From Lucinisca nassula (Eukaryota > Mollusca > Bivalvia > Lucinida > Lucinidae): 64,000 nt of DNA. Made by a program: the position numbers and the translations under genes. Positions 1-64,000 of this stretch are shown one piece after another. Each line of letters starts with the position of its first letter. Within the stretch, counting starts at the first letter, position 1. The DNA is taken from positions 136,087,027 through 136,151,026 of the forward strand of contig OY757013.1 in the NCBI GenBank assembly GCA_963580285.1, read 5' to 3'. A model generated the notes under the pieces. The model did no database searches and was not told where the DNA came from. It saw only the letters and a program-made list of their open reading frames with translations.

Positions 1-468
1 AAAGTTTTCAACTTAACTTAACCAACAGTCTTCAAGCTTTCAGTTTGGTAAGATGTTACAAGCCTCTTGAAGCTGCTCATGTATCTTTTTAAAGATGGTA
101 AAATACTTTTTGACAAAACTACAGCATTTGCATGTTTCGCAGTTCAGACATCACACTTCAAATGGCCGGATCCTGTGTGCTACAAGTAATTGGCAATTAG
201 AATATTACCAGAGACAGTTAGCTGTATAAAACACATTTTGTGATATAACTCTAGACATTCACAATTAATATTGTGCTAAGCGTAGACATACTTTTTTGTA
301 CAGTCTATACTTGTAATATTTACAGTTGAACAATGATAAACGCTTCCTGGTAGTTCTTATACTTTCGGATAACTGGATTCAGCGAACGTGTTTCACATTA
401 AATCAGAATGGCAAATATTATTATTGGCATTTATGGCATACACTATTTCTCAGGCGCCCAGCGTTTGT
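1..468. other. No gene seen
   Basis: AT-rich sequence without a credible reading frame. I see no motif or repeat shared with the rest of the window before about position 469. Short open frames here have no recognisable domain. Confidence 0.5.
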
Positions 469-582
469 CCGTTCATCGATCTGTATGTCCATCAAGATAT
501 CTACAAATCAATTGGCTACACCAAAAAAATGCAATAACTGTTACCAGACAAATCCATTGAATCGCAGTTGAATTGTTCTGGA
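469..582 (+). repeat. Duplicated flank, copy 1
   Basis: This ~110-bp stretch, from gtccgttcatcgat to gaattgttctg, recurs in diverged form at about 1219-1352. The two copies bracket two adjacent MITE-B elements (583-918 and 919-1196), as if a flank-plus-MITE segment was duplicated in tandem. Confidence 0.55.
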
Positions 583-918
583 CATCGCGATATCACACCC
601 GTGAGACATAGTTCATTTTTCACATCTCCAAAATGGCTAATTTTCTGATGCAAATCTGTGTTTTTTTTTTTTTGTTTTTTTTTTACATTTATACTGCAAA
701 CATAGGTTGTGTGTACGCGTTAGAACGCGTCAATGAGGCGGTTCTAGTTGTGTGCACGCGTTAGAACCGCCTCGATGAGGCGGTTCTAATGTGTACACAT
801 AACCTATGTCTTAAATTGGCAGCGATACGAACAATAGTGTATACCCCCTAAACCCCAGTTTTCTCTATATAAAGTGGGGTTTAGGGGGACTTCATTTCAC
901 GAACTAGTTCACGTGATG
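583..918 (-). mobile_element. MITE-B copy with doubled hairpin core
   Basis: Non-autonomous element with terminal inverted repeats related to CATCACGTGAACNAGTCCGTG on one end and CATNACGATAACACACCCGTG on the other. Between them lie an A/T-rich arm (tttctTATTT-type), a palindromic core containing GAACCGCCTC/GAGGCGGTTC, and a TATATAAAG-containing arm. In this copy the hairpin core is partly doubled (about 700-810). No coding capacity. Confidence 0.65.
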
Positions 919-1196
919 ATTTTTTTACAAACTCCAAAATGGCTACTTTTCTGATGAAAATATGTGATATTTTTTCTCATTTAAACTGCAAACATAGGTT
1001 GTGTGTACGCGTTAAAACCGCCTCATGGAGGCGGTTCTAACTAGTTCACCCATGAGGCGCCACGGTTCTAAAGAGTACACACAACCAATGTATTGGAGCA
1101 GAAATACGAAAAATAATTGTATACCCCGTAAACCCCAGTTTTCTCTATATAAAGCGGGGTTTAGGTGGGTGTTCATTTCACAGACTTGTTAACATG
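919..1196 (-). mobile_element. MITE-B copy
   Basis: Same structure and orientation as the preceding copy, directly abutting it. The core palindrome (about 1000-1070) is disturbed by an internal insertion (GTTCACCCATGAG). The right end reads cacagacttgttaacatgg, a decayed terminal repeat. Confidence 0.6.
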
Positions 1197-1218
1197 GTGT
1201 TGTTGTTGTTTTTTTTTT

Positions 1219-1352
1219 CGTTCATCGATTTGTGTGTCCATCAAGACATCAGCGTAACCGAATCACAAATCAATTCACTACAGCAAAAAACAGTGCGATA
1301 TTTACTGTTTCCAGAGAAATACACTGAAGCGCAATTGAATTGTTCTGCATCT
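1219..1352 (+). repeat. Duplicated flank, copy 2
   Basis: Diverged copy of 469-582. It shares gttcatcgat, gtccatcaaga and gcaattgaattgttctg in the same order. Confidence 0.5.
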
Positions 1353-1554
1353 CCCAAGACAGATTATCCTCACGGCTGAATAATTATACTAGTAACACCC
1401 ATGTCTGACTATCAGAGTACATGATATAATGTTTTCGTTCAAGTTCACACACTGAATGACAAACAGTATAGATCCTGGTCAGAAGCCATCTATTTGCAAA
1501 AGGTCGCTTAGAAAATAGAGGTACACCATCCGTCCGTGTGATAAAGAGAGGATC

Positions 1555-1660
1555 AAACACGAAATGTCATTTTATATGAAATTTACGAAGCGAGCATCCG
1601 CCGAGTATAAGAAATACCATAAGAAATTGCCACATGTGGAAGACTTTGGTTATTACATGT
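1555..1660. repeat. Palindromic element II, degenerate copy
   Basis: Contains a weakened form of the ATTTCATATGAAATTTATGAA ... CTCGCC palindrome that is clear at 6905-7020 and 9194-9305. Much of the right arm is lost. Confidence 0.35.
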
Positions 1661-1743
1661 ATATACAATTTTGAATCGGAACTGGTTACCTATGTTCAAC
1701 GAATTGCTAGCCCCCCCCACCCCCCCCCACACACACAGACACA

Positions 1744-2031
1744 CTCCGCACTTCCATCGGGCCTTCGAGAATTACTTTGCGATGCTTGGTGCTTCCAGAG
1801 CTGAAACCGAACGCGGATGAATACTGGCAAACCGCCTCGAAGGACAAAGCCTGCCAAGGCTAAATCATTACTGCATATAAACGCTATGAATTAGTTTGGG
1901 TAGTAGGGTTTGGTGTGTCGTTTCATCTCAATGTCGGGTAAGTGTCCCATAACATTTGAAGCCAATTCTCCAAAAAACCTCATTAATATTGAACGGGGAC
2001 GTTCATCTCAATTCAAACAAAATCAACGAAT
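1744..2031 (+). mobile_element. SINE-B, diverged copy
   Basis: Diverged member of the SINE-B family (best copies 11385-11668 and 13072-13365). Recognisable blocks are TGGTGCTTCCAGAGCTGAA, GTTTCATCTCAATGTCGGGT and the tail block GGGGACGTT followed by a CAAACAAAA-rich tail. A C/A low-complexity tract (1711-1745) precedes it. Confidence 0.55.
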
Positions 2032-2149
2032 TTTAGTAAAGAACAAATGACTGTCACAGAGGATGTCATGACTTTAAGCGCCAGTAGCCATGTGTTGTTA
2101 CCCGTGTGTTCATCTCGTTACGATGTTTTCACGTCTACGAATGGTTGCT

Positions 2150-2368
2150 TTTCAAATGAAATCCGTATTATTTTTCTTATTTATACTGCAAACATAGGTT
2201 TTGGGTGCTCGTTAGAACCGCCCATTGAGGCGGTTCTAACGAGTACCCACAACCTATGTCGTGGAACAGAAAAAAATGTGTATCCCGTAAACCAATTTTT
2301 TTTTCTCTACATAAAGCGGGGTTTAGGGGGTGTTCATTTCACGGACTTGTTCATGAGATGTGATTCCA
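2150..2368 (-). mobile_element. MITE-B, partial copy
   Basis: Hairpin core at 2191-2260 (AACATAGGTT...AACCTATGT with GAACCGCC inside), followed by the GGGGTTTAGGGG arm and an end reading ttcacggacttgttcatgag. The left arm beyond tttttcttatt is only weakly preserved. Confidence 0.55.
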
Positions 2369-2393
2369 TGACTCGGCCTTATCCACTTAAAAC

Positions 2394-2550
2394 AACAACG
2401 GTATATGATAAACACCCTATAAACCCCGCATTATACATTAAACAGAAATCACGGGTCTATAGGGGTCTTCGTATTTCTGCTCAAAATCATAAATGTTGGT
2501 ACTCGTTAGAACAGCCTCATTACGATTCTAACGAGCACTAATGGATGTTT
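2394..2550 (+). mobile_element. MITE fragment with decayed hairpin
   Basis: Carries the arm with taaaccccgca, then a degraded core (CGTTAGAACAGCCTC ... GATTCTAACGAG) at about 2498-2540. Both terminal repeats are missing. Confidence 0.4.
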
Positions 2551-2600
2551 CGTTGCATCAATAAGACAAATATCACAGCATCTCATCAGAAAGATTTGAA

Positions 2601-2879
2601 CATCACGAAAACACGCCTATATTATTTTGACCCCCTCAAACCCCACTTTTATATAGTAAAACTGGTGTTTGCAGGGTTATACATTATTTTTCTTATTTCT
2701 GCTCAAAAACATAGATCGTACGTACTCGTTAGAACCGCCTCGTCGAGGCGGTTCTACTGAGTATCCGCAATCTATGTTTAAAGCATAAATAAGAAAAATA
2801 TCGAAATTTTTCATCTGAAAATGTTCATTTTTCGGTGGTAAAATTTACAATGCGTTTGTATAAGTGTGTATTCGTAATC
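2601..2879 (+). mobile_element. MITE-A copy
   Basis: About 279 bp with imperfect terminal inverted repeats: CATCACGAAAACACGCCTATA at the left, ATAAGTGTGTATTCGTAAT at the right. Inside are the arm with ACCCC...TATATAGTAAA, the flanking pair tttcttatttctgctc / gcataaataagaaaaat, and the palindromic core GTTAGAACCGCCTC...GAGGCGGTTCTAC at 2720-2770. Non-coding. The flanking target duplication is not resolved by eye. Confidence 0.7.
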
Positions 2880-3109
2880 AGAAAGATTATATCACATGAC
2901 ATATATCCTAACGATATAAACTGGATGAACACTAGACAGTCTGCTTATCTTCCGACTATTCATTGCGGTTGCTGGACGTCATACATGTCAGGACGTAGCA
3001 GGTCACATGGTCATTCTGTTTCTTATGTTGTCATGTTTCTTAGCATATTAAATCTTATAAGTGCAGGTATCAGAAAGCCCCATGGAATTCAAAACAAATA
3101 CATTTGAGT

Positions 3110-3219
3110 GTGCCTGGGCTGGCTTAGATCCTCTAAGCGGTTTACCAGTACTCATGTGCAGCCGCTTTCAGCTCTGCGTCATGCAGCTATTTCTTCAAGC
3201 CCCGAGGGGCGGGGGCGGA
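3110..3219 (-). mobile_element. SINE-B, head-only fragment
   Basis: Retains only the part from GGCTTAGATCCTCTAAGCGG to CTTCAAGCCCCGAGGGGCGG. The tail half is absent. Confidence 0.6.
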
Positions 3220-3259
3220 AAGGCAGGTTCATAGGTTCGTGTAAAGGCTATAACTGTAA

Positions 3260-3485
3260 CTAAGAGAAACGTGTGGTTACAGTGGTACAAATTATTTTTC
3301 TTAATTTTGCTAAAACAGATAGACTGTGGGTCCAAGTTAGAACCGTCTGATTAAAATCAGGCGGTTCTAACGAGCACCCATAATCTGAATTTGGACTTGA
3401 CATAAGTAAGATATCCATACAATCATGTGAAAAATTTATTGATATCGCCATTTGGTATATTATGATGAAGCATACGTGTTGCATG
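3260..3485 (+). mobile_element. MITE fragment with hairpin
   Basis: Degenerate hairpin core at 3325-3380 (GTTAGAACCGTCTG...CAGGCGGTTCTAACG) flanked by the tttttcttaattttgct arm. Its outer sequences are interrupted or replaced just before the foldback element at 3508. Confidence 0.45.
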
Positions 3486-3507
3486 GTGTATTCTTAACAC
3501 AAAACTA

Positions 3508-4077
3508 CGGAACCCGGGAAGGGACATGATTTTTTTTTTTATTATATTGTGCGAACAAGATAATATCTTTAGCGGACAAGATATTATCTTGTTCGGACAA
3601 CATATTATTTTGTGCGGACAAGATATTATATTGTGCGGACAAGATATGATATCTTACACGCATAAGATATTATCTTGTTCGCACAACATATTATCTTGTT
3701 TGCACAACATAGATCTTGAGAAGTTGTGCGGACAAGCTATTATCTTGTGCGGACAAGATATTATCTTGTGCGGACAAGATAATATATTGTGCGGACAAGA
3801 TAATATCTTGTGCGCACAAGATGTATGTTGTGCAGACAAGATATTAGCTTGTGCGGACAAGATAATATCTTAATCGCACAACTTAATATCTTGTGTGGAC
3901 AAGATAATATCTTGTCTGCACAAGGTAATATGTTGTCCGCACAAGATAATATCTTGTGCGGACAAGATATTATGTTGATATGTTGTCCGCACAAGATAAT
4001 ATCTAGTCAGCACAAGATATTATCTTGTGCGCAGAACCTATAAAATAAAAAAAAATCATGTCCCTTCCCGGGTTCCG
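3508..4077. mobile_element. Foldback transposon-like element
   Basis: A 570-bp unit with perfect 31-bp terminal inverted repeats (3508-3538 and 4047-4077) beginning CGGAACCCGGGAAGGGACAT and running into a T-tract. TA dinucleotides lie on both sides (3506-3507, 4078-4079), as expected for a TA-targeting cut-and-paste element. The interior is an array of 21-bp units. There is no transposase, so it is non-autonomous. Perfect termini suggest recent activity or strong conservation. Confidence 0.8.
3549..4040. repeat. 21-bp bipalindromic tandem array
   Basis: About 23 units of period 21. Each unit joins a 12-bp palindrome-like block (TTGTGCGSACAA) to a 9-bp near-palindrome (GATAWTATC). Because both blocks are self-complementary, the array reads alike on both strands. 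The 7-codon period keeps frames open on both strands as LCGQDII-like and ILSCPHK-like peptides. I treat those frames as artefacts of the repeat, not genes. Confidence 0.8.
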
Positions 4078-4129
4078 TACAAACGGTCATTTTTTCTGGT
4101 GAAAATGTGTGATATTTGGTCTTATGTAC

Positions 4130-4286
4130 ACTACATATATAACGTGTGAGTTTGCGTTAGAAAATCTTCATTGAGATGGCTATAACGATACGTTTGAACA
4201 GAAATGAGAAACAAATATGTACATCTCTTAACCCAAGTTTTCACTCTATAAAGTGGGATTTACAGGGGTGTTTATTACTTGCTGAC
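4130..4286 (-). mobile_element. MITE-B fragment, duplication unit 1
   Basis: Decayed half MITE (GCGTTAGAAAATCTTCATTGAG ... GTGGGATTTACAGGGG). The same decayed half recurs at about 4795-4943, which marks the tandem duplication. Confidence 0.5.
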
Positions 4287-4463
4287 CATTACGAAAACAC
4301 GCATACACTAATAAATTGTAAATTTTACCGCCGAATGAAACGAAAATTTTCAGATGAAAAATTGTGATATTGTTTCTTATTTCTACTCAAAATATAGATT
4401 ATGGGTACACATTAGAACCGCCTCATCGAGGCGGTTCTTACGAGTACCCACAATCTATATGTT
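4287..4463 (-). mobile_element. MITE-A left half
   Basis: Begins CATTACGAAAACACGC and runs through the arm GATGAAAAATTGTGATATT and the core palindrome (4400-4455). It then stops where SINE-B begins. The right half is not present in this unit. Confidence 0.6.
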
Positions 4464-4770
4464 TTTGTTTGTTTGTTTGATTTGAGGTTTAACGTCCCCG
4501 TAAACACTGTAAAGTTCATTTTGTATACGTTGCTTCCAATTTTGTGGGACTTTTACCCGACATTGAGATGAAATGACATCTCAAGCCCTGTCACCCAATG
4601 AAACCAATAGGGTTTATCAGCATGGACGGCCCGCCTCGCACCGCGGTTCCTGGACAGGCTTAGATCGTCTAAGCGGTTTACCAGTACTAGTGTGCGGGCC
4701 GAATTCAGCTCTGCGTGGAAGCATCATGCAGCCCATATATTTCTTCAAACCCCTATGGGCGGGGGCATAC
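4464..4770 (-). mobile_element. SINE-B, near full-length
   Basis: Antisense copy: the TTTGTTTGTTTGATTTGAGG tail is on the left and the head TATGGGCGGGGGC on the right. It interrupts the MITE-A arm at AATCTATATG. It is repeated at 5099-5421 as part of a local duplication. Confidence 0.75.
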
Positions 4771-4794
4771 AAATATAACCTGTAATACTACAAA

Positions 4795-4943
4795 TATAAC
4801 TTGTGAGTTTGCGTTAGAAAATCTTCATTCAGATGGCTATAACGATGCGATTAAACATAAATGAGAAACAAATATGTACATCTCTTAACCCTAGTTTTCA
4901 CTCTATAAAGTGGGATTTACAGGGATGTTTATTACTTGCTAAC
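4795..4943 (-). mobile_element. MITE-B fragment, duplication unit 2
   Basis: Second copy of 4130-4286, with the same internal decay (GCGTTAGAAAATCTTCATTCAG). The segment order matches unit 1. Confidence 0.5.
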
Positions 4944-5539
4944 CATTACGAATAAGTTTTACCGCCGAAAAAAATAAAAAAAAAGAAAAATTTCAGATGA
5001 AAAATTGTGATATTGTTTCTTATTTCTACTCAAAATATAGATTGTGGGTACACATTAGAACCGCCTCATCGAGGCGGATCTAATGAGTACCCGCAATCTA
5101 AATGTTTTTGTTTGTTTGATTGATTTGAGGTTTTAACGTCCCCGTCAACACTGTAAAGGTCATTTTGGGGACGTTGCTTCCAATTTTGTTGGACTTTTAC
5201 CCGACACTGAGATGAAATGACATCTCAAGCCCTGTCGCCCAATGAAACCAATAGGGTTTATAAACATGGACGGACCGACTTGCGCCGCTTTGCCTGAGCA
5301 GGCTTAGATCCTCTAAGCTGTTTACCAGTACTTTTGTGCGGGGGGTCGGTTTCAGTTCTGCGTGGAAGTATCCGTGATGCAGCCCATCTGTTTCTTCAAG
5401 CCCCGATGAGCGGGGGCCTTACATTCTATATGTTAGAGCAGAAATAAGTAAAAATATGGTTTACCCCTGAATACCCCAGCTTTACTATATAAAGGTTGAA
5501 TTAAAAGGGATCAGAATTATATAGGCGCGTTTTCGTGAT
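4944..5539 (-). mobile_element. MITE-A split by SINE-B
   Basis: Left part 4944-5098 carries CATTACGAA and the core palindrome. SINE-B occupies about 5099-5421. The right part 5422-5539 continues with the second arm (TTAGAGCAGAAATAAG, then TATATAAAGG) and ends GGCGCGTTTTCGTGAT. The joints read AATCTAAATG / ATTCTATATG, an imperfect ~10-bp target duplication. Confidence 0.65.
5099..5421 (-). mobile_element. SINE-B inside MITE-A
   Basis: Near full-length antisense copy, with the TTTGTTTGATTGATTTGAGG tail at left and GATGAGCGGGGGCC at right. An imperfect ~10-bp direct repeat of the MITE arm flanks it, which supports retroposition. Confidence 0.75.
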
Positions 5540-5608
5540 TGTGATGTAAATGGGTCTTGCCGCAACGTATCTATCGAAGACTATCATTGAAAATGATAAC
5601 GCGGTAAC

Positions 5609-5887
5609 CATCACGTGAACAAGTCCGTGAAATGAACACCCCCTTACACCCCACTGTATATAGAGAAAACTGGGGTTTACGGGGGTAAACAATATTTTTC
5701 TTATTTCTGCTCCAAGACATAGGTTGTGGGTACTCGTTAGAACCGCCTCAATGAGGCGGTTCTCACGAGTACCCACAACCTATGTTTGCAGTATAAATAA
5801 GAAAAATATCACAGATTTTCTTCAAAAAAGTAGCCATTTTGGAGATGTAAAAATTGCACTATATCGCACGGGTGTGTTATCGTAATG
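5609..5887 (+). mobile_element. MITE-B, best-preserved copy
   Basis: Starts CATCACGTGAACAAGTCCGTG and ends CACGGGTGTGTTATCGTAATG, an imperfect 21-bp inverted repeat. It carries the GGGGTTTACGGGGG arm, the palindromic core at 5725-5790 (ACTCGTTAGAACCGCCTCAA...) and the AAATAAGAAAAATATCACAG arm. It shares core and inner arms with MITE-A but not the termini. Confidence 0.7.
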
Positions 5888-6189
5888 CGGCTATTGTTTC
5901 CTATAGTTGCCACATTTTGCGTTTGGCGCATAAACAGATTTTTTATTGCGAATACTGATGGGCTTGGAGTCATTGATTATAAGATAATAACTTTCGCATG
6001 ATATATGGCACAGAAATTCCAAATCGCCAATAATACTGTTGATCCTCTATAAAATGGAAAGCTCAAAGAAAATATTTGAAATCTCGCTGCACACGATTTA
6101 TGTTTATGTCTTGTTAGAGCTATTTTCTGGTAATGATATACGCTTTCGCCCTTAATTACATTCCACGAGACAAGCGCTGAGCCACGTAA

Positions 6190-6335
6190 AACGAAATCAT
6201 GAAATCAGGCAGCTCTAGCGAGTAAATACGTCGTATGTCTTTGAGCAGAAATAAGAAAAATGATAAACGTCCAATAAACACCACTTTTCGCTATATAAAG
6301 TAGGGTTTATGGGGTCTTCATTACACGGACTTGTT
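6190..6335. mobile_element. MITE-B partial and duplicated segment, copy 1
   Basis: Half core (GGCAGCTCTAGCGAGTAAAT) followed by GAGCAGAAATAAGAAAAAT and the right arm. The segment through GCTTGGATAAGTAGTC recurs at about 6642-6805. Confidence 0.5.
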
Positions 6336-6363
6336 CTGTCTGCTTGGATAAGTAGTCTTATTT

Positions 6364-6641
6364 CATTACAAAAAACACACCTTTAAAAATACATTGTAAC
6401 CTTTATCTCCGAAAAATGACAATTGTGAGATGAAAAATTGGGATATTTTTCTTATTTCTGCTCAAAATTTAGATTGTGGGTACTCGTTAGAACCGCCTCA
6501 TCGAGGCGGTTCAAACGAGTAACCACAATCTATATTTAGAGCAGTAATAAGAAAAATAATGTATACCCTTGTTAACCCCAAGTTTACTATATAAAAGTGG
6601 GGTTGAAGGGGGTCAAATTATATAGGCGTGTTTTCGTGATG
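6364..6641 (-). mobile_element. MITE-A copy
   Basis: 278 bp. Left end is CATTACAAAAAACACACCT, right end is TATAGGCGTGTTTTCGTGATG, with the core palindrome at 6475-6535. It lies between the two copies of the duplicated MITE-B-containing segment. Confidence 0.7.
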
Positions 6642-6805
6642 TCTAGCGAGTAAACGCTTCGTATGTCTAATGCTTCGTGTGTCTTTGAGCAGAAATAAGA
6701 AAAATAATGAACGCCCCGTAAACATCACTTTTCTCCATATAAAGTGGGGTTTATGGGGGTCTTCATTACACGGACTTGTTCTATCTGCTTGGATAAGTAG
6801 TCTTA
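6642..6805. mobile_element. MITE-B partial and duplicated segment, copy 2
   Basis: Repeats 6200-6360: TAGCGAGTAAACGCTTCG, GAGCAGAAATAAGAAAAAT, and the end ACGGACTTGTTCTATCTGC. It is followed by an A-rich tract at about 6850-6866. Confidence 0.5.
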
Positions 6806-6892
6806 TTTTCTTGCACTTTGCTTACGAACGGGAATGCATATTTTCTAAGAAAAAAAAAAAAAAAACAAGACAGGGAGACGTAATGGATATTA

Positions 6893-7190
6893 AAGTAAAA
6901 CACATAGAGGATATTTATACGAGTGGTTATTTCATATGAAATTTATGAGACGAGCCTTCGGCGAGTTTTATAAATTCCATATGAAATGACCACGAGTGAA
7001 AGATTTTCATATAACCACTTTAATTTAGATTTCATGGCCTATAAATTTGACAAAGTTTCCACAAAAATGCATGGTTGACATGGCCGTTGTCATGACGTTA
7101 CTTAATCCCGCCAAAGTGTTATTATACGATTTTTATTACACGACGTTATCCACTGCTTATCAACGACGTCATATTATAAATGAATATATT
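6893..7190 (-). mobile_element. Palindromic element II
   Basis: Palindrome at about 6905-7020 (CATATGAAATTTATGA...CGAG, loop CCTTCGG), followed by a shared tail (GACGTTACTTAATCCCGCC, TATCCACTGCTTATCAACGA). The tail recurs inverted at 8537-8680 and again at 44030-44180. Confidence 0.55.
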
Positions 7191-7399
7191 GTAGTTATAG
7201 ACTCATTTGTGCAGATGATTCGTGCTTGTAATTCCAGAACGTCTTTCAAAACAAGTTTCTGCAAACGTTGCATTCATCAAATACTCTGATTGGCATATAT
7301 ATGCCTTCTTTTTGTGAATAATAACTGTAACTCCGTCACTCGGTAAACCGCATGTTGCCAGACAGTTACCAAATTGAATGATAACACACCGCCCCTCAT

Positions 7400-7679
7400 C
7401 ATCACGTGAACCAGTCCGTGAAATGAAGACCCCCCTATACCCCACTTTATATAGAAAAAACTGGGGTTTAAGGGGGTGAACATTATTTTTCTTATTTCTG
7501 CTCCAACACATAGGCTGTGGGTACTCGTTAGAACCGCCTCAATGAGGCGGTTCTAACGAGCACCCACAACCTATGTTTGCAGTATTTATAAGAAAAATAT
7601 CACGGATTTTCATCAGAAAAATGGCCATTTTGGAGATGTGAAAAAATGCACTATGTCGTACGGGTGTGTTATCGCAATG
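7400..7679 (+). mobile_element. MITE-B copy
   Basis: Starts CATCACGTGAACCAGTCCGTG and ends ACGGGTGTGTTATCGCAATG. Core palindrome 7510-7577, well preserved, between GTTTAAGGGGGTGAAC and GCAGTATTTATAAGAAAAAT. Confidence 0.7.
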
Positions 7680-7727
7680 ATGATGCAATTTTGTTGTTTT
7701 GACAGACGTCTGGTAATAGCCATTTGA

Positions 7728-7776
7728 CGTCAAAATAGCTATTGGCAGATATCTGTCAATAGCTATTTTGACAGAC
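7728..7776. repeat. Short inverted repeat
   Basis: GTCAAAATAGCTATTG and CAATAGCTATTTTGAC form 16-bp complementary arms around a short loop that itself contains AGATATCT. Related GACAGACATCTG-type words continue to about 7830. Confidence 0.6.
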
Positions 7777-8086
7777 ATCTGTCATTATCGATTTTAACGT
7801 GAAATCACTATAACCAGATGCCTGTCAATACCGAATTCGCCTTAGAATCACCATTTCCAGATGCCTTTTTCCAGAGATTTCGATTTAAAAACCATAAATT
7901 GGTGTTTGCACTTCAGGAAGCGCTTTCTTCTGCGGGATTTTTTTTTTTTTTCTTAGGTTAAGCTGACTTACATATGAACGTTATCTTTGATTTGCTTCAC
8001 AATTGATGAGAAATTAAAGCAAAATAATTCCGTGCCCCCATGCAACACAATGCTTTTCAGCTATTAATTAAATAAATAAATAAATA

Positions 8087-8150
8087 ATGGCTCGGGCAAA
8101 TATTTCTCTCGGGTGGGGAATGTAATCCCGTGTTTTTCGTCAAAAATCAA
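8087..8150. repeat. Fragment of palindromic element VI
   Basis: The words GGCTCGGGCAAATAT and GGGTGGGGAATGTAATC match one arm of the inverted-repeat element at 56325-56447. Confidence 0.35.
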
Positions 8151-8224
8151 AATAAACAATAATGTTCTAACCGAAGACTTTAAAATGCTTATATTGCATT
8201 TAGGCAATAATTTTATACGGTATG

Positions 8225-8330
8225 GATACATATTGTGGGCGTAGACTGATAAATATTGAGACGGTTCTAACGAGTACTCACAACCTATGACTTTGAGCAG
8301 AGAATTAAAGCTAATAACGGTTCCAGCCTT
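8225..8330. mobile_element. MITE-A/B fragment
   Basis: Only one half of the hairpin core (GACGGTTCTAACGAGTACTC) plus the words ACAACCTATG and TTTGAGCAGAG remain. Confidence 0.4.
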
Positions 8331-8337
8331 AAGGTGT

Positions 8338-8520
8338 ACATAACATTTTAAGTAATGTCGGCTGGTGTCTTATGCTCTGTCTCTGGTCGGGACCACAGTA
8401 GTCCACTGTTGATTTTCTTTTGCTCCATCATTGCAGTTATTTCATGCTGTCGAGTCCTCATCATTGTTTCATCCCTATATTCCTAGAGTCCAAGATGTTT
8501 CCGGAGATGCTGCACGCATG
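8338..8520 (+). mobile_element. Penelope-like 3'-tail fragment
   Basis: Matches the family 3' tail through the words TATGCTCTGTCTCTGGTCGG, TTTCTTTTGCTCCA and TGTCGAGTCCTCA. No coding part. Confidence 0.5.
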
Positions 8521-8529
8521 AGTTAAAAA

Positions 8530-9308
8530 TCTTTTATCATATGACGTCGTTGATAAGCAGTGGATAACGTCGTGTAATAAAAATCGTATAACAACACGTG
8601 TAATAACACTTTGGCGGGATTAAGTAACGTCATGACGACGTCCATGTCAACAATGCATTTTTCGTAGAAACATTGTCAATTCTAACACAGCGCGCCTATA
8701 TAGGCAATGGAAAATAACTGTGTTTTATTCTACAACAAATCACAGCTCGGAAGAGCGTGACGAGTGACGTCATTACAATTCCCAATTTATGACGTCACTA
8801 GTCGATTTCCTTGACGTTAGACGGTGTAACGTCATTTTCTCGCATCGAAAACGTAAGAAAAGGTACAAAATGCATGTGTTTCAGTCGATAATTTTAGCGG
8901 GATTTCTTCTAACAATGGCGAAAGGTTGTGAGAGTTTGAAGGAAACAACAACATTATTGCCGATTTTCAGGGTGTTAGAATCGAAATAGATCAGCTCTTG
9001 TCTGTGATTTGTTGAGTAATAAAACACAGTTTGTCGGTCACTTGTAAGTAGACAAATCACGCGCGCTACGCGCTTGTGATTTGTCTACTTTACAACTGAC
9101 CTCCAAACTGTGATTTATTACACAACAAATCACAGCTAGAGCTGATCTATTTCTTAAATAAAAAGGCGATGAAAACCAATTTAAAGTAGTCATATGATAA
9201 AGAGAATCTTACACTCGTGGTCATTTCATATGAAATTTATGAAACTCGCCGAAGGCTCGCTTCATAAATTTCATATGAAATGACCACTCGTGTAAGATCC
9301 TTTATTTA
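8530..9308 (+). mobile_element. Palindromic element II with internal insertion
   Basis: Left part 8537-8680 matches the tail of the 44020-44280 copy. The element resumes at about 9170 and ends with a palindrome at 9194-9305 (CATATGAAATTTATGAA arms, centre CGCCGAAGGC). The intervening ~480 bp, absent from the 44-kb copy, is a separate element rich in palindromes (8685-9153). Confidence 0.5.
8983..9153. repeat. 171-bp near-perfect palindrome
   Basis: Arms of about 80 bp start GAAATAGATCAGCTC and end GAGCTGATCTATTTC. The centre GCGCGCTACGCGC is at 9061-9073. Inner words TGTGATTTGTTG and CAACAAATCACA pair with a few mismatches. Part of the arm (ACAACAAATCACAGCT) also occurs at 8731-8746, so the parent element is larger. 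Confidence 0.75.
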
Positions 9309-9344
9309 TGCGGATCCACCTATTTTTTTGTTATTTGTCTAAAC

Positions 9345-9770
9345 CACGACAGAATCACGGACAAGGATTGTGGCCACGTAAAATTGTAAAGCCCCCAAGC
9401 TGTTTGACATGCCAGTTTGAGAGAAAACAACTGTCCTTTTGGCTTTCCACTTGTGACGTTTTCAGAAAGTATGCTGGAGTTGTTTTGTGTTTCAGTTTTT
9501 CCCTTTAGTGAGTGAGTAAGTGTTTGAGTTTTACGTTCCATCAACAGCTAAGGTCATACGGAGACGGGACCTCGGTTTAAAGACTCGTCCGAAAGTCTGA
9601 AGAAGCCAGGGGTCGATCCTGCGATCCCTGGTTTACAAGGCGAGTAGCGTAACCACTACACCACGGAGGTTTCTTTTCCCTTTGGTGCCTTGGATGGGAG
9701 ATGCAAAGTAAATTTTACTCGTATTGACTTCACTGCTGTTTTTTTTTTTTTTTTTATCTTTCGTTTCCAT
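9345..9770 (+). mobile_element. Penelope-like 3' fragment split by a SINE
   Basis: Family words GGATTGTGGCCACGTAAAAT, CTGTCCTTTTGGCTTTCC and TTTTCCCTTTGGTG are in order. A tRNA-derived SINE (9507-9673) sits between duplicated TTTTCCCTTT sites. Confidence 0.6.
9507..9673 (-). mobile_element. tRNA-derived SINE, type 2
   Basis: On the minus strand it reads an A-box-like TGGTGTAGTGGTTA and a B-box-like GGATCGACCCC, as in tRNA-derived SINEs, and ends in a CTTACTCACTCACT-type repeated tail. The 10-bp duplication TTTTCCCTTT flanks it at 9497-9506 and 9674-9683. Confidence 0.8.
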
Positions 9771-10009
9771 TCCAGCGTGGAGGGTCATAATCTATATGTT
9801 GTAAAGTAAACTAATTTTTCAGCTAGGTTTTCCAAGTTGTTCTGCTCTTTGTTAAAGCTGAGGTTACTGGATAAAGCTGCAAAATATCGAAATGCGCCCA
9901 GAAAAACTTTAAACACAAATTGTCTGAACGTGCATCTACGAGCTCCAATTGGTAAAAGAGCTGCATGCGCTATTATTTTTTTCCGCAGTCACCATACGAA
10001 GCCGTAAAC

Positions 10010-10250
10010 GAAACGAAATTAGCGATCGAAACAATTTCTGCTAAAACTGGCATTTTATCAAAACACGTGGCTTTAAGTTTAACCCATTTAGTACCGGAAA
10101 CCCCAAAACGGGTACCAGGGCAAACAGTGAAGGCCCAGATCAGACGCCGCAGAACGCGGCCGTCTGATCAGGGCATACACTGTTTGCTAAAAGTTCTGCT
10201 ATTTTCCAAATAAATTTTGAAGAAAAAAAACAACAAAAAAAACAACCCGA
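10010..10250. repeat. Element IV hairpin copy
   Basis: Inverted repeat at about 10119-10187: CAAACAGTG...CAGATCAGACG / CGTCTGATCAGGG...CACTGTTTG around a GCGG-rich loop. The flank TTTCCAAATAAA and the CACCCCTAAATTT block recur at about 13610-13670. Confidence 0.55.
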
Positions 10251-10462
10251 CACCCCTAAATTTTGAAATACTTCTGGTATATATAAAGAGGAAGATCCCA
10301 TTTGGTACAAAATGGGTTAAACGTGCAAATTATGAGAACACATGCCTCCTCATATGAAGTCGAGGGAGCACATGCGTGGTCACTAATTTCAGCCGAACTA
10401 GCAGTTGTCGTTATCACTGACGAAACAGGATTAACATCAGCAGCTGAGGGATCACGACAAAT

Positions 10463-10760
10463 GTGTTTGTTTGATTTGAGGTTTATCGTCCCCGTCAACA
10501 CTGTGTAGGTCATTTTGGAGACGTTGCTCCAAATTTTGTGGGACTTTTACCCGACATTGAGATGAAATGGCATCTCAAGCCCTGCCGCTCAATGAAACCA
10601 ATAGAGTTTATATGCATGGATGGTCCGATTCGCAACACTTTTCCTGGACAGGCTTAGAATCTCTTAGCAGTTTACCAGTACTCATGTGCGGTCGATTTCA
10701 GCTCTGCGTGGTAGTATCATGTAGCCGAATTTATTTCTTCAAGCCCCGATGAGCGGGGGC
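10463..10760 (-). mobile_element. SINE-B copy
   Basis: Antisense near full-length copy: TTTGTTTGATTTGAGG at left, CAAGCCCCGATGAGCGGGGG at right. A G-rich tract follows. Confidence 0.75.
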
Positions 10761-10899
10761 CGGGGGGCGGGGTTCAAGACAAAATGCCACGTAATTTATC
10801 AACCCATTATTAATGTATTTTCTGTATGATAGGTAACGTATTTCGCGTACCGAGCGACCTTTTTTTGGAGGGGGTGGGGGTGGCGTGGTGGGGGGTCGG

Positions 10900-11275
10900 G
10901 GCTGACTGTTTTTCAATCGACCCAAAGTAATTAACTGCAGAAGCATTTCGCTGACTCTTGTCCACCTGACAATCGCTACCCATGTACCAAATCCATGTAT
11001 TGGTTATTCAAACAACGCTTGTCATTCTTTCTCGGATTTTGATCATGAAAACTTTGCTACGGTCAGTCTCTGCCTTCCGCTGATTCAAGACGAGCAGTTG
11101 TCAGTTTCTGGCGAAAGAATGTGCACTGCACTGGTTAACCGCTTACATATCAGCCTACCCAGAAAATATGTGGATAGGTAAACTGACCGGCTCAAAAATG
11201 ACCTCAATAGGGTTGACTGGGGTGTTAAATTCCAATACAAACAAGCAGACAACGCTAGTCTTCTCATTGTGACGT
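10900..11275 (+). repeat. Dispersed repeat, copy 1
   Basis: The block CTGATTCAAGA...GTCAGTT..TGGCGAAAG..TGTG...GGTTAACC...AGGTAAACTGACC recurs in diverged form at 45405-45545. Function unknown. No coding signal. Confidence 0.4.
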
Positions 11276-11384
11276 CAGAGCGCTAATACAAAATCAAATC
11301 TGGACTGGACTCGTGTTCTTGCTCACTGGTATTTGATTAGGGTCTGTACTGTTTGTTTTAAGGGAATGGGATCACATTCATGAG

Positions 11385-11668
11385 TTTTGTTTGATTTGAG
11401 GTTTAACGTCCCCCTCAACACTGTAAAGGTCATTTTGGAGACATTGCTTCCAATTTTGTGGGACTTTTACCCGACATTGAGATGAAATGACATCTCAAGC
11501 CCTGTCGCCCAATGAAACCAATAGGATTTATTAACATGGACGGTCCACCTCGCACCGCGGTTCCTGGATAGGCTTAGATCCTCTTAGCGGTTTACCAGTA
11601 CTAGTGTGCGGGTCGGATTCAGCTCTGCGTGGAAGGATCATGCAGCCCATATATTTCTTCAAGCCCCT
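11385..11668 (-). mobile_element. SINE-B, full copy with perfect target duplication
   Basis: 284 bp between perfect 14-bp direct repeats ATCACATTCATGAG (11371-11384 and 11669-11682). The tail (TTTTGTTTGATTTGAGG, antisense) is at left and the head (CTTCAAGCCCCT) at right. This copy shows the family moves by retroposition. No A-box or B-box is recognisable by eye, so the promoter class is open. Confidence 0.85.
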
Positions 11669-11940
11669 ATCACATTCATGAGACGCAACTCCTGCAAAAC
11701 TATTTTTGTCTCCCATGTCAAAAGGCGTCAACTCTTAAAGGAAAGAATTTGCTCCTGGGTAGCATTATTTCCTTTAAGATTGGAATGAATTTGCTCATGA
11801 GAAGCAAATTTCTGCTATAAGAGTAGCCTCTTTTTTCAGAGGGACAGCACTTATAGAAAAGCGAACAGGTTGTCCCGAAATTTGTCTCCCCTTGAAAAAT
11901 GGCGGAAAATCTGCCCGGTGTTCGCATTCCACTTTTAGCG

Positions 11941-12666
11941 CAGATATTTAACTCTTATCCTGCTGTTCATGACAAACATTTTCTTTGCAAACAGTGTAGA
12001 TCCAGATCAGATGGCTTCTGAATCTGTTCAGGATCTACACTGTTTGAAATTCAGTTTATGAATTTGTAGCAATAAATTACACCAAGTAATCTGATTGATT
12101 CAAAGACAGAAATGGGTGTGGCTAAACTGAATATTCAGCAAGATAAGGGTTAACAAAAGAGTCCACTTCAAGGATCATTTTCCCAGCCTACTCTCAGAAA
12201 CAATCGACCCGCTTGTGCTGTCAGTACTTTGATGTTTTTACACCGTCAGCATAAAAAGCATACATTCCGTTGCAGTCAAATAGTTGATAGCTTTGCATTT
12301 AACCCTTATCTTGCTGTTCACGACAACCCCTATATTTGTAAACAGTGTAGATCCAGATCAGACGGCTTCTGAAGAAGACATCTGAGCGGGATCTACACTT
12401 TTTGAAATTGAGTTTATGAATTTGTAGCAATAAATTACATCAAGTAATTTGATTGGTTGATAGACAGAAATGGGTGTGACTTAAAAGAATATTCAGCAAG
12501 ATATGGGTTAAGTCTTTAACGAAACAGTCGTCTTTCAGGATCATTTTCCCAGCCTACTCTCAGAAACAATCGACCCGCTTTTGCTGTCAGTACTTTGATT
12601 TTTTTACATTGTCAGCATAAAAAACATACATTCCGTTGCAGTCAAATAGTTGATAGCTTTGCATTA
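11941..12666 (+). repeat. Two ~360-bp tandem units containing element IV hairpin
   Basis: Unit 1 is about 11941-12302 and unit 2 about 12303-12666. Each has AACAGTGTAGATCCAGATCA ... GGATCTACAC around a short loop, then TTTATGAATTTGTAGCAATA, then TTTTCCCAGCCTACTCTCAG and GTTGATAGCTTTGCATT. A third partial unit is at 17424-17660. Confidence 0.7.
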
Positions 12667-12688
12667 ACACTAAGCAGCAAAGACCTGC

Positions 12689-12968
12689 CATTACGAAAAC
12701 ACGCCTATACAAATACATTGCTAACTTTACCGACGAAAAAAACGAAAATTTTAGGATGAAAGATTGTGATATTTTTCTTATTTCTGCTCAAAATATAGAT
12801 TGTGGATCCTCGTTAGAACCTCCTCATCGAGGCGATTCTAACGAGTACACTCACTCTTTATTTTAGAACAGAAATAAGAAAAATAAGGTTGACATCAGAA
12901 AAACCCAGTTTTACTATATAAGAGTGGGGTTCAAGGGGGTCAAAATTATATAGGTGTGTTTTCGTGAT
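12689..12968 (-). mobile_element. MITE-A copy
   Basis: 280 bp from CATTACGAAAACACGCCTATA to ATAGGTGTGTTTTCGTGAT, with the core palindrome at 12800-12860 carrying a few mismatches (GAACCTCCTCATCGAGGCG). Confidence 0.7.
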
Positions 12969-13071
12969 TTTCGTTCATGGTCAGAATGTTGCAAATTCAC
13001 GGGGAATCGACAATATTGAAGTGCCGAGATGTGCTAACATATAATATAGTGGATGTCCGTATGGGTCGTGG

Positions 13072-13365
13072 TTGGTTGATTTGAGGTTTAACGTCCCGTC
13101 AACACTGTAAAGGTCATTTTGGAGACGTTGCTTCCAATTTTGTGGTACTTTTACCCGACATTGAGATGAAATGACATCTCAACCTCTGTCGCCCAATGAA
13201 ACCAATAGGGTTTATTAGCATGGACGGTCCGCCTCGCACCGCGGTTCCTAGACAGGCCTAGATCCTCTAAACGGTTTACCAGTACTAGTGTGCGGGCCGG
13301 ATTCAGCTCTGCGTGGAAGCATCATGCAGCCCATATATTTCTTCAAGCCCCTATGGGCGGGGGCC
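13072..13365 (-). mobile_element. SINE-B, full copy with perfect target duplication
   Basis: 294 bp between perfect 13-bp direct repeats GTATGGGTCGTGG (13059-13071 and 13366-13378). Same orientation and length class as the copy at 11385. Confidence 0.85.
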
Positions 13366-13899
13366 GTATGGGTCGTGGAGTAGGACAACTATACATCGAT
13401 CTACTTACTACCCATATAAATGGAAGGTGAGTTTAAGCTTTTTCTGGCTTTGTAAAGATTTGCTACAGTGAATATAAGGAAACGCCGTCCAATTGGCACT
13501 GCAGAAATATTAGATTTTTGCATCGAGACTGAAGTGGAACGCAACTGATTTTCTGTTGTTACTGGGTTTGGTTTACGCGGTGCTGATCAGGGCCTACAAT
13601 GTTTGAAAATGTTCGGCCACTTTCCAAATAAAGATTAAAGCAAATTACACCAGACCCCTGTAAATTTCAATTGGTTGAGTTTATGTTCGCCATCATTGTT
13701 AAGAATACATTGTGTCATTCATAGGGTGTTAATATCAATAAAGACGTTAAGAAAATATCTTTGAAGCATTTTCTTTGATAGTCGACATAAAACTAACTGG
13801 ATCTCCGTTCACCGTTTGAAACAGATAATAAACCACAACAGAAAGGTCAGTATTTGTTTTACGTGGTTAGCGTCCCTGTCCATAGTTCTGTCCTGGGTT

Positions 13900-13985
13900 G
13901 TTCGGTCTGCATGAAAGATTTCTAACAAACATCAACGATTACAGAGATGAAACAACGATGAGGACACGACATATCTTGCTATAGT
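13900..13985 (-). mobile_element. Penelope-like 3'-tail fragment, weak
   Basis: Words TCTGCATGAA, CAGAGATGAAACAACGATGA and GGACACGACA match the family tail with many substitutions. Confidence 0.35.
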
Positions 13986-14171
13986 TACACTATCATTGCA
14001 TATCATTGCAACATGAGACCAGTAATCTACAGTTCTTCTTGCAGTTTAATCTTACCTTTCAAAGGTAGCCTGTCTATTTGTCCATTTCCGTGTCTTTCAA
14101 AAACTAAATAAGATAAATAGATAAAAATATAATAATAATAATAATAATACCAGCCATTAGAAAAGTAGGAA

Positions 14172-14435
14172 AATAGAAGTCAATGATCAGGAATCGTTAA
14201 AATTAACCCACACCTAGCATCAAAGGGACACCAAAGGGAATAAACACAAACATTAAATAATTATACCCTAATGGAAACATCAAGCCAAAATACAGTTTCT
14301 GTCCCAAAAAATAGCCAATTGGCTGTCCAAAACAAAAAGATATAAGCGAAACACACGCTCAAATGCAAATTGTAGTAAAAAACCGCGACAGAAGAATCGC
14401 CTTGGAACGGTCTGTGAAATGATTTGCGCCGGGGT

Positions 14436-14502
<67 letters not shown>

Positions 14503-14590
14503 AGGTGGGAGTGGGGGCTTAAATTGAATTAACGCGGCCGAAATTCTAGCCCTTGATTCTGTCGCGATTTAGACAAATATTTTGTTCTAG
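14172..14590 (-). mobile_element. Penelope-like 3' fragment with microsatellite
   Basis: Starts at the family terminus (TAGAAGTCAATGATCAGGAAT) and continues through GACACCAAAGGGAA, GAATCGCCTTGGAACGGTC and GTCGCGATTTAGACAAAT. A long (GT)n tract replaces the homopolymer that other copies have at the same place. Confidence 0.65.
14437..14501 (+). repeat. (GT)n microsatellite
   Basis: About 32 dinucleotide units, inside the Penelope-like fragment at the position where other copies have a G or C homopolymer. Confidence 0.95.
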
Positions 14591-14675
14591 AAGTCTATTT
14601 GAAATCTGAAAAAAAAAAATACAATTTAGCTTAACAGCTGGAACATTATGAGGTCTTTATTGACAAGTATAGGGA

Positions 14676-14990
14676 CGGCCCCCGCCCATTTCGGCTCGAA
14701 GAAATATATGGGCTGCATGATGCTTCCAGGCAGAGCTGCTACCGCCCGCACATGGGTACTGGTAAACCGCTTAGAGGATCTAAGCATGCCGAGGCAAAGC
14801 GTTGCGAGTCGGACGGTTCATGCATATAAACCCTATTGGTTTCATTGGGCGACAGAGCTTGAGATGTCATTTCATCTCAATGTCTGGTAAAAATCCCACA
14901 ACATTGGATGCAATGTCTCCAAAATGACCTATACACTGTTGACGGGGACGTTAAACCTCAAATCAAACAAACAAACAAAACAAAGATAGG
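14676..14990 (+). mobile_element. SINE-B, sense copy
   Basis: Head GGCCCCCGCCCATTTCGG, body GGGCTGCATGATGCTTCC, tail GACGGGGACGTTAAACC followed by CAAACAAACAAACAAAAC. A short ATAGGGA repeat flanks both ends. This is the one clean copy in plus orientation, so it defines head and tail. Confidence 0.75.
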
Positions 14991-15289
14991 GAGTCCCCCA
15001 AAGATGCTCCCGCGTGCTTGATCTGAGATTAGTTATCTTAAGAGCTTCTGTGTTAATAACATGTTACTTTGGATCGATTGACAAAAAGCTGACCCGTTCA
15101 CAATTCATGACTGTTTCTATTATCCCTAATTTACTAAATGGCCAAACGGAATCCACGCAGCTGTCCACGTGACCACCACTTATTTGGGAAAACCAATATT
15201 ATGTTTTATTAATAGAACTTGAAACGTTGCGCTATTTTTATCGATGCAACAAGAGCTATCTATAGAATCTTAACAGGAATCATGTGCTG

Positions 15290-15370
15290 GGTAATACCCA
15301 GATCAGACGTCGCGGAATGTGGCGTCTGATCAGCAGGTTGCACAGGAACTCCACTGTTTGCTTAAATAGT
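15290..15370. repeat. Element IV hairpin copy
   Basis: CAGATCAGACGTCGCGGA / TGTGGCGTCTGATCAG inverted repeat with CACTGTTTGC downstream. Confidence 0.55.
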
Positions 15371-15433
15371 GGCATTTGAGGGTAAAACGAAATAGTATAA
15401 GAATGCCAGGTTGCTCACGTAATGAAAGAAAAA

Positions 15434-16752
15434 ACAGAGGACCAGTGGTCCTGAACCGCTCACCTGACAATTTTCCTACTTAATTTCACTTAAATTGGCT
15501 CAGCAGTTTTGGAGAAAAAAATATCTGAAATATGGATCCTGAATGACCTTGGTCTAAGGCCAATGAATGACCTTGACCTTTCTCACCCACAGATCTTCAT
15601 GTATTCAGTTACTTTACCTGATCTACAAATTTTGGTGACACTGTCTTCAATGGTTTCCTTTAAATCCATTATTTTCACTTTGCCCCATGCAAAAGCCTAA
15701 GTCGGCAAATTTGACATTGCTGTAAAATAGGTCAAGGTCGACCCAGGGTCACCAGTTGTACAAACCATGATGGGCCCCGAGTACCATATGCTACATGCCA
15801 AGTTTCAAGGCCACTGGCGTTATGGTTCTGGAGAAGAAGATTTTTGAAGGCTTTTTACCATATATGGGCATGGCGGCCATCTTGGGTCTAAGGCCAATGA
15901 ATGACCTTGACCTTTCTCACCCACAGATCTTCATGTATTCAGTTACTTTACCTGATCTACCAATTTTGGTGACACTGTCTTCAATGGTTTCCTATAAATC
16001 CATTATTTTCACTTTGCCCCATGCAAAAGCCTAAGTCGGCAAATTTGACATTGCTGTAAAATAGGTCAAGGTCAACCCAGGGTAACCATTTGTACAAACC
16101 ATGATGGGCCCGAGTACCATATGCTACATGCCAAGTTTCAAGGCCAATGGCCTTATGGTTCTGGAGAAGAAGATTTTTAAAGGTTTTTACCATATATGGG
16201 CATGGCGGCCATCTTGGGTCTAAGGCCAATGAATGACCTTGACCTTTATCACCCATAGATCTTCATGTATTCAGTTACTTTACCTGATCTACAAATTTTG
16301 GTGACACTGTCTTCAATGGTTTCCTATAAATCCATAATTTTCACTTTGCCCCATGCAAAAGCCTAAGTCGGCAAATTGACATTGCTGTAAAATAGGTCAA
16401 GGTCAACCCAGGGTCACCATTTGTTCAAACCATGATGGGCCTGAGTACCATATGCTACATGCCAAGTTTCAAGGCCACTGGCCTTATGGTTCTGGAGAAG
16501 AAGATTTTTGAAGGCTTTTTACCATATATGGGCATGGCGGCCATCTTGGTCATGTGATCCAGACCCCGCGAACAAACTTTCGTTCCCCCATCCCACTGAG
16601 GCTCCATATGAAATTTGGCTTTGATTGGCCCTGCAGTATAGGAGAAGAAGATCTTTGAAAATGGTGGGCGGACGGACGACGGACGGACGGACGGACGACG
16701 GACCATGGCTATACTATAAGCTCACCTATGAGCCTAAAGGCTCAGGTGAGCT
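15434..16752 (+). mobile_element. Tandem-array element, ~331-bp period
   Basis: 5' module GAGGACCAGTGGTCCTGAA then CGCTCACCTGA. The interior has three ~331-bp tandem units starting at about 15552, 15886 and 16217 (GGTCTAAGGCCAATGAATGA ... GCGGCCATCTTGG). Then a GGACGGACG-rich tract (16670-16700) and a terminal hairpin AGCTCACCTATGAGCC / GGCTCAGGTGAGCT (16719-16752). No coding capacity. The terminal modules match the element at 39279-41424, whose interior is different. The architecture resembles Helentron/pearl-like non-autonomous elements known in molluscs; that assignment is inference. Confidence 0.65.
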
Positions 16753-16949
16753 AACAATATCTTAAGCCAGGCCACGATGTCACGTGACGTCTTTCGGAAC
16801 ATTCTATTTATAAAACTGTTACACAAATGTATGTCAAGTCGAGTAAAAATAGACTTTTCGCACGCCAGCTAAGAACTTAATTTTAGAACCCTGAAATGTT
16901 TAAGTGCAAAATTGAGTAGCCCAGACTTTATAGGTGGCACCGTTATTAG

Positions 16950-17035
16950 GCATACAGCGTAGACCAAGATCGGATATAGAGTATATTGGTTCTGATCAGG
17001 TAGCCTAAGGCACTGTTCGCCATATGTATGCAACA
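16950..17035. repeat. Element IV hairpin, diverged
   Basis: ACAGCGTAGACCAAGATCGG ... TCTGATCAGGTAGCC...GCACTGTTCG is a worn version of the inverted repeat. Confidence 0.4.
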
Positions 17036-17261
17036 ACAGTTTTGAACATGATTCAGGGCCGTACGCAGACTCTGAAAAGGGGCGGGTTGAGGATGCGAAT
17101 TTCAGGTATTTTACAGAGAGGGAAACACTGTACGAATCTGCAATATTTCCAAAAGGGGGAGGGGGCTGCGTTTGCACCATCCCCACTCTGTTGAACAAAA
17201 TCCAAGTACTACCCTAAAACGTCAGAGCGCAGCGTAAGAAGAAAATTCTGGACTGTGCGCA

Positions 17262-17404
17262 TTTGTTTGATTTAAGGTTTAACGTCCCCGTCAACACTGT
17301 AAAGGTCATTTGGAGACGTTACTTCCAATGTTACGGGACTTTCAGCTCTGCGTTGAAGCACCATGCAGCCCATCTCTTTATTCAAGCCCCGATGGGCGGG
17401 GCGG
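17262..17404 (-). mobile_element. SINE-B with internal deletion
   Basis: The tail side (GATTTAAGGTTTAACGTCCC to GTTACGGGACTTT) is joined directly to the head side (CAGCTCTGCGTTGAAGCACC), losing about 150 bp. Confidence 0.65.
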
Positions 17405-17423
17405 GTGGCCTGTGTTCGTACAC

Positions 17424-17660
17424 TTGCCATTGGCAAACAGAATCTACATAATCAGACGCCACATAACGCGATGTCTGATCAGCTCTACTGTGCTTGCTTA
17501 AAGTTAAACAAACAGTTCGATTCTCAGCTCAGGACTATTTTCCCAATTTACACTCAGAGACGATCGACCCACCAGTACTCTCAGTGCTTTGATTTTTAAT
17601 ATGCCCGCAGGTGTTTCTTGCTACTAAGACAATCACTAAATATCAATTGCAGTGCTCTGC
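17424..17660 (+). repeat. Element IV unit, partial third copy
   Basis: Hairpin TAATCAGACGCCACATAACG / CGATGTCTGATCAG, then ATTTTCCCAATTTACACTCAGAGACGATCGACCC as in the 12-kb tandem units (given here in part). Confidence 0.5.
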
Positions 17661-17932
17661 AGCTGCAATATGACTTGGGAAATGCACTAGGATACCGCCC
17701 ACGTGTAGCATAGTGTATTGTTTTTGACCAACAAGCGAACATCAATGGCATTTATATTCTTTTTCTGCATGTGTTACAGACGTTTTTGTGGGTGTTTATG
17801 AGAATCTCATCATCGATGCCCTTTTGACGAATAAAATTCCTAAGTCCACATGCATCTTATTCACAAGTCATTGTCCTTTACATCAACGGTGTGCATTGAT
17901 TCGTGGAACAGAAGATTGTTTCTATAAATAGG

Positions 17933-18604
17933 CATCACGGAAACACACCTATACAGTTCTTGCGCCTAGAACCCCCCTTTTATATAGTAACGTAGAAGTA
18001 AAACAAAGATCAGGAATCGATACAATTTACTTACTCCACCCATCAAAGACACCAAAGGGAAAGAAACACAAACATGAAGCGACTATACCATAATGAAAAC
18101 CTAAACAAAGGAAGGCCAAAAGGACAGTTACTTTCCAACAAAATGGCCAAATGGCCATCCCAAATAAAAAGACACAAGTGATACACACAGTAAGTAACAA
18201 ACAACAACATAAATAAACCGCCACAGAAGAACCGCCTTGGAACGGTCAGTGGAAATAATTCCACTGAGGGCATAAAACGATTTTATATGGCCATAATACT
18301 CGCCCTTACCTCTGTCGCGGTATACCCTAATTTTGTTTAGTCCGCACTAAGGCTTCCTTACTCATCAGTGTAACATCTCCGATAACATACAAATAAAAAA
18401 TACAGAGATGAAACAAGGTTGAGGACTCGACAGCATACAACAACAGAATTGCTGGAGCAAAAGAGAACCAACAGTTAGACTCCGAGGGGTTTACAGGGGT
18501 AAACCTTATTTTTCTTAAAAAATACCACAAGTTTTCATCTTAAAATTTTCGTTTTTCCGACAGTTAAGTTTAAATAGTATTTGTATGGGCGTGTTTTCGT
18601 AATG
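17933..18604 (+). mobile_element. MITE-A split by a Penelope-like fragment
   Basis: Left end CATCACGGAAACACACCTATA. The element runs to TATATAGTAA (17990), is interrupted to about 18485, resumes at GGGGTTTACAGGGGTAAACC and ends GGGCGTGTTTTCGTAATG. The palindromic core is missing from the resumed half (TTTTTCTTAAAAAATACC). Confidence 0.6.
17992..18485 (-). mobile_element. Penelope-like 3' fragment inside MITE-A
   Basis: Begins at the family 3' terminus GTAGAAGTAAAACAAAGATC and ends at CAACAGTTAGACTCCGA. It carries no RT sequence. A short loss of MITE sequence (about 4 bp) accompanies the insertion. Confidence 0.65.
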
Positions 18605-19065
18605 TGTATACATAGTGAGCATTCATTTTAATTTTAAGTCACTAGAGATTAAGTCATACAATCACGTCGTTTTAAATATGTTCATTTTAGTAGAATGGTC
18701 TTAGTACAACACAGGATACGAGGACTGTTCAAATATGAATGCAGGTAGAACGTTTTCTCATGCACTAATGCGAAAATCACCTGGAAATAAATATCACAGC
18801 GTAGGAAAACATTCTACCTATACATTGATACCAAAGTAGAAGTAAAACAAAGACCAGGAATCGATACAATTCACTTACTCCGACCATCAAAGACACCAAA
18901 GGGAAAGAAACACAAACATTAAGCGACCAGACCATAATGAAAACCTAAACAAAGGAAGGCCATAAGGACAGTTACTTTCCCACAAAACGACCATATGGCC
19001 ATCCAAAATAAAAAGACACAAGTGATACACACAGTAAGTAACAAACACCAACATAAATAAACCGC

Positions 19066-19427
19066 CACAGACGAACCGCATTGGAACGGTCAGTAGAAAG
19101 ATTTCCACTGGGGGGCTTAAATCGATTTTACGTGGCCACAATCCTCGCCCTTACTTCCGTCGCGATTTAGACAAATAATTTGTTCAGTCCGCACGAAGGC
19201 CTCCTAACTCATCAGTGCAACATCTCCGTGAACACAAATAATCTCAATAAATCGAAACAGAAGAACCGCCTTGGAACGGTCAGTGGAAAGATTTCCACTG
19301 GGGGGCTTATATCGATTTTACGTGGCCACAATCCTCGCCCTTACTTCCGTCGCGATTTAGACAAATAATTTGTTCAGTCCGCATGAATGCCTCCTAACTC
19401 ATCAGTGCAACATCTCCGTGAACACAA
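19066..19427 (-). repeat. Internal tandem duplication in the 3' tail
   Basis: The block from GAACCGCCTTGGAACGGTC to CAACATCTCCGTGAACACAA is present twice (19066-19226, 19256-19427) with a ~30-bp spacer. Other copies in the window have it once. Confidence 0.75.
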
Positions 19428-19884
19428 AAAAAAATCAAAGAACCACAGAGGTGAGACAACGGTGAGGACTCGACAGCAAGAAACCACTGAAATGCTGGAC
19501 CAAAAGAAAACCAACAGTTAGACTCCGATGGGCCCGACCAGAGACAGAGCATCAGGCACCAACCATCATTACCAAGAATTAGATCTCTCTAACTCTCAAT
19601 AAGCCTATACGTTGGAGCCGTCATAGAATCTGAGGCCTGACCCACAGGCGTGCAATTAAAGAGGGAAGCAAAGTTGCCAACCGTGATTGGGATGCATGCA
19701 GTCTGTCGTATAACATCCATATTGTACCCAATCTTTTTATATCGAAGAATGACTTACGAAATTGGGTGCTGAAGTCATTGCGGTTATTTATTTTTCTGAA
19801 TTTATATACTAAGTCACCATAAAATTCGGGTTCCGATAGACCTTGTTGCAGAAGAGTTTTAAGTGCAATATTGAATTTTGAAAT

Positions 19885-20733
19885 TTAATCAGAATGGCGT
19901 CTATAAAATTTTGAAAAGGCTTTGCGTAGTTTATGGTACTGATAACCCTGATTAAGGAGTTTAGCCGTTAATAATTTATTACGAGTGTTGAAGTCAGTTA
20001 CATGACTACAAACTCTAGCAAATCGAATTATTTGCGAAATATAAACGCCATAGGATGGCGCACGAGGAACATCACCATCCAAAAAAGGAAAATTAACAAT
20101 CTCAAAATCAAAGTCATCGCGTTTATCATCGCGGTTATTATAAATTTTGCACGAAACAAACCCATCTACAATAGATATATGTAAATCCAAAAACGGGGCC
20201 TCGGTATCAGAAAAAGTTGCTTTATTTAACTGGAGTTCTGGGGAGTAAATCTGACTGATCAAACCATCGAAATAGGTATTATCAATGTTTAATAAATCAT
20301 CTAAATATCTTGAAGTGGAGCTAAAAGCTTCAATAATTTCAGATTGGTTATCAATGGAAAGCGACAACATTAAGTCTCTTTCATAACAATACAAGAACAG
20401 ATCAGCCACAAGAGGTGCGCAATTCGTACTCATCGGAATACCCACAATTTTTCTAAATAACTTAGTACCGAATCTAATATAAATATTGTCAAGTAGAAAG
20501 TTTAGGGCATCACACACTTTCTGACATGACCAAAGTGTATAATTATTATGCTCTTTAGAAGTGAAAAATTCATTTCTGACATTACATGCAAGATAGAGAG
20601 AATCTTCTCTGTGAAAAGCCCATTCAATTAAATCATTAAGCTTTTCTTTTATAAGATTATGAGGAAGTGTAGTGTAAAGAGTGGAAAAATCGTAAGTAGA
20701 CAGACTTGAAGCACGAAAATGTCTTGATTTCAA
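19885..20733 (-). pseudogene. Reverse transcriptase of a Penelope-like element
   Basis: A 282-residue open frame with RT motifs in order: YDFSTLYTTLP (motif A Asp at residue 15), GIPMSTNCAP (motif B, about 98-107), SRYLDDLLNI (catalytic YLDD, 143-146), EAPFLDLHISI (about 178-188). It then runs through a conserved C-terminal stretch ending KFYRRHSD. These match the Penelope-like class by memory. No GIY-YIG endonuclease is seen. The stop after HSD is a single TTA-to-TAA change relative to the copy at 59.8 kb; beyond it the frame stays open to about 19700. The N-terminal third is lost by truncation. A related N-terminal part survives in broken form at 53276-53790. It would act on its own RNA in the nucleus. 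No TERT-like extra domain can be seen. RT identity is firm; clade placement is moderate. Confidence 0.75.
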
Positions 20734-20859
20734 TTTATTTAAAACCTCATTCGATTTTTTTATAGACCAAAACAGATTTCAACCTGTTAAAATCCGTCCA
20801 CTTTAGCCATATATATCGTTCGATAAACACTGTCTACTCTTGTATACTAATACAAAACA

Positions 20860-21938
20860 TGGTTGGAAGAAGGTCAGAGTACGCCGTTGAAATACGGTCC
20901 TATATTAAGAATCGTTGTATTCTTGGTATACGGTGCAAAGACATTTTTGATTAAATATGTTCGGTTTATGGGCATAATGAAATGTCTTTTCCGACAGTTT
21001 TTCGTTGGGGTAAGAAATTCAGCTGTGGGCTAGGCTCAACAGAAGATGCACCACATGATCGTCGGCCGAAAAGAGCAACATCTGCCAAGATGGTTGCTAG
21101 AGTGAAAGAAATAGTTGCTACCGATGCACTCTACACCACTAGGCAAATAGCTAGTATGGTTGGCATCTCATTAGGAGCAGCTCATACAATTCTGAAACGG
21201 GATTTGAAAATGAGAAAGATCTGTGCTAGATGGAGTCTCCATCTGTTGACAGATGAGCAGAGAACGACACGCGTTCAGTGCGCCAAGAAGTTGCTTAAAA
21301 AGTTTCCAAATTACAATGCACGTTCTTTCGCTAATGTCGTCACAGGTGACGAGACATGGGTTCACTTTTTTTGAGCCAAAACGAAAGATTCAGAACAATC
21401 TATGGGCAACAACGTATTGCAAAAGACCATGCATTGCAAAGCGGACCATGAGCTTCGCCATGAGCTTCGAGAAGGTAATGTATGCCATATTCTTTTCAAA
21501 TAAGGGACCTGCTATTCAGGTTGCTGTGCCTAAAGGCAAATCTGTAAATGCGAAGTTTTACAAGAATAAAGTTCTTCGAAAATTTAAGAAATATTTCAAA
21601 GAACGAAGATCTGCAACTGGTTTGGCCAATGTCAGATTGCTATATGACAATGCGTCATCACACAAGGCGTTCATTGTGCAAGACTATCTGAAGCAGGAAT
21701 AGGTTGTTGAACTCCCTCTCCCTGACCTTGCCCCGTGTGACCTTTTTTGTTCCCGCGGCTGAAAAAATACCTTTCTGGTCGAAAATTTCTACAGCGCAAA
21801 CACCTCGGTTCTGCAATATTCCAGTGCCTTCATAGTATACCTCGAAAAGACTACCACAATGCATTCAAAGATTGGATCAGAAGACTGAAAGATTGTATAT
21901 ATGTTAAAGGGGAATACTTTGAGGGGACAAAATAAATT
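20860..21938 (+). pseudogene. Mariner transposase, broken
   Basis: DNA transposase that cuts and pastes the surrounding element at TA sites. It begins MVGRRSEYAVEI at 20860 but stops after about 30 codons. The best frame then runs 20982-21374, with the helix-turn-helix-like part (TTRQIASMVGISLGAAHTIL) and the first catalytic Asp in TGDETWVHFF, which is followed by a stop. A second frame (to 21702) holds KRTMSFAM and LLYDNASSHKAF with the second Asp. The third Asp lies in PDLAPCDLF at about 21722-21750. The C-terminal FPRLKKYLSGRKF piece (21747-21935) is in yet another frame. So at least three frame or stop lesions separate the DD34D residues. Family average is about 345 residues, and the pieces add up to that. 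Confidence 0.8.
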
Positions 21939-22096
21939 TTTCATCGAAATCTATCACGGAATCATTTTTATGTGCTTAGTTGCATTCATAATTGAACAGT
22001 CCTCGTAACCTAACAGCAATTTACGTTTTGCATAACCATGATACATAGGAGGCCTTCAACATTATTTTTACGCGTGTTCAGGTAGTTGCATGTAAT

Positions 22097-23403
22097 TGTC
22101 GCCGGGTGAGCATCAGGGAGTTGTAATGAGACCCAGACAATAGATTTCTGAGGTTGTTTATATACAAGAAAGGGTGTCCTACAAACAAACAAACACGATT
22201 GACAATACACTATCTACAGGACAACACAAATGGTTACTGCTTAATCCATTCAGCAGTACATAAATAATATATCCACCGATATTAACATGGATGAATGACA
22301 TTACAGGACAATATAAACATAAAACAGTGAATGACAGGACACACTCTGCTGGGATGGTTTGGTTTGGTTTTACGGCCCTTTCAAGATTATTTCACTCATA
22401 TCGAGCCAACCCTGAATCAGGTGGACGAAAACTAGAGTACCTGGAGAAAAACCACAGGACCTCCCTTTGCAGTAAGTAGCGTCCTACATATGACCCAAGC
22501 GAGGCTCGAACCACTGCGGCGAGAGACCTAATGGTCAAGAGTCAGCGCTCTTAGCCACCAGGTCACAGAGGCCTGTCCTCTGCCAGGATAAAATGCATGG
22601 ATGAGTGGGGATTTTGGGTTGTGAATACACCCGTATAGGGGCCCCGAGCCAGATGTAAGGCTGACAATGAAAATGACAGTTTGGTGGGGAAACTCCGATA
22701 CATGTGAAGAATTTCATGGCAATGAAATTCTAACACAGGCCGAGTACATTGTGACTTATTAAAGCACTCAAGAATGAAGCTATAGAATAAGCTAGACAAG
22801 TGACCTTCGCAGCTTATACTGCATTATTTTAAATGCAAGCAATATGGTGAAATTCCAATAGTTGAGCATGAGCAACAGCAGTAATATCGAACTAAAGCAA
22901 AATGGCAAATTATTAAATATGCTCAATGTTCAGAATAAAGAACTGGAAATAACAATAGAATAAACAGGTTACAGAACAAGAAATTCATACCTGGCTATGA
23001 CATCTTCAAATTAAACTGGTCAATAAAAGACAATGACTGTCTATAGCAGTTCAGTTGAGAACAATGTAGCCTGGGCGAGTAAGTGACCACTCGCAAGGCC
23101 CTCTTCAGTCCGACTGAATCAAGGCGGTAAAATTTGTGGTGCAAAGTGTGCAGAAGGTCACATGCAGGGTTAGAGAATTAAAACAGCCAACCATACACAA
23201 GCATTCACCCTGGCAACGCTAAAAACATGATAATGATAGGTTAAAACAAGATATTTACCGTTACTGGCATTTAAAGCATGCCAACGTGTTTCGGTTCTAA
23301 ATTTATTACAAAGTGAAGGTCATTACATCAAGCTAGTGACCTAGCTACCGTGCGTCGGAAACGCGAAACACAGAACCGAACCGAAAAAACTACATCTATG
23401 ACA
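22097..23403 (-). repeat. 3' LTR
   Basis: 1307 bp, TGTCATAG...CCGGCGACA on the minus strand. It contains a whole tRNA-derived SINE (22356-22577), which is also in the other LTR, and TATATAAA at 22157-22164. A poly-purine tract lies directly upstream in the sense direction (23404-23412). Confidence 0.92.
22356..22577 (-). mobile_element. tRNA-derived SINE type 1 inside 3' LTR
   Basis: On the minus strand: a weak A-box region (GTGACCTGGTGGCTAAGAGC), a B-box GGTTCGAGCC, then a conserved central block with GTGGTTTTTCTCCAGG-type sequence, ending in a CCAAACCAAACC-type tail. It is flanked by CTCTGCTGGGAT / CTCTGCCAGGAT (22344-22355, 22578-22589), a 12-bp duplication with two mismatches. The central block resembles the META-type SINE domain of invertebrates (from memory). 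Confidence 0.8.
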
Positions 23404-23412
23404 TTCTCCCCT
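23404..23412 (-). promoter_or_regulatory. Polypurine tract for plus-strand priming
   Basis: On the minus strand AGGGGAGAA immediately precedes the 3' LTR (TGTCATAG). A second ACAGGGGAGAATGTCATA-like copy lies upstream, centred at about 23782. Confidence 0.75.
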
Positions 23413-23839
23413 GTCAGGGAAAATGTCTCCTGACATTTCCAAATGCCTTGTAAGTACACAGACAATAGCTGAGTGTAATACAATATCAAACAAATATATT
23501 TATCACAGCTTGCTTTTTATTTACAATGTTACTCAAATTTGTGAAGTGATTTCTTCTGGAAGAAGCACAACATGCAGAAATAAATTGCTGCACAATTCAC
23601 TGCACAGTTCAATGCACAATGCACCATTCAATGCACAATGCACAATTCAATGCACAACACATCTATAGAAAATAAAACATGATAATTTGTGTTGTGCAAC
23701 ACTGAATATATTATTCAAATAAACTACACTCAGCATATTGTTGTGTATTTAAAAACAATACAGAAAAGAATCCATATGACATTCTCCCCTGTATACATAT
23801 TAAAAAATCAGACTGTCCACAATTCAATAAAAAAAAAAA
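23413..23839 (-). other. Non-coding stretch between pol and 3' LTR
   Basis: About 430 bp. It has a short irregular tandem repeat of TGCACAATTCAA-like words at about 23590-23660, and the second PPT-like copy followed by TGTCATATG at about 23771-23795. No frame of note. Confidence 0.7.
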
Positions 23840-26800
23840 CTAAACAAACCACTCCTGTAACTCTGTATCATCAACAGTGTGTTGACCCATGAGCCAATCT
23901 CCATAACGATCTGGTGGAAGACGTACACGACCAGAACGTCTAGGCTGAGGAGTAGTAACGGGTGATGGAGACTGAGTATATCCAGAAGGGATATTTGTGC
24001 CAGTTTGAGAAATAGATTGATGGCTTTCGCCTGGCACACTCATATCTCCACCACCAACTGAAACAGTACTTCTACCACGAAAATTTGAAGAATCCCTGCC
24101 AGAACCGGCTGACTGAGTAATATTTCCAGCTTCAACAATACTGGAGGCATTATCAAAACTGGAAACATTGACAGGACTGAGAGGTTTCCTCCTTGCAGGA
24201 ATAATGTACTTGCCCGATGACTGGAAAGCAGACTCTGACTGGTCAGAATCTGATTCCTCAGTATCAGAATTGTAACTGGGCTGTACATGATTCCTAGGAG
24301 GACGCCTTGGCGTAATCTTTGGTTCTAAAACCTCAGATTTAACAGGAATGACTGAAAATGGGAGTAGCATGTTCCTATGTAAGGTTCTGATGCAGGACTC
24401 GTCAAACTCTTTTTGAACCTTATAAACAGGGATGTTGTTTATGGGTTGAGAAACAACAATATAAGGGCTTTTCTCCCACTTGTCAGCCAATTTCTGCTTG
24501 CCTCTCAGGCCAACCAGCCTGACAAGAACACGGTCTCCAATGTCCAAAGCTGCTTCCCGTACTTTGAGGTCGTAACCTGCTTTGTTACGGGCGGCGCTCC
24601 TTTGTGCTTCTTTGGAGGCAACGTTATATGCGAACTGGAGCCTCTTCTTCAATTTGGTAGCATAATGCTCCTTAGAAGATATAATAGGGTCTTGGTCATT
24701 ATTTAGACCCAAATATGCATCAACAGCCAGCCTCGGATGTCGTCCAAACATTAAAAAGAACGGTGAATAGCCTGTGCTATCATGTTTGGTGGCATTATAA
24801 GAGTGCACTAATGGGGCGACATAAGACTTCCAGTCTTGCTTCTGATGTTCTTCTAAAGTGCCTAACATATTAAGCAAAGTCTGGTTGAACCGTTCTGTCA
24901 TTACATTCCCCATAGCATGGTATGGGGTAGTCCTGGACTTTTCCACACCAGCTAGACTGCAGAGTTCTTTGATAACATTACTTTCAAAGTTTCTCCCCTG
25001 ATCACTATGAAGGCGAGCAGGAAAGCCGTAGTGAACTATGAAGTTCTCGAAGAGAATCTTTGCAGTAGTTTTGGCTAGCTGATTCCTAGTGGGAAAAGCC
25101 TGTGCATATCTGGTGAAATGGTCTGTTATAACCAGAATATGCTCATGACCCCCTTTTGACCTTTCTAAAGATAGAAAGTCCATGCAGACTAGTTCCATTG
25201 GTTGGTGACTAACAATGTTCACCAACTTAGCACTAGGTCTTTGTGGAGTTTTACGTTTGATGCATCGGTCACAGGACTTGACTTTGGTTTCAACATCAGA
25301 CTCCAATCCTGGCCAAAAGAACCGAGAACGAACCAATGACAATGTACGATCGCGGCCTTGATGACCGACATCATCATGTAAATGTTTAAGGACAATATCC
25401 TTAAATTTAGAGGGTAAAACTAACTGCTTTGTCTGTTGGCCATCAAGTACAGTATTTCTGTACAATACAGAACCAACAAAACAGAGTTTTTTCCACTCTT
25501 TAATATATCTAAGAACCTCTGGGGTTTCCTTAGATAGTTCGTTCTTCGTCGGACAAAAGCCATTATGAAGAAACTGGATGACTCTTTTCAGAGTAACATC
25601 AGCAACCTGTTCTTTGGCCCAATCAACATTTTGAATATCAGTTGATTGCAAAACAGTGTCTGTATGAACATCAGAAGATGGTTCAATCTGAGATGCATTA
25701 GTAATAACTAATGCCTCAGCATAAGGGCAAGAATCCCTTTTAACAGTATAAGCCTGACAAATGGCATTTACCACGTCAGAAAACATTTCTGTTTGCTCCT
25801 GCGGGCGTCTAGAAAGACCATCCGCATCCCCATTAGCTTTGCCACTTCTGTAAATAAGTTTAAAATTGTAAGTGCCAAGAGCTGCTAGCCATCTATGACC
25901 AGTAGCATCTAGCTTGGCAGATGAAAGGACATATGTAAGGGGATTGTTGTCTGTGACAACATCAAAATGATTATCATATAAGTAATCATGGAATTTCTCT
26001 GTCACTGCCCATTTTAAGCAGAGAAATTCTAATTTGTGAGCAGGATAATTTTTTTCACTGCTCCGAAGTCCTCTACTGGCATAAGCGATAACTCGTTCAA
26101 GGCCGTCTTGAACTTGATACAACACTGCACCAAGACCTTCGGTCGAGGCATCAGTGTACACAATAAAAGGGCGTTTAAAATTGGCATATGCCAGGACTGG
26201 AGGAGATGATAATTTCTCCTTCAAAGTGTCAAAAGCACTTTGCTGCAATGCACCCCACTGCCAAGGGACTTTATCTCTCTTCTTCTTCTTCTTCTTCTGA
26301 TTATCTGAACCAGGATTTGTTGGGTGCCCAACTAAAAGATCATTCAAGGGCTTAGCCAAACGGGCATAATCTTTAATAAAACGACGGTAATAGCCCGTAA
26401 AACCAAGAAATGATCTTAGTTGCTTAACATTCTGTGGGACAGGCCAAGAAGTCAAAGCCTTCAATTTGTCAGGGTCCGTTTCTACACCATCTTGACTGAC
26501 CACATGACCTAAATAACTGACACTGGTTTTGAAGAATTCGCACTTAGACGGCTTAAGCTTCAGACCGTGTTGTTTCAGTCTACTAAAAACTGCTTCCAGC
26601 CGGTCTAAGTGGTCTTCAAAGGTCTCTGAAAAGATCAGTATGTCGTCCAAGAAAATAAGGCATTCTTTGAGGTTCATGTCGCCCATGCAACGTTCCATTA
26701 GACGTTGAAACGAGGCTGGGGCATTGGTTAATCCAAACGCCATGCGCTGACATTCAAAGAACCCTAGATTTCCCACTGTGAAGGCCGTTAAATGCTTATC

Positions 26801-28012
26801 TTCTTCCTCTACCTCTACTTGCCAGTATCCACTACGCAAATCTAGCTTAGAAAAGTATTTAGACCCTATTAAGGTATCTATAGTATCATCGATACGAGGT
26901 AGAGTGTAAGCGTCCCTTATTGTACGACTATTTAATTTTCGGAAGTCGATACAAAATCGCAAACTTCCATCTTTCTTCCTAACCAAAACTACGTTGGAAG
27001 AGAAGGGACTTTCAGAAGGTCTGATAGCATCAGCCTCCAGCATTTCTTTGATATGAAGCCTTACTTCTTCATACATTGAAGGAGGTATCCTTCGATAGGG
27101 ATCCTTAAAGGGAGTATAATCTGTAAGCTTTATTTTATGCTTAACAAGATCTGTTCTACCAAGATCGGTAGGACTGGTAGAAAATATGTCAGACCAATTT
27201 TCCAAAACCTGCTTCGCTTTTGAAAGCTGCTCAGAAGACAGATTTTGTTTATCTATCTGGTCACTCAAGTTAGGAATAGTTGTAGAGGACTTTTCCTGTT
27301 TCTGCGAGGAATCAGGTGTCCATGCATCAACAACATTCACACTTGTTAAAGTACACAGAATAGACTTAGGGGGAATTTCAATAACTTTGGCCGACAAATT
27401 ACAAACTCTTACAGGAACCCTAATAGTCGTACCTGGGCCTTTAAGTGAAACAACCCTTGGACAAATTGTCAAATTTCCTGAAAGGGAACCATTGGTATGC
27501 TCTGTCACTGCACATTCAATGCCATTTGATTTTCTAACTATACCATGGAGAGTTTTTATTTCCCCAGGGTTGATACGAATGCTATAATTGCATGTTGTTT
27601 TGACAGGCAAACCATCATCGCACATGCTATCAAAGGCAGTCTGCCATTCTACAGGCACATCCGATGGTGGCTTATCCTGCTTAAACAGTCTGATCACATT
27701 CGTACCAATGATTGCTGGAACCTTACTGTTGTAATCAGTGTCTGATACTATCAGAAGAGGAACTGTAATTAAAGAATCCCCTAAAGAAGGCACAGAAATA
27801 TTGGCTTCAATATAGCCTTTGTATGGAAGATGACTACCTCCAGCACTGACAACAGATAAACCAAATTCAGAAATGTCATGTAACTCCGGCAAAGGGTCTA
27901 AAGAATTATAAAAAGTTTCTGAAATTGAAGATATCATTGAGCCTGAATCAATCAAACCAGTTGTTATCACACCTTGAATGCTAATCTGTCCTTCGTTGGC
28001 AGAACCAACCAT
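23840..28012 (-). CDS. pol: Pol polyprotein (PR-RT-RNaseH-IN)
   Basis: 1390 residues from the ATG at 28012, but the frame is open upstream through the end of gag, so synthesis as Gag-Pol by frameshift is likely. Domains by residue: aspartic protease about 1-110 with IDSGS (Asp22); reverse transcriptase about 300-540 with KLDLRSGYW (Asp391) and FLDD (455-457); RNase H about 590-735 with YTDAS (Asp621), Glu662, Asp688 and GDADGLS; integrase zinc finger H879-H884-C914-C917; catalytic core Asp945, Asp1004, Glu1040 (DD35E); a GPY/F-like module about 1155-1215. No chromodomain is seen. A KKKKKK run (573-578) separates RT and RNase H. The C-terminal tail (1220-1390) is Ser/Pro-rich with RRSGRVRLPP near the end. 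Every catalytic residue I could check is present, so the enzyme set looks functional. It acts in cytoplasmic particles and then in the nucleus. Confidence 0.95.
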   Translation of the reverse strand: MVGSANEGQISIQGVITTGLIDSGSMISSISETFYNSLDPLPELHDISEFGLSVVSAGGSHLPYKGYIEANISVPSLGDSLITVPLLIVSDTDYNSKVPAIIGTNVIRLFKQDKPPSDVPVEWQTAFDSMCDDGLPVKTTCNYSIRINPGEIKTLHGIVRKSNGIECAVTEHTNGSLSGNLTICPRVVSLKGPGTTIRVPVRVCNLSAKVIEIPPKSILCTLTSVNVVDAWTPDSSQKQEKSSTTIPNLSDQIDKQNLSSEQLSKAKQVLENWSDIFSTSPTDLGRTDLVKHKIKLTDYTPFKDPYRRIPPSMYEEVRLHIKEMLEADAIRPSESPFSSNVVLVRKKDGSLRFCIDFRKLNSRTIRDAYTLPRIDDTIDTLIGSKYFSKLDLRSGYWQVEVEEEDKHLTAFTVGNLGFFECQRMAFGLTNAPASFQRLMERCMGDMNLKECLIFLDDILIFSETFEDHLDRLEAVFSRLKQHGLKLKPSKCEFFKTSVSYLGHVVSQDGVETDPDKLKALTSWPVPQNVKQLRSFLGFTGYYRRFIKDYARLAKPLNDLLVGHPTNPGSDNQKKKKKKRDKVPWQWGALQQSAFDTLKEKLSSPPVLAYANFKRPFIVYTDASTEGLGAVLYQVQDGLERVIAYASRGLRSSEKNYPAHKLEFLCLKWAVTEKFHDYLYDNHFDVVTDNNPLTYVLSSAKLDATGHRWLAALGTYNFKLIYRSGKANGDADGLSRRPQEQTEMFSDVVNAICQAYTVKRDSCPYAEALVITNASQIEPSSDVHTDTVLQSTDIQNVDWAKEQVADVTLKRVIQFLHNGFCPTKNELSKETPEVLRYIKEWKKLCFVGSVLYRNTVLDGQQTKQLVLPSKFKDIVLKHLHDDVGHQGRDRTLSLVRSRFFWPGLESDVETKVKSCDRCIKRKTPQRPSAKLVNIVSHQPMELVCMDFLSLERSKGGHEHILVITDHFTRYAQAFPTRNQLAKTTAKILFENFIVHYGFPARLHSDQGRNFESNVIKELCSLAGVEKSRTTPYHAMGNVMTERFNQTLLNMLGTLEEHQKQDWKSYVAPLVHSYNATKHDSTGYSPFFLMFGRHPRLAVDAYLGLNNDQDPIISSKEHYATKLKKRLQFAYNVASKEAQRSAARNKAGYDLKVREAALDIGDRVLVRLVGLRGKQKLADKWEKSPYIVVSQPINNIPVYKVQKEFDESCIRTLHRNMLLPFSVIPVKSEVLEPKITPRRPPRNHVQPSYNSDTEESDSDQSESAFQSSGKYIIPARRKPLSPVNVSSFDNASSIVEAGNITQSAGSGRDSSNFRGRSTVSVGGGDMSVPGESHQSISQTGTNIPSGYTQSPSPVTTPQPRRSGRVRLPPDRYGDWLMGQHTVDDTELQEWFV

Positions 28013-28067
28013 ACGCTCTATTAAAGAAGGTTTTACAAAACTAGGGCTTTGTACAGACTCACTATGT

Positions 28068-28111
28068 ACTTCCTCTGTTTGCCCCTCTACAGAGGAAGTT
28101 AATAGTTTAAA
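28068..28111 (-). promoter_or_regulatory. -1 programmed frameshift signal
   Basis: In gag frame the sense strand reads CAT TTA AAC TAT TAA. The heptamer T TTA AAC (28111-28105) is a canonical X XXY YYZ slippery site. Five nucleotides later a perfect 10-bp stem, ACTTCCTCTG (28099-28090) with CAGAGGAAGT (28077-28068), encloses a 12-nt loop. Slipping by -1 enters the pol frame, which is open from there to the pol ATG and beyond. The G-rich loop could pair with a downstream GCCC (about 28045) as a pseudoknot. Confidence 0.8.
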
Positions 28112-29469
28112 TGCTGGTTGTCACTCTCGGCACCGCCGCCACGACCAGCACCACGGCCGCTGGTGCCACCGCGGCCACGGCCCCTTGAGGGACCACCTCT
28201 ATAATTACCACGATTGTTTTGGTAATTTCCATGATTCTGAAAATTATTATTTTGGTTTTGGAAATTATTGCTTTGATTTTGAAAATTATTGCTTTGATTT
28301 TGGAAATTGTTATTATAATTCTGTTGACCTCTACCAAAGTTACCTCGCCAAGAACCTCTTTGAAAACCTCTTCCCCTTCCACGCGAAAATTGTGAGTTAT
28401 ACCCACTTTGAAAAGAAGAAGGGTGAGGAGAAGAACTCGACGAGTTAAAGGACTGTTGTTGAGCTTCAAGTTTCTGTTCTAGGGTTTTCATCCTAGACAT
28501 CAGCTCAGTCATCTGCTTCAGCAACTGAGTGTTCGAGTCATCAGCTGATGCTTGACCACTCTGCTGCTGAGCAACCTTTGACTTTGCTGCAGGCCTAGAA
28601 CTAGAAACCTCTTCCTGCTCAACCTTTCTAATTTCTCTTAACAAAAGTTGAAAATCTGTGACAGAGTCATACAGATGGCGAGTTGAGTTTCTCAACTCCT
28701 TACTTTTCAACCCGGTCCAGAATTTACTACGCAACATTGCGTCCTTAGCTGCAAAGTCAACATGACCACAGCGTACTGCCCTTGACAGTGTTTGCTCTAA
28801 ACGAGAGCCATACGAAACAATTGATTCAGTGTCCTTCTGAAAATCACTGTAAAAGGATTGAATCAATGTCTCAGTGGTGCTGACGTTTCCGTAGAAACCA
28901 TCTAATTTATTTAAAATATCATCCACTGAGGCATTTTCCCCAAGTGGAACAAGCATACCTCTTGCTGCACCTTTGAGGCTATTCCTAATTGCCTGTAAGA
29001 GCACATGCTCTGGCAAATGATTAGAGTTTTGGAGGCACTTGACCTCAAAACTCCAAACTTCATATGAAGTTTCTCCCTTCTGTGGTTCCTCAGATCCACT
29101 GAAGAAGGGTAACTTAGGGACACTAAAAGGCTGGGCAACATAAGAAATATTGCCATTGCCATTATTGGCGGCATCCGGCTGTTGATGTCTCATAGGGGAA
29201 GGATAATAACTTTTAATAGGGGAAGGAGGAACTGTTTTATTTAATAAAAACCTTAACCTGGAACCAGCATTAGGTGTGGTAGCTGTAAAGTTAGGGGTTT
29301 TAGGCCTAACAACAGGGTCTTCCATTCTGGGTTTAGGAGTACTGCTTTGTGCAGTAGCCAACAAGGCTTCATACTCCTCCCTGGTTAAGACTTTGTAATC
29401 AGGGTTTTCATTTAGCCTTTGAATCATTTCCTCAAAATTATCCCCCTCTGTATCTCCTTTTCCAGCCAT
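28099..29469 (-). CDS. gag: Gag, PNMA/Arc-like capsid with RGG boxes
   Basis: 456 residues from the Met at 29469. The frame extends 22 codons further, to 29535, but that stretch is hydrophobic and unlike the rest. Residues ~125-285 carry the capsid-like region (LPFFSG...SYEVWSFEV, then AIRNSLKGAARGML, DDILNKLDGFYGNV, TETLIQSFYSDFQ), which resembles PNMA/Ty3-type Gag by recognition. A coiled-coil-like segment follows (about 314-338, LLKQMTELMSRMKTLEQKL). The C-terminus has an RGRGRG box (363-380), four FQNQ/FQNH-type Asn-rich repeats (389-412) and a second RGG-rich block (423-446). No CCHC zinc knuckle is present, so RNA binding is probably through the RGG/Asn-rich tail. The stop TAA at 28101-28099 lies 3 nt after the slippery heptamer. 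It forms the particle shell in the cytoplasm. Confidence 0.9.
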   Translation of the reverse strand: MAGKGDTEGDNFEEMIQRLNENPDYKVLTREEYEALLATAQSSTPKPRMEDPVVRPKTPNFTATTPNAGSRLRFLLNKTVPPSPIKSYYPSPMRHQQPDAANNGNGNISYVAQPFSVPKLPFFSGSEEPQKGETSYEVWSFEVKCLQNSNHLPEHVLLQAIRNSLKGAARGMLVPLGENASVDDILNKLDGFYGNVSTTETLIQSFYSDFQKDTESIVSYGSRLEQTLSRAVRCGHVDFAAKDAMLRSKFWTGLKSKELRNSTRHLYDSVTDFQLLLREIRKVEQEEVSSSRPAAKSKVAQQQSGQASADDSNTQLLKQMTELMSRMKTLEQKLEAQQQSFNSSSSSPHPSSFQSGYNSQFSRGRGRGFQRGSWRGNFGRGQQNYNNNFQNQSNNFQNQSNNFQNQNNNFQNHGNYQNNRGNYRGGPSRGRGRGGTSGRGAGRGGGAESDNQHLNY

Positions 29470-29805
29470 ACTGGATATTAAAGATATAAAATCACAAAGA
29501 TGAAAAATAAATACTGAATGGTAAATTGAAAACACAGTACAATAAATAGTACTATGTATATATTGACATGTGAACTGGGGCTAATTCACAAATCAAAAAC
29601 TAAAGACCTAAACAATAAATCACTGAAAATCACTGAGAAAAAAAAATACACAACCACTCTGTCAGCAAAATGTGGGCACAGCACTCACAGAAAGTCGTGA
29701 TCCACAAGCAAACAATGAAGACCCAGAGTCCGGATTATAGAATGGTTAGGAAAGTGCCCTCCCCGACTCTCACCAGACCCAGGAATCCAGAAGAATGCAA
29801 ATAAA
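29470..29805 (-). other. Spacer between the SGNH-like ORF and gag
   Basis: 336 bp. A-rich, with no long frame in gag orientation. It could hold a splice acceptor or an internal start context for gag, but I see no decisive signal. Confidence 0.5.
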
Positions 29806-30588
29806 TCACGAGCAATCTGTTAACATCCGTGCAACAATACGTTTCATCCAACACCTTGCTAACAGAGAAGTTGGGTGAACACCGTCTTTATAATTTTTAA
29901 AATTTAAAGACTTTCTTTGTTTACCCCCCTTTGATTTTCTGTATTTTAAAAGATCTAATTTAAAATTAGGAGAGGCTACACAATTTCTATCATTAACTTC
30001 ACGAATCAATTCATTCACGACAGAAATTGTTCGTGTAAGTTTTAAATCCTGCGAATGAAAAGAATTAGGATCTTTATGCCCCTTTGCTTTATTCCATGCT
30101 ACAATGGAATAATAAGGAATTTCAAAGAAAACAAGTTTAACAGACGGAAATTTTGATATAAAGTTAAGATATTTTGTTAACTGAGACTGAATGTAAGCAA
30201 AGGCTTTAAATTCATCTGAATGTCGCAGCTGGATAAATCTGCCTAATTTACAAGTCAAATCACAAGTGCCTAAAAATATATAAAGAACCAGCTGTCCATG
30301 TTGTAAAACCTTTTTAGATAAATTTCTATTAAGCCAATTTAGATATCTTTGTAACTGAGCACCAGATTCACAAATAATTTCAATATTATGATTAAATTCT
30401 TTCAATAAATCTAAATGTGGTTTTAAACTAAAGCCTTTACTGTCAGATAACAAAATAGCATGCTTGTGTAGTCTCCCTTTGAAATCCCAAGATTTTTCTA
30501 AGTACTTTTCTATTTTTCCACTAGTCATCAAAACAAAATGATTAAAGAACCGATAATGTTGTTGTAGGCACAAGTACAATACTGTCAC
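29806..30588 (-). CDS. SGNH/GDSL-hydrolase-like extra ORF of the LTR element
   Basis: 260 residues, same strand as gag and pol, upstream of gag. Blocks fit an SGNH hydrolase layout: AILLSDSKGFS (44-54) as block I with candidate nucleophile Ser50, ESGAQ (74-78) as block II with Gly76, FLGTCDLT (105-112) as block III (Asp where Asn is usual), and KDGVHPTS (234-241) as block V with Asp235 and His238. Between them lie a beta strand VLYIFLG and a KLVFFEIPYY segment, typical of the fold. If active it would be an esterase or lipase-type enzyme; substrate unknown. Esterase-like domains are known in ORF1 of some CR1/L2 LINEs, but I do not know one as a standard part of Ty3 elements. Start is uncertain: Met1 at 30588 or Met21 at 30528. 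Function is inferred from motifs only. Confidence 0.65.
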   Translation of the reverse strand: MTVLYLCLQQHYRFFNHFVLMTSGKIEKYLEKSWDFKGRLHKHAILLSDSKGFSLKPHLDLLKEFNHNIEIICESGAQLQRYLNWLNRNLSKKVLQHGQLVLYIFLGTCDLTCKLGRFIQLRHSDEFKAFAYIQSQLTKYLNFISKFPSVKLVFFEIPYYSIVAWNKAKGHKDPNSFHSQDLKLTRTISVVNELIREVNDRNCVASPNFKLDLLKYRKSKGGKQRKSLNFKNYKDGVHPTSLLARCWMKRIVARMLTDCS

Positions 30589-32337
30589 AGAAAGAAAGCA
30601 AACAAAATCTGCAATTTCAGCTATACACTATAAAGCAGGAACACTAAGTCAAATTCAATAAATTGCAGTTGCAGCTGCATGTGAAAACATTCAAAAAAAA
30701 AATTTTCAATTGCACAACACACTAAGAAAAAAAAATCACAAATTCAATAAATTTCAATTGCAGCTATACAGTCTGGTACCACCTGATACAAGACTGCAGT
30801 TGCAGATATAGAAGTGGACACACTAACCCACCTCACTTGAGCAATGAGCACAAATGCATAAACAAAAAGTCTAAACAATGATGTTGTAAGAATGAAGTCA
30901 AATCACACACATGCAGTTGCAGCTATATAACATACATGTTATAACATGATGTTATAACACAATGTTTTATTAAGATGCTATGTCATAGCAATGTACTATG
31001 TCATATTAATGACACTATGTCACATAAAGTTTAACATATGACAGACAATTAACAATCACATAGAACTGCAGTTGCAGTTGTAAATGTACTCAGACAGACG
31101 GACGGACGAACAGACATGAAAGTAAAGTCATGATTTACTAACAATAAGTAATTGACAACACATGCGACAGACAATTAACAATCAGCACAGAACTGCAGTT
31201 GCTGTTGTAAATGTGGTCGGACAGACAGACGGACGGACGGACAAATTTAAATGAACAGATCTGTCTGAAATAAACTGGAAAAAATAAATTTCCTACCTGT
31301 CTGATGAACCACAACTATTACTTTAACCCTTTCTGTGACATTATTGTCCTTACGGTAACAATTCAGGAAACAGAATACGTACCTACAACAAAATAGGAAT
31401 AGTAAGATTCAAGAAAATTGAAACCAGCATAAATAAAAATGATTTTAGTTAAAAATCACACAGTCACCACATCCATCCTGAAAGTGAACATTAACTGTTA
31501 GTCAGTGAGTGCAACCTATGGACGGATCCTATGCTACAGTGCCACTACAAAAAGACAAAACACATTTATATACAATGGCACTATGATCACAGAATTTTTT
31601 CTTACTGTTCTATCGTCGTCACAGGAATGTTAAAAATTTAACAAAATTGTGAGGCGATGGAACTGTGCACATTTTTTTTCTAAATACTGAATAAATAAGC
31701 ACAGCTTAAATATTCATACATTGACTCACTGATCGGCTTCGCTGTACTTGAACATGACATACACGACATATAACATGTATAACATGACACAGAAAAAAAC
31801 AACATAAATCATATATAATATATAGAAAAATTGAAATAATGTATATAATATATTGAATAATTCAAATTACATACATTATAGAAAATAGGTCAAATAGTAT
31901 ATATATTCCACATATATAACAATGTATATATGAAATACATATATAATATATATAATAATTCAAATAATGTATATAATGTATAGAAAATAACACACACACA
32001 CAAATATCACAGACAAAGTGTCATTCATCACACGGTGGAAAATAACATTAATTGATTCATGAAGAATCAGCTATCACTGGCCATTCCAGTGTCCATAAAT
32101 TAACCACTGGATATGCCAGTGTCCATAACGCGAGACGCGAAGGAAAAAAAAAATATTGTGTGCACACGTTCAGCTGATTATGGCCATTAATGAAACATCA
32201 CTATAACATCACTATAACACACGTAGACAATACAGAATGATTTCCAGCATGGTCGTTATGATGTTGATGATACAATCTTGAAGGAAAGCAGACCAGAACA
32301 CCCTTGTTGTGAGTAAGAATCTGTGGTGGGCGCCATG
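30589..32337 (-). other. Long leader between 5' LTR and first ORF
   Basis: About 1.75 kb without a convincing frame. It has at least six spaced copies of a TGCAGTTGCAG-type word (30664, 30793, 30912, 31066, 31193 and a variant near 30750). The GACAGACNGACGGACGG block occurs twice (near 31090 and 31225), and 31800-31985 is TATATAATATA-rich. Donor-like CAG/GTAGGA (near 31293) and TAG/GTACGT (near 31380) occur on the sense strand; whether they are used is unknown. Confidence 0.6.
32321..32335 (-). promoter_or_regulatory. Primer binding site
   Basis: On the minus strand TGGCGCCCACCACAG starts 2 nt after the 5' LTR end. TGGCGCCCA is the usual start of PBSs complementary to tRNA-Lys 3' ends. The remaining bases match less clearly, so the tRNA identity is tentative. 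Confidence 0.7.
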
Positions 32338-32397
32338 TGTCGCCGGGTGAGCATCAGGGAGTTGTAATGAGACCCAGACAATAGATTTCTGAGGTTG

Positions 32398-32405
32398 TTT
32401 ATATA
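32398..32405 (-). promoter_or_regulatory. Candidate LTR TATA box
   Basis: TATATAAA on the sense strand, followed about 30 nt later by an initiator-like CTCATTAC. Transcription from here would leave an R-U5 region of roughly 35-40 nt. Other AT-rich words in the LTR could serve instead. Confidence 0.4.
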
Positions 32406-32596
32406 CAAGAAAGGGTGTCCTACAAACAAACAAACACGATTGACAATACACTATCTACAGGACAACACAAATGGTTACTGCTTAATCCATTCAGCAGTAC
32501 ATAAATAATATATCCACCGATATTAACATGGATGAATGACATTACAGGACAATATAAACATAAAACAGTGAATGACAGGACACACTCTGCTGGGAT

Positions 32597-32818
32597 GGTT
32601 TGGTTTGGTTTTACGGCCCTTTCAAGATTATTTCACTCATATCGAGCCAACCCTGAATCAGGTGGACGAAAACTAGAGTACCTGGAGAAAAACCACAGGA
32701 CCTCCCTTTGCAGTAAGTAGCGTCCTACATATGACCCAAGCGAGGCTCGAACCACTGCGGCGAGAGACCTAATGGTCAAGAGTCAGCGCTCTTAGCCACC
32801 AGGTCACAGAGGCCTGTC
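32597..32818 (-). mobile_element. tRNA-derived SINE type 1 inside 5' LTR
   Basis: Same SINE, same position and same flanking duplication as in the 3' LTR, so it was in the parental LTR before this copy was made. Confidence 0.8.
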
Positions 32819-33644
32819 CTCTGCCAGGATAAAATGCATGGATGAGTGGGGATTTTGGGTTGTGAATACACCCGTATAGGGCCCCCGAGCCAGATGTAAG
32901 GCTGACAATGAAAATGACAGTTTGGTGGGGAAACTCCGATACATGTGAAGAATTTCATGGCAATGAAATTCTAACACAGGCCGAGTACATTGTGACTTAT
33001 TAAAGCACTCAAGAATGAAGCTATAGAATAAGCTAGACAAGTGACCTTCGCAGCTTATACTGCATTATTTTAAATGCAAGCAATATGGTGAAATTCCAAT
33101 AGTTGAGCATGAGCAACAGCAGTAATATCGAACTAAAGCAAAATGGCAAATTATTAAATATGCTCAATGTTCAGAATAAAGAACTGGAAATAACAATAGA
33201 ATAAACAGGTTACAGAACAAGAAATTCATACCTGGCTATGACATCTTCAAATTAAACTGGTCAATAAAAGACAATGACTGTCTATAGCAGTTCAGTTGAG
33301 AACAATGTAGCCTGGGCGAGTAAGTGACCACTCGCAAGGCCCTCTTCAGTCCAACTGAATCAAGGCGGTAAAATTTGTGGTGCAAAGTGTGCAGAAGGTC
33401 ACATGCAGGGTTAGAGAATTAAAACAGCCAACCATACACAAGCATTCACCCTGGCAACGCTAAAAACATGATAATGATAGGTTAAAACAAGATATTTACC
33501 GTTACTGGCATTTAAAGCATGCCAACGTGTTTCGGTTCTAAATTTATTACAAAGTGAAGGTCATTACATCAAGCTAGTGACCTAGCTACCGTGCGTCGGA
33601 AACGCGAAACACAGAACCGAACCGAAAAAACTACATCTATGACA

Positions 33645-33809
33645 TAATTATGAGTTCATTTGCATTAAAGTATTTTCTTACATACGAACAATTCTATCAC
33701 TAATTTGCAACAATGGGAGAAGGATGGGGCATATTTTACAGATAGGGATTAATTATACGAGTATTTATTCCTGTCAAATATGACAAAGGGATTCAGGACA
33801 ATATGTATT
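33645..33809. other. No feature seen
   Basis: AT-rich sequence between the LTR element and a Penelope-like fragment. I recognise nothing in it beyond the TAAT duplication at its start. Confidence 0.5.
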
Positions 33810-34128
33810 CTTGAAATGATTTCAGTACCAAATTTCATAATATAAATATAGGGCACAACATTAAATTTATTACGACATGCTGCATGCACAGTATGACCAA
33901 AACGCGGTTGACAAGTTTGCTTCCTTGTTAATGACTCTCCGGCGGGGCGGATCTCGGACTCTATTACGACTTAAGTGTCGGTGTGTGCCAGGTGCTCTGT
34001 TTATTGTCGGGCACGACTGAGGCCAGCGGTTGTTTTTCTTTCGCTTCAGTAGTTCAGTTATTTCGCGGTGTCTCGGTGTCGAGTCATCATTCTCGTTTAA
34101 TCTCTGTATAGTTGTTTTTATGTTCTTG
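33810..34128 (+). mobile_element. Penelope-like fragment (RT end and 3' tail start)
   Basis: Matches the RT C-terminal coding end and following tail: ATGATTTCAGTACCAAATTT, CATGCTGCATGCAC, GGTGCTCTGTTTATTGTCGG and TGTCGAGTCATCA. Truncated at both ends; MITE-A abuts it. Confidence 0.55.
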
Positions 34129-34525
34129 CATCACGAAAACACACCTATATAATTTTGACCTCCTTGAACCCAACTTTTATATAGTAAAACTGGGGTTTCC
34201 GGGGGTATACCTTTATTTTTCTTATTTCTGCTTTAATATATAGATTGTGAACACTCGTTAGAACCGCCTCGATGAGGCGGTTCTAACCAGTGCCCACAAT
34301 CTATATTTTGAGCAGAAATAAGACCTTATTTCTGCTCTAATATATAGATTGTGAACACTCGTTAGAACCGCCTCGATGAGGCGGGGATGAGGCGGTTCTA
34401 ACGAGTGCCCACAATCTATATTTTGAGCAGAAATAAGAAAAATATCACAATTTTTCATCTTAAAATTTTCATTTTTTTGGCTATAAAAGTGGCAATGTAT
34501 TTGTATAGGCGTGTTTTCGTATTGG
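34129..34525 (+). mobile_element. MITE-A with two tandem hairpin cores
   Basis: Starts CATCACGAAAACACACCTATA and ends TATAGGCGTGTTTTCGTATTG. The core palindrome occurs twice (about 34228-34312 and 34330-34425), each copy with its TCTATAT flanks and with GCAGAAATAAG between them. The second copy has an extra GGGGATGAGGCG insertion at its apex. Confidence 0.75.
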
Positions 34526-34620
34526 ATATGTTGCACTAATGAAATAAATATCCTTCTTGCGGACTGAATCCATTATTTGTTTAAAGCACGATATAACAAA
34601 GGGCATGTGGGCAAGAATAT

Positions 34621-34768
34621 AAGAATCTTATATGGGTGTCTGGGGGTGGATCGAAAAATCCGTAACAAGGGTCACTCTCCGGCATCAAGAGGCTTGCCGA
34701 ATGATGCCGGGCAGTGATCAAGAGTGACGGATTTTTCTATCACCCCATCACACCCATATAGGATTCTT
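34621..34768. repeat. Palindromic element V
   Basis: Inverted repeat: AAGAATCTTATATGGGTGTC at left pairs with CACCCATATAGGATTCTT at right. Inner arms GAAAAATCCGT and ACGGATTTTTC, and CGGCATCA / TGATGCCG, also pair. Confidence 0.7.
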
Positions 34769-35079
34769 TTTCGTGCATAAGTTCCATTTCTAAGCGCAGA
34801 TTTTTAATGCTGCAGTCACTTCGGTTGCCGACGTCCGCCATATTGTGATGACACTGCAGGAATTTTTGGCGAAGTCATGTAACGTGCTGTGACGTCAACC
34901 TCAACGACGGCGTATACGAGGTCGTATTCAACTAGTGCATTTATAAACACGCGATTATATTCGATTTTGGGTCGGAACACCAGGGTCAGAACATTAATTT
35001 CTATCCCAAGGTAAAATCACGGATTTCCTTGTCTGATGTGCAAGAAATATCGATATATATTTATGTTGTACCTTTTCTG

Positions 35080-35166
35080 AATTTTATAGACGTCATTCCG
35101 ATTTAATTTCGAAATTCTATGTTGGACTTTAGTACCCAGTTTCGTAAATAAATCCTTTGATAGAAA
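35080..35166 (+). mobile_element. Penelope-like RT-end fragment
   Basis: TTTATAGACGTCATTCCGAT then TTAATTTCGAAATTC is the RT C-terminal coding end in sense orientation. It abuts a tail fragment in the opposite orientation. Confidence 0.5.
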
Positions 35167-36015
35167 AAGTAGAAGTAAAACAAAGATCAGGAATCGATAC
35201 AATTAACTTACTCCAACCACCAAAGACACCAAGGTGACAGAAACACAAACATTAAGCGACCAGACCATAATGGAAACCTAAACAAAGGAAAGACTTTCCC
35301 ACAAAATGGCCATATGGCCATCCAAAATAAAAAGACACAAGTGATACACACTGTAAGTAACAAACAACACCATATAAATAAATCGCCACAGAAGAACCGC
35401 CTTGGAACGGTCAGTGGAAAGATTTCCAATGGGGAGGGAGGGGGGGGGGTTAAATCGATTTTACGTGGCCACAATCCTCGCCCTTACTTCCGTCGCGATT
35501 TAGACAAATAATTTGTTCAGTCCGCATGAAGGCCTCCTAACTCATCAGTGCAACATCTCCGTGAACTCATCAAAGAACCACAGAGGTGAGACAACGGTGA
35601 GGTTTCGACAGCAAGAAACCACTGAAATGCTGGAGCAAACGAAAACCAACAATTAGACTCCGATTGGGCAGACCAGAGACAGAGCATCAGGCACCAACCA
35701 ACATTACTTTGAATTAGATCTCTCTAATTCTCAATAAGCCTTTACGTTGGAACCGTCACAGGTGTGCAATTAAAGAGCGAAGCAAAGTGGCCAATCGTGA
35801 TTGGGTTAACTACCATGCATGCAGTCTGTCGTATAATATCCATGTTGTACTCAATCCTTTTATATCGAAGAATGATTTTACGAAATTGGGTGCTAAAGTC
35901 ATTGCATATATATTTTTTTCTGAATTTATATACTAAGTCACCATAAAATTCGGGTTCCGATAGACCTCGTTGCAGAAGAGATTTAAGTCCAATATTGAAT
36001 TTTGAAATTAAATCG
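35167..36015 (-). mobile_element. Penelope-like 3' half
   Basis: Starts at the family terminus (AGTAGAAGTAAAACAAAGATC) and continues through the tail to the RT C-terminal coding end (GAATTTTGAAATTAAATC). A ~30-bp segment of the tail is missing near 35290 relative to other copies. A GGGAGGGAGGGGGGGGGG tract lies near 35433-35450. Confidence 0.7.
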
Positions 36016-36919
36016 CTCCAAATTGCTCCAAATGTACAGGAGGAGTTGTTATGTAAAGAAATTTCGGTTTTTGCAGAAGGTAGCCATCCTGTTCATCGAA
36101 GCACAACTTTAGCTATTTTGGTAGAGGGACACTTAAGCAACATTCCTATAAAGTTAGATTAGAATTGACAAAAACGGTTCAGGAGACGGAATTTAACGCC
36201 AATTGTTGATATTTTTAACTTTTGTGGCCATCTTGCTCATCGAAGCAGAACTATTTTAGCTATTTTGGTAGTGAGTCATCTATGCAACATTCCTATGACG
36301 ATTGAATGAAATTGACCCGAGGGTACTGGAGGGTGAGTTGCTTAAAGAGGTTTTTATTTTTAGCTGTGTTGGCCATTTTATTCATCCCAATGGATCCATT
36401 TTGGCGATTTTGGAAGAGGGTGACCCAAGTAATATTCTATAAAGTTTGAAAGAATTGGCTGAAGGGTTCAGGATGACATAGCATTTAAAGCAGATTGTTG
36501 ATATTTTTCTTTTTCAGTTCTGGTGGCCAGCTTGCTCAACAGAACATGACCGTTTAGCTATTCGGGTAGAGGTAGGCTCTAAGCAACATTCCAGTGAAGT
36601 TTGAAGGACTATGGCCCAGGAGGAGTTGTCGTTTGAGCATGTTTCCATTTTTATCTCTGGTCATCTTATTCATCCCAGTAGAACAATGTTAGCCATATCG
36701 GTAGAAGGTCATATAAGCAACATTCCTATAAAGCTTGGTTGGACATGGCCAAATAATTAAGGAGGAGTTGGCAATTAAAGCCAATTGTTGACGTTTTTCA
36801 ATTTTTAGCTCTTGCGGCCATCGAGCTCATTAGAACGTAGATTAGTAGAGGGTCAGGTAAGCAACATTGCTTTGAAATTTGAATGAAATTGGCCAAAGTG
36901 TTCAGGAGGAGTAGTTGGC

Positions 36920-37034
<115 letters not shown>

Positions 37035-37374
37035 TAGCTCTGGCGGCCTTCTTGTTCATCTGAGAAACATTCCTATAAAGTTCAAATGAAATTGGCCCAA
37101 GGGTATAGGGGGATTTATCTATTAAAGATTTTTCTATCTTTCTAGCCTTGGCGGTAATCTTGTTTATCCGAGTTGAACAATTTCAGCTAAGGTGGTAGGG
37201 GATCACGTAAGCAACATTCCTATGAACTTTTAATTGGAATCGACACAAGGGTGTTTGAGGAGTTATCGTTTAAAGATATTCTATCTTTAGCTCTGGCGTT
37301 CATCTTGTTCATCCGAGCGGAACGATTTTTGCAATTTGTAGAAGGTCACATAGGTTACATTCCTATGAAGGTTG

Positions 37375-37584
37375 CATTACGAAAGCACGCCTATACCAAT
37401 ACATTGTAACCTCTATCGCCGAAAAAATGAAAAATTTAAGATGACAAATTGTGATCTGTTTCTTATTACTGCTCTAAAATATAGAAATAAGAAAAATTAA
37501 GGTTTACCCCCTGTAAACCCCAGTTTCACTATATAAACGTGGGGTTCAAGGGGGTAAAAATAATATAGGCGTGTTTTCGTGATG
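37375..37584 (-). mobile_element. MITE-A without hairpin core
   Basis: Both ends are present (CATTACGAAAGCACGCCTATA and TATAGGCGTGTTTTCGTGATG), as are both arms, but the palindrome is gone: CTGCTCTAAAATATAGAAATAAG joins what are normally opposite sides of the core. Confidence 0.75.
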
Positions 37585-38332
37585 GTTAGACTAGACACAA
37601 GGGTTCTGGAGGAGTTGGCGTTTAAAGCCAATTGTTGATGTGTTTTTATTTTTTTCTCTGACGGCCATCTTGTAGCATTGACTGCCATCTTGTTCATCCA
37701 ATCGGAACGATTATAGCTATTGTGGTAGAGGGTCACATAAGCTACATTCCTGTGACGTTTGATTGCAATTGGCTCAAGGGTTCAGGAGTAGTTGGCATTT
37801 AAATACAATCGTTGGTGATATTTTTAATTTTTATTATTATTATTATTATTTGCTCTGGAGGCCACATTGCTCTTTGGAACGGCAACATGGTTCTCATGAA
37901 GATTGATTTAAATTGGACTAAGGGTATAAGGGAGTTGTCGTTTAGAGATTTATCTATTTTTAGCTCTTGTGGCCATTTTGTTCTTCCGAGCGGAACGATT
38001 TTGGCTATTTTGGTAGAGAATCACTTACGCAACACTCCTGTGAAATTTGCTTGAATTGGCCCAAGGGTTCAGGAGACAAATGTTGATGTTTTTTCTATTT
38101 CAGCTAAGGCGGCCAAATTGCTCATCCGCGCGGAACCATTTTAGCTAATTTGGCAGAAGTTACCTAAGCAACATTTCTATGAAGATTGAATGAAATTGGC
38201 CCAAGGGAATAGGAGGGGTTGTCGTTTATTTTTTTCCTTTTTTTTAGCTCTGATGGTCATGTTGTACATTCGAGCAGAACGATTTTAGCTTTTTTGGTAG
38301 ATGGTTACCTATGAAACATTTCTTGAAGTTTG

Positions 38333-38437
38333 TAGGTCCTCTAAGCGGTATACCAGTACCAATATGCGGTCGGTTTCAGCTCTGCGTGGAAGCATCATGC
38401 AGCCCATCTATTTCTTCAAGCCCCGATGGGCGGGGGC
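38333..38437 (-). mobile_element. SINE-B head fragment
   Basis: GGTCCTCTAAGCGGTATACC to CAAGCCCCGATGGGCGGGGG. Tail half missing. Confidence 0.6.
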
Positions 38438-39275
38438 GGATATTTATTTGTTCCTTAAATCTTACGCCTTTTTTATAAAATGCATTGCCATAGAACGTCA
38501 AGTAGCCAGATCAAATTTTAACCATTCAGCGATAATAATGGTCTCCATTTCTTGTAAACTTCACTTTTCTCCAGATGCTCGAGGGCGTTCATTTTAGTGG
38601 AAACGGGACTGACTATGTTCCTTTAAAGATTCGATTCCATACATTGTAGAAATTTATGTTGGCAACTCGTAACTGTTATTGACAGTTAGTCTGTACAATA
38701 TCAAAACACTGAGCCGTGGCACTTGAACACTCACTATCGACAGAAAGACACGGTTCTTGCCTTTCAGTACTTGACTTTTTATAAGAGCCTTACGTATCTT
38801 GTAATTATTTCATTTTTCATATAGTTGTTAATTGGCGTTATCAAAGGGGCTTATCTAGTAATTATTTTTCAGGTAGTTATGATTAATATTGCAGGCATAA
38901 TAGAGAAATAAACGATTTATACTAAACATACAGTTGGTATTGTCCTTTTTCTATGAATATGTATTTTCTATTAGCCGGAGAAATAATATTTTCAGCCTGA
39001 ACTACTTTTCCTCACGATAAGAGAAACTGCCTTTCTATTAAAACGCGATAATTTTTTAACCACTTCGACCTTATCCTTGACGTCGCCTAAATGGCGTTTG
39101 ATTGTTCCGAATATGTGCCCTTTGATTTAAAAGTAACTTTGAAACAACGATTAGACGGACATAACTGAATACGAAGTACGTTTTTCTCTCTTTGCTCTCG
39201 CATTTTAGTCATTTTTTTCACTGAAACACAACGGTCCTTTGGCATTGTGGACAAGAGCGCTGACGACTCTTTATC
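38438..39275. other. No gene or repeat recognised
   Basis: AT-rich, about 840 bp. Only short frames without motifs. I cannot link it to any of the families elsewhere in the window. Confidence 0.45.
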
Positions 39276-39278
39276 ATT

Positions 39279-41424
39279 AGCTCACCTGTCACGTAGTGAC
39301 GATGTGAGCTTTTGGGATAACTTTTTGTCCGTCGTGGGTCCGTCGTGCGTCCGTACGTAATTTTTTTCTTCAAACGATATCTCCTCCTAAACCACTGATC
39401 TGATATTAACCAAACTTCAAAGGAATGATCCTTAGGTGGTCCCCTTTCAATGTTGTTCAAATGGTTCCGGTCCATTGCACATCTAGGTCAGAGGAGCCAA
39501 AAATAGATTTGTTTTCACAAAAACATCTTCTTCTCTGAAACCACAAGGCCCAGGTCTTTTATATTTGGTATGAAGCTTCATCCGGTGGAACCCTACCAAG
39601 ATTGTTCAAATTAAAGTGCTGGGGCCAACAATGCATCCGCCCTGGGGCCCTTTGGTTTTAAATGGGCTTATATAGGGAAAAGCTTTAAAAATCTTCTTCT
39701 CTGAAACCGCAAGGCCCAGATCTTTGATATTTAGTATGAAACTTCATCTGGTGGAACCCTACCAAGATTGTTCAAATTATAGTGCTGGGGCCAAAATGCC
39801 CCCGCCCTTGGTTTTTACATTGGCTTATATAGTGAAAATCTTTAAAAAACTTCTTCTCCGAAACCACAAGGTCCATGTCTTTGATATTTGGTATGACGCT
39901 TCATCTAGTGGACCCCTACCAAGATTGTTTAAAATTATAGTGCTGGGGCCAAAAAAGACCCCGCCCGGGCCCCTTTGGTTTTATATGGGCTTATATAGGG
40001 AAAATCTTTAAAAATCTTCTTCTCTGAAACCGCAAGGCGCAGGTCTTTGATATTTGGTATGAAGTTTCATTTACTGGACCCCTACCACGATTGTTCAAAT
40101 TATAGTGCTGAGGCCAAAAATGCCCCCACTCCGGGGCCCTCTGGTTTTACATATACTTATATAGGGAAAATCTTGAAAAAAATCTTCTTCTCTGAAACCA
40201 CAAGGCCTAGGTCTTTCATATTTGGTATGAAGCTACATCAAGTGGACCTCTACCAAGATTGTTAAAATTATAGCCCTGAGACCAAAAATGCCCACGCCTC
40301 GGGCCCTTTGCATAGACGTATATTGGGGAAAATCTTTAAAAAATCTTCTTCTGTGATACCACAAGGCCTAGGTCTTTGATATTTGGTGTAAAATTCCATC
40401 TTATGGACCTCTATCATGATTTTTCAAATTAAAGCCCTGGGGCCAAAAATGCCCCCCCCCCCCCCACGCCCCGACACCCTATGGTTTTACATAACCGTAT
40501 ATAGGGAAATCTTTAAAAGTCTTCTTCTCTGGAACTGCAAGGCCCATGACTTTGATATTTAGTATGGAGCTTCATCTAGTGAACCTTTACCAAGATTGTT
40601 CAAATTATAGCCCTTGGGCCACAAATGCCCTCGCTCTTGGTCCTTTTGGATTTACATAGACTTATCTATAGATAATCTTTGAAAACCATCTTCTCTGAAA
40701 CCACAAGGCCTAGGTCTTTGATATTTTGCATGAAGCTACATCTAGTGGACCTCTATCTAGAATGTTCAAATTATAGCCCTGAGACCTAAAATGCCCCCGC
40801 CTCGGGCCCTTTAGTTTTACATAGACTTATATTGGGGAAAATCTTTAAAAAGCTTCTTCTGTGACGCCACAAGGCCAAGGTCTTTGATATTTGTCGAGAA
40901 ATTTCATCTGATGGACCTCTATCAAGATTGTTCAAATTAAAGCCCTGGGGCCAAAAATCCCCCTGCCCCGATACCCTTTGGTTTTACATAGACTTATATA
41001 GGACAATCTAAAAAAAACTCTCTGAATCTGCAAGGCCCGTGTCTTTGAAATTAAGTATGAAGCTTCATCTAGTGGACCTCTGTCAAGATTGTTTAAATTA
41101 TAGCCCTGAGGACAAAATGCCCATGCCCTACGGCCATTTGGTTTAACATAGGCTTATATAGGGAATATCTTTTAAAAAAATCTTCTTCTTTGAAACCGCA
41201 AGGCCAAGGTCTTTGATATGTGTGTAGCTTCATGTAGTGGACTTTTGCCGAGATTGTTCAAATTATAGCCTTTGTTGATATTTGGTACAAACCTTCACCT
41301 TTTTAGACCTCCCTCAACATAATGCACATTATATCCCTGGGGTCAATAATGGCCCGCCCTAGGGTCCACTTGCTTCTCTATGGATCAGGTGAGCGATCCA
41401 GGGCCACCATGGCTCTCTTGTTAG
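39279..41424 (-). mobile_element. Tandem-array element, ~163-bp period
   Basis: Terminal hairpin AGCTCACCTGTCAC / GTGACGATGTGAGCT (39279-39310), GTCCGTCG-rich tract to 39350, then about 11 units of ~163 bp (CTTCTTCTCTGAAACCACAA, GGTCTTTGATATTTGGTATG, CCAAGATTGTTCAAATTATA, GGGCTTATATAGGG). The other end reads TCAGGTGAGCGATCCAGGGC ... CTCTTGTT (41385-41424). Terminal modules match, in reverse, those of 15434-16752. The unit family is one I associate with bivalves (pearl/CvA-like satellites). Confidence 0.7.
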
Positions 41425-41592
41425 GTATATCACCACTGTGGTTCTAGCCTGGCTCGGGTCAAATGTAAGACGCCAAGTTCTGCAACGGAAGGTCATGTGT
41501 TTTTTCTCCAGGACTCGAGTTTTCGCCCACCTCTGATCGGCTCGATATAAGTGAAATAATCTTGAAAGTGTCGTAAAACGCAGGCCAAGATG
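41424..41592 (+). mobile_element. tRNA-derived SINE type 1, 5'-truncated
   Basis: Starts within the B-box region (CACCACTGTGGTTCTAGCC) and keeps the central block (GACGCCAAGTTCTGCAACGG, GTGTTTTTTCTCCAGGACTC) and the end GGCTCGATATAAGTGAAAT. It abuts the array element, and I see no clear target duplication. Confidence 0.65.
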
Positions 41593-41906
41593 AAACAAAT
41601 CACTGACACACTGTTTTGTTTATTGTAACTCAGAACTATAGGAAGCGCTTTCAAATGACGCCTATCCAATTTTCAATCCAGTCAGCATATGTATCACTAC
41701 GCTGCCTAAACTGTTTTCATGATCTTCAAAACCCACCGGGACCAATAAATACATTGAAACTACAGCTATCACACGATCCTTGCGTCTATCCAATTGCATG
41801 TAATATACAGGTTCTTCATTTCGACTTTTTTTAGATATGGATCTATATAATGTGTAACCGGGTTAACCAAGGGCGTGTAAACAAGGGAGAGGATTGTGGC
41901 CAGGTA

Positions 41907-42169
41907 TAGTAGTCGCAGATAAGATTGACTTGGCGGAGCTATCCTTTGTACCTTAGGAATATTCCATTAACAAAAAGGTAAACCAAGTCACCCGATTGTG
42001 TGAATTCAACTGTAACACAAGCATAGCTGTGGCGTATATGACCATTTCTGCCGCTTGTAGAAAGCGTGCGAAAGGCACTCTACCGATCCCTCTGATGGAC
42101 TCAGCGAATTTGACATATATTGACAGCACCTGAATAGCTCCGCCTAGTCAATCTTATCTGCGACTACTA
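41907..42169. mobile_element. MITE with ~36-bp TIRs in a TA site
   Basis: TAGTAGTCGCAGATAAGATT at left, AATCTTATCTGCGACTACTA at right. The inverted repeats continue to GGCGGAGCTAT / ATAGCTCCGCC with a mismatch. TA repeats (41905-41906, 42170-42171) flank it. Removing it restores the Penelope-like sequence GGCCAGGTAAAATCGATT. Confidence 0.8.
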
Positions 42170-42254
42170 TAAAATCGATTTAAGCTCCCCAGGAAAATCT
42201 TGTAAGTTACTGTTCCAAGACGTTCCTTCTATTGTGGTTGATTTTGTTATAGTT

Positions 42255-42483
42255 TTTTTTTGGTTTTGGTTTTACGGCTCTTTCAAGATAATTCAAATCA
42301 TATCGAGCCGATCGTTAATCCAAGGTGGGCGAAAACCGGAGTACCCGGAGAAAAACCACCTGACCTTCCGTTGAAAAGCTTGGCATCTCACATGTGACCC
42401 GAGCGGGGCTCGAACCCACAGCGGTGAGAGACCTAATGGTTAAGAGTCAGCGCTCTTATCCACTAGGCCACGGAGGCCCGTTA
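42255..42483 (-). mobile_element. tRNA-derived SINE type 1, full
   Basis: Minus strand: A-box-like TGGCCTAGTGGATAAGAGC, B-box GGGTTCGAGCCCC, central GTGGTTTTTCTCCGGGTACT, poly-A-like tail (the T-run at 42255). The perfect 10-bp duplication TGTTATAGTT is at 42245-42254 and 42484-42493. Confidence 0.85.
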
Positions 42484-42598
42484 TGTTATAGTTAGTCTTT
42501 GCGTGTGTAAGTTGCTGATAACTTTATTTCGGATAGCCGTTTGGCAGTTTGGCCATTTTGTAAAAAAGTAAAAGTATTTTTGGCTTTCCGCTTGTGAA

Positions 42599-42725
42599 CC
42601 CAGCAGGCACATGACGTAATAGTGACGTCACATCAACGTCGAAACAACGTCATGGCGCCGGTGCAAAGTCACATCTACGTCCTTGCAACGTCGTGACGTT
42701 GCCCCTGCGACGTGTGCGTCCTGGG
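42599..42725. mobile_element. Small CCCAG-ended MITE-like insert
   Basis: CCCAGCAGGCAC at left and GTGCGTCCTGGG at right form imperfect 12-bp inverted repeats. The interior has several ACGTC/GACGT words. It interrupts the Penelope-like tail between TTCCGCTTGTGAA and AAGTTTTTATTATGG. Confidence 0.55.
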
Positions 42726-42838
42726 AAGTTTTTATTATGGTGGTGTTTTTTATGTTTCTATTTCCGTCCCTTTGGAATCTTGCATGGGAGATGTGAGGTT
42801 ATTGTATCGATTCCGGATCATTGCCTTCACTTCTATTA

Positions 42839-44019
42839 AAAGAAAATCTGTACAATTAACAAACTATATAACAAACCGCTTTATGTAGGACAGAGAGGGT
42901 GTATTTTAAACTCCTTAATTTCGAAGGAGAGACGGTTTAATAAGGCAAAGTTGCCGTGTACCTTGCGTCACTGGGACACCACACTAATATTGGCTTAGAG
43001 TTGGGCAAGGCCTGTTTCCTTGCGGCAGGTGAGCGTAGAGTGTGTGCGGGGATTCTTGTGAATTTTGATATATCTTCAGTTTCTTCACTACCGTTCAATT
43101 TCGTTATTCTCCGCTTTCCCCGCAGTCATCTCCTCAAATGTTTCGTCTACTGCTTTTCTCCCTTTCTTCAGACATGTTAAACCACAATAAATAATCAATC
43201 GGTCCTTAATGAAAGTCGTTACTTAGATAACCAGTTACTCCCTAGAAACACCTCACTCACTAAATGTAGTAGAAATTTTCACTATATACCTAGAATGAAC
43301 GGACGTATAGACGGATGAACGGATCAGGGTCATTTGTGTATAGTATAATGGCTTTCCCTTTAACAAAATGTCTCAAATGCTGGCTGCTCGTGAATATACA
43401 GAGGGACACCGAATGCAATGATGTTTGTTTTGTTTCCTGGCAAAAGAATGTATTTCATTCTGTATTTCGTTATCTCAACGATTTAAATACTACATGAAAA
43501 AAATAGTATTGACCTTAAATTTGCATAGTAGTTTAAAAAGGCGATTGGAATGCACAAAAAAGGTTCAGTTTTGTAAGCTGGTCGGCCCGATTTGAAGAGA
43601 AGACCCGTGCAACTTTTTTATGTGTGTAGGAGGGGGCTGTAGCTCTTTTTGTTGTTTTGTGTATACACGTAAAAACTGTTTTATAATAAATGCTTAGCTG
43701 TGCTCTTTGCGAGTTCAATCTTATTATTTAGTCCCATTTTGTCTCGAAAAGAACCATTTCATACTTGCAGGAATTCAGTTGATATAGGGTTGGCAGGTTG
43801 TTATACTTTTAAGAAATGCATTTTGAAAATGGCTAAAAAGTTTGCAAACAACGACGGGCCCGATAAGACGTTGTGTTTTGCAGTGACTTATCTGTTTTGC
43901 AGTGTCCAGTTGGTCCGTTAACATGGTTTAAAATGACATGTCTATACTTCTTAATATACGTATGACAGCTTCAGACAATAAATTGAAAAGAAAAAACAAT
44001 TTGCCTAAGCGAACTCGGC
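42839..44019. other. No gene recognised
   Basis: About 1.2 kb. A frame at 42956-43180 (74 residues) and one at 43700-43921 have no recognisable motif or splice context. I see no repeat family here. Confidence 0.45.
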
Positions 44020-44280
44020 AAACCATGTTTTATCATATTACGCCGTTGATAAGCAATGAATAACGTGGTGTAATAAGCATCGCCTAACCACATGTGTAAT
44101 AACAGCTTGGTCGGATTAAGTAACGTCATGCTGACGATCAAGTCAACCATGCATTTTTGGTGTGTGGAGAATTTGTCTAATTTAACGGCGGTAGAATCCA
44201 ACTTGAAGTGGGCATATGATAAACAGAATCCTACACTCGTAGTCATGAGTGTAAGATCCTCTATTTATAGATTGGCTTGC
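44020..44280 (+). mobile_element. Palindromic element II, core deleted
   Basis: Tail words CGTTGATAAGCAATGAATAA, GATTAAGTAACGTCATG and CATGCATTTTT are followed by CATATGATAAACAGAATCCT, ACACTCGTAGTCATGAGTGT and AAGATCCTCTATTTAT. The middle of the palindrome is lost, leaving ACTCGTAGTCATGAGT. It shows the structure of the 8530-9308 copy before its insertion. Confidence 0.55.
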
Positions 44281-44789
44281 AAAACAATTACCCCTTTATC
44301 TCAAAATATTCGACATTTAATATCCTCATCATAAACCCAGTTCATTAACTCTCGATATAACATATGTTGTTTTTGGAAAATAAAATAAAAATCATTACCA
44401 AGTTGTTTGAGCATAATGAAGAAAAAATAAATATGACCATCTCATATACTTTACTTGGCAATCATACTGTTGTATAGCCCATAACATTGCATAAACACGA
44501 TAGTATGTGAGATCATATGGCCTGTTCCTCGTCTCAGACCAATGCACCGTAGGTTCGAGGGTCCAACTTTTTTTCTAGATGAATTTTAGTCCAAAGTCAT
44601 GCAGCTATTTCTTATCGCTCACACGAAATAAATCTCCTTACGGGGAATGGTTGCACCTTGCATATTTTTTTGGGGCATTTTTAACGGTGTGGGGGAGGGA
44701 ACTTTCGTGACTTCATAATTTTGCTTCAATCTTCATGGCACTATACCGGAATGTTTGTCTCGATAGTATCGCGGTGAGGTGTTCACCCT

Positions 44790-45746
44790 CTAGTTTTATA
44801 CAGATTTACGTGTATATAAGTCAAACCTTTAATACGCTTGTTGTCTGAAAGCAGAATGCCCAGGCCTTTGATATTTTTCGCAAATCTTCTTCTAGTTCAC
44901 CTCTGCTAGTACTTTTCAATTTTTCGGGTAAGGGCCCACTTGTTTTACATAGACTTAAATTGGGAATACCTTTAAAAATCTTCTTGCTGAAAACAGAAAG
45001 GCCATGCCTTTGATATTTAGTCCAGAGATTCAACTAGTGGTCCCTTGCCAAGATTGTTCAAATTATGGCCATGGGACCAACAATGGCTTCGCCAAGAGGT
45101 CCACATATTTTATATGGACTTATACAGGGAAAACATTTAAAATCGTCTTGCCTGAAACCACAAGGCCCGGGCCTTTGGTATGTGGTACACAGCTTGGTCT
45201 AGTTTCTCAAAACTTTGGGGCTCACAACATTCATTTCTGTATCCTATGGCATATAGGTGTGGAGTCTTGCTTTTTAGCATAGAGACTATTGGAAAAGCTT
45301 CCGACTGAGCAGCTAGAGTTTGAGGATTTTAGACCCCACCCGGCTGCATACATGTACTTCCACGCGAATAAATCATGGAATGTTTACTACTATTATTTCT
45401 CCTTCTGCTGATTCAAGAAGGACATTTGTCAGTTACTGGCGAAAGTATGTGTTTATCACCGGTTAACCACTGAGGTCTAAGCCTACAAGGAATAGGTTAA
45501 CTGACCACAACTGACATAATCCTAATTGGTTGAAAGGCCCGAAATCTGTCACGCACCATCACATTCCTCGCAAGGCCTGTGTAACACCATTCTTAAACCT
45601 CAAGTATGTCACCCAAAAACATTTATTTTCAACAAATTTTATATATACAGTCATATGAAGAGAAATTAAATCATAGTTCTATAGAATGTACTAGTGACAG
45701 TGGCACTCAAGTGGGCGAATAAGGGCTTTCTGGGCCCTCTTGTTTA
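44790..45746 (-). mobile_element. Tandem-array element, ~163-bp type, diverged
   Basis: About three diverged units (44820-45215: AATGCCCAGGCCTTTGATAT, GCCAAGATTGTTCAAATTAT, CTGAAACCACAAGGCCCGGG). The 5' end module reads AAGGGCTTTCTGGGCCCTCTTGTT (in part) at 45718-45746. The dispersed repeat of 10.9-11.3 kb lies inside at 45405-45545. No terminal hairpin is seen on the left side. Confidence 0.5.
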
Positions 45747-45999
45747 CTCTATATGTGGCTTTACTGGTAATGTTCTATGCTTGTCATCGGTATAATGCCG
45801 GATCGGGTTCATATTGTGTTCCAATCGTCCATAAGTGTGTTCATGTGTTAGTACGTACGTATTATGATTAAATTCCAGGATTATGCTAAAACTCTAGTTA
45901 AAGCGGTTGTAACGTGTAGGTTAAGTGTTTTCTAACAGGTAGACTGCGCTGTGCGGTGGCATACGTATACTTTGGACTAGTTTTCGGTTAACCCTTATG

Positions 46000-46278
46000 C
46001 ATTACGAAAACACGCCTATACAAATACAGTGTAACCTTTATCGCCGAAAAATTGAAAATTTAAGATGAAAAAGTGTGATATTTTTCTTATTTTTGCTCAT
46101 AATATAGAAAGTGTGTACTCGTTAGAACCGCCTCATCGAGGCGGTTCTAACGAGTACCAACTATCTATATTGTAGAGCAGAAATAAGCAAAATAAGGTTT
46201 ACCCCTGCAAACCCCAGTTTTACTATATAAAAGTGGGGTTCAAGTGGGTCAAAATTATATAAGTGTGTTTTCGTGATG
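46000..46278 (-). mobile_element. MITE-A, intact reference copy
   Basis: 279 bp from CATTACGAAAACACGCCTATA to ATAAGTGTGTTTTCGTGATG. The core palindrome at 46112-46165 (ACTCGTTAGAACCGCCTCAT ... GTTCTAACGAGT) is perfect. Arms tttcttatttttgctc and gagcagaaataagcaaa pair as an outer palindrome. Confidence 0.8.
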
Positions 46279-46936
46279 TGACAGAGAGGACAACCTATAT
46301 CATTTCTTTAATGCCAAATGCAACAGGACACATCTGAATCCCAATGAAGGTGCTAAATTCCGAATCGAGCCTTATTAAGGTGTTAAAATGAAAGTCTTTT
46401 CAAAAGCTTTCTGGACGGCATAATCAGTCTGATCATTTCCCTTTTAAAATTGCAACACGTAACATAGAGAACGGCTCTGGATGAGTCAATAAAGTCAAGA
46501 TTTTCATTGTCTGTTTGTGGTGTTCTTTAAGACTTTGAAAGGCAGAATAGTAACATTTAGTTTAATTTTACGTCACTAGTGTTAGTTTCGGCGTAGTTGT
46601 AATTGAAATTACAACCATTATCACTTCATCATAGCTCACTGACAGTTAATTTCTGTTTCACATAGCCAATTCTAATGTTGATGAAAATAAATGGATTTAT
46701 ATTCAAACACATACTTTTGCGTTGTCCATAACTGCTTTTGAAGAGTCGTAATAAAACCGAGGCAATGCCGTTAGTTAATATGTTAAAACTTATATCATTA
46801 AATATGGCAACTATAGTAATATTTCGGCCGAATAAATGTGAGAATCTTGTGCAAATGCGAATAGAACGTACACTTTTTTTTCGGCATAAATAGCAGATTG
46901 TTCGGGCCCCGTCAAGCGATTTTGGTACTTATCGCC
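46279..46936. other. No gene recognised
   Basis: About 660 bp, AT-rich, without credible frames or shared repeats. Confidence 0.45.
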
Positions 46937-47010
46937 TATGCGAGCAGCGAAGGTTGCGGCGAGCCTGCGCATCCGCGCAGTCTCGCCAGAACTTTCGCTG
47001 CTCGCTCATA
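46937..47010. repeat. GC-rich 74-bp palindrome
   Basis: TATGCGAGCAGCGAAGGTT and AACTTTCGCTGCTCGCTCATA (in part) pair, with inner arms CTGCGC / GCGCAG. It is much more GC-rich than its surroundings. It looks like a mini foldback insert, with TA at both edges. Confidence 0.6.
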
Positions 47011-47443
47011 CAAGCAGTGAATCAAGTGGAACCTTCAGACAGAAAGCCATATCCCTGGCCCCTCTGAATGGCTGGGCATGCGCAGTTAAAATTTGCCATG
47101 ATGGAATGCTCGAAAATACAAATTCGCTTGGCGGGGCTCATAAGATATTGGATATTGTACTTACTACAACAATTAAGGATATCGAGCTCGTCAACCAAAC
47201 AATGGTTTGAACAACTACACCCTGTTGTTTACCAGTTTCCGAGGGAAACTGATTAATACCTTCACTAAACAAAGCAAACAAGCCACATTTGATCCTTCCA
47301 ACCCTCAAATAACTTGCTACGCATTCGCTTGATCTTACGTTATCCCACATGTAGCGAACCACATTTGTTATAAAGTCCACAAGTTCCAAAACCAAACAAA
47401 AAAAAATAAAAAAAAGAACATAAGTCATCTTCTATTTAAAAAT

Positions 47444-47786
47444 AGAAGTGAATGCAATGATCAGGTATCGACACAATTAACTCGCACCTCCTATCAGAGA
47501 CACCAAAGGGAGAGAAAAACAAACATGAAATAAGTGGACCCTGAGGGAAACATCAATAGCGGAAAACCTAAAGGACAGTTATTTTACCACAAAATGGTCA
47601 ATTTGCTATCCAAAACAAAAATATATAAGCGGTACACACAGTCAAGGACGAACTATAGCAAACATAAACCGCAACGGAAGAACGCCTTGTAACGGTCAGT
47701 GAATAGTATTTCTGTGCGGGTAGGGGTGCCTTCAATAAATTTTACGCGGCCGCAATCCTCGCCCTTACTGCCGTCGCAATTTATAA
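47444..47786 (-). mobile_element. Penelope-like 3' fragment
   Basis: Starts TAGAAGTGAATGCAATGATC and runs to CGCCCTTACTGCCGTCGCAA. It belongs to the subfamily whose terminus includes CATTGCATTCACTTCT. Confidence 0.65.
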
Positions 47787-47861
47787 ATCGATACATGTTG
47801 AAAATCAAATATTTAACGAGTCGTTTCAGCGTTTTTATAAGCTACTCGGTATGATGCTGCA

Positions 47862-48296
47862 TTGGAATATGATGCAAGGACGAATGTTTATGTTCACCAG
47901 ATTAACCCCCTCCCCACACCACTCCACATTTTACAGCTGCCCCTCCCAATGATGATATTTTTAGTTTGTTTATATGTATATGTTTTTGTAATGTATATAA
48001 CTGATATTGTTTCGCATGCGTGCGAACGCGTGAGTGTGCGTGTGTTTTTGTCTTTGTATTCCTCAACCTATTGTTGTTGTTTTTCTGTTGTTGCTAACTA
48101 TAGATGGTTGTACGTTTATGAGTCACAATTTCGTGCGCTTGTATGCCCGTTGATGAAAAGTCTGGGATATTTCACCGCGGTCAATAAAGCAATAATTAAT
48201 ACAGTAAGTGCTGGAGAACACTTTTATAAAATCAAGCTGGCCAAAGAAAGTTTTAAAGATGCCAGCATCGATTACATATACCAAGCCGTTAAATAA
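47862..48296 (+). other. Possible terminal exon of an unrecognised gene
   Basis: A 144-codon frame whose second half (about 48103-48296) is preceded by a pyrimidine-rich tract ending CTAACTATAG, a good 3' splice acceptor. It encodes WLYVYESQFRALVCPL then KIKLAKESFKDASIDYIYQ. A GTAAGT donor-like word is at 48200. I do not recognise the product. Upstream codons are hydrophobic and low-complexity and probably not coding. A second frame (48330-48614) ends with a Cys-rich stretch (CLFKDKCSIQCTC). Chance open frames remain the default explanation. Confidence 0.2.
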
Positions 48297-48757
48297 TTAA
48301 GTCTGAGAATCGAATTGATTTAAGACTTATTGGCACTAGTCTGGTGTTATATAAGATATTTTGCTAAACGTGTAAATACAATTTGTGGAATTGAATCAAG
48401 GCGATTAGCTGCTCAATACCCTCTTGTAAAGTACCAAAAACAGGGACATCATAAGAACAATGCATTCACCTTATTTTTTCCAATTTCGGAGATAACTGTC
48501 AACATTCCTGTTGACCAGACCTGTGGAAATAACAAATTGGCATGCTTGTTTAAGGACAAGTGTTCAATACAATGCACTTGCACGAACGGCATTTATCTTG
48601 AACAAAAATGTTAAAGTTGGACAGTAGATGATCGTGGGACCAAACAATTAAATTGTGCACAAAATAGTTACAGTTGAATTGCAAATGTCAAATAAATAAA
48701 TATCATAATCTTTTGATACGCTTCTGCGGTCTTATTTGTATTTATTTTAGGTAGCAC

Positions 48758-48806
48758 TGGTTGGTACCTGATGCTCTGTGGTCGGACCCATCGGAGTCTG
48801 CTCCTT
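48758..48806 (+). mobile_element. Penelope-like tail scrap
   Basis: GGTTGGTACCTGATGCTCTG ... CCATCGGAGTCTGCTCC matches the middle of the tail. Confidence 0.45.
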
Positions 48807-48829
48807 GAATTTCAGGTAAGCGTATACGA

Positions 48830-50780
48830 TGGCCTGTTGTCCGTCGTCTGACGTCGGTCCGTCCGTCGTCGGTCCATCCGTCTGTTCGTCATTAACTTTT
48901 TACATTTTCGACTTCTCACCCGGAACCGGAAGTCGGATAAAGCTGATGCCTGGTCGGATGACATGGAGATTCAGATGGTTCCGTTCGGATTTCAAAGATT
49001 GCGGCCATCTTGGATTTCTTCAAATCTCCTCAGGAACCAAAGGATGAATTGAGTTGAAACTTACTGGGAGGCTTTGAGGGTAATACGGAGATTCAAATTT
49101 GTTAAAATCGTTCTGTTCCAATATCCAAGATGGCCGCAATGGGAGCCATTTTGAAATTCTTCAAACGACATCTCTCGACTCAAAGATCGAATTGAACTTA
49201 AACTTGATTGGAGGAATCGGGGTAAGACGGAGATTTGGCCATACAGCTGTCTTTGTGCCTTTCCGCTATTGATATTTCCGTTAGGGTCTAGTTATTTCGT
49301 TTTTGTGTTTATTTATTTTTTGTAAACTTATGGAAGCTGTGGGTTATTTGTATCGATTCCTGATCATGCCTTCACTTCTGTTTTGCTAAAATGGTTCCGT
49401 TCTGATATCCAAGATGGCAAACGGCATCTCCACCCGAATCAAAGATCGAATTGAGCTGAAACTTTACAGGAGGCCTGGGAGTGACATGGATATTCCGATG
49501 TGCTAAAATCGCTCCGTTCCGATACCCAAGTTGGTCGCCATGGTGGCTATCTTGAAAGTATTCAAACGACATCTCCTTCCGAAACAAAGGCAGATTCGAG
49601 CTGAAACATGATTCATAAAGGCGACATGGAGATTTAGTTTTGCTAAAATGATTCCATTTTGATATCCAAGATGGCCGCCATGGATCCATTTTTAAATTCT
49701 TCAAACGACCCCGGAACCAAAGGTTGAATTTAGCTGAAACTTGACGGGAGGCATCGGGGTGAAATGGAAATTCAGATTTGCTAAACTCATTCCGTTTCGA
49801 TATACAAGATAGCACCATGATGACCATCTTGAAATTCTTCAAACGACACTTTCTACCAAACCAAACGTCGCATTGAGCTGAAACTTGATGGGATTCACCG
49901 GAGTTACAGGGAGATTCAGATTTGCTCAAATCAATCTATTCAGATATGGTGGCCATCTTTAATTTCTTCAAAGACACATCACAAACCAGAGGTCGAATTG
50001 AGCTGAAACTTGGAGGGTGGCTTCTGAGTGATATGGACATTCAGATTTGCTAAACTTGTTATGTTAAATATCCATGAAATCTTGAAATTCTTCAAACGAT
50101 ATCTCCTCCTAAACCAGAGACATGATCAAGCTGAAGTTTGATGGGAGGAATCGGGGCTACATGGCGATTCAGATTTGCTAGAATGATTTCATTCAGATAT
50201 CATAGGTAGCATCAGGGCGAAATGGAGATTCAGATTTGCTAAAATTGTTCTGTTCTGATATCCAAACTGGCTACGCAAGGACGCCATCTTGAATTTCTTT
50301 AAAAACACCTCTCCTCCCGAACCAGAGGTCAGATCAAGATGAAACATGATGCGAGGCATTGGGGTGACATGGAAATTCGGATTTGCTAAAATCGCTCCAT
50401 TTCGATATACAAGATGGTCACCATGGCGGCCATGTTGAATGTCTTCAAACTACGTCTCCTGAACCAACGATCGGATGGATCTGAAACTTGATTGGGGCAA
50501 CATAGAGATTCAGAATTGCTGAAGTTATTCTGTTCTGTTATCTAATCGTGGTTCAATGTTGGTCAGTTTGAAAATCTTCAAACCACTTTTAGTTGAATGT
50601 AGCCGAAACGAGATTTAAGACATTGGGGTGACAAATAGTAACCTTCTGTTCCGATATTCCAGATGGCTGCCATGTTGGCCATCTTAAAAATTCTTCAAAC
50701 CACATCTGCTACCGAATGCATTGACATGCAACTGGTGAGAGGCACCTGGGTGACATGGAGATTCAGAATTGCTAAAATTA
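48830..50780 (+). repeat. Tandem array, ~145-bp units
   Basis: Begins with a CCGTCCGTCGTCGG tract. Units contain TTCTTCAAACGACATCTCC, GAATTGAGCTGAAACTTGAT, GACATGGAGATTCAGATTTG, CTAAAATCGTTCCGTTC and ATCCAAGATGGCCGCCATGG. About a dozen diverged copies. A Penelope-like end (49247-49384) and a longer relic (50780-51200) are inserted; the array resumes at 51205-51270. Confidence 0.7.
49247..49384 (+). mobile_element. Penelope-like 3'-terminal fragment in the array
   Basis: CCTTTCCGCTATTGATATTT to GTATCGATTCCTGATCATGC and CTTCACTTCTG. Only the last ~140 bp of the element, showing 5' truncation. Confidence 0.65.
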
Positions 50781-51200
50781 AAAAGAGAAACGATCAGGAA
50801 CTGATACATCTAAATTCTTTCCACAATAGCACTAGCGAAACATTGAGTGACGATAGTAAACACAATGGAAAACAGGTAGATCGAGTCAGCAGCTCTTTAC
50901 CAAACAGGTGGTGACTCAGAATATCAAAACCTATCTAAAAAGGAGCGACACACAAAACGGAGGAAAACCAGAGCCACCAACATGACAAACACCAAACCGG
51001 AAGGACAAACGTAACTAAAAATGAACAATCGAAAAGGGGGAAGAATCAGAATCATCAACGTAACAACATATATGATTAGGGAAAACATAGAACATGAAGA
51101 AACCACAACAAAAGAACCGACTTGGAACGGTCAGTAACAATTACTGGTGGGATTTAGATAATTTTACGGGATCCTAACCATCACCCTCACTTTCACAAAA
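50780..51200 (-). mobile_element. Penelope-like 3' relic in the array
   Basis: AACGATCAGGAACTGATACA at the terminus, GAACCGACTTGGAACGGTCA in the middle, and TTTTACGGGATCCTAACCAT near the end. It is diverged from the other copies, so it is older. Confidence 0.5.
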
Positions 51201-51442
51201 CAGGCCTTAAACTGTTGCATTCTGATATCCAAGATATGGCCATCTTGAAGTTCTTCAGATCATCTGTATATTAAATGCATATAAGATTTACAGGGAGTGG
51301 TAGCTCAGGTGTTGTCAGTATATGTCAAACTCGCATAGTCCACAAGAGGCTTTTTTTGCAAGCGGGCATATACACCTTAGCTTTGTTTGTGTTACAGTTG
51401 TATTCACATGGTTGGTTGACATTGTTTACTTTTTCATAACAG

Positions 51443-52895
51443 AACATGCCAGAGGCAGCTGGCCCTGATGAACTAGCAAATGACTTAGGTCCAGTTTTTA
51501 CTCATATTTTCCCAAAATCTCTCGATACGGGTGAAATCCCTAAAGAAGGCTCCTAGCAAATATCTTCCCACTTTTCATAAAAGGAGACAGGGCTCCTCAC
51601 GTAATTATCGCCCGTGATATGTGGTCTGTGTAAATTACTTGAACACATAGTCTGCTCAAACATCATGACCCACTTTGATAAACAAAAACTTTTGTCAGAC
51701 AGACAACATGCATTTAGGAAAAGGCATATTTGCGAAACTCAGTTGAGCAAGGTTATTAATGATTGGGCAGAATCTTGGACAAAGTGGGGCAGATGGACAC
51801 ATTTACTCTGGACTTCGAGAAGGCTTTTGACACCCCACCTCATGAACTTCTTAAATCATAATTATTTAGATTTGCAATTGACGGAAAGACTCTCAAATGG
51901 ATAGATTCCTTCCTTTGCTACAGAAAACAGCATGTTGCTGTTAATGGCGAATCTTCAGCATGGGCGCTAGTTTTATATGGGTCCCACAGGGACTGCTCTT
52001 GGTCCGCTGCTATTATCCCAGTACATTATTTATATTTCCACTGACGTTGCCTCAGAACTAAGATTGTTTGCAGGCTGTGTTTGCTATCGGGAAATCAGAG
52101 ACACAGAGGACTCAATGAAACTTCGGAAGGACATAGATAGATAAGGATGTTTGGCACGAAAATTGAGCGTGAGATTTCAACCCGTTAAATGCAATATTAT
52201 GCAGATAGCTAGGAAGAGAACGAATAAAATTGAGGCTTCACATGCCTTAGAGGGAAAGGTCCTCGAAAATGTGAATTCCATTAAATATCTAGGCGTGACA
52301 GTCACACACGATTTGAGATTAGCAACATGTGTACAAAGGCGAATAGAACACTTGGGTTCCTGAGGCGAAATCTTCATCAGTGTCCTTAGGGTGTGAAAGA
52401 GACAGCATGTAAGGGACTTGTTCGACCAATCTTGAAATATGGTAGTTGCATCTGGGACCCAGGTGGTCCTTAATTAAGAAATTGAAACAGTTCAGAATTG
52501 TGCTGCTAGATTTGTAACAAGCAAGTACTGCTTTGAAACTGGGAGCATGACTGAAATTCTAGAAAAAATAAGATTGGAGTCTCTCAAGAAAAGGAGAAGA
52601 GACAGTAGGCTTATAATTGTCTCATATTCTTAAACAAAGGTCTAACGGGTGCTGCCAGCATTCCAACAGATGGCCTTGTTCCCCAGCTAGGCACAGTAAA
52701 AAGCACCATTCAATGGCGTTTAAGACCTTTACTACAAGAACTGACATTTATAAAGAATCGTTCTTCGCCCGAGCCATTAGACATTATAATGCCCGTCCTG
52801 GTTCGGTTTTTTGACAGCTGAAGGTGCTGAGGATTGTGTAGCTAAGTTTAACTCTTTTGTTAAGCTAGGGACTAACTTCCGATATCACAGGTCCT
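51443..52895 (+). pseudogene. Jockey/CR1-type LINE reverse transcriptase, dead
   Basis: Non-LTR retrotransposon RT fragments in shifting frames: PEAAGPDELANDLGP, LDTGEIPKE, CKLLEHIVCSNIMTHF, QHAFRKRHICETQLS, LDFEKAFDTPPHELL, KWIDSFL, then LFAGCVCYREIRD where family members have an FADD catalytic box (the Asp pair is lost), KCNIMQIARKRTN, NSIKYLGVTVTHDLR, GLVRPILKYG and RAIRHYNARPGS. At least six frameshifts or stops. No endonuclease domain precedes it, so it is 5'-truncated. Superfamily placement is by motif recognition. Confidence 0.75.
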
Positions 52896-52964
52896 GGTGT
52901 ATGAATGTCATTTGACGTATCACCAGTTATCGAATGTGTAAACGAGGGTATTTGGATCATAAAG

Positions 52965-53275
52965 CCTTTAAATCGATTTAAGCCCCCCCCCCCCCCAGTG
53001 GAAATCTTTCAACTGACCGTTCCAAGGCGGTTCTTCTGTGGCGATTTATCTATGTTGTTTTTTGTTACTTACTGTGTGTATCACTTGTGTCTTTTAATTT
53101 TGGATGGCCACATGGCCATTTTGTGGGAAAGTAACTGTCCTTATGGCCTTCCTTTGTTTAGGTTTCCATTATGGTCTGGTCGCTTAATGTTTGTATTTCT
53201 TTCCCTTTGGTGTCTTTGATTGGTGGAGTAAGTTAATTGTATCGATTCCTGATCTTTGTCTTACTTCTACTTTTA
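52965..53275 (+). mobile_element. Penelope-like 3' fragment
   Basis: AAATCGATTTAAGC then a run of 14 C, CCGTTCCAAGGCGGTTCTTC, and the terminus GTATCGATTCCTGATCTTTG ... CTTACTTCTAC. Truncated 5' at the C-run. Confidence 0.7.
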
Positions 53276-54931
53276 AAGAATGGAAACTTAGCATTCTGAA
53301 ACTAGTGAATAAACGCATTTCTTTCTACTCTCAAAATACGAACTTATTACATCCTAAACCTAAGACGTCTTTACGTCATCTTCAACTAGGTATAATGCAC
53401 GAATTTTATAAAAAGTTTGTTTTGGCTACAGCAGACAAGGTCGCTAACAATATGGTCGTTGTTTGAACGCTCCACTATGTTAAAATTTTTCAGCAAGAAC
53501 TTGGTGGTACTAAGGCCTATGAACAGCAGGCCAAAACAAGGTTCCTATTTTATATTGGTTACCTACACTTCATAAAAGACCGTACAAAAACGGTTTATTG
53601 CAGATTCAAGCTCTTGTACCACCACTAAACTCTCCAAATTATTAACTTCATTTTTACTGCCATTAAAAACATGTGATTAAATATTGGGACACAGTCTTTG
53701 AAGGATCAGGGATAAATCTATTTTAGTTTATACAAAAATTCTAATGGAGTTTTAAATAAATTGAAATCCAGACGTTTTCGTGCTTCAAAATAGAAGTGAA
53801 GGCAATGATCAGGAATCGATACCATTAGTCTGTCTACACATGATTTTTCCACCCTTTACACTACACTTCCTCATAACCTAAAAAAAAACGACGAAATACT
53901 TAATGATTTAATTGAATGAACATTTCATAGGCAAGACACTCTCTATCTTGCATGTAATGTAAGAAATGTTTTTTTTTCTCTTCTGATGAGCATAAAATCT
54001 ATACTATATGGTCATGCTAGAAAGTGTTTGAAGCTCTCACCTTTCTACTTGACAATATTTACATAAGATTTGGTACTAGTTTATTTTATACTAAATTGTG
54101 GGTATTTCGATGAGTACGAATTGCGCACTCCCTTTGTGACTGTTCTGTTCTTGTTTTGTCTTGAAATAGGCTTCATTATGCCCCTTTCCGTTGAAAACCA
54201 ATCAGAAACCATTGAAGCCTTTGGTTCGACTCTAGATATTTGGAAGATTTATTAAATAGTGACAATACATATCTCGATGGTTTGATCAGTCAAATTTAAC
54301 CCCCTCCCACTGCCCCCAGGACTTCAGTTAAATAAGGCAAAGACCGAGGCGCCGTATTTGGAATTACTCTGTCTTTGGTCAGGCCCCTCGCAGTCTAACT
54401 GTTGGTTTTCTTTTGCTCCAGCAATTCTGTTGTTGTATGCTGTCGAGTCCTCAACCTTGTTTCATCTCTGTAGTTTTTTTATTTGTATGTTCTCGGAGAT
54501 GTTACACTGATGAGATGAGAAGCCTTCATGCGGACTAAACAAAATTAGTGTATACCGCGACAGAGGTAAGGGCGAGGATTATGGCAATGTAAAATCGATT
54601 TAAGCCCCCCCCCCCCCCCCCACGTGGAATTCTTTCCACTGACCGTTCCAAGGCGGTTCTTCTGTTGCGGTTTATTTATGTTGTTGTTTGTTACTTATGT
54701 TGTTGTTTGTTACTTACTGTATGTATCACTTATGTATTTTTATTTTGGATGGCCATTTGGCCATTTTGTGGGAAAGTAACTGTCCTTATGGCCTTCCTTT
54801 GTTTAGGTTTCCATTATGGTCTGGTCGCTTCATGTTTCATGTTTGTGTTTCTTTCCCTTTGGTGTATTTGATGGGTGGAGTGGGTTAATTGTATCGATTC
54901 CTGATCTTTGTTTTACTTCTACATTACATCT
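53276..54931 (+). pseudogene. Penelope-like element with N-terminal RT region, dead
   Basis: Holds the part missing from the 18836-20765 copy: NTNLLHPKPKTSLRHLQLG, FVLATADKVANNMVVV (then a stop), VLNKLKSRRFRAS, then STHDFSTLYTTLPHNL, TLYLACNVRN and MPLSVENQSETIEAF. An insert of ~35 bp (about 53790-53826), identical to a family 3' end (AAGTGAAGGCAATGATCAGG), splits it. Most of the palm region is deleted: LQLNKAK joins the 3' tail at about 54365. Terminus at 54931 (TTTGTTTTACTTCTAC). Multiple stops and frameshifts, so no function. Confidence 0.7.
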
Positions 54932-55599
54932 ATATAGTGTAGATGGGTTTGTTACCTGCAAAAGGGGTTGGTTCATTTAGTGCCAAAAATGACCCAACTT
55001 CAGAAATACTTAAAAATTTGGCTACATAACATTTCAAGCATGATATATAGTAAACTAAATTTGTTTTACTATATTGACGTCCGAGTGACGTCAAAATTTT
55101 AACGCAATGGTTGTAAGTATCAAAATTTTATAATCCTTTTTAAATATATAACGTACATTGTTTTTTTTTGGCTAAATGTGAAATTAGAAATTCGTGTACC
55201 TTTGAATAAATAGTGGATCTTACATGAGTGCTCATGTATTATTGAATTTATTAAACTCGTTGAGGAAAATGGATAAAATGCTCGGCAAAACAAGTTTATC
55301 CACATATGTTTAACTAATACATTCATTACAGGGTGGAATCTCAGAAAATCAACATTGCCATAGCGACTATAATATAAGAAAAGCTACAGATATAGGTCAA
55401 TTTTCACAGAAGTCTATATAGAGTTTCAAGTTGTATATAGTATGATGGTCAATAAAACTGATTCAAACAAATACATTGTGTTCATTAATTGCATACCATA
55501 GATGAACATATAAGATCGGTTGCCATGGCAACTGTAAGTGAACATACTAGGGTCATTAGGAGTAATAATGGGTAGATGAAACAGTGAAATATCTCAAAT
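54932..55599. other. No gene recognised
   Basis: AT-rich, about 670 bp, with GTGACGTCAAAATTTTAACG words near 55085. Nothing linked to a family. Confidence 0.45.
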
Positions 55600-55860
55600 C
55601 ACGCGGAGAAATGGCTTCGAGACATATCATGTATGATCTCTTTTGGACTGCGATGCAATTGTGGCCCGACTACCAGTACCTGAGAAGTTTCACAGGATTA
55701 TTTCATAAAGAAAAATAGTTCTGCTGTGGTGGATCAATATGTTGCAAAGCGCACACAAGCAGGGGTCCGTGGTCTTCATATTCATCAAGGCAACAACGGC
55801 CCTGCACACAGATCAGCCGTCGAAGGCGTTGAACATTTACACTATTACCAGACATTTCTC
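55600..55860 (+). pseudogene. Mariner-type transposase fragment, dead
   Basis: AVVDQYVAKRTQAGVRGLHI then HQGNNGPAHRSAVEGVEHL resembles the second catalytic segment of mariner transposases (HQDNAPAHKA-type), with the Asp replaced (HQGNN). Upstream fragments (LLWTAMQLWPDYQ-like) are frameshifted. No terminal repeats found. Confidence 0.4.
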
Positions 55861-56324
55861 CCTGTGATTTCTTACTCAACCCATATATTAAAACATGTAG
55901 TAGTGCAAAGAAATTTCCAGGTTTTTGATTGGACAGCGTCAGGGCAATTATTTTCCATATACCCCGTGAGCAAATGTATATACCCCCCCCCCTCGCGTTT
56001 GCCTTCGCTGAATTGCGATGTCCGCCATCTTGGAGTTACTGCAGTTGATAAAAATATAAGCAAAACAATTTTTATAAACCACAATGAAATAGAAACGTTT
56101 GATTGTTTTTCATTCACTCGGTACTTTATTTCATTGTTTTCTGTTATACTTTCATTTTAGCACGAGGTAAACATTTTCCCACAGAGCGCCGTGATCAAAG
56201 TAGTGGTTTGATACCGTCACATATAAACATCTACCTCTCACGACGTCCACTTCAAAAGAAAACATTGGAACGATGTATAAAATGACATGAACAAACTTTG
56301 CAGTATAACAAATTCGTTATTTTG

Positions 56325-56447
56325 ATTCTTGATGGGGAACAAGGGCTCATATTCCCCATTTGAAATCGATATTTGCCCTCGTCTATCGGCTCGGGCAAAT
56401 ATCGCTGTCAGGCGGGGAATATGATCCAAAGTTCCCCGTCAAGAATA
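56325..56447. repeat. Palindromic element VI
   Basis: ATTCTTGATGGGGAAC at left pairs with GTTCCCCGTCAAGAAT at right. Inner arms TCATATTCCCC / GGGGAATATGA and GATATTTGCCC / GGGCAAATATC also pair. A fragment occurs near 8087-8150. Confidence 0.7.
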
Positions 56448-56483
56448 TATAACTTACAATGTCTGCGAGGATGTCCTTTTGAA

Positions 56484-57545
56484 AAGTAGAAGTAAAACAA
56501 AGATCAGGAATTGATACAATTAACTTACTCCACCCATAAAAGACACCAAAGGGAAAGAAATACAAACATTGAACGACCAAACCATAATGGAAACCTAAAC
56601 AAAGGAAGGCCATAAGGACAGTTACTTTCCAACAAAATGGCCATATGACCATCCAAAACCAAAAGACACAAGTGATACACACAGTAAGTAACAAACAACA
56701 ACATAAATAAATCGCCACAGAAGAGCCGCCTTGGAACGGTCAGTGGAAGATTTCCACTGGGGGGGGGGGGGGGGGGGGGGGCTCAAATCGATTTTACGTG
56801 GCTACAATCATCGCCCTTACTTCCGTCGCGATTTAGACAAATAATTTGTTCAGTCTGCATGAAGGCCTCCTAACTCATCAGTGCAACATCTCCGTGAACA
56901 CAAAAATCAAAGAACCACAGAGGTGAGACAACGGTGAGGACTCGTCAGCAAGAAACCACTGAAATGCCGGAGCAAAAGAAAACCAACAGTTAGAGTCCGA
57001 TGAGCCCGACCAGAGACAGAGCATCAGGCACCAACCAACATTATCTCTCTAATTTTCAATAAGCCTTTACGTTCGAGCCGTCATAGAATCTGAGGCCTGA
57101 CCCACCGGCGTGCAATTAAAGAGGGAAGCAAAGTTGCCAACCGTGATTAGGTTAACTACCATGCATGCAGTCTGTCGTATAATATCCATGTTGTATCCAA
57201 TCTTTTTATATCGAAGAATGATTTTACGAAATTGGGTGCTGAAGTCATTGCGGTTATATATTTTTCTGAATTTATATACTAAGTCACCATAAAATTCGGA
57301 TTCCGATAGACCTTGTTGCAGAAGAGATTTAAGTCCAATATTGAATTTTGAAATTTAATCAGAATGGCGTCTATAAAATTTTGAAAAGGCTTTGCGTAGT
57401 TTATGGTACCGACAACCCTGATCAAGGAGCCCAGCCGTTAATAATTTATTACGAGTGTTGAAGTCAGTTACATGACTACATACTCTAGCAAATCGAATTA
57501 ATTGCGAAATATAGGATGGCGCACGAGGAACATCACCACGCATTG
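56484..57545 (-). mobile_element. Penelope-like 3' half with RT C-terminus
   Basis: Terminus AGTAGAAGTAAAACAAAGATC at 56486, full tail with a 22-bp G run (56759-56780), then the RT C-terminal coding part (57355-57543: GDVPRAPSYISQLIRFARV ... KFYRRHSD). Same TTA-to-TAA stop as the 19.9-kb copy. The insertion breakpoint is near 57545. Confidence 0.75.
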
Positions 57546-57620
57546 GAACAGTTTATATAGAATTTCTATAAAGCGTTTGGGCGTTTTCGTCACCATTTGC
57601 CGTTGGCATCGAAATCTATG

Positions 57621-57644
57621 AAAAAAAAAAAAAAAAAAAAAAAA
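57621..57644 (+). repeat. Poly-A tract
   Basis: About 24 A. Possibly the tail of a retroposed sequence that I cannot identify. Confidence 0.7.
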
Positions 57645-57799
57645 CCTCTGTGGTTATTTCATTTCAATTCAATTCGCCGAGTCCCTCGGGATATATCTGA
57701 ACACTCAGCCTAGCTGCATAATGTTTAAACGTAGTTAGCTGCCTCGTGTATGAACAAAAACATGGGTGTTCCCATATTGAAACGTTTTCGACGTTGTTC

Positions 57800-58062
57800 A
57801 AACATGGATTTAACGATGAGTGGCTGCTGGGAATTCCACTACACCGCTAGCCTGGGAATCTGTATCCGAGCTGTATATTGTCTCAGGCAAGTCATTGGCC
57901 GACTGATCCGAATTGGACCGTACTTTAAAGCGTGGTGGGTTCTTTCGGCAATAGAGCTTGAAATGTAATGTCTTTCACCTTAATGTCTGCTAAAAGTCTC
58001 ACAAAACTGAAAGCAACGTCTCCAAAATGAATTTATAGTGTTGACGGGGACGTATAATATTG
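57800..58062 (+). mobile_element. SINE-B, degenerate copy
   Basis: Recognisable at the tail side: GCTTGAAATGTAATGTC, AAAAGTCTCACAAAACTG, AAGCAACGTCTCCAAAATGA and GTTGACGGGGACGTATAAT. The head side is weak. Confidence 0.5.
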
Positions 58063-58753
58063 TATAAAATCACACCTGTTGTTTTAATATCACGGGAAAG
58101 CAAACGCAGTTACTAAATCCGTTTTCTCTTGTGATGAAGTTGGCAAAAAAGATAAGAAAAAAGATGTTCATCAGCTTATGCATAAACATATGTTGAAGAT
58201 GAATAAGAATCAGTTTAGTTATAACTTTATAACTATTGTCAAAACGTAAGTCGTGATCTTGATTTTTATCATAAACAATACCCTAGATATTTTTAATTCG
58301 CCTTGAGATCAAATTAAAACATAGAAACAATTACGTGCTTGCAGTCTGGTCAAAACTGGCGAGATGGAATTATGGTAAATACTGGGATTAAGTATCTATG
58401 CAGCCGCATTGTTTACGTAGCAGACATTGCAACGGTGTAATAGTTTAACCGGGCCGTTTTATTATCTGGAAATTTGAGAAGTGGCAGACCTGACCTTACC
58501 TACTTTTATCACAGTTTGTTATCAGTCCAAAGAAAATTCAATGTCCAGTTTTCTCAAATAAAACCGTTCCTACGATGTTTTTGGACACATGACTTCTGTT
58601 GCGTTGCATGCAAGATCGCGTACATCAAAACATATTTTTTTACGATTTCACCACGACAATTATCCAATTTTTCTGACTTAACAAATACAAGTTTAAGGAC
58701 GATATTTCGTAATTTTATTGTTGTTGAGGCCTGTGCTGGTATTTAATGTAATA

Positions 58754-59099
58754 CAGTAGAACTTCGATGGCTCGAACACCGATGGCTCGTTTACCATGGA
58801 TGTGTCGAACCCATTCTTGAGCCCCTAGCTAAATCCTCTACATAAGAAATAGTGGCGGATAATTAAGGAGATTTTAGTCTTTAATCTTGCAAATGTATGC
58901 TGTGTGTACTCATTAGAATCGCCTCGATGAGGCGATTCTAATGAGTACACACAGCACACATATTCATTATAGAACACCTAAAAGATGTCTAAAAGTATCT
59001 CGTTATGCCTCCTGACAGTAACCTCAGTGGCTCGAACTACCCCTGTCTCGAACAAATTTTCGAGGTCCCAAAGGTGTTCGAGTCATTGAAGTTCGACTG
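58754..59099. mobile_element. pogo/Tigger-like MITE
   Basis: 346 bp with ~29-bp TIRs: CAGTAGAACTTCGATGGCTC at left, complement of CAGTCGAACTTCAATGACTC at right, both continuing into GAACACC. TA on both sides (58752-58753, 59100-59101). The CAG...CTG ends and TA target fit pogo/Tigger-type Tc1-mariner MITEs. Inside, at 58893-58970, is a palindrome related to the core of MITE-A and MITE-B (TACTCATTAGAATCGCCTCG / CGAGGCGATTCTAATGAGTA). Confidence 0.75.
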
Positions 59100-59324
59100 T
59101 ATTTCAAAAACCAAAAAAACTCACAAAATGGACGATTTGCATTACCAAGGGTGTATTCAGGAACCTTTTCTGCCTTAACTAAACAAAGAAATGAATTTTA
59201 AAACGCAAAGTTATAAAATTTAATACTTCCTTTGCAATATACACACCAGACATATATCATTTTTGCACTTGAAAAATCAGAAACAAAAAAATGTTTGGCA
59301 AGTTATGACACTTAGTGAATCAAC

Positions 59325-59744
59325 CTCTTTATTATAAACGCGATGAGTTTGATTTTGAGATTGTAAATTTCCCTTACTTGGATAGTGATGTGCCTCATGC
59401 GGCATACTATGGCATTTATAGTTCGCAATTAATTCGGTTTGCCAGAGTGTCTAGTCATGTAACTATCTTCACCACTCGTAATAAATTGATAGCTGCTAAA
59501 CATCTTAATAAAGGTTATCGGTATTACGGGCCTCCGTGGCCTAGTGGATAAGAGCGCTGACTCTTAGTCATTAGGTCTCTCACCGCCGTAGGTTCGAGCC
59601 TCGCTCGGGCCACGTGTGAGACGCCAAGTTCTGCAACGGAAGGTCAGGTGGTTTTTCTCCGGGTACTCCGGTTTTCGCCCACCTCTGATTAACGATCGGC
59701 TCGATATGAGTGAAATAATCTTGAAAGGGCCGTAAAACCCAAAC

Positions 59745-59776
<32 letters not shown>

Positions 59777-60455
59777 ATCGGTATCATACACTACGAAAAG
59801 CCTTTTCAAAATTTTATAGACGTCATTCCGATTTAATTTCAAAAATACAATGTGGACTTAAATCTCTTCGGCGAAAAGGACTATCGGAACCGAAATCGTA
59901 TGGTGACTAAGCATATAAATTCAGAAAAATATATAAATATATAATTGCAATGACTTCAGCACCCAATTTCGTAAAATGATTATTCGATATAACAAGATTT
60001 GGTACAACATAAATGATATAAAACGGACTGCATGCATGGCAGTTAACCCAATCACGGTTGACAACTTTGCTTCCCACTTTAATTGCACGCTGATGGGTCA
60101 GGCCTCAGATTCTGTTACGGTGCCAGCGTAAAGGTTCGCACGCCGGTAGGTCAGGCCTCAGATTCTACGACGGTTCCAGCGTAAAGGCTTATGTTTGTTG
60201 GAACTTGATGCTCTGTCTCTGATCGGGCCAATCGGAGTCTTTTTGCTCCAGCATTTCTGTAGTTTTTTGCTATCGAGTCCTCACAGTTGTTTCATCTCTG
60301 TGGTTGTTTGATATTTGTGTTCACTGAGATGTTGCACTTATGAGTTTGGAGGCCTTCATGCGGACTGAACATATTATTTGTCTTAATCGCGACGAAAGTA
60401 AGGACGAGGATTGTGGCCAGGTGAAATCGATTTAAGCCCCCAGTGGAATTCGGAA
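59325..60455 (+). pseudogene. Penelope-like RT end and tail, split by a SINE
   Basis: RT C-terminal frame 59325-59524 (RDEFDFEIVNFPYLDSDVP ... NKLIAAKHLNKGYRY) is interrupted by a SINE and continues at 59774 (GYRYHTLRKAFSKFYRRHSD, then LI instead of the stop seen in other copies). Downstream frames break. The tail runs to about 60455 (AAATCGATTTAAGCCCCCAG), with an internal duplication of CAGGCCTCAGATTCT blocks near 60100-60190. The true 3' terminus is missing. Confidence 0.7.
59525..59773 (+). mobile_element. tRNA-derived SINE type 1 with poly-A tail
   Basis: A-box GTGGCCTAGTGGATAAGAGC, B-box AGGTTCGAGCCTC, central GTGGTTTTTCTCCGGGTACT, ending GGGCCGTAAAACCC and an A-run of about 30. Perfect 11-bp duplication GTTATCGGTAT (59514-59524, 59774-59784). 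It sits inside an RT coding frame. Confidence 0.9.
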
Positions 60456-60589
60456 TCGATGTAAGGACAAAGAGCATGTTGAGTATAACCTCTAGCTAAC
60501 ACAGCTTGGTCACATAACTGATTAGAACAATCGGAGTATTCATTTGTCGCAATGTCCGTGCTTAAATAATACGCTGCCTTGGCCAAACA

Positions 60590-61240
60590 TAGTCTGCTAT
60601 AGTGACCATCTTGGATACGAGAACAGAACAATTTCAATAATTCTTAATCACTTCCCACTGCTTCGCTTCACTTTATAGCTCAATCCGACTTTGGTTCTAG
60701 CAAAGATGTTTTTTGAAATTCAAATCCATGGTGTCCATCTTGTATATTGGAAAGGAACGACTTGAAAAAATTCTTATTCTCCTTGTTGTGCAGATGCTTT
60801 CCTTCAACTTTCATCTGCAATGGCGACAATCCTGGATAATGGAACGAAACAATTTTAGCAGTTCTGAATCTGCATGTTGTCCTGATGCCCCATTCAATTC
60901 TTTGGTTCAGAAGGAGGTGTAATTTATAGAATTTAAGGTTTGCAGCTTTGGTGGCATCTTGGATATTGGGACGAAATGGTTTTAGCAAAAAAAAAGAAGT
61001 GAATACAATGATCAGGAATAGATAACCCACACCTCCCGTCAGAGACACCATGCTGTTCTGATACATTCAGTAAAATTTCACTCCAATCCGACATTAATTT
61101 TTTGAGAATTCATTTGCTGAATTTCAAAATGGTTGTCATGGTGGCCATCTTAGTTATCAGAACGAAATGGTTCTTGCGATCTTCAATTTTTATTTTGTTC
61201 CGATTTCCCCAACCAAGTATCAGCTCAATCAGACTTTCGG
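60590..61240 (-). repeat. Degenerate tandem units related to the 145-bp array
   Basis: Words GTGTCCATCTTGTATATTGG, TCAGAACGAAATGGTT, AGCTCAATCAGACTTTCGG and AATGGTTGTCATGGTGGCC recur at loose ~150-bp spacing. A Penelope-like terminus (60995-61050) is inserted. Confidence 0.45.
60995..61050 (-). mobile_element. Penelope-like 3'-terminal scrap
   Basis: AGAAGTGAATACAATGATCA ... CACCTCCCGTCAGAGACACC. Only the last ~55 bp. Confidence 0.55.
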
Positions 61241-61244
61241 AGGA

Positions 61245-61560
61245 CTGCTGCTGCGTAAAATGCGTTTAAGCCCCCAGTGAATTTATTTCCAGTGACCGTT
61301 CCAAGGCGGCTCTCCTGTTGAGGTTTATTTTTGTTATGGTGTGTCTTTGAATGTGCGTACCACGTATATCTTGTTTTGTTTTGGATAGCCTATCGGCCAT
61401 TTTGTGTGAAAGTAACCGTCCTTTTGGCTTTCCGCTATTGATGTTTCAATTAGGTTCAAGTTCACGTTATTTAATGTTTGTGTTTCGTTCCCTTTGGTGT
61501 CTCTGATTGGAAATGTCGGTTAATTGTATCAATTCCTGATCATTGCCGTCATTTCTATTA
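61245..61560 (+). mobile_element. Penelope-like 3' fragment
   Basis: GCGTTTAAGCCCCCAGTG, ACCGTTCCAAGGCGGCTCTC, GGATAGCCTATCGGCCATTT and the terminus GTATCAATTCCTGATCATTG. Confidence 0.65.
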
Positions 61561-61644
61561 TGTTTCTGGCGAGGTTTAAACGTTTAACAAATCATCTATG
61601 GCAGGACGGAAGACGGACAACATGCCGCAGCATAAGCTGCCCTG

Positions 61645-61985
61645 AAGATAGGCTTATGGGCGAGGGTTATGGCCACCTAAAATTGATTTAAGCCCCTCCC
61701 CCCCCCCCACACAGTGGAATTCGTTTCACTGACCCTTCCAAGGCGGTTCTTCTGTCGCGGTTTATTTTCGTTGTGGTTTGTCTTTGAGTGTTTGTATCGC
61801 TTATATTATTTTGTTTTGGATAGCCAATTGACCATTTTGTGGGAAAGTAACTGTCCTTTTGGCTTTCCGCTATTGATTTTTCCATTAGGGTATGTTGTTT
61901 TATGTTTGTGTTTCTTTCCCTTTGGTATCTCTGATGGGAGGTGTGGGTTAAGCTTATCGATTCCTGATCATTGCATTCACTTCTG
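61645..61985 (+). mobile_element. Penelope-like 3' fragment
   Basis: GGGCGAGGGTTATGGCC, a C-rich run at 61694-61708, CCTTCCAAGGCGGTTCTTC, and the terminus TATCGATTCCTGATCATTGC. Same subfamily as the previous fragment, in direct order. Confidence 0.7.
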
Positions 61986-61989
61986 TTTT

Positions 61990-63105
61990 TAAACATATAC
62001 AATCATTCTCAGAAAATTAGAGAATACAAAATATCATATGGATTAGCAGCGTTTCCGTGATATATACCTAGGGACTTTAAAAATGGACTGCTGTATATTA
62101 TGTAATTGCACAAGAAAAACAATTCGGATTTATATCTGAATGCTTGTGCTCTCATATAAGTTTTCATGATTGACATTTGTAAGTCTCCAAATGCTTACAG
62201 TAGATGTGCAGCTAAGCATGACAATTTCTTTAAGGATGAAAATGTTTTATTTTTTCGCTTAAACAGTTTATGCGTTGATATTTATCTGTATTTTAACATT
62301 GATGTTTTTGACTGAAACATGCATACTGCAAAAACAACGCAAAAATCACAAATACCGTTGAAAAATGAAATATTTTATCGATGTTTAAATATTGAGAGTG
62401 TTAAAAAACTATAGAGGAACGGTTAGATATTCGAAGTTGCCCCTTTCAAAACCCCACCAACTGGTGTTTTAAAAACACAAGTTAAACAATATGTCGCAAT
62501 GCTTTCGGGCAAATTTGAATGTCTAAATGTCGTAACCTTCTCTTTCGTTTTTTGGGCAAAACCTTTAAATATTTGTCAAATGGCATTAGAAAGAAACATG
62601 ATAATGGATTAAAAGAAAACCTTAATCTTGAAATCTTATTGAAATTTGACCAGTCGCCACAAATGTACTGCTGATTGAAAATCACACCTGAGTCATGCCT
62701 GGATTAATGCAGTTTTATCTCCCCGTGGGACTATTCTGAGGCCAGTTTTGTGTAGTTTTGGTTAATTCAAAAATGGAACACGTGCTTTCAAAATGGATGC
62801 TAAAATTGGCTTCGGAATAGACCTGTGGGGTGGGAGGGGGGGTAAATCTGCATCAATCCAGACACGGTTCAAGCATGATTATCATTATGCTGCATCGTCG
62901 TGACTGTTGGCAAAATTTCGTTTTTGCTTGAATCCAACACCCTTTCCGTTTCCAATACCATTTGCGAAGAGTCTATTATTTTGCATATATACCGGAATGG
63001 ACATTGAAGGGATACAGTTGGACTCGTTCATTTAACTTATGTCGGTAAAACTTCAGTTGGTCATCGGATTTTGATCTGTTCCCTATTTAATTATTTTTTC
63101 CCCAA
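61990..63105. other. No gene recognised
   Basis: About 1.1 kb, AT-rich. The minus-strand frame 62482-62685 is Lys/Arg-rich (LPKKRKRRLRHLDIQICP) but has no recognisable domain or context. A GGGGTGGGAGGGGGGG tract is near 62827. Confidence 0.4.
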
Positions 63106-63109
63106 ATAT

Positions 63110-63975
63110 AAGTGAAGGCAACGGTCGGTAATCAATACAATTAACCCACATCTCTTTATCGTAACACAAAACGGAATGAAACACAAGCATGGAATAACTA
63201 GAGACTAATAACAACATCAGTAAAGGAACTCAAAATGACAGAGAGTTTCCAACAAAATGGTCAATTTGCTATCCAAAACAAAAAAATAAAAGTGATACAC
63301 ACATTCAAATTTGAACTATAACAAGAATAAACCACGACAGAAGAATTGCCTTTGATCGGTCAGTGAAAGTATTTCACTGTTGTGTTTAAATCTATTTTAC
63401 GCGGCCGCAAACATCGCCCTTGCTTCCGTCGCGATTTGGACAAATAATGTTTCTCAGTCCGCATGAACGCCTCCTGACTCATCAGTGCAACATCTCCGAG
63501 AATACATAAAAACAAACAATGTGTGTGTGAATTCGGGTTTAACATCGCTTTCAGCAATTTTTCAGTCCTATCACGACGGTGTCTGGTTGCGACAGGGAGC
63601 TCAATGCTCACTTTTATAATGCTGCCTGACTGAAGTATCATGTCCCAGACACATTACATGATACACCCAGTCACATTATCCTGACACTGTGTCGACCAGT
63701 CCTAGCTGTTCCCCGTAAATCTGAGTGCCAAGCGAGGAGCAGCTAGTACCATTTTTAACGACTTTGGTATGTCAGGGCCCGGGATCGAACCCGTGACCTC
63801 CCGTTCCCCGGAGCGGACACTCTACCAACTATGCTATCGGGGCCGGTATAAAAACAAACAACCACAGAGGTGAATCAACGATGGGGACTCGACAGGGAGA
63901 AACCACTGAAATGCTGGAACAACAGAAAACCAACAGTTAGGTTCCGATGTTCTCTCTAATTCTCAGTAAGCCTTT
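63110..63975 (-). mobile_element. Penelope-like 3' half split by a SINE
   Basis: Terminus AAGTGAAGGCAACGGTCGG, tail words CAAAATGGTCAATTTGCT, GATTTGGACAAATAATG and CTCCTGACTCATCAGTGCAA. Interrupted at 63520-63847, resumes with CCACAGAGGTGAATCAACGA and AAACCAACAGTTAGGTTCCG, and continues to the window edge region. Confidence 0.7.
63520..63847 (-). mobile_element. tRNA-derived SINE type 3, full
   Basis: 328 bp. Minus strand: A-box-like TAGCATAGTTGGTAGAGTG, B-box GGGTTCGATCCCGG, long unique body, end GCGATGTTAAACCCGAAT plus CACACACA tail. Perfect 14-bp duplication ATAAAAACAAACAA (63506-63519, 63848-63861). Confidence 0.9.
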
Positions 63976-64000
63976 ACAGTGGCTCAGTTAGTATCCGCAT

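What the first reader, a model, noticed from the sequence alone, without database searches (positions are those of the whole stretch)
29806..30588. SGNH/GDSL-hydrolase-like ORF carried upstream of gag in an intact Ty3/Gypsy element
The frame is on the element's sense strand, inside its LTRs, and shows SDSKG, ESGAQ, FLGTCDLT and KDGVHPTS in SGNH block order with Asp-His spacing of 3. Esterase-like domains are known in some LINE ORF1 proteins. As a separate pre-gag ORF in a Ty3 element it would be unusual cargo, perhaps acting on membranes or lipids during particle release or entry.
Basis: partly seen in the sequence, partly recalled or inferred. Interest (0 to 1): 0.8.

Follow-up and report, generated by a model that had tools for sequence, protein, structure and literature searches.

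The report
Esterase-like gene ahead of retrotransposon gag
A jumping gene, probably from a bivalve, carries an extra gene for an esterase-fold protein in front of its shell-protein gene; relatives of that gene recur with the active-site residues kept, so it looks like a working accessory part rather than a stray passenger.

The parts
29806..30528 (-). SGNH-fold accessory ORF, 240 codons plus stop, ATG at 30528; Ser30, Gly56, Cys89, Asp215, His218
28099..29469 (-). gag ORF (456 codons plus stop), PNMA-type capsid match, RGG-rich C-terminus
   Evidence: frame; PF14893 E 2.1e-12; ATG at 29469, 456 aa
23840..28120 (-). pol open frame (1426 codons), RT, RNase H, integrase in Ty3/Gypsy order
28105..28111 (-). 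TTTAAAC slippery heptamer in the gag frame, 3 nt before the gag stop codon; probable -1 gag-pol frameshift site
   Evidence: the motif class is recalled
32338..33644 (-). 5' LTR of the element (TG...CA)
22097..23403 (-). 3' LTR of the element (TG...CA), 2 differences from the 5' LTR
33645..33648 (-). target-site duplication ATTA, 5' side
   Evidence: read
22093..22096 (-). target-site duplication ATTA, 3' side
   Evidence: read
30529..32337 (-). leader of 1809 nt between 5' LTR and the ORF, 47 upstream ATGs
29470..29805 (-). 336-nt spacer between the accessory ORF stop and the gag ATG
   Evidence: counted; one search printed 339 because it used the second codon of gag as its end
23404..23411 (-). 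purine-rich tract next to the 3' LTR (candidate polypurine tract)
   Evidence: read

Best explanation
The ORF encodes a small, soluble, strongly basic SGNH-fold serine esterase (S-G-C-H variant) that belongs to a lineage of Ty3/Gypsy elements, probably of bivalves, and is kept as an accessory gene in front of gag. Shown: the ORF, its place between the LTRs, the predicted fold and the near-invariant Ser/Gly/Cys/Asp/His set. Inferred: it is catalytically active (Ser30 attacks an acyl or acetyl ester, His218 and Asp215 complete the triad, Gly56 and Cys89 line the oxyanion pocket). Inferred and less sure: it works in trans in the cytoplasm, where its basic surface binds anionic membranes, and lipid or acetyl-ester hydrolysis helps Gag particles or RNPs assemble on, move along or leave membranes, as proposed for the LINE ZfL2-1 esterase. 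How it is translated (spliced RNA, short RNA or re-initiation) is unknown.
Against: The query itself has no significant Pfam or PDB sequence match. Foldseek TM-scores are only moderate (0.41-0.60 on the query for the matches at E <= 0.001). Block III Asn, whose Ala replacement abolished activity in SaOatA (PMC9487903 passage), is Cys throughout. No expression, activity or dN/dS data. In bdelloid Vesta and TelKA, intragenomic variation of ORF3s looked mostly neutral (PMC5408684). Basic charge fits RNA binding as well as membrane binding. Identity matrices of linked SGNH and gag pairs correlate only weakly (Mantel r 0.29, p 0.075, 11 pairs). 59 of 68 SGNH clusters on contigs of 3 kb or more had no partner in the gag list.
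Confidence: 0.6

Rival explanations
1. Pseudoenzyme: the SGNH fold is kept as a binding or scaffolding protein (membrane, RNA or Gag partner), and the Asn-to-Cys change marks loss of catalysis.
For: Cys at the oxyanion Asn position in 124 of 124 sequences; strongly basic; Athena-L GDSL derivatives lack catalytic residues (PMC5408684 passage).
Against: Ser30 121 of 121 and Gly56 121 of 121 rows with a residue, Asp215 120 of 123, His218 121 of 122: a dead enzyme would be expected to drift there. SASA and PatB1 families are SGNH enzymes without the usual block III Asn role (PMC9487903 passages).
Confidence: 0.22
2. Counter-defence enzyme: it removes an acyl or acetyl group from a host RNA, protein or glycan that takes part in silencing or innate sensing, rather than acting on membranes.
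For: Several of the best fold matches are acetylesterases or acetyltransferases of small acyl groups; no strongly hydrophobic segment (maximum 19-residue hydropathy 1.24).
Against: No target, no expression data; fold similarity does not give substrate.
Confidence: 0.15
3. Envelope substitute: a factor for cell-to-cell passage, like the pre-gag sORF2 of Drosophila MDG1 elements.
For: Same position upstream of gag; sORF2 lies at membranes with capsids and is proposed to drive cell-cell fusion (PMC11952523 passages).
Against: No strongly hydrophobic segment; enzyme fold instead of a FAST-like helix.
Confidence: 0.06
4. Passenger: a host gene recently captured by one copy, without function for the element.
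For: Only one copy of this element could be read at DNA level.
Confidence: 0.03

Closest known systems
GDSL esterase ORF3 of bdelloid Vesta LTR retrotransposons and Athena elements (PMC5408684; passages and section 13 read)
   Same: GDSL/SGNH ORF inside an LTR retrotransposon, suggested to help at membranes
   Different: There it is ORF3, in addition to ORF1 gag and ORF2 pol, with the invariant catalytic residues said to be intact; here it is upstream of gag with Cys in place of Asn. Relation by sequence was not tested (no sequence at hand)
ZfL2-1 / CR1-L2 LINE ORF1 esterase (PMC3905857; passages read)
   Same: SGNH esterase made by a retroelement from a gene placed before the RT gene; active and binds anionic lipids
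   Different: LINE ORF1 is a multidomain coiled-coil protein of an element without Gag, with canonical Asn195; here a separate protein next to a true Gag
SGNH ORF of Ngaro-like YR retrotransposons (PMC9210276; passages read)
   Same: Extra SGNH-hydrolase ORF of unknown function in a retroelement
   Different: Placed after the tyrosine recombinase, different element order
sORF1/sORF2 of Drosophila MDG1-group LTR elements (PMC11952523, a preprint; passages read)
   Same: Sense-strand accessory ORFs upstream of gag in LTR elements; sORF2 found at membranes with capsids, fusion role proposed
   Different: Short (about 110 and 70 aa), sORF2 is a transmembrane FAST-like protein; not an enzyme fold
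Platelet-activating-factor acetylhydrolase Ib catalytic subunit (1wab) and bacterial GDSL esterases
   Different: 13% identity for 1wab; canonical block III Asn (PMC3905857 says the catalytic residues of PAF-AH and ZfL2-1 are highly conserved)

Membership tests
SGNH/GDSL hydrolase superfamily | Alpha/beta/alpha SGNH fold | tested here: met
   Predicted model only:
SGNH/GDSL hydrolase superfamily | Block I nucleophile Ser after the first strand | tested here: met
   Ser30 after E23-28; 121 of 121 rows with a residue
SGNH/GDSL hydrolase superfamily | Block II oxyanion Gly | tested here: met
   Gly56, 121 of 121 rows with a residue; aligned with the TesA SGDT Gly by hhalign, weak
SGNH/GDSL hydrolase superfamily | Block III oxyanion Asn (GxND) | tested here: not met
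   Cys89 in 124 of 124; LGTCD aligned with TesA LGGND (probability only 11.8). Hence described as an SGNH-fold protein of S-G-C-H type, not a canonical SGNH hydrolase; SASA and PatB1 families also depart here
SGNH/GDSL hydrolase superfamily | Block V Asp-x-x-His | tested here: met
   Asp215 120 of 123, His218 121 of 122 rows with a residue
SGNH/GDSL hydrolase superfamily | Ester hydrolysis or acyl transfer | not testable with these tools
   needs purified protein
Pfam Lipase_GDSL | Score above the curated cut-off | tested here: not met
   Query 12.4 bits against 23.6; 12 of 123 family members at E <= 0.1, best 1.9e-4; whether any member passes the cut-off was not listed
Ty3/Gypsy LTR retrotransposon (host element) | Two LTRs with short TSD, gag, and RT-RNaseH-integrase order | tested here: met
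   clade not determined
Vesta-type GDSL ORF3 | GDSL gene as ORF3, in addition to ORF1 gag and ORF2 pol, with canonical residues | tested here: not met
   ORF lies before gag; Cys for Asn
LINE ORF1 esterase | Esterase domain within a coiled-coil ORF1 protein of a non-LTR element | tested here: not met
   Stand-alone 240-aa protein in an LTR element
MDG1 sORF2 / FAST-like | Single transmembrane segment | tested here: not met
   Maximum 19-residue Kyte-Doolittle mean 1.24; no dedicated TM predictor was run

The most novel reading that the evidence does not exclude
A retroelement-dedicated SGNH subfamily with an invariant Cys in the oxyanion pocket (S-G-C-H), old among bivalve Ty3 elements, serves as an early, separately expressed membrane- or acyl-modifying enzyme that lets env-less particles assemble on or pass through membranes, with the Cys tuning or redox-gating activity.
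Probability: 0.25. Interest if true: 0.8.

Novelty: new variant of a known kind. Interest (0 to 1): 0.6.

Why it matters
SGNH/GDSL esterases have been reported beside reverse transcriptases in LINEs, Penelope-like elements, Ngaro and bdelloid LTR elements, and now stand in front of gag in a Ty3 lineage found in bivalve sequence. Repeated pairing of one enzyme fold with unrelated retroelements suggests a shared step of their life cycle that needs acyl-ester chemistry. This family is large, apparently soluble, confidently modelled and has a single odd active-site residue, so the question can be put to a simple biochemical test.

Tried and rejected
Chance or one-copy passenger: rejected. Start at 30588: rejected, GTG codon and not supported by the family. 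Pfam's best hit for the query, Mei5_like (E 0.064-0.081): rejected, matched by only 2 of 123 members. Solved-structure sequence search: nothing meaningful, none with the profile. Viral-contig scans with A1 and P0108 and the genome-contig scan with A1 gave no relative, so gene order in relatives was not read; contig lengths and locus tags were used instead. Splice-site idea (separate spliced RNAs for the ORF and gag): good-looking acceptors lie 193 and 53 nt before the ORF ATG and 163 nt before gag, but the best score in the region (8.7, a scheme of my own) is no better than the median best of 500 shuffles (8.8), so it is unsupported. SGNH-gag co-divergence: inconclusive, Mantel p 0.075. P0041 (Mytilus edulis gene model, 390 aa) matches the family in its N-terminal part; its tail has no significant match among this element's gag and pol and the 120 gag relatives (best E 0.30); it was left out of A2 and A3. 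A1 also left out P0026, P0037 and P0040. dN/dS and other copies in the host: not done. Ty3 clade and tRNA primer: not determined. Host species: not identified. A paper naming an SGNH hydrolase-like protein among fast-diverging Mytilus genes (PMC9063065, passages) could not be tied to this family.

Full report
Observation. It runs on the minus strand to a stop at 29806, and the quoted motifs are present in block order with Asp and His three residues apart. The start needs correcting: 30588 is a GTG codon, while the ATG at 30528 matches the start of the family (of 122 aligned relatives, 93 start at or within one residue of it, 13 are longer, 16 have a gap there). The product is then 240 aa.

Element. 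Two LTRs of 1,307 bp (22097-23403 and 32338-33644) differ at two positions. They begin TG and end CA and are flanked by a 4-bp duplication ATTA (read). Reading on the minus strand, the order is 5' LTR, a 1,809-nt leader with 47 ATGs, the accessory ORF, a 336-nt spacer (counted), gag, pol, 3' LTR. Gag matches PNMA (E 2.1e-12) and pol has RT, RNase H and integrase in Ty3/Gypsy order. A TTTAAAC heptamer in the right phase stands 3 nt before the gag stop codon, so pol is probably made by -1 frameshifting. The near-identical LTRs point to a young insertion, and all three frames are open.

Family. A single-sequence search found 41 relatives at E <= 0.01, a profile search 371, of which 120 were listed; 123 distinct proteins were retrieved. 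Only 8 of the 123 bear a name with a source organism: Mytilus edulis, M. coruscus, M. galloprovincialis, Pinctada imbricata, one 'invertebrate metagenome' record that UniRef calls SGNH hydrolase-type esterase, and three MAG proteins of Candidatus Thiodiazotropha taylori. The last I take to be host contamination (lucinid clam symbiont, recalled). Named gag relatives are Saccostrea cucullata, Pinctada imbricata and Ruditapes philippinarum, besides the same symbiont MAGs. The bivalve assignment rests on these few names; the host of the window was not identified. Across the query and the 123, Ser30 and Gly56 are present in 121 of 121 rows with a residue there, Cys89 in 124 of 124, Asp215 in 120 of 123 and His218 in 121 of 122. 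In alignment A3 (123 rows with the query, P0041 left out) 117 have the complete set. Mean column identity is 32% and the lowest identity to the query 34%, so the site is kept while the rest diverges. This argues for purifying selection, but it is not a dN/dS test, and the database holds predicted ORFs, which favours intact copies.

The odd residue. Canonical SGNH enzymes have Asn in block III as an oxyanion donor. Here the aligned residue is Cys in every sequence retrieved. hhalign places GTCD on TesA's GGND, weakly (E 0.0025, probability 11.8), and the model places it after the third strand. Other SGNH families have rebuilt this pocket: SASA uses a Gln, PatB1 an Arg (PMC9487903 passages). So the change does not by itself mean a dead enzyme, but it does mean the protein should not be called a canonical SGNH hydrolase. 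A paper search for SGNH, oxyanion, asparagine, cysteine and block III (19 papers held at least 4 terms, 10 listed, one of them read in passages) showed no Asn-to-Cys family, which is far from proof of absence.

Linkage to gag. Relatives of this gag (152 at E <= 0.001, 120 listed) were compared with the 123 SGNH proteins by the length of the longest contig of each cluster. Of 68 SGNH and 92 gag clusters with a longest contig of 3 kb or more, nine pairs have identical lengths (4019, 4139, 4292, 4738, 6350, 7300, 7520, 7561 and 1594287). Jittered lengths gave 0.22 on average and at most 3 in 2,000 trials. Eight of the nine are contigs under 8 kb, so the two genes would be close; the ninth, 1.6 Mb, shows no closeness. 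A tenth pair at 1,679 bases was not counted. Two Thiodiazotropha-MAG proteins have locus tags N0E59_21405 (SGNH) and N0E59_21415 (gag). Equal length is strong but indirect evidence for the same contig; order and strand in relatives were not seen. The other 59 of 68 SGNH clusters had no partner in the list, which truncated lists and one length per cluster could explain, but which also leaves room for elements without the ORF or copies without gag. The identity matrices of 11 linked pairs, the window included, correlate weakly (r 0.29, p 0.075).

Mechanism. The protein has no strongly hydrophobic segment (maximum 1.24) and is basic: +21 here, +5 to +22 over the 119 rows of 220 aa or more. The best-supported reading is a cytosolic serine esterase made as a separate accessory protein. 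By analogy with the ZfL2-1 LINE esterase, which has hydrolytic activity and binds anionic phospholipids but not oligo(A) RNA (PMC3905857 abstract and passages), I favour a role at membranes during Gag assembly or RNP transport. The enzyme step is inferred from residues; the membrane step is inferred by analogy. A pseudoenzyme and a counter-defence enzyme remain live rivals. Translation is unexplained: 47 ATGs precede the ORF, and splice acceptor-like sites are no better than shuffles. In MDG1 elements peptides of both pre-gag ORFs were detected and sORF1 has a short RNA that ends at an alternative polyadenylation site (PMC11952523 passages).

Known or new. GDSL ORFs in LTR retrotransposons (Vesta), Penelope-like Athena, LINEs and Ngaro are in print (PMC5408684, PMC3905857, PMC9210276; passages read, and section 13 of the first), as are pre-gag accessory ORFs in MDG1-group elements (PMC11952523). 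I saw no report of an SGNH ORF upstream of gag, or in mollusc Ty3 elements, in the listings of searches of the held open-access library (searches listed only the best 12 to 20 of their papers); Repbase and most subscription papers were not searchable. PMC6238403 and PMC8905726 on mollusc LTR elements were read in passages only: the first has no occurrence of the word ORF, the second none of GDSL or esterase. I therefore rate it a new variant of a known kind.

Noticed in passing
22358-22576 and 32599-32817: A repeat of about 220 bp lies inside both LTRs; copies at 80.6-83.4% identity stand elsewhere in the window (42259-42478; inverted at 59526-59748 and 41421-41579). It looks like a SINE carried within the LTR (class not tested).
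   Followed up: partly
28105-28111: TTTAAAC slippery heptamer, in phase, 3 nt before the gag stop codon: probable -1 frameshift for pol.
   Followed up: partly
39489-41274: Array of 10 to 11 diverged copies of a unit of about 165 bp.
   Followed up: no
36100-38336: Dispersed, diverged repeat, several copies about 145 or 288 bp apart, and a long TA run at 36937-37036.
   Followed up: no
34129-34220 and 37493-37584: 92-nt inverted repeat, 84% complementary, 3.3 kb apart; possible ends of a DNA transposon.
   Followed up: no
31034-31116 and 31160-31243: Direct repeat of about 84 nt (86.9% identical) in the leader of the element upstream of the accessory ORF.
   Followed up: no
58756-58837: Single ARAGORN tRNA-Val(gac) call; no Rfam match in the window at gathering score, so possibly a false call.
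   Followed up: no
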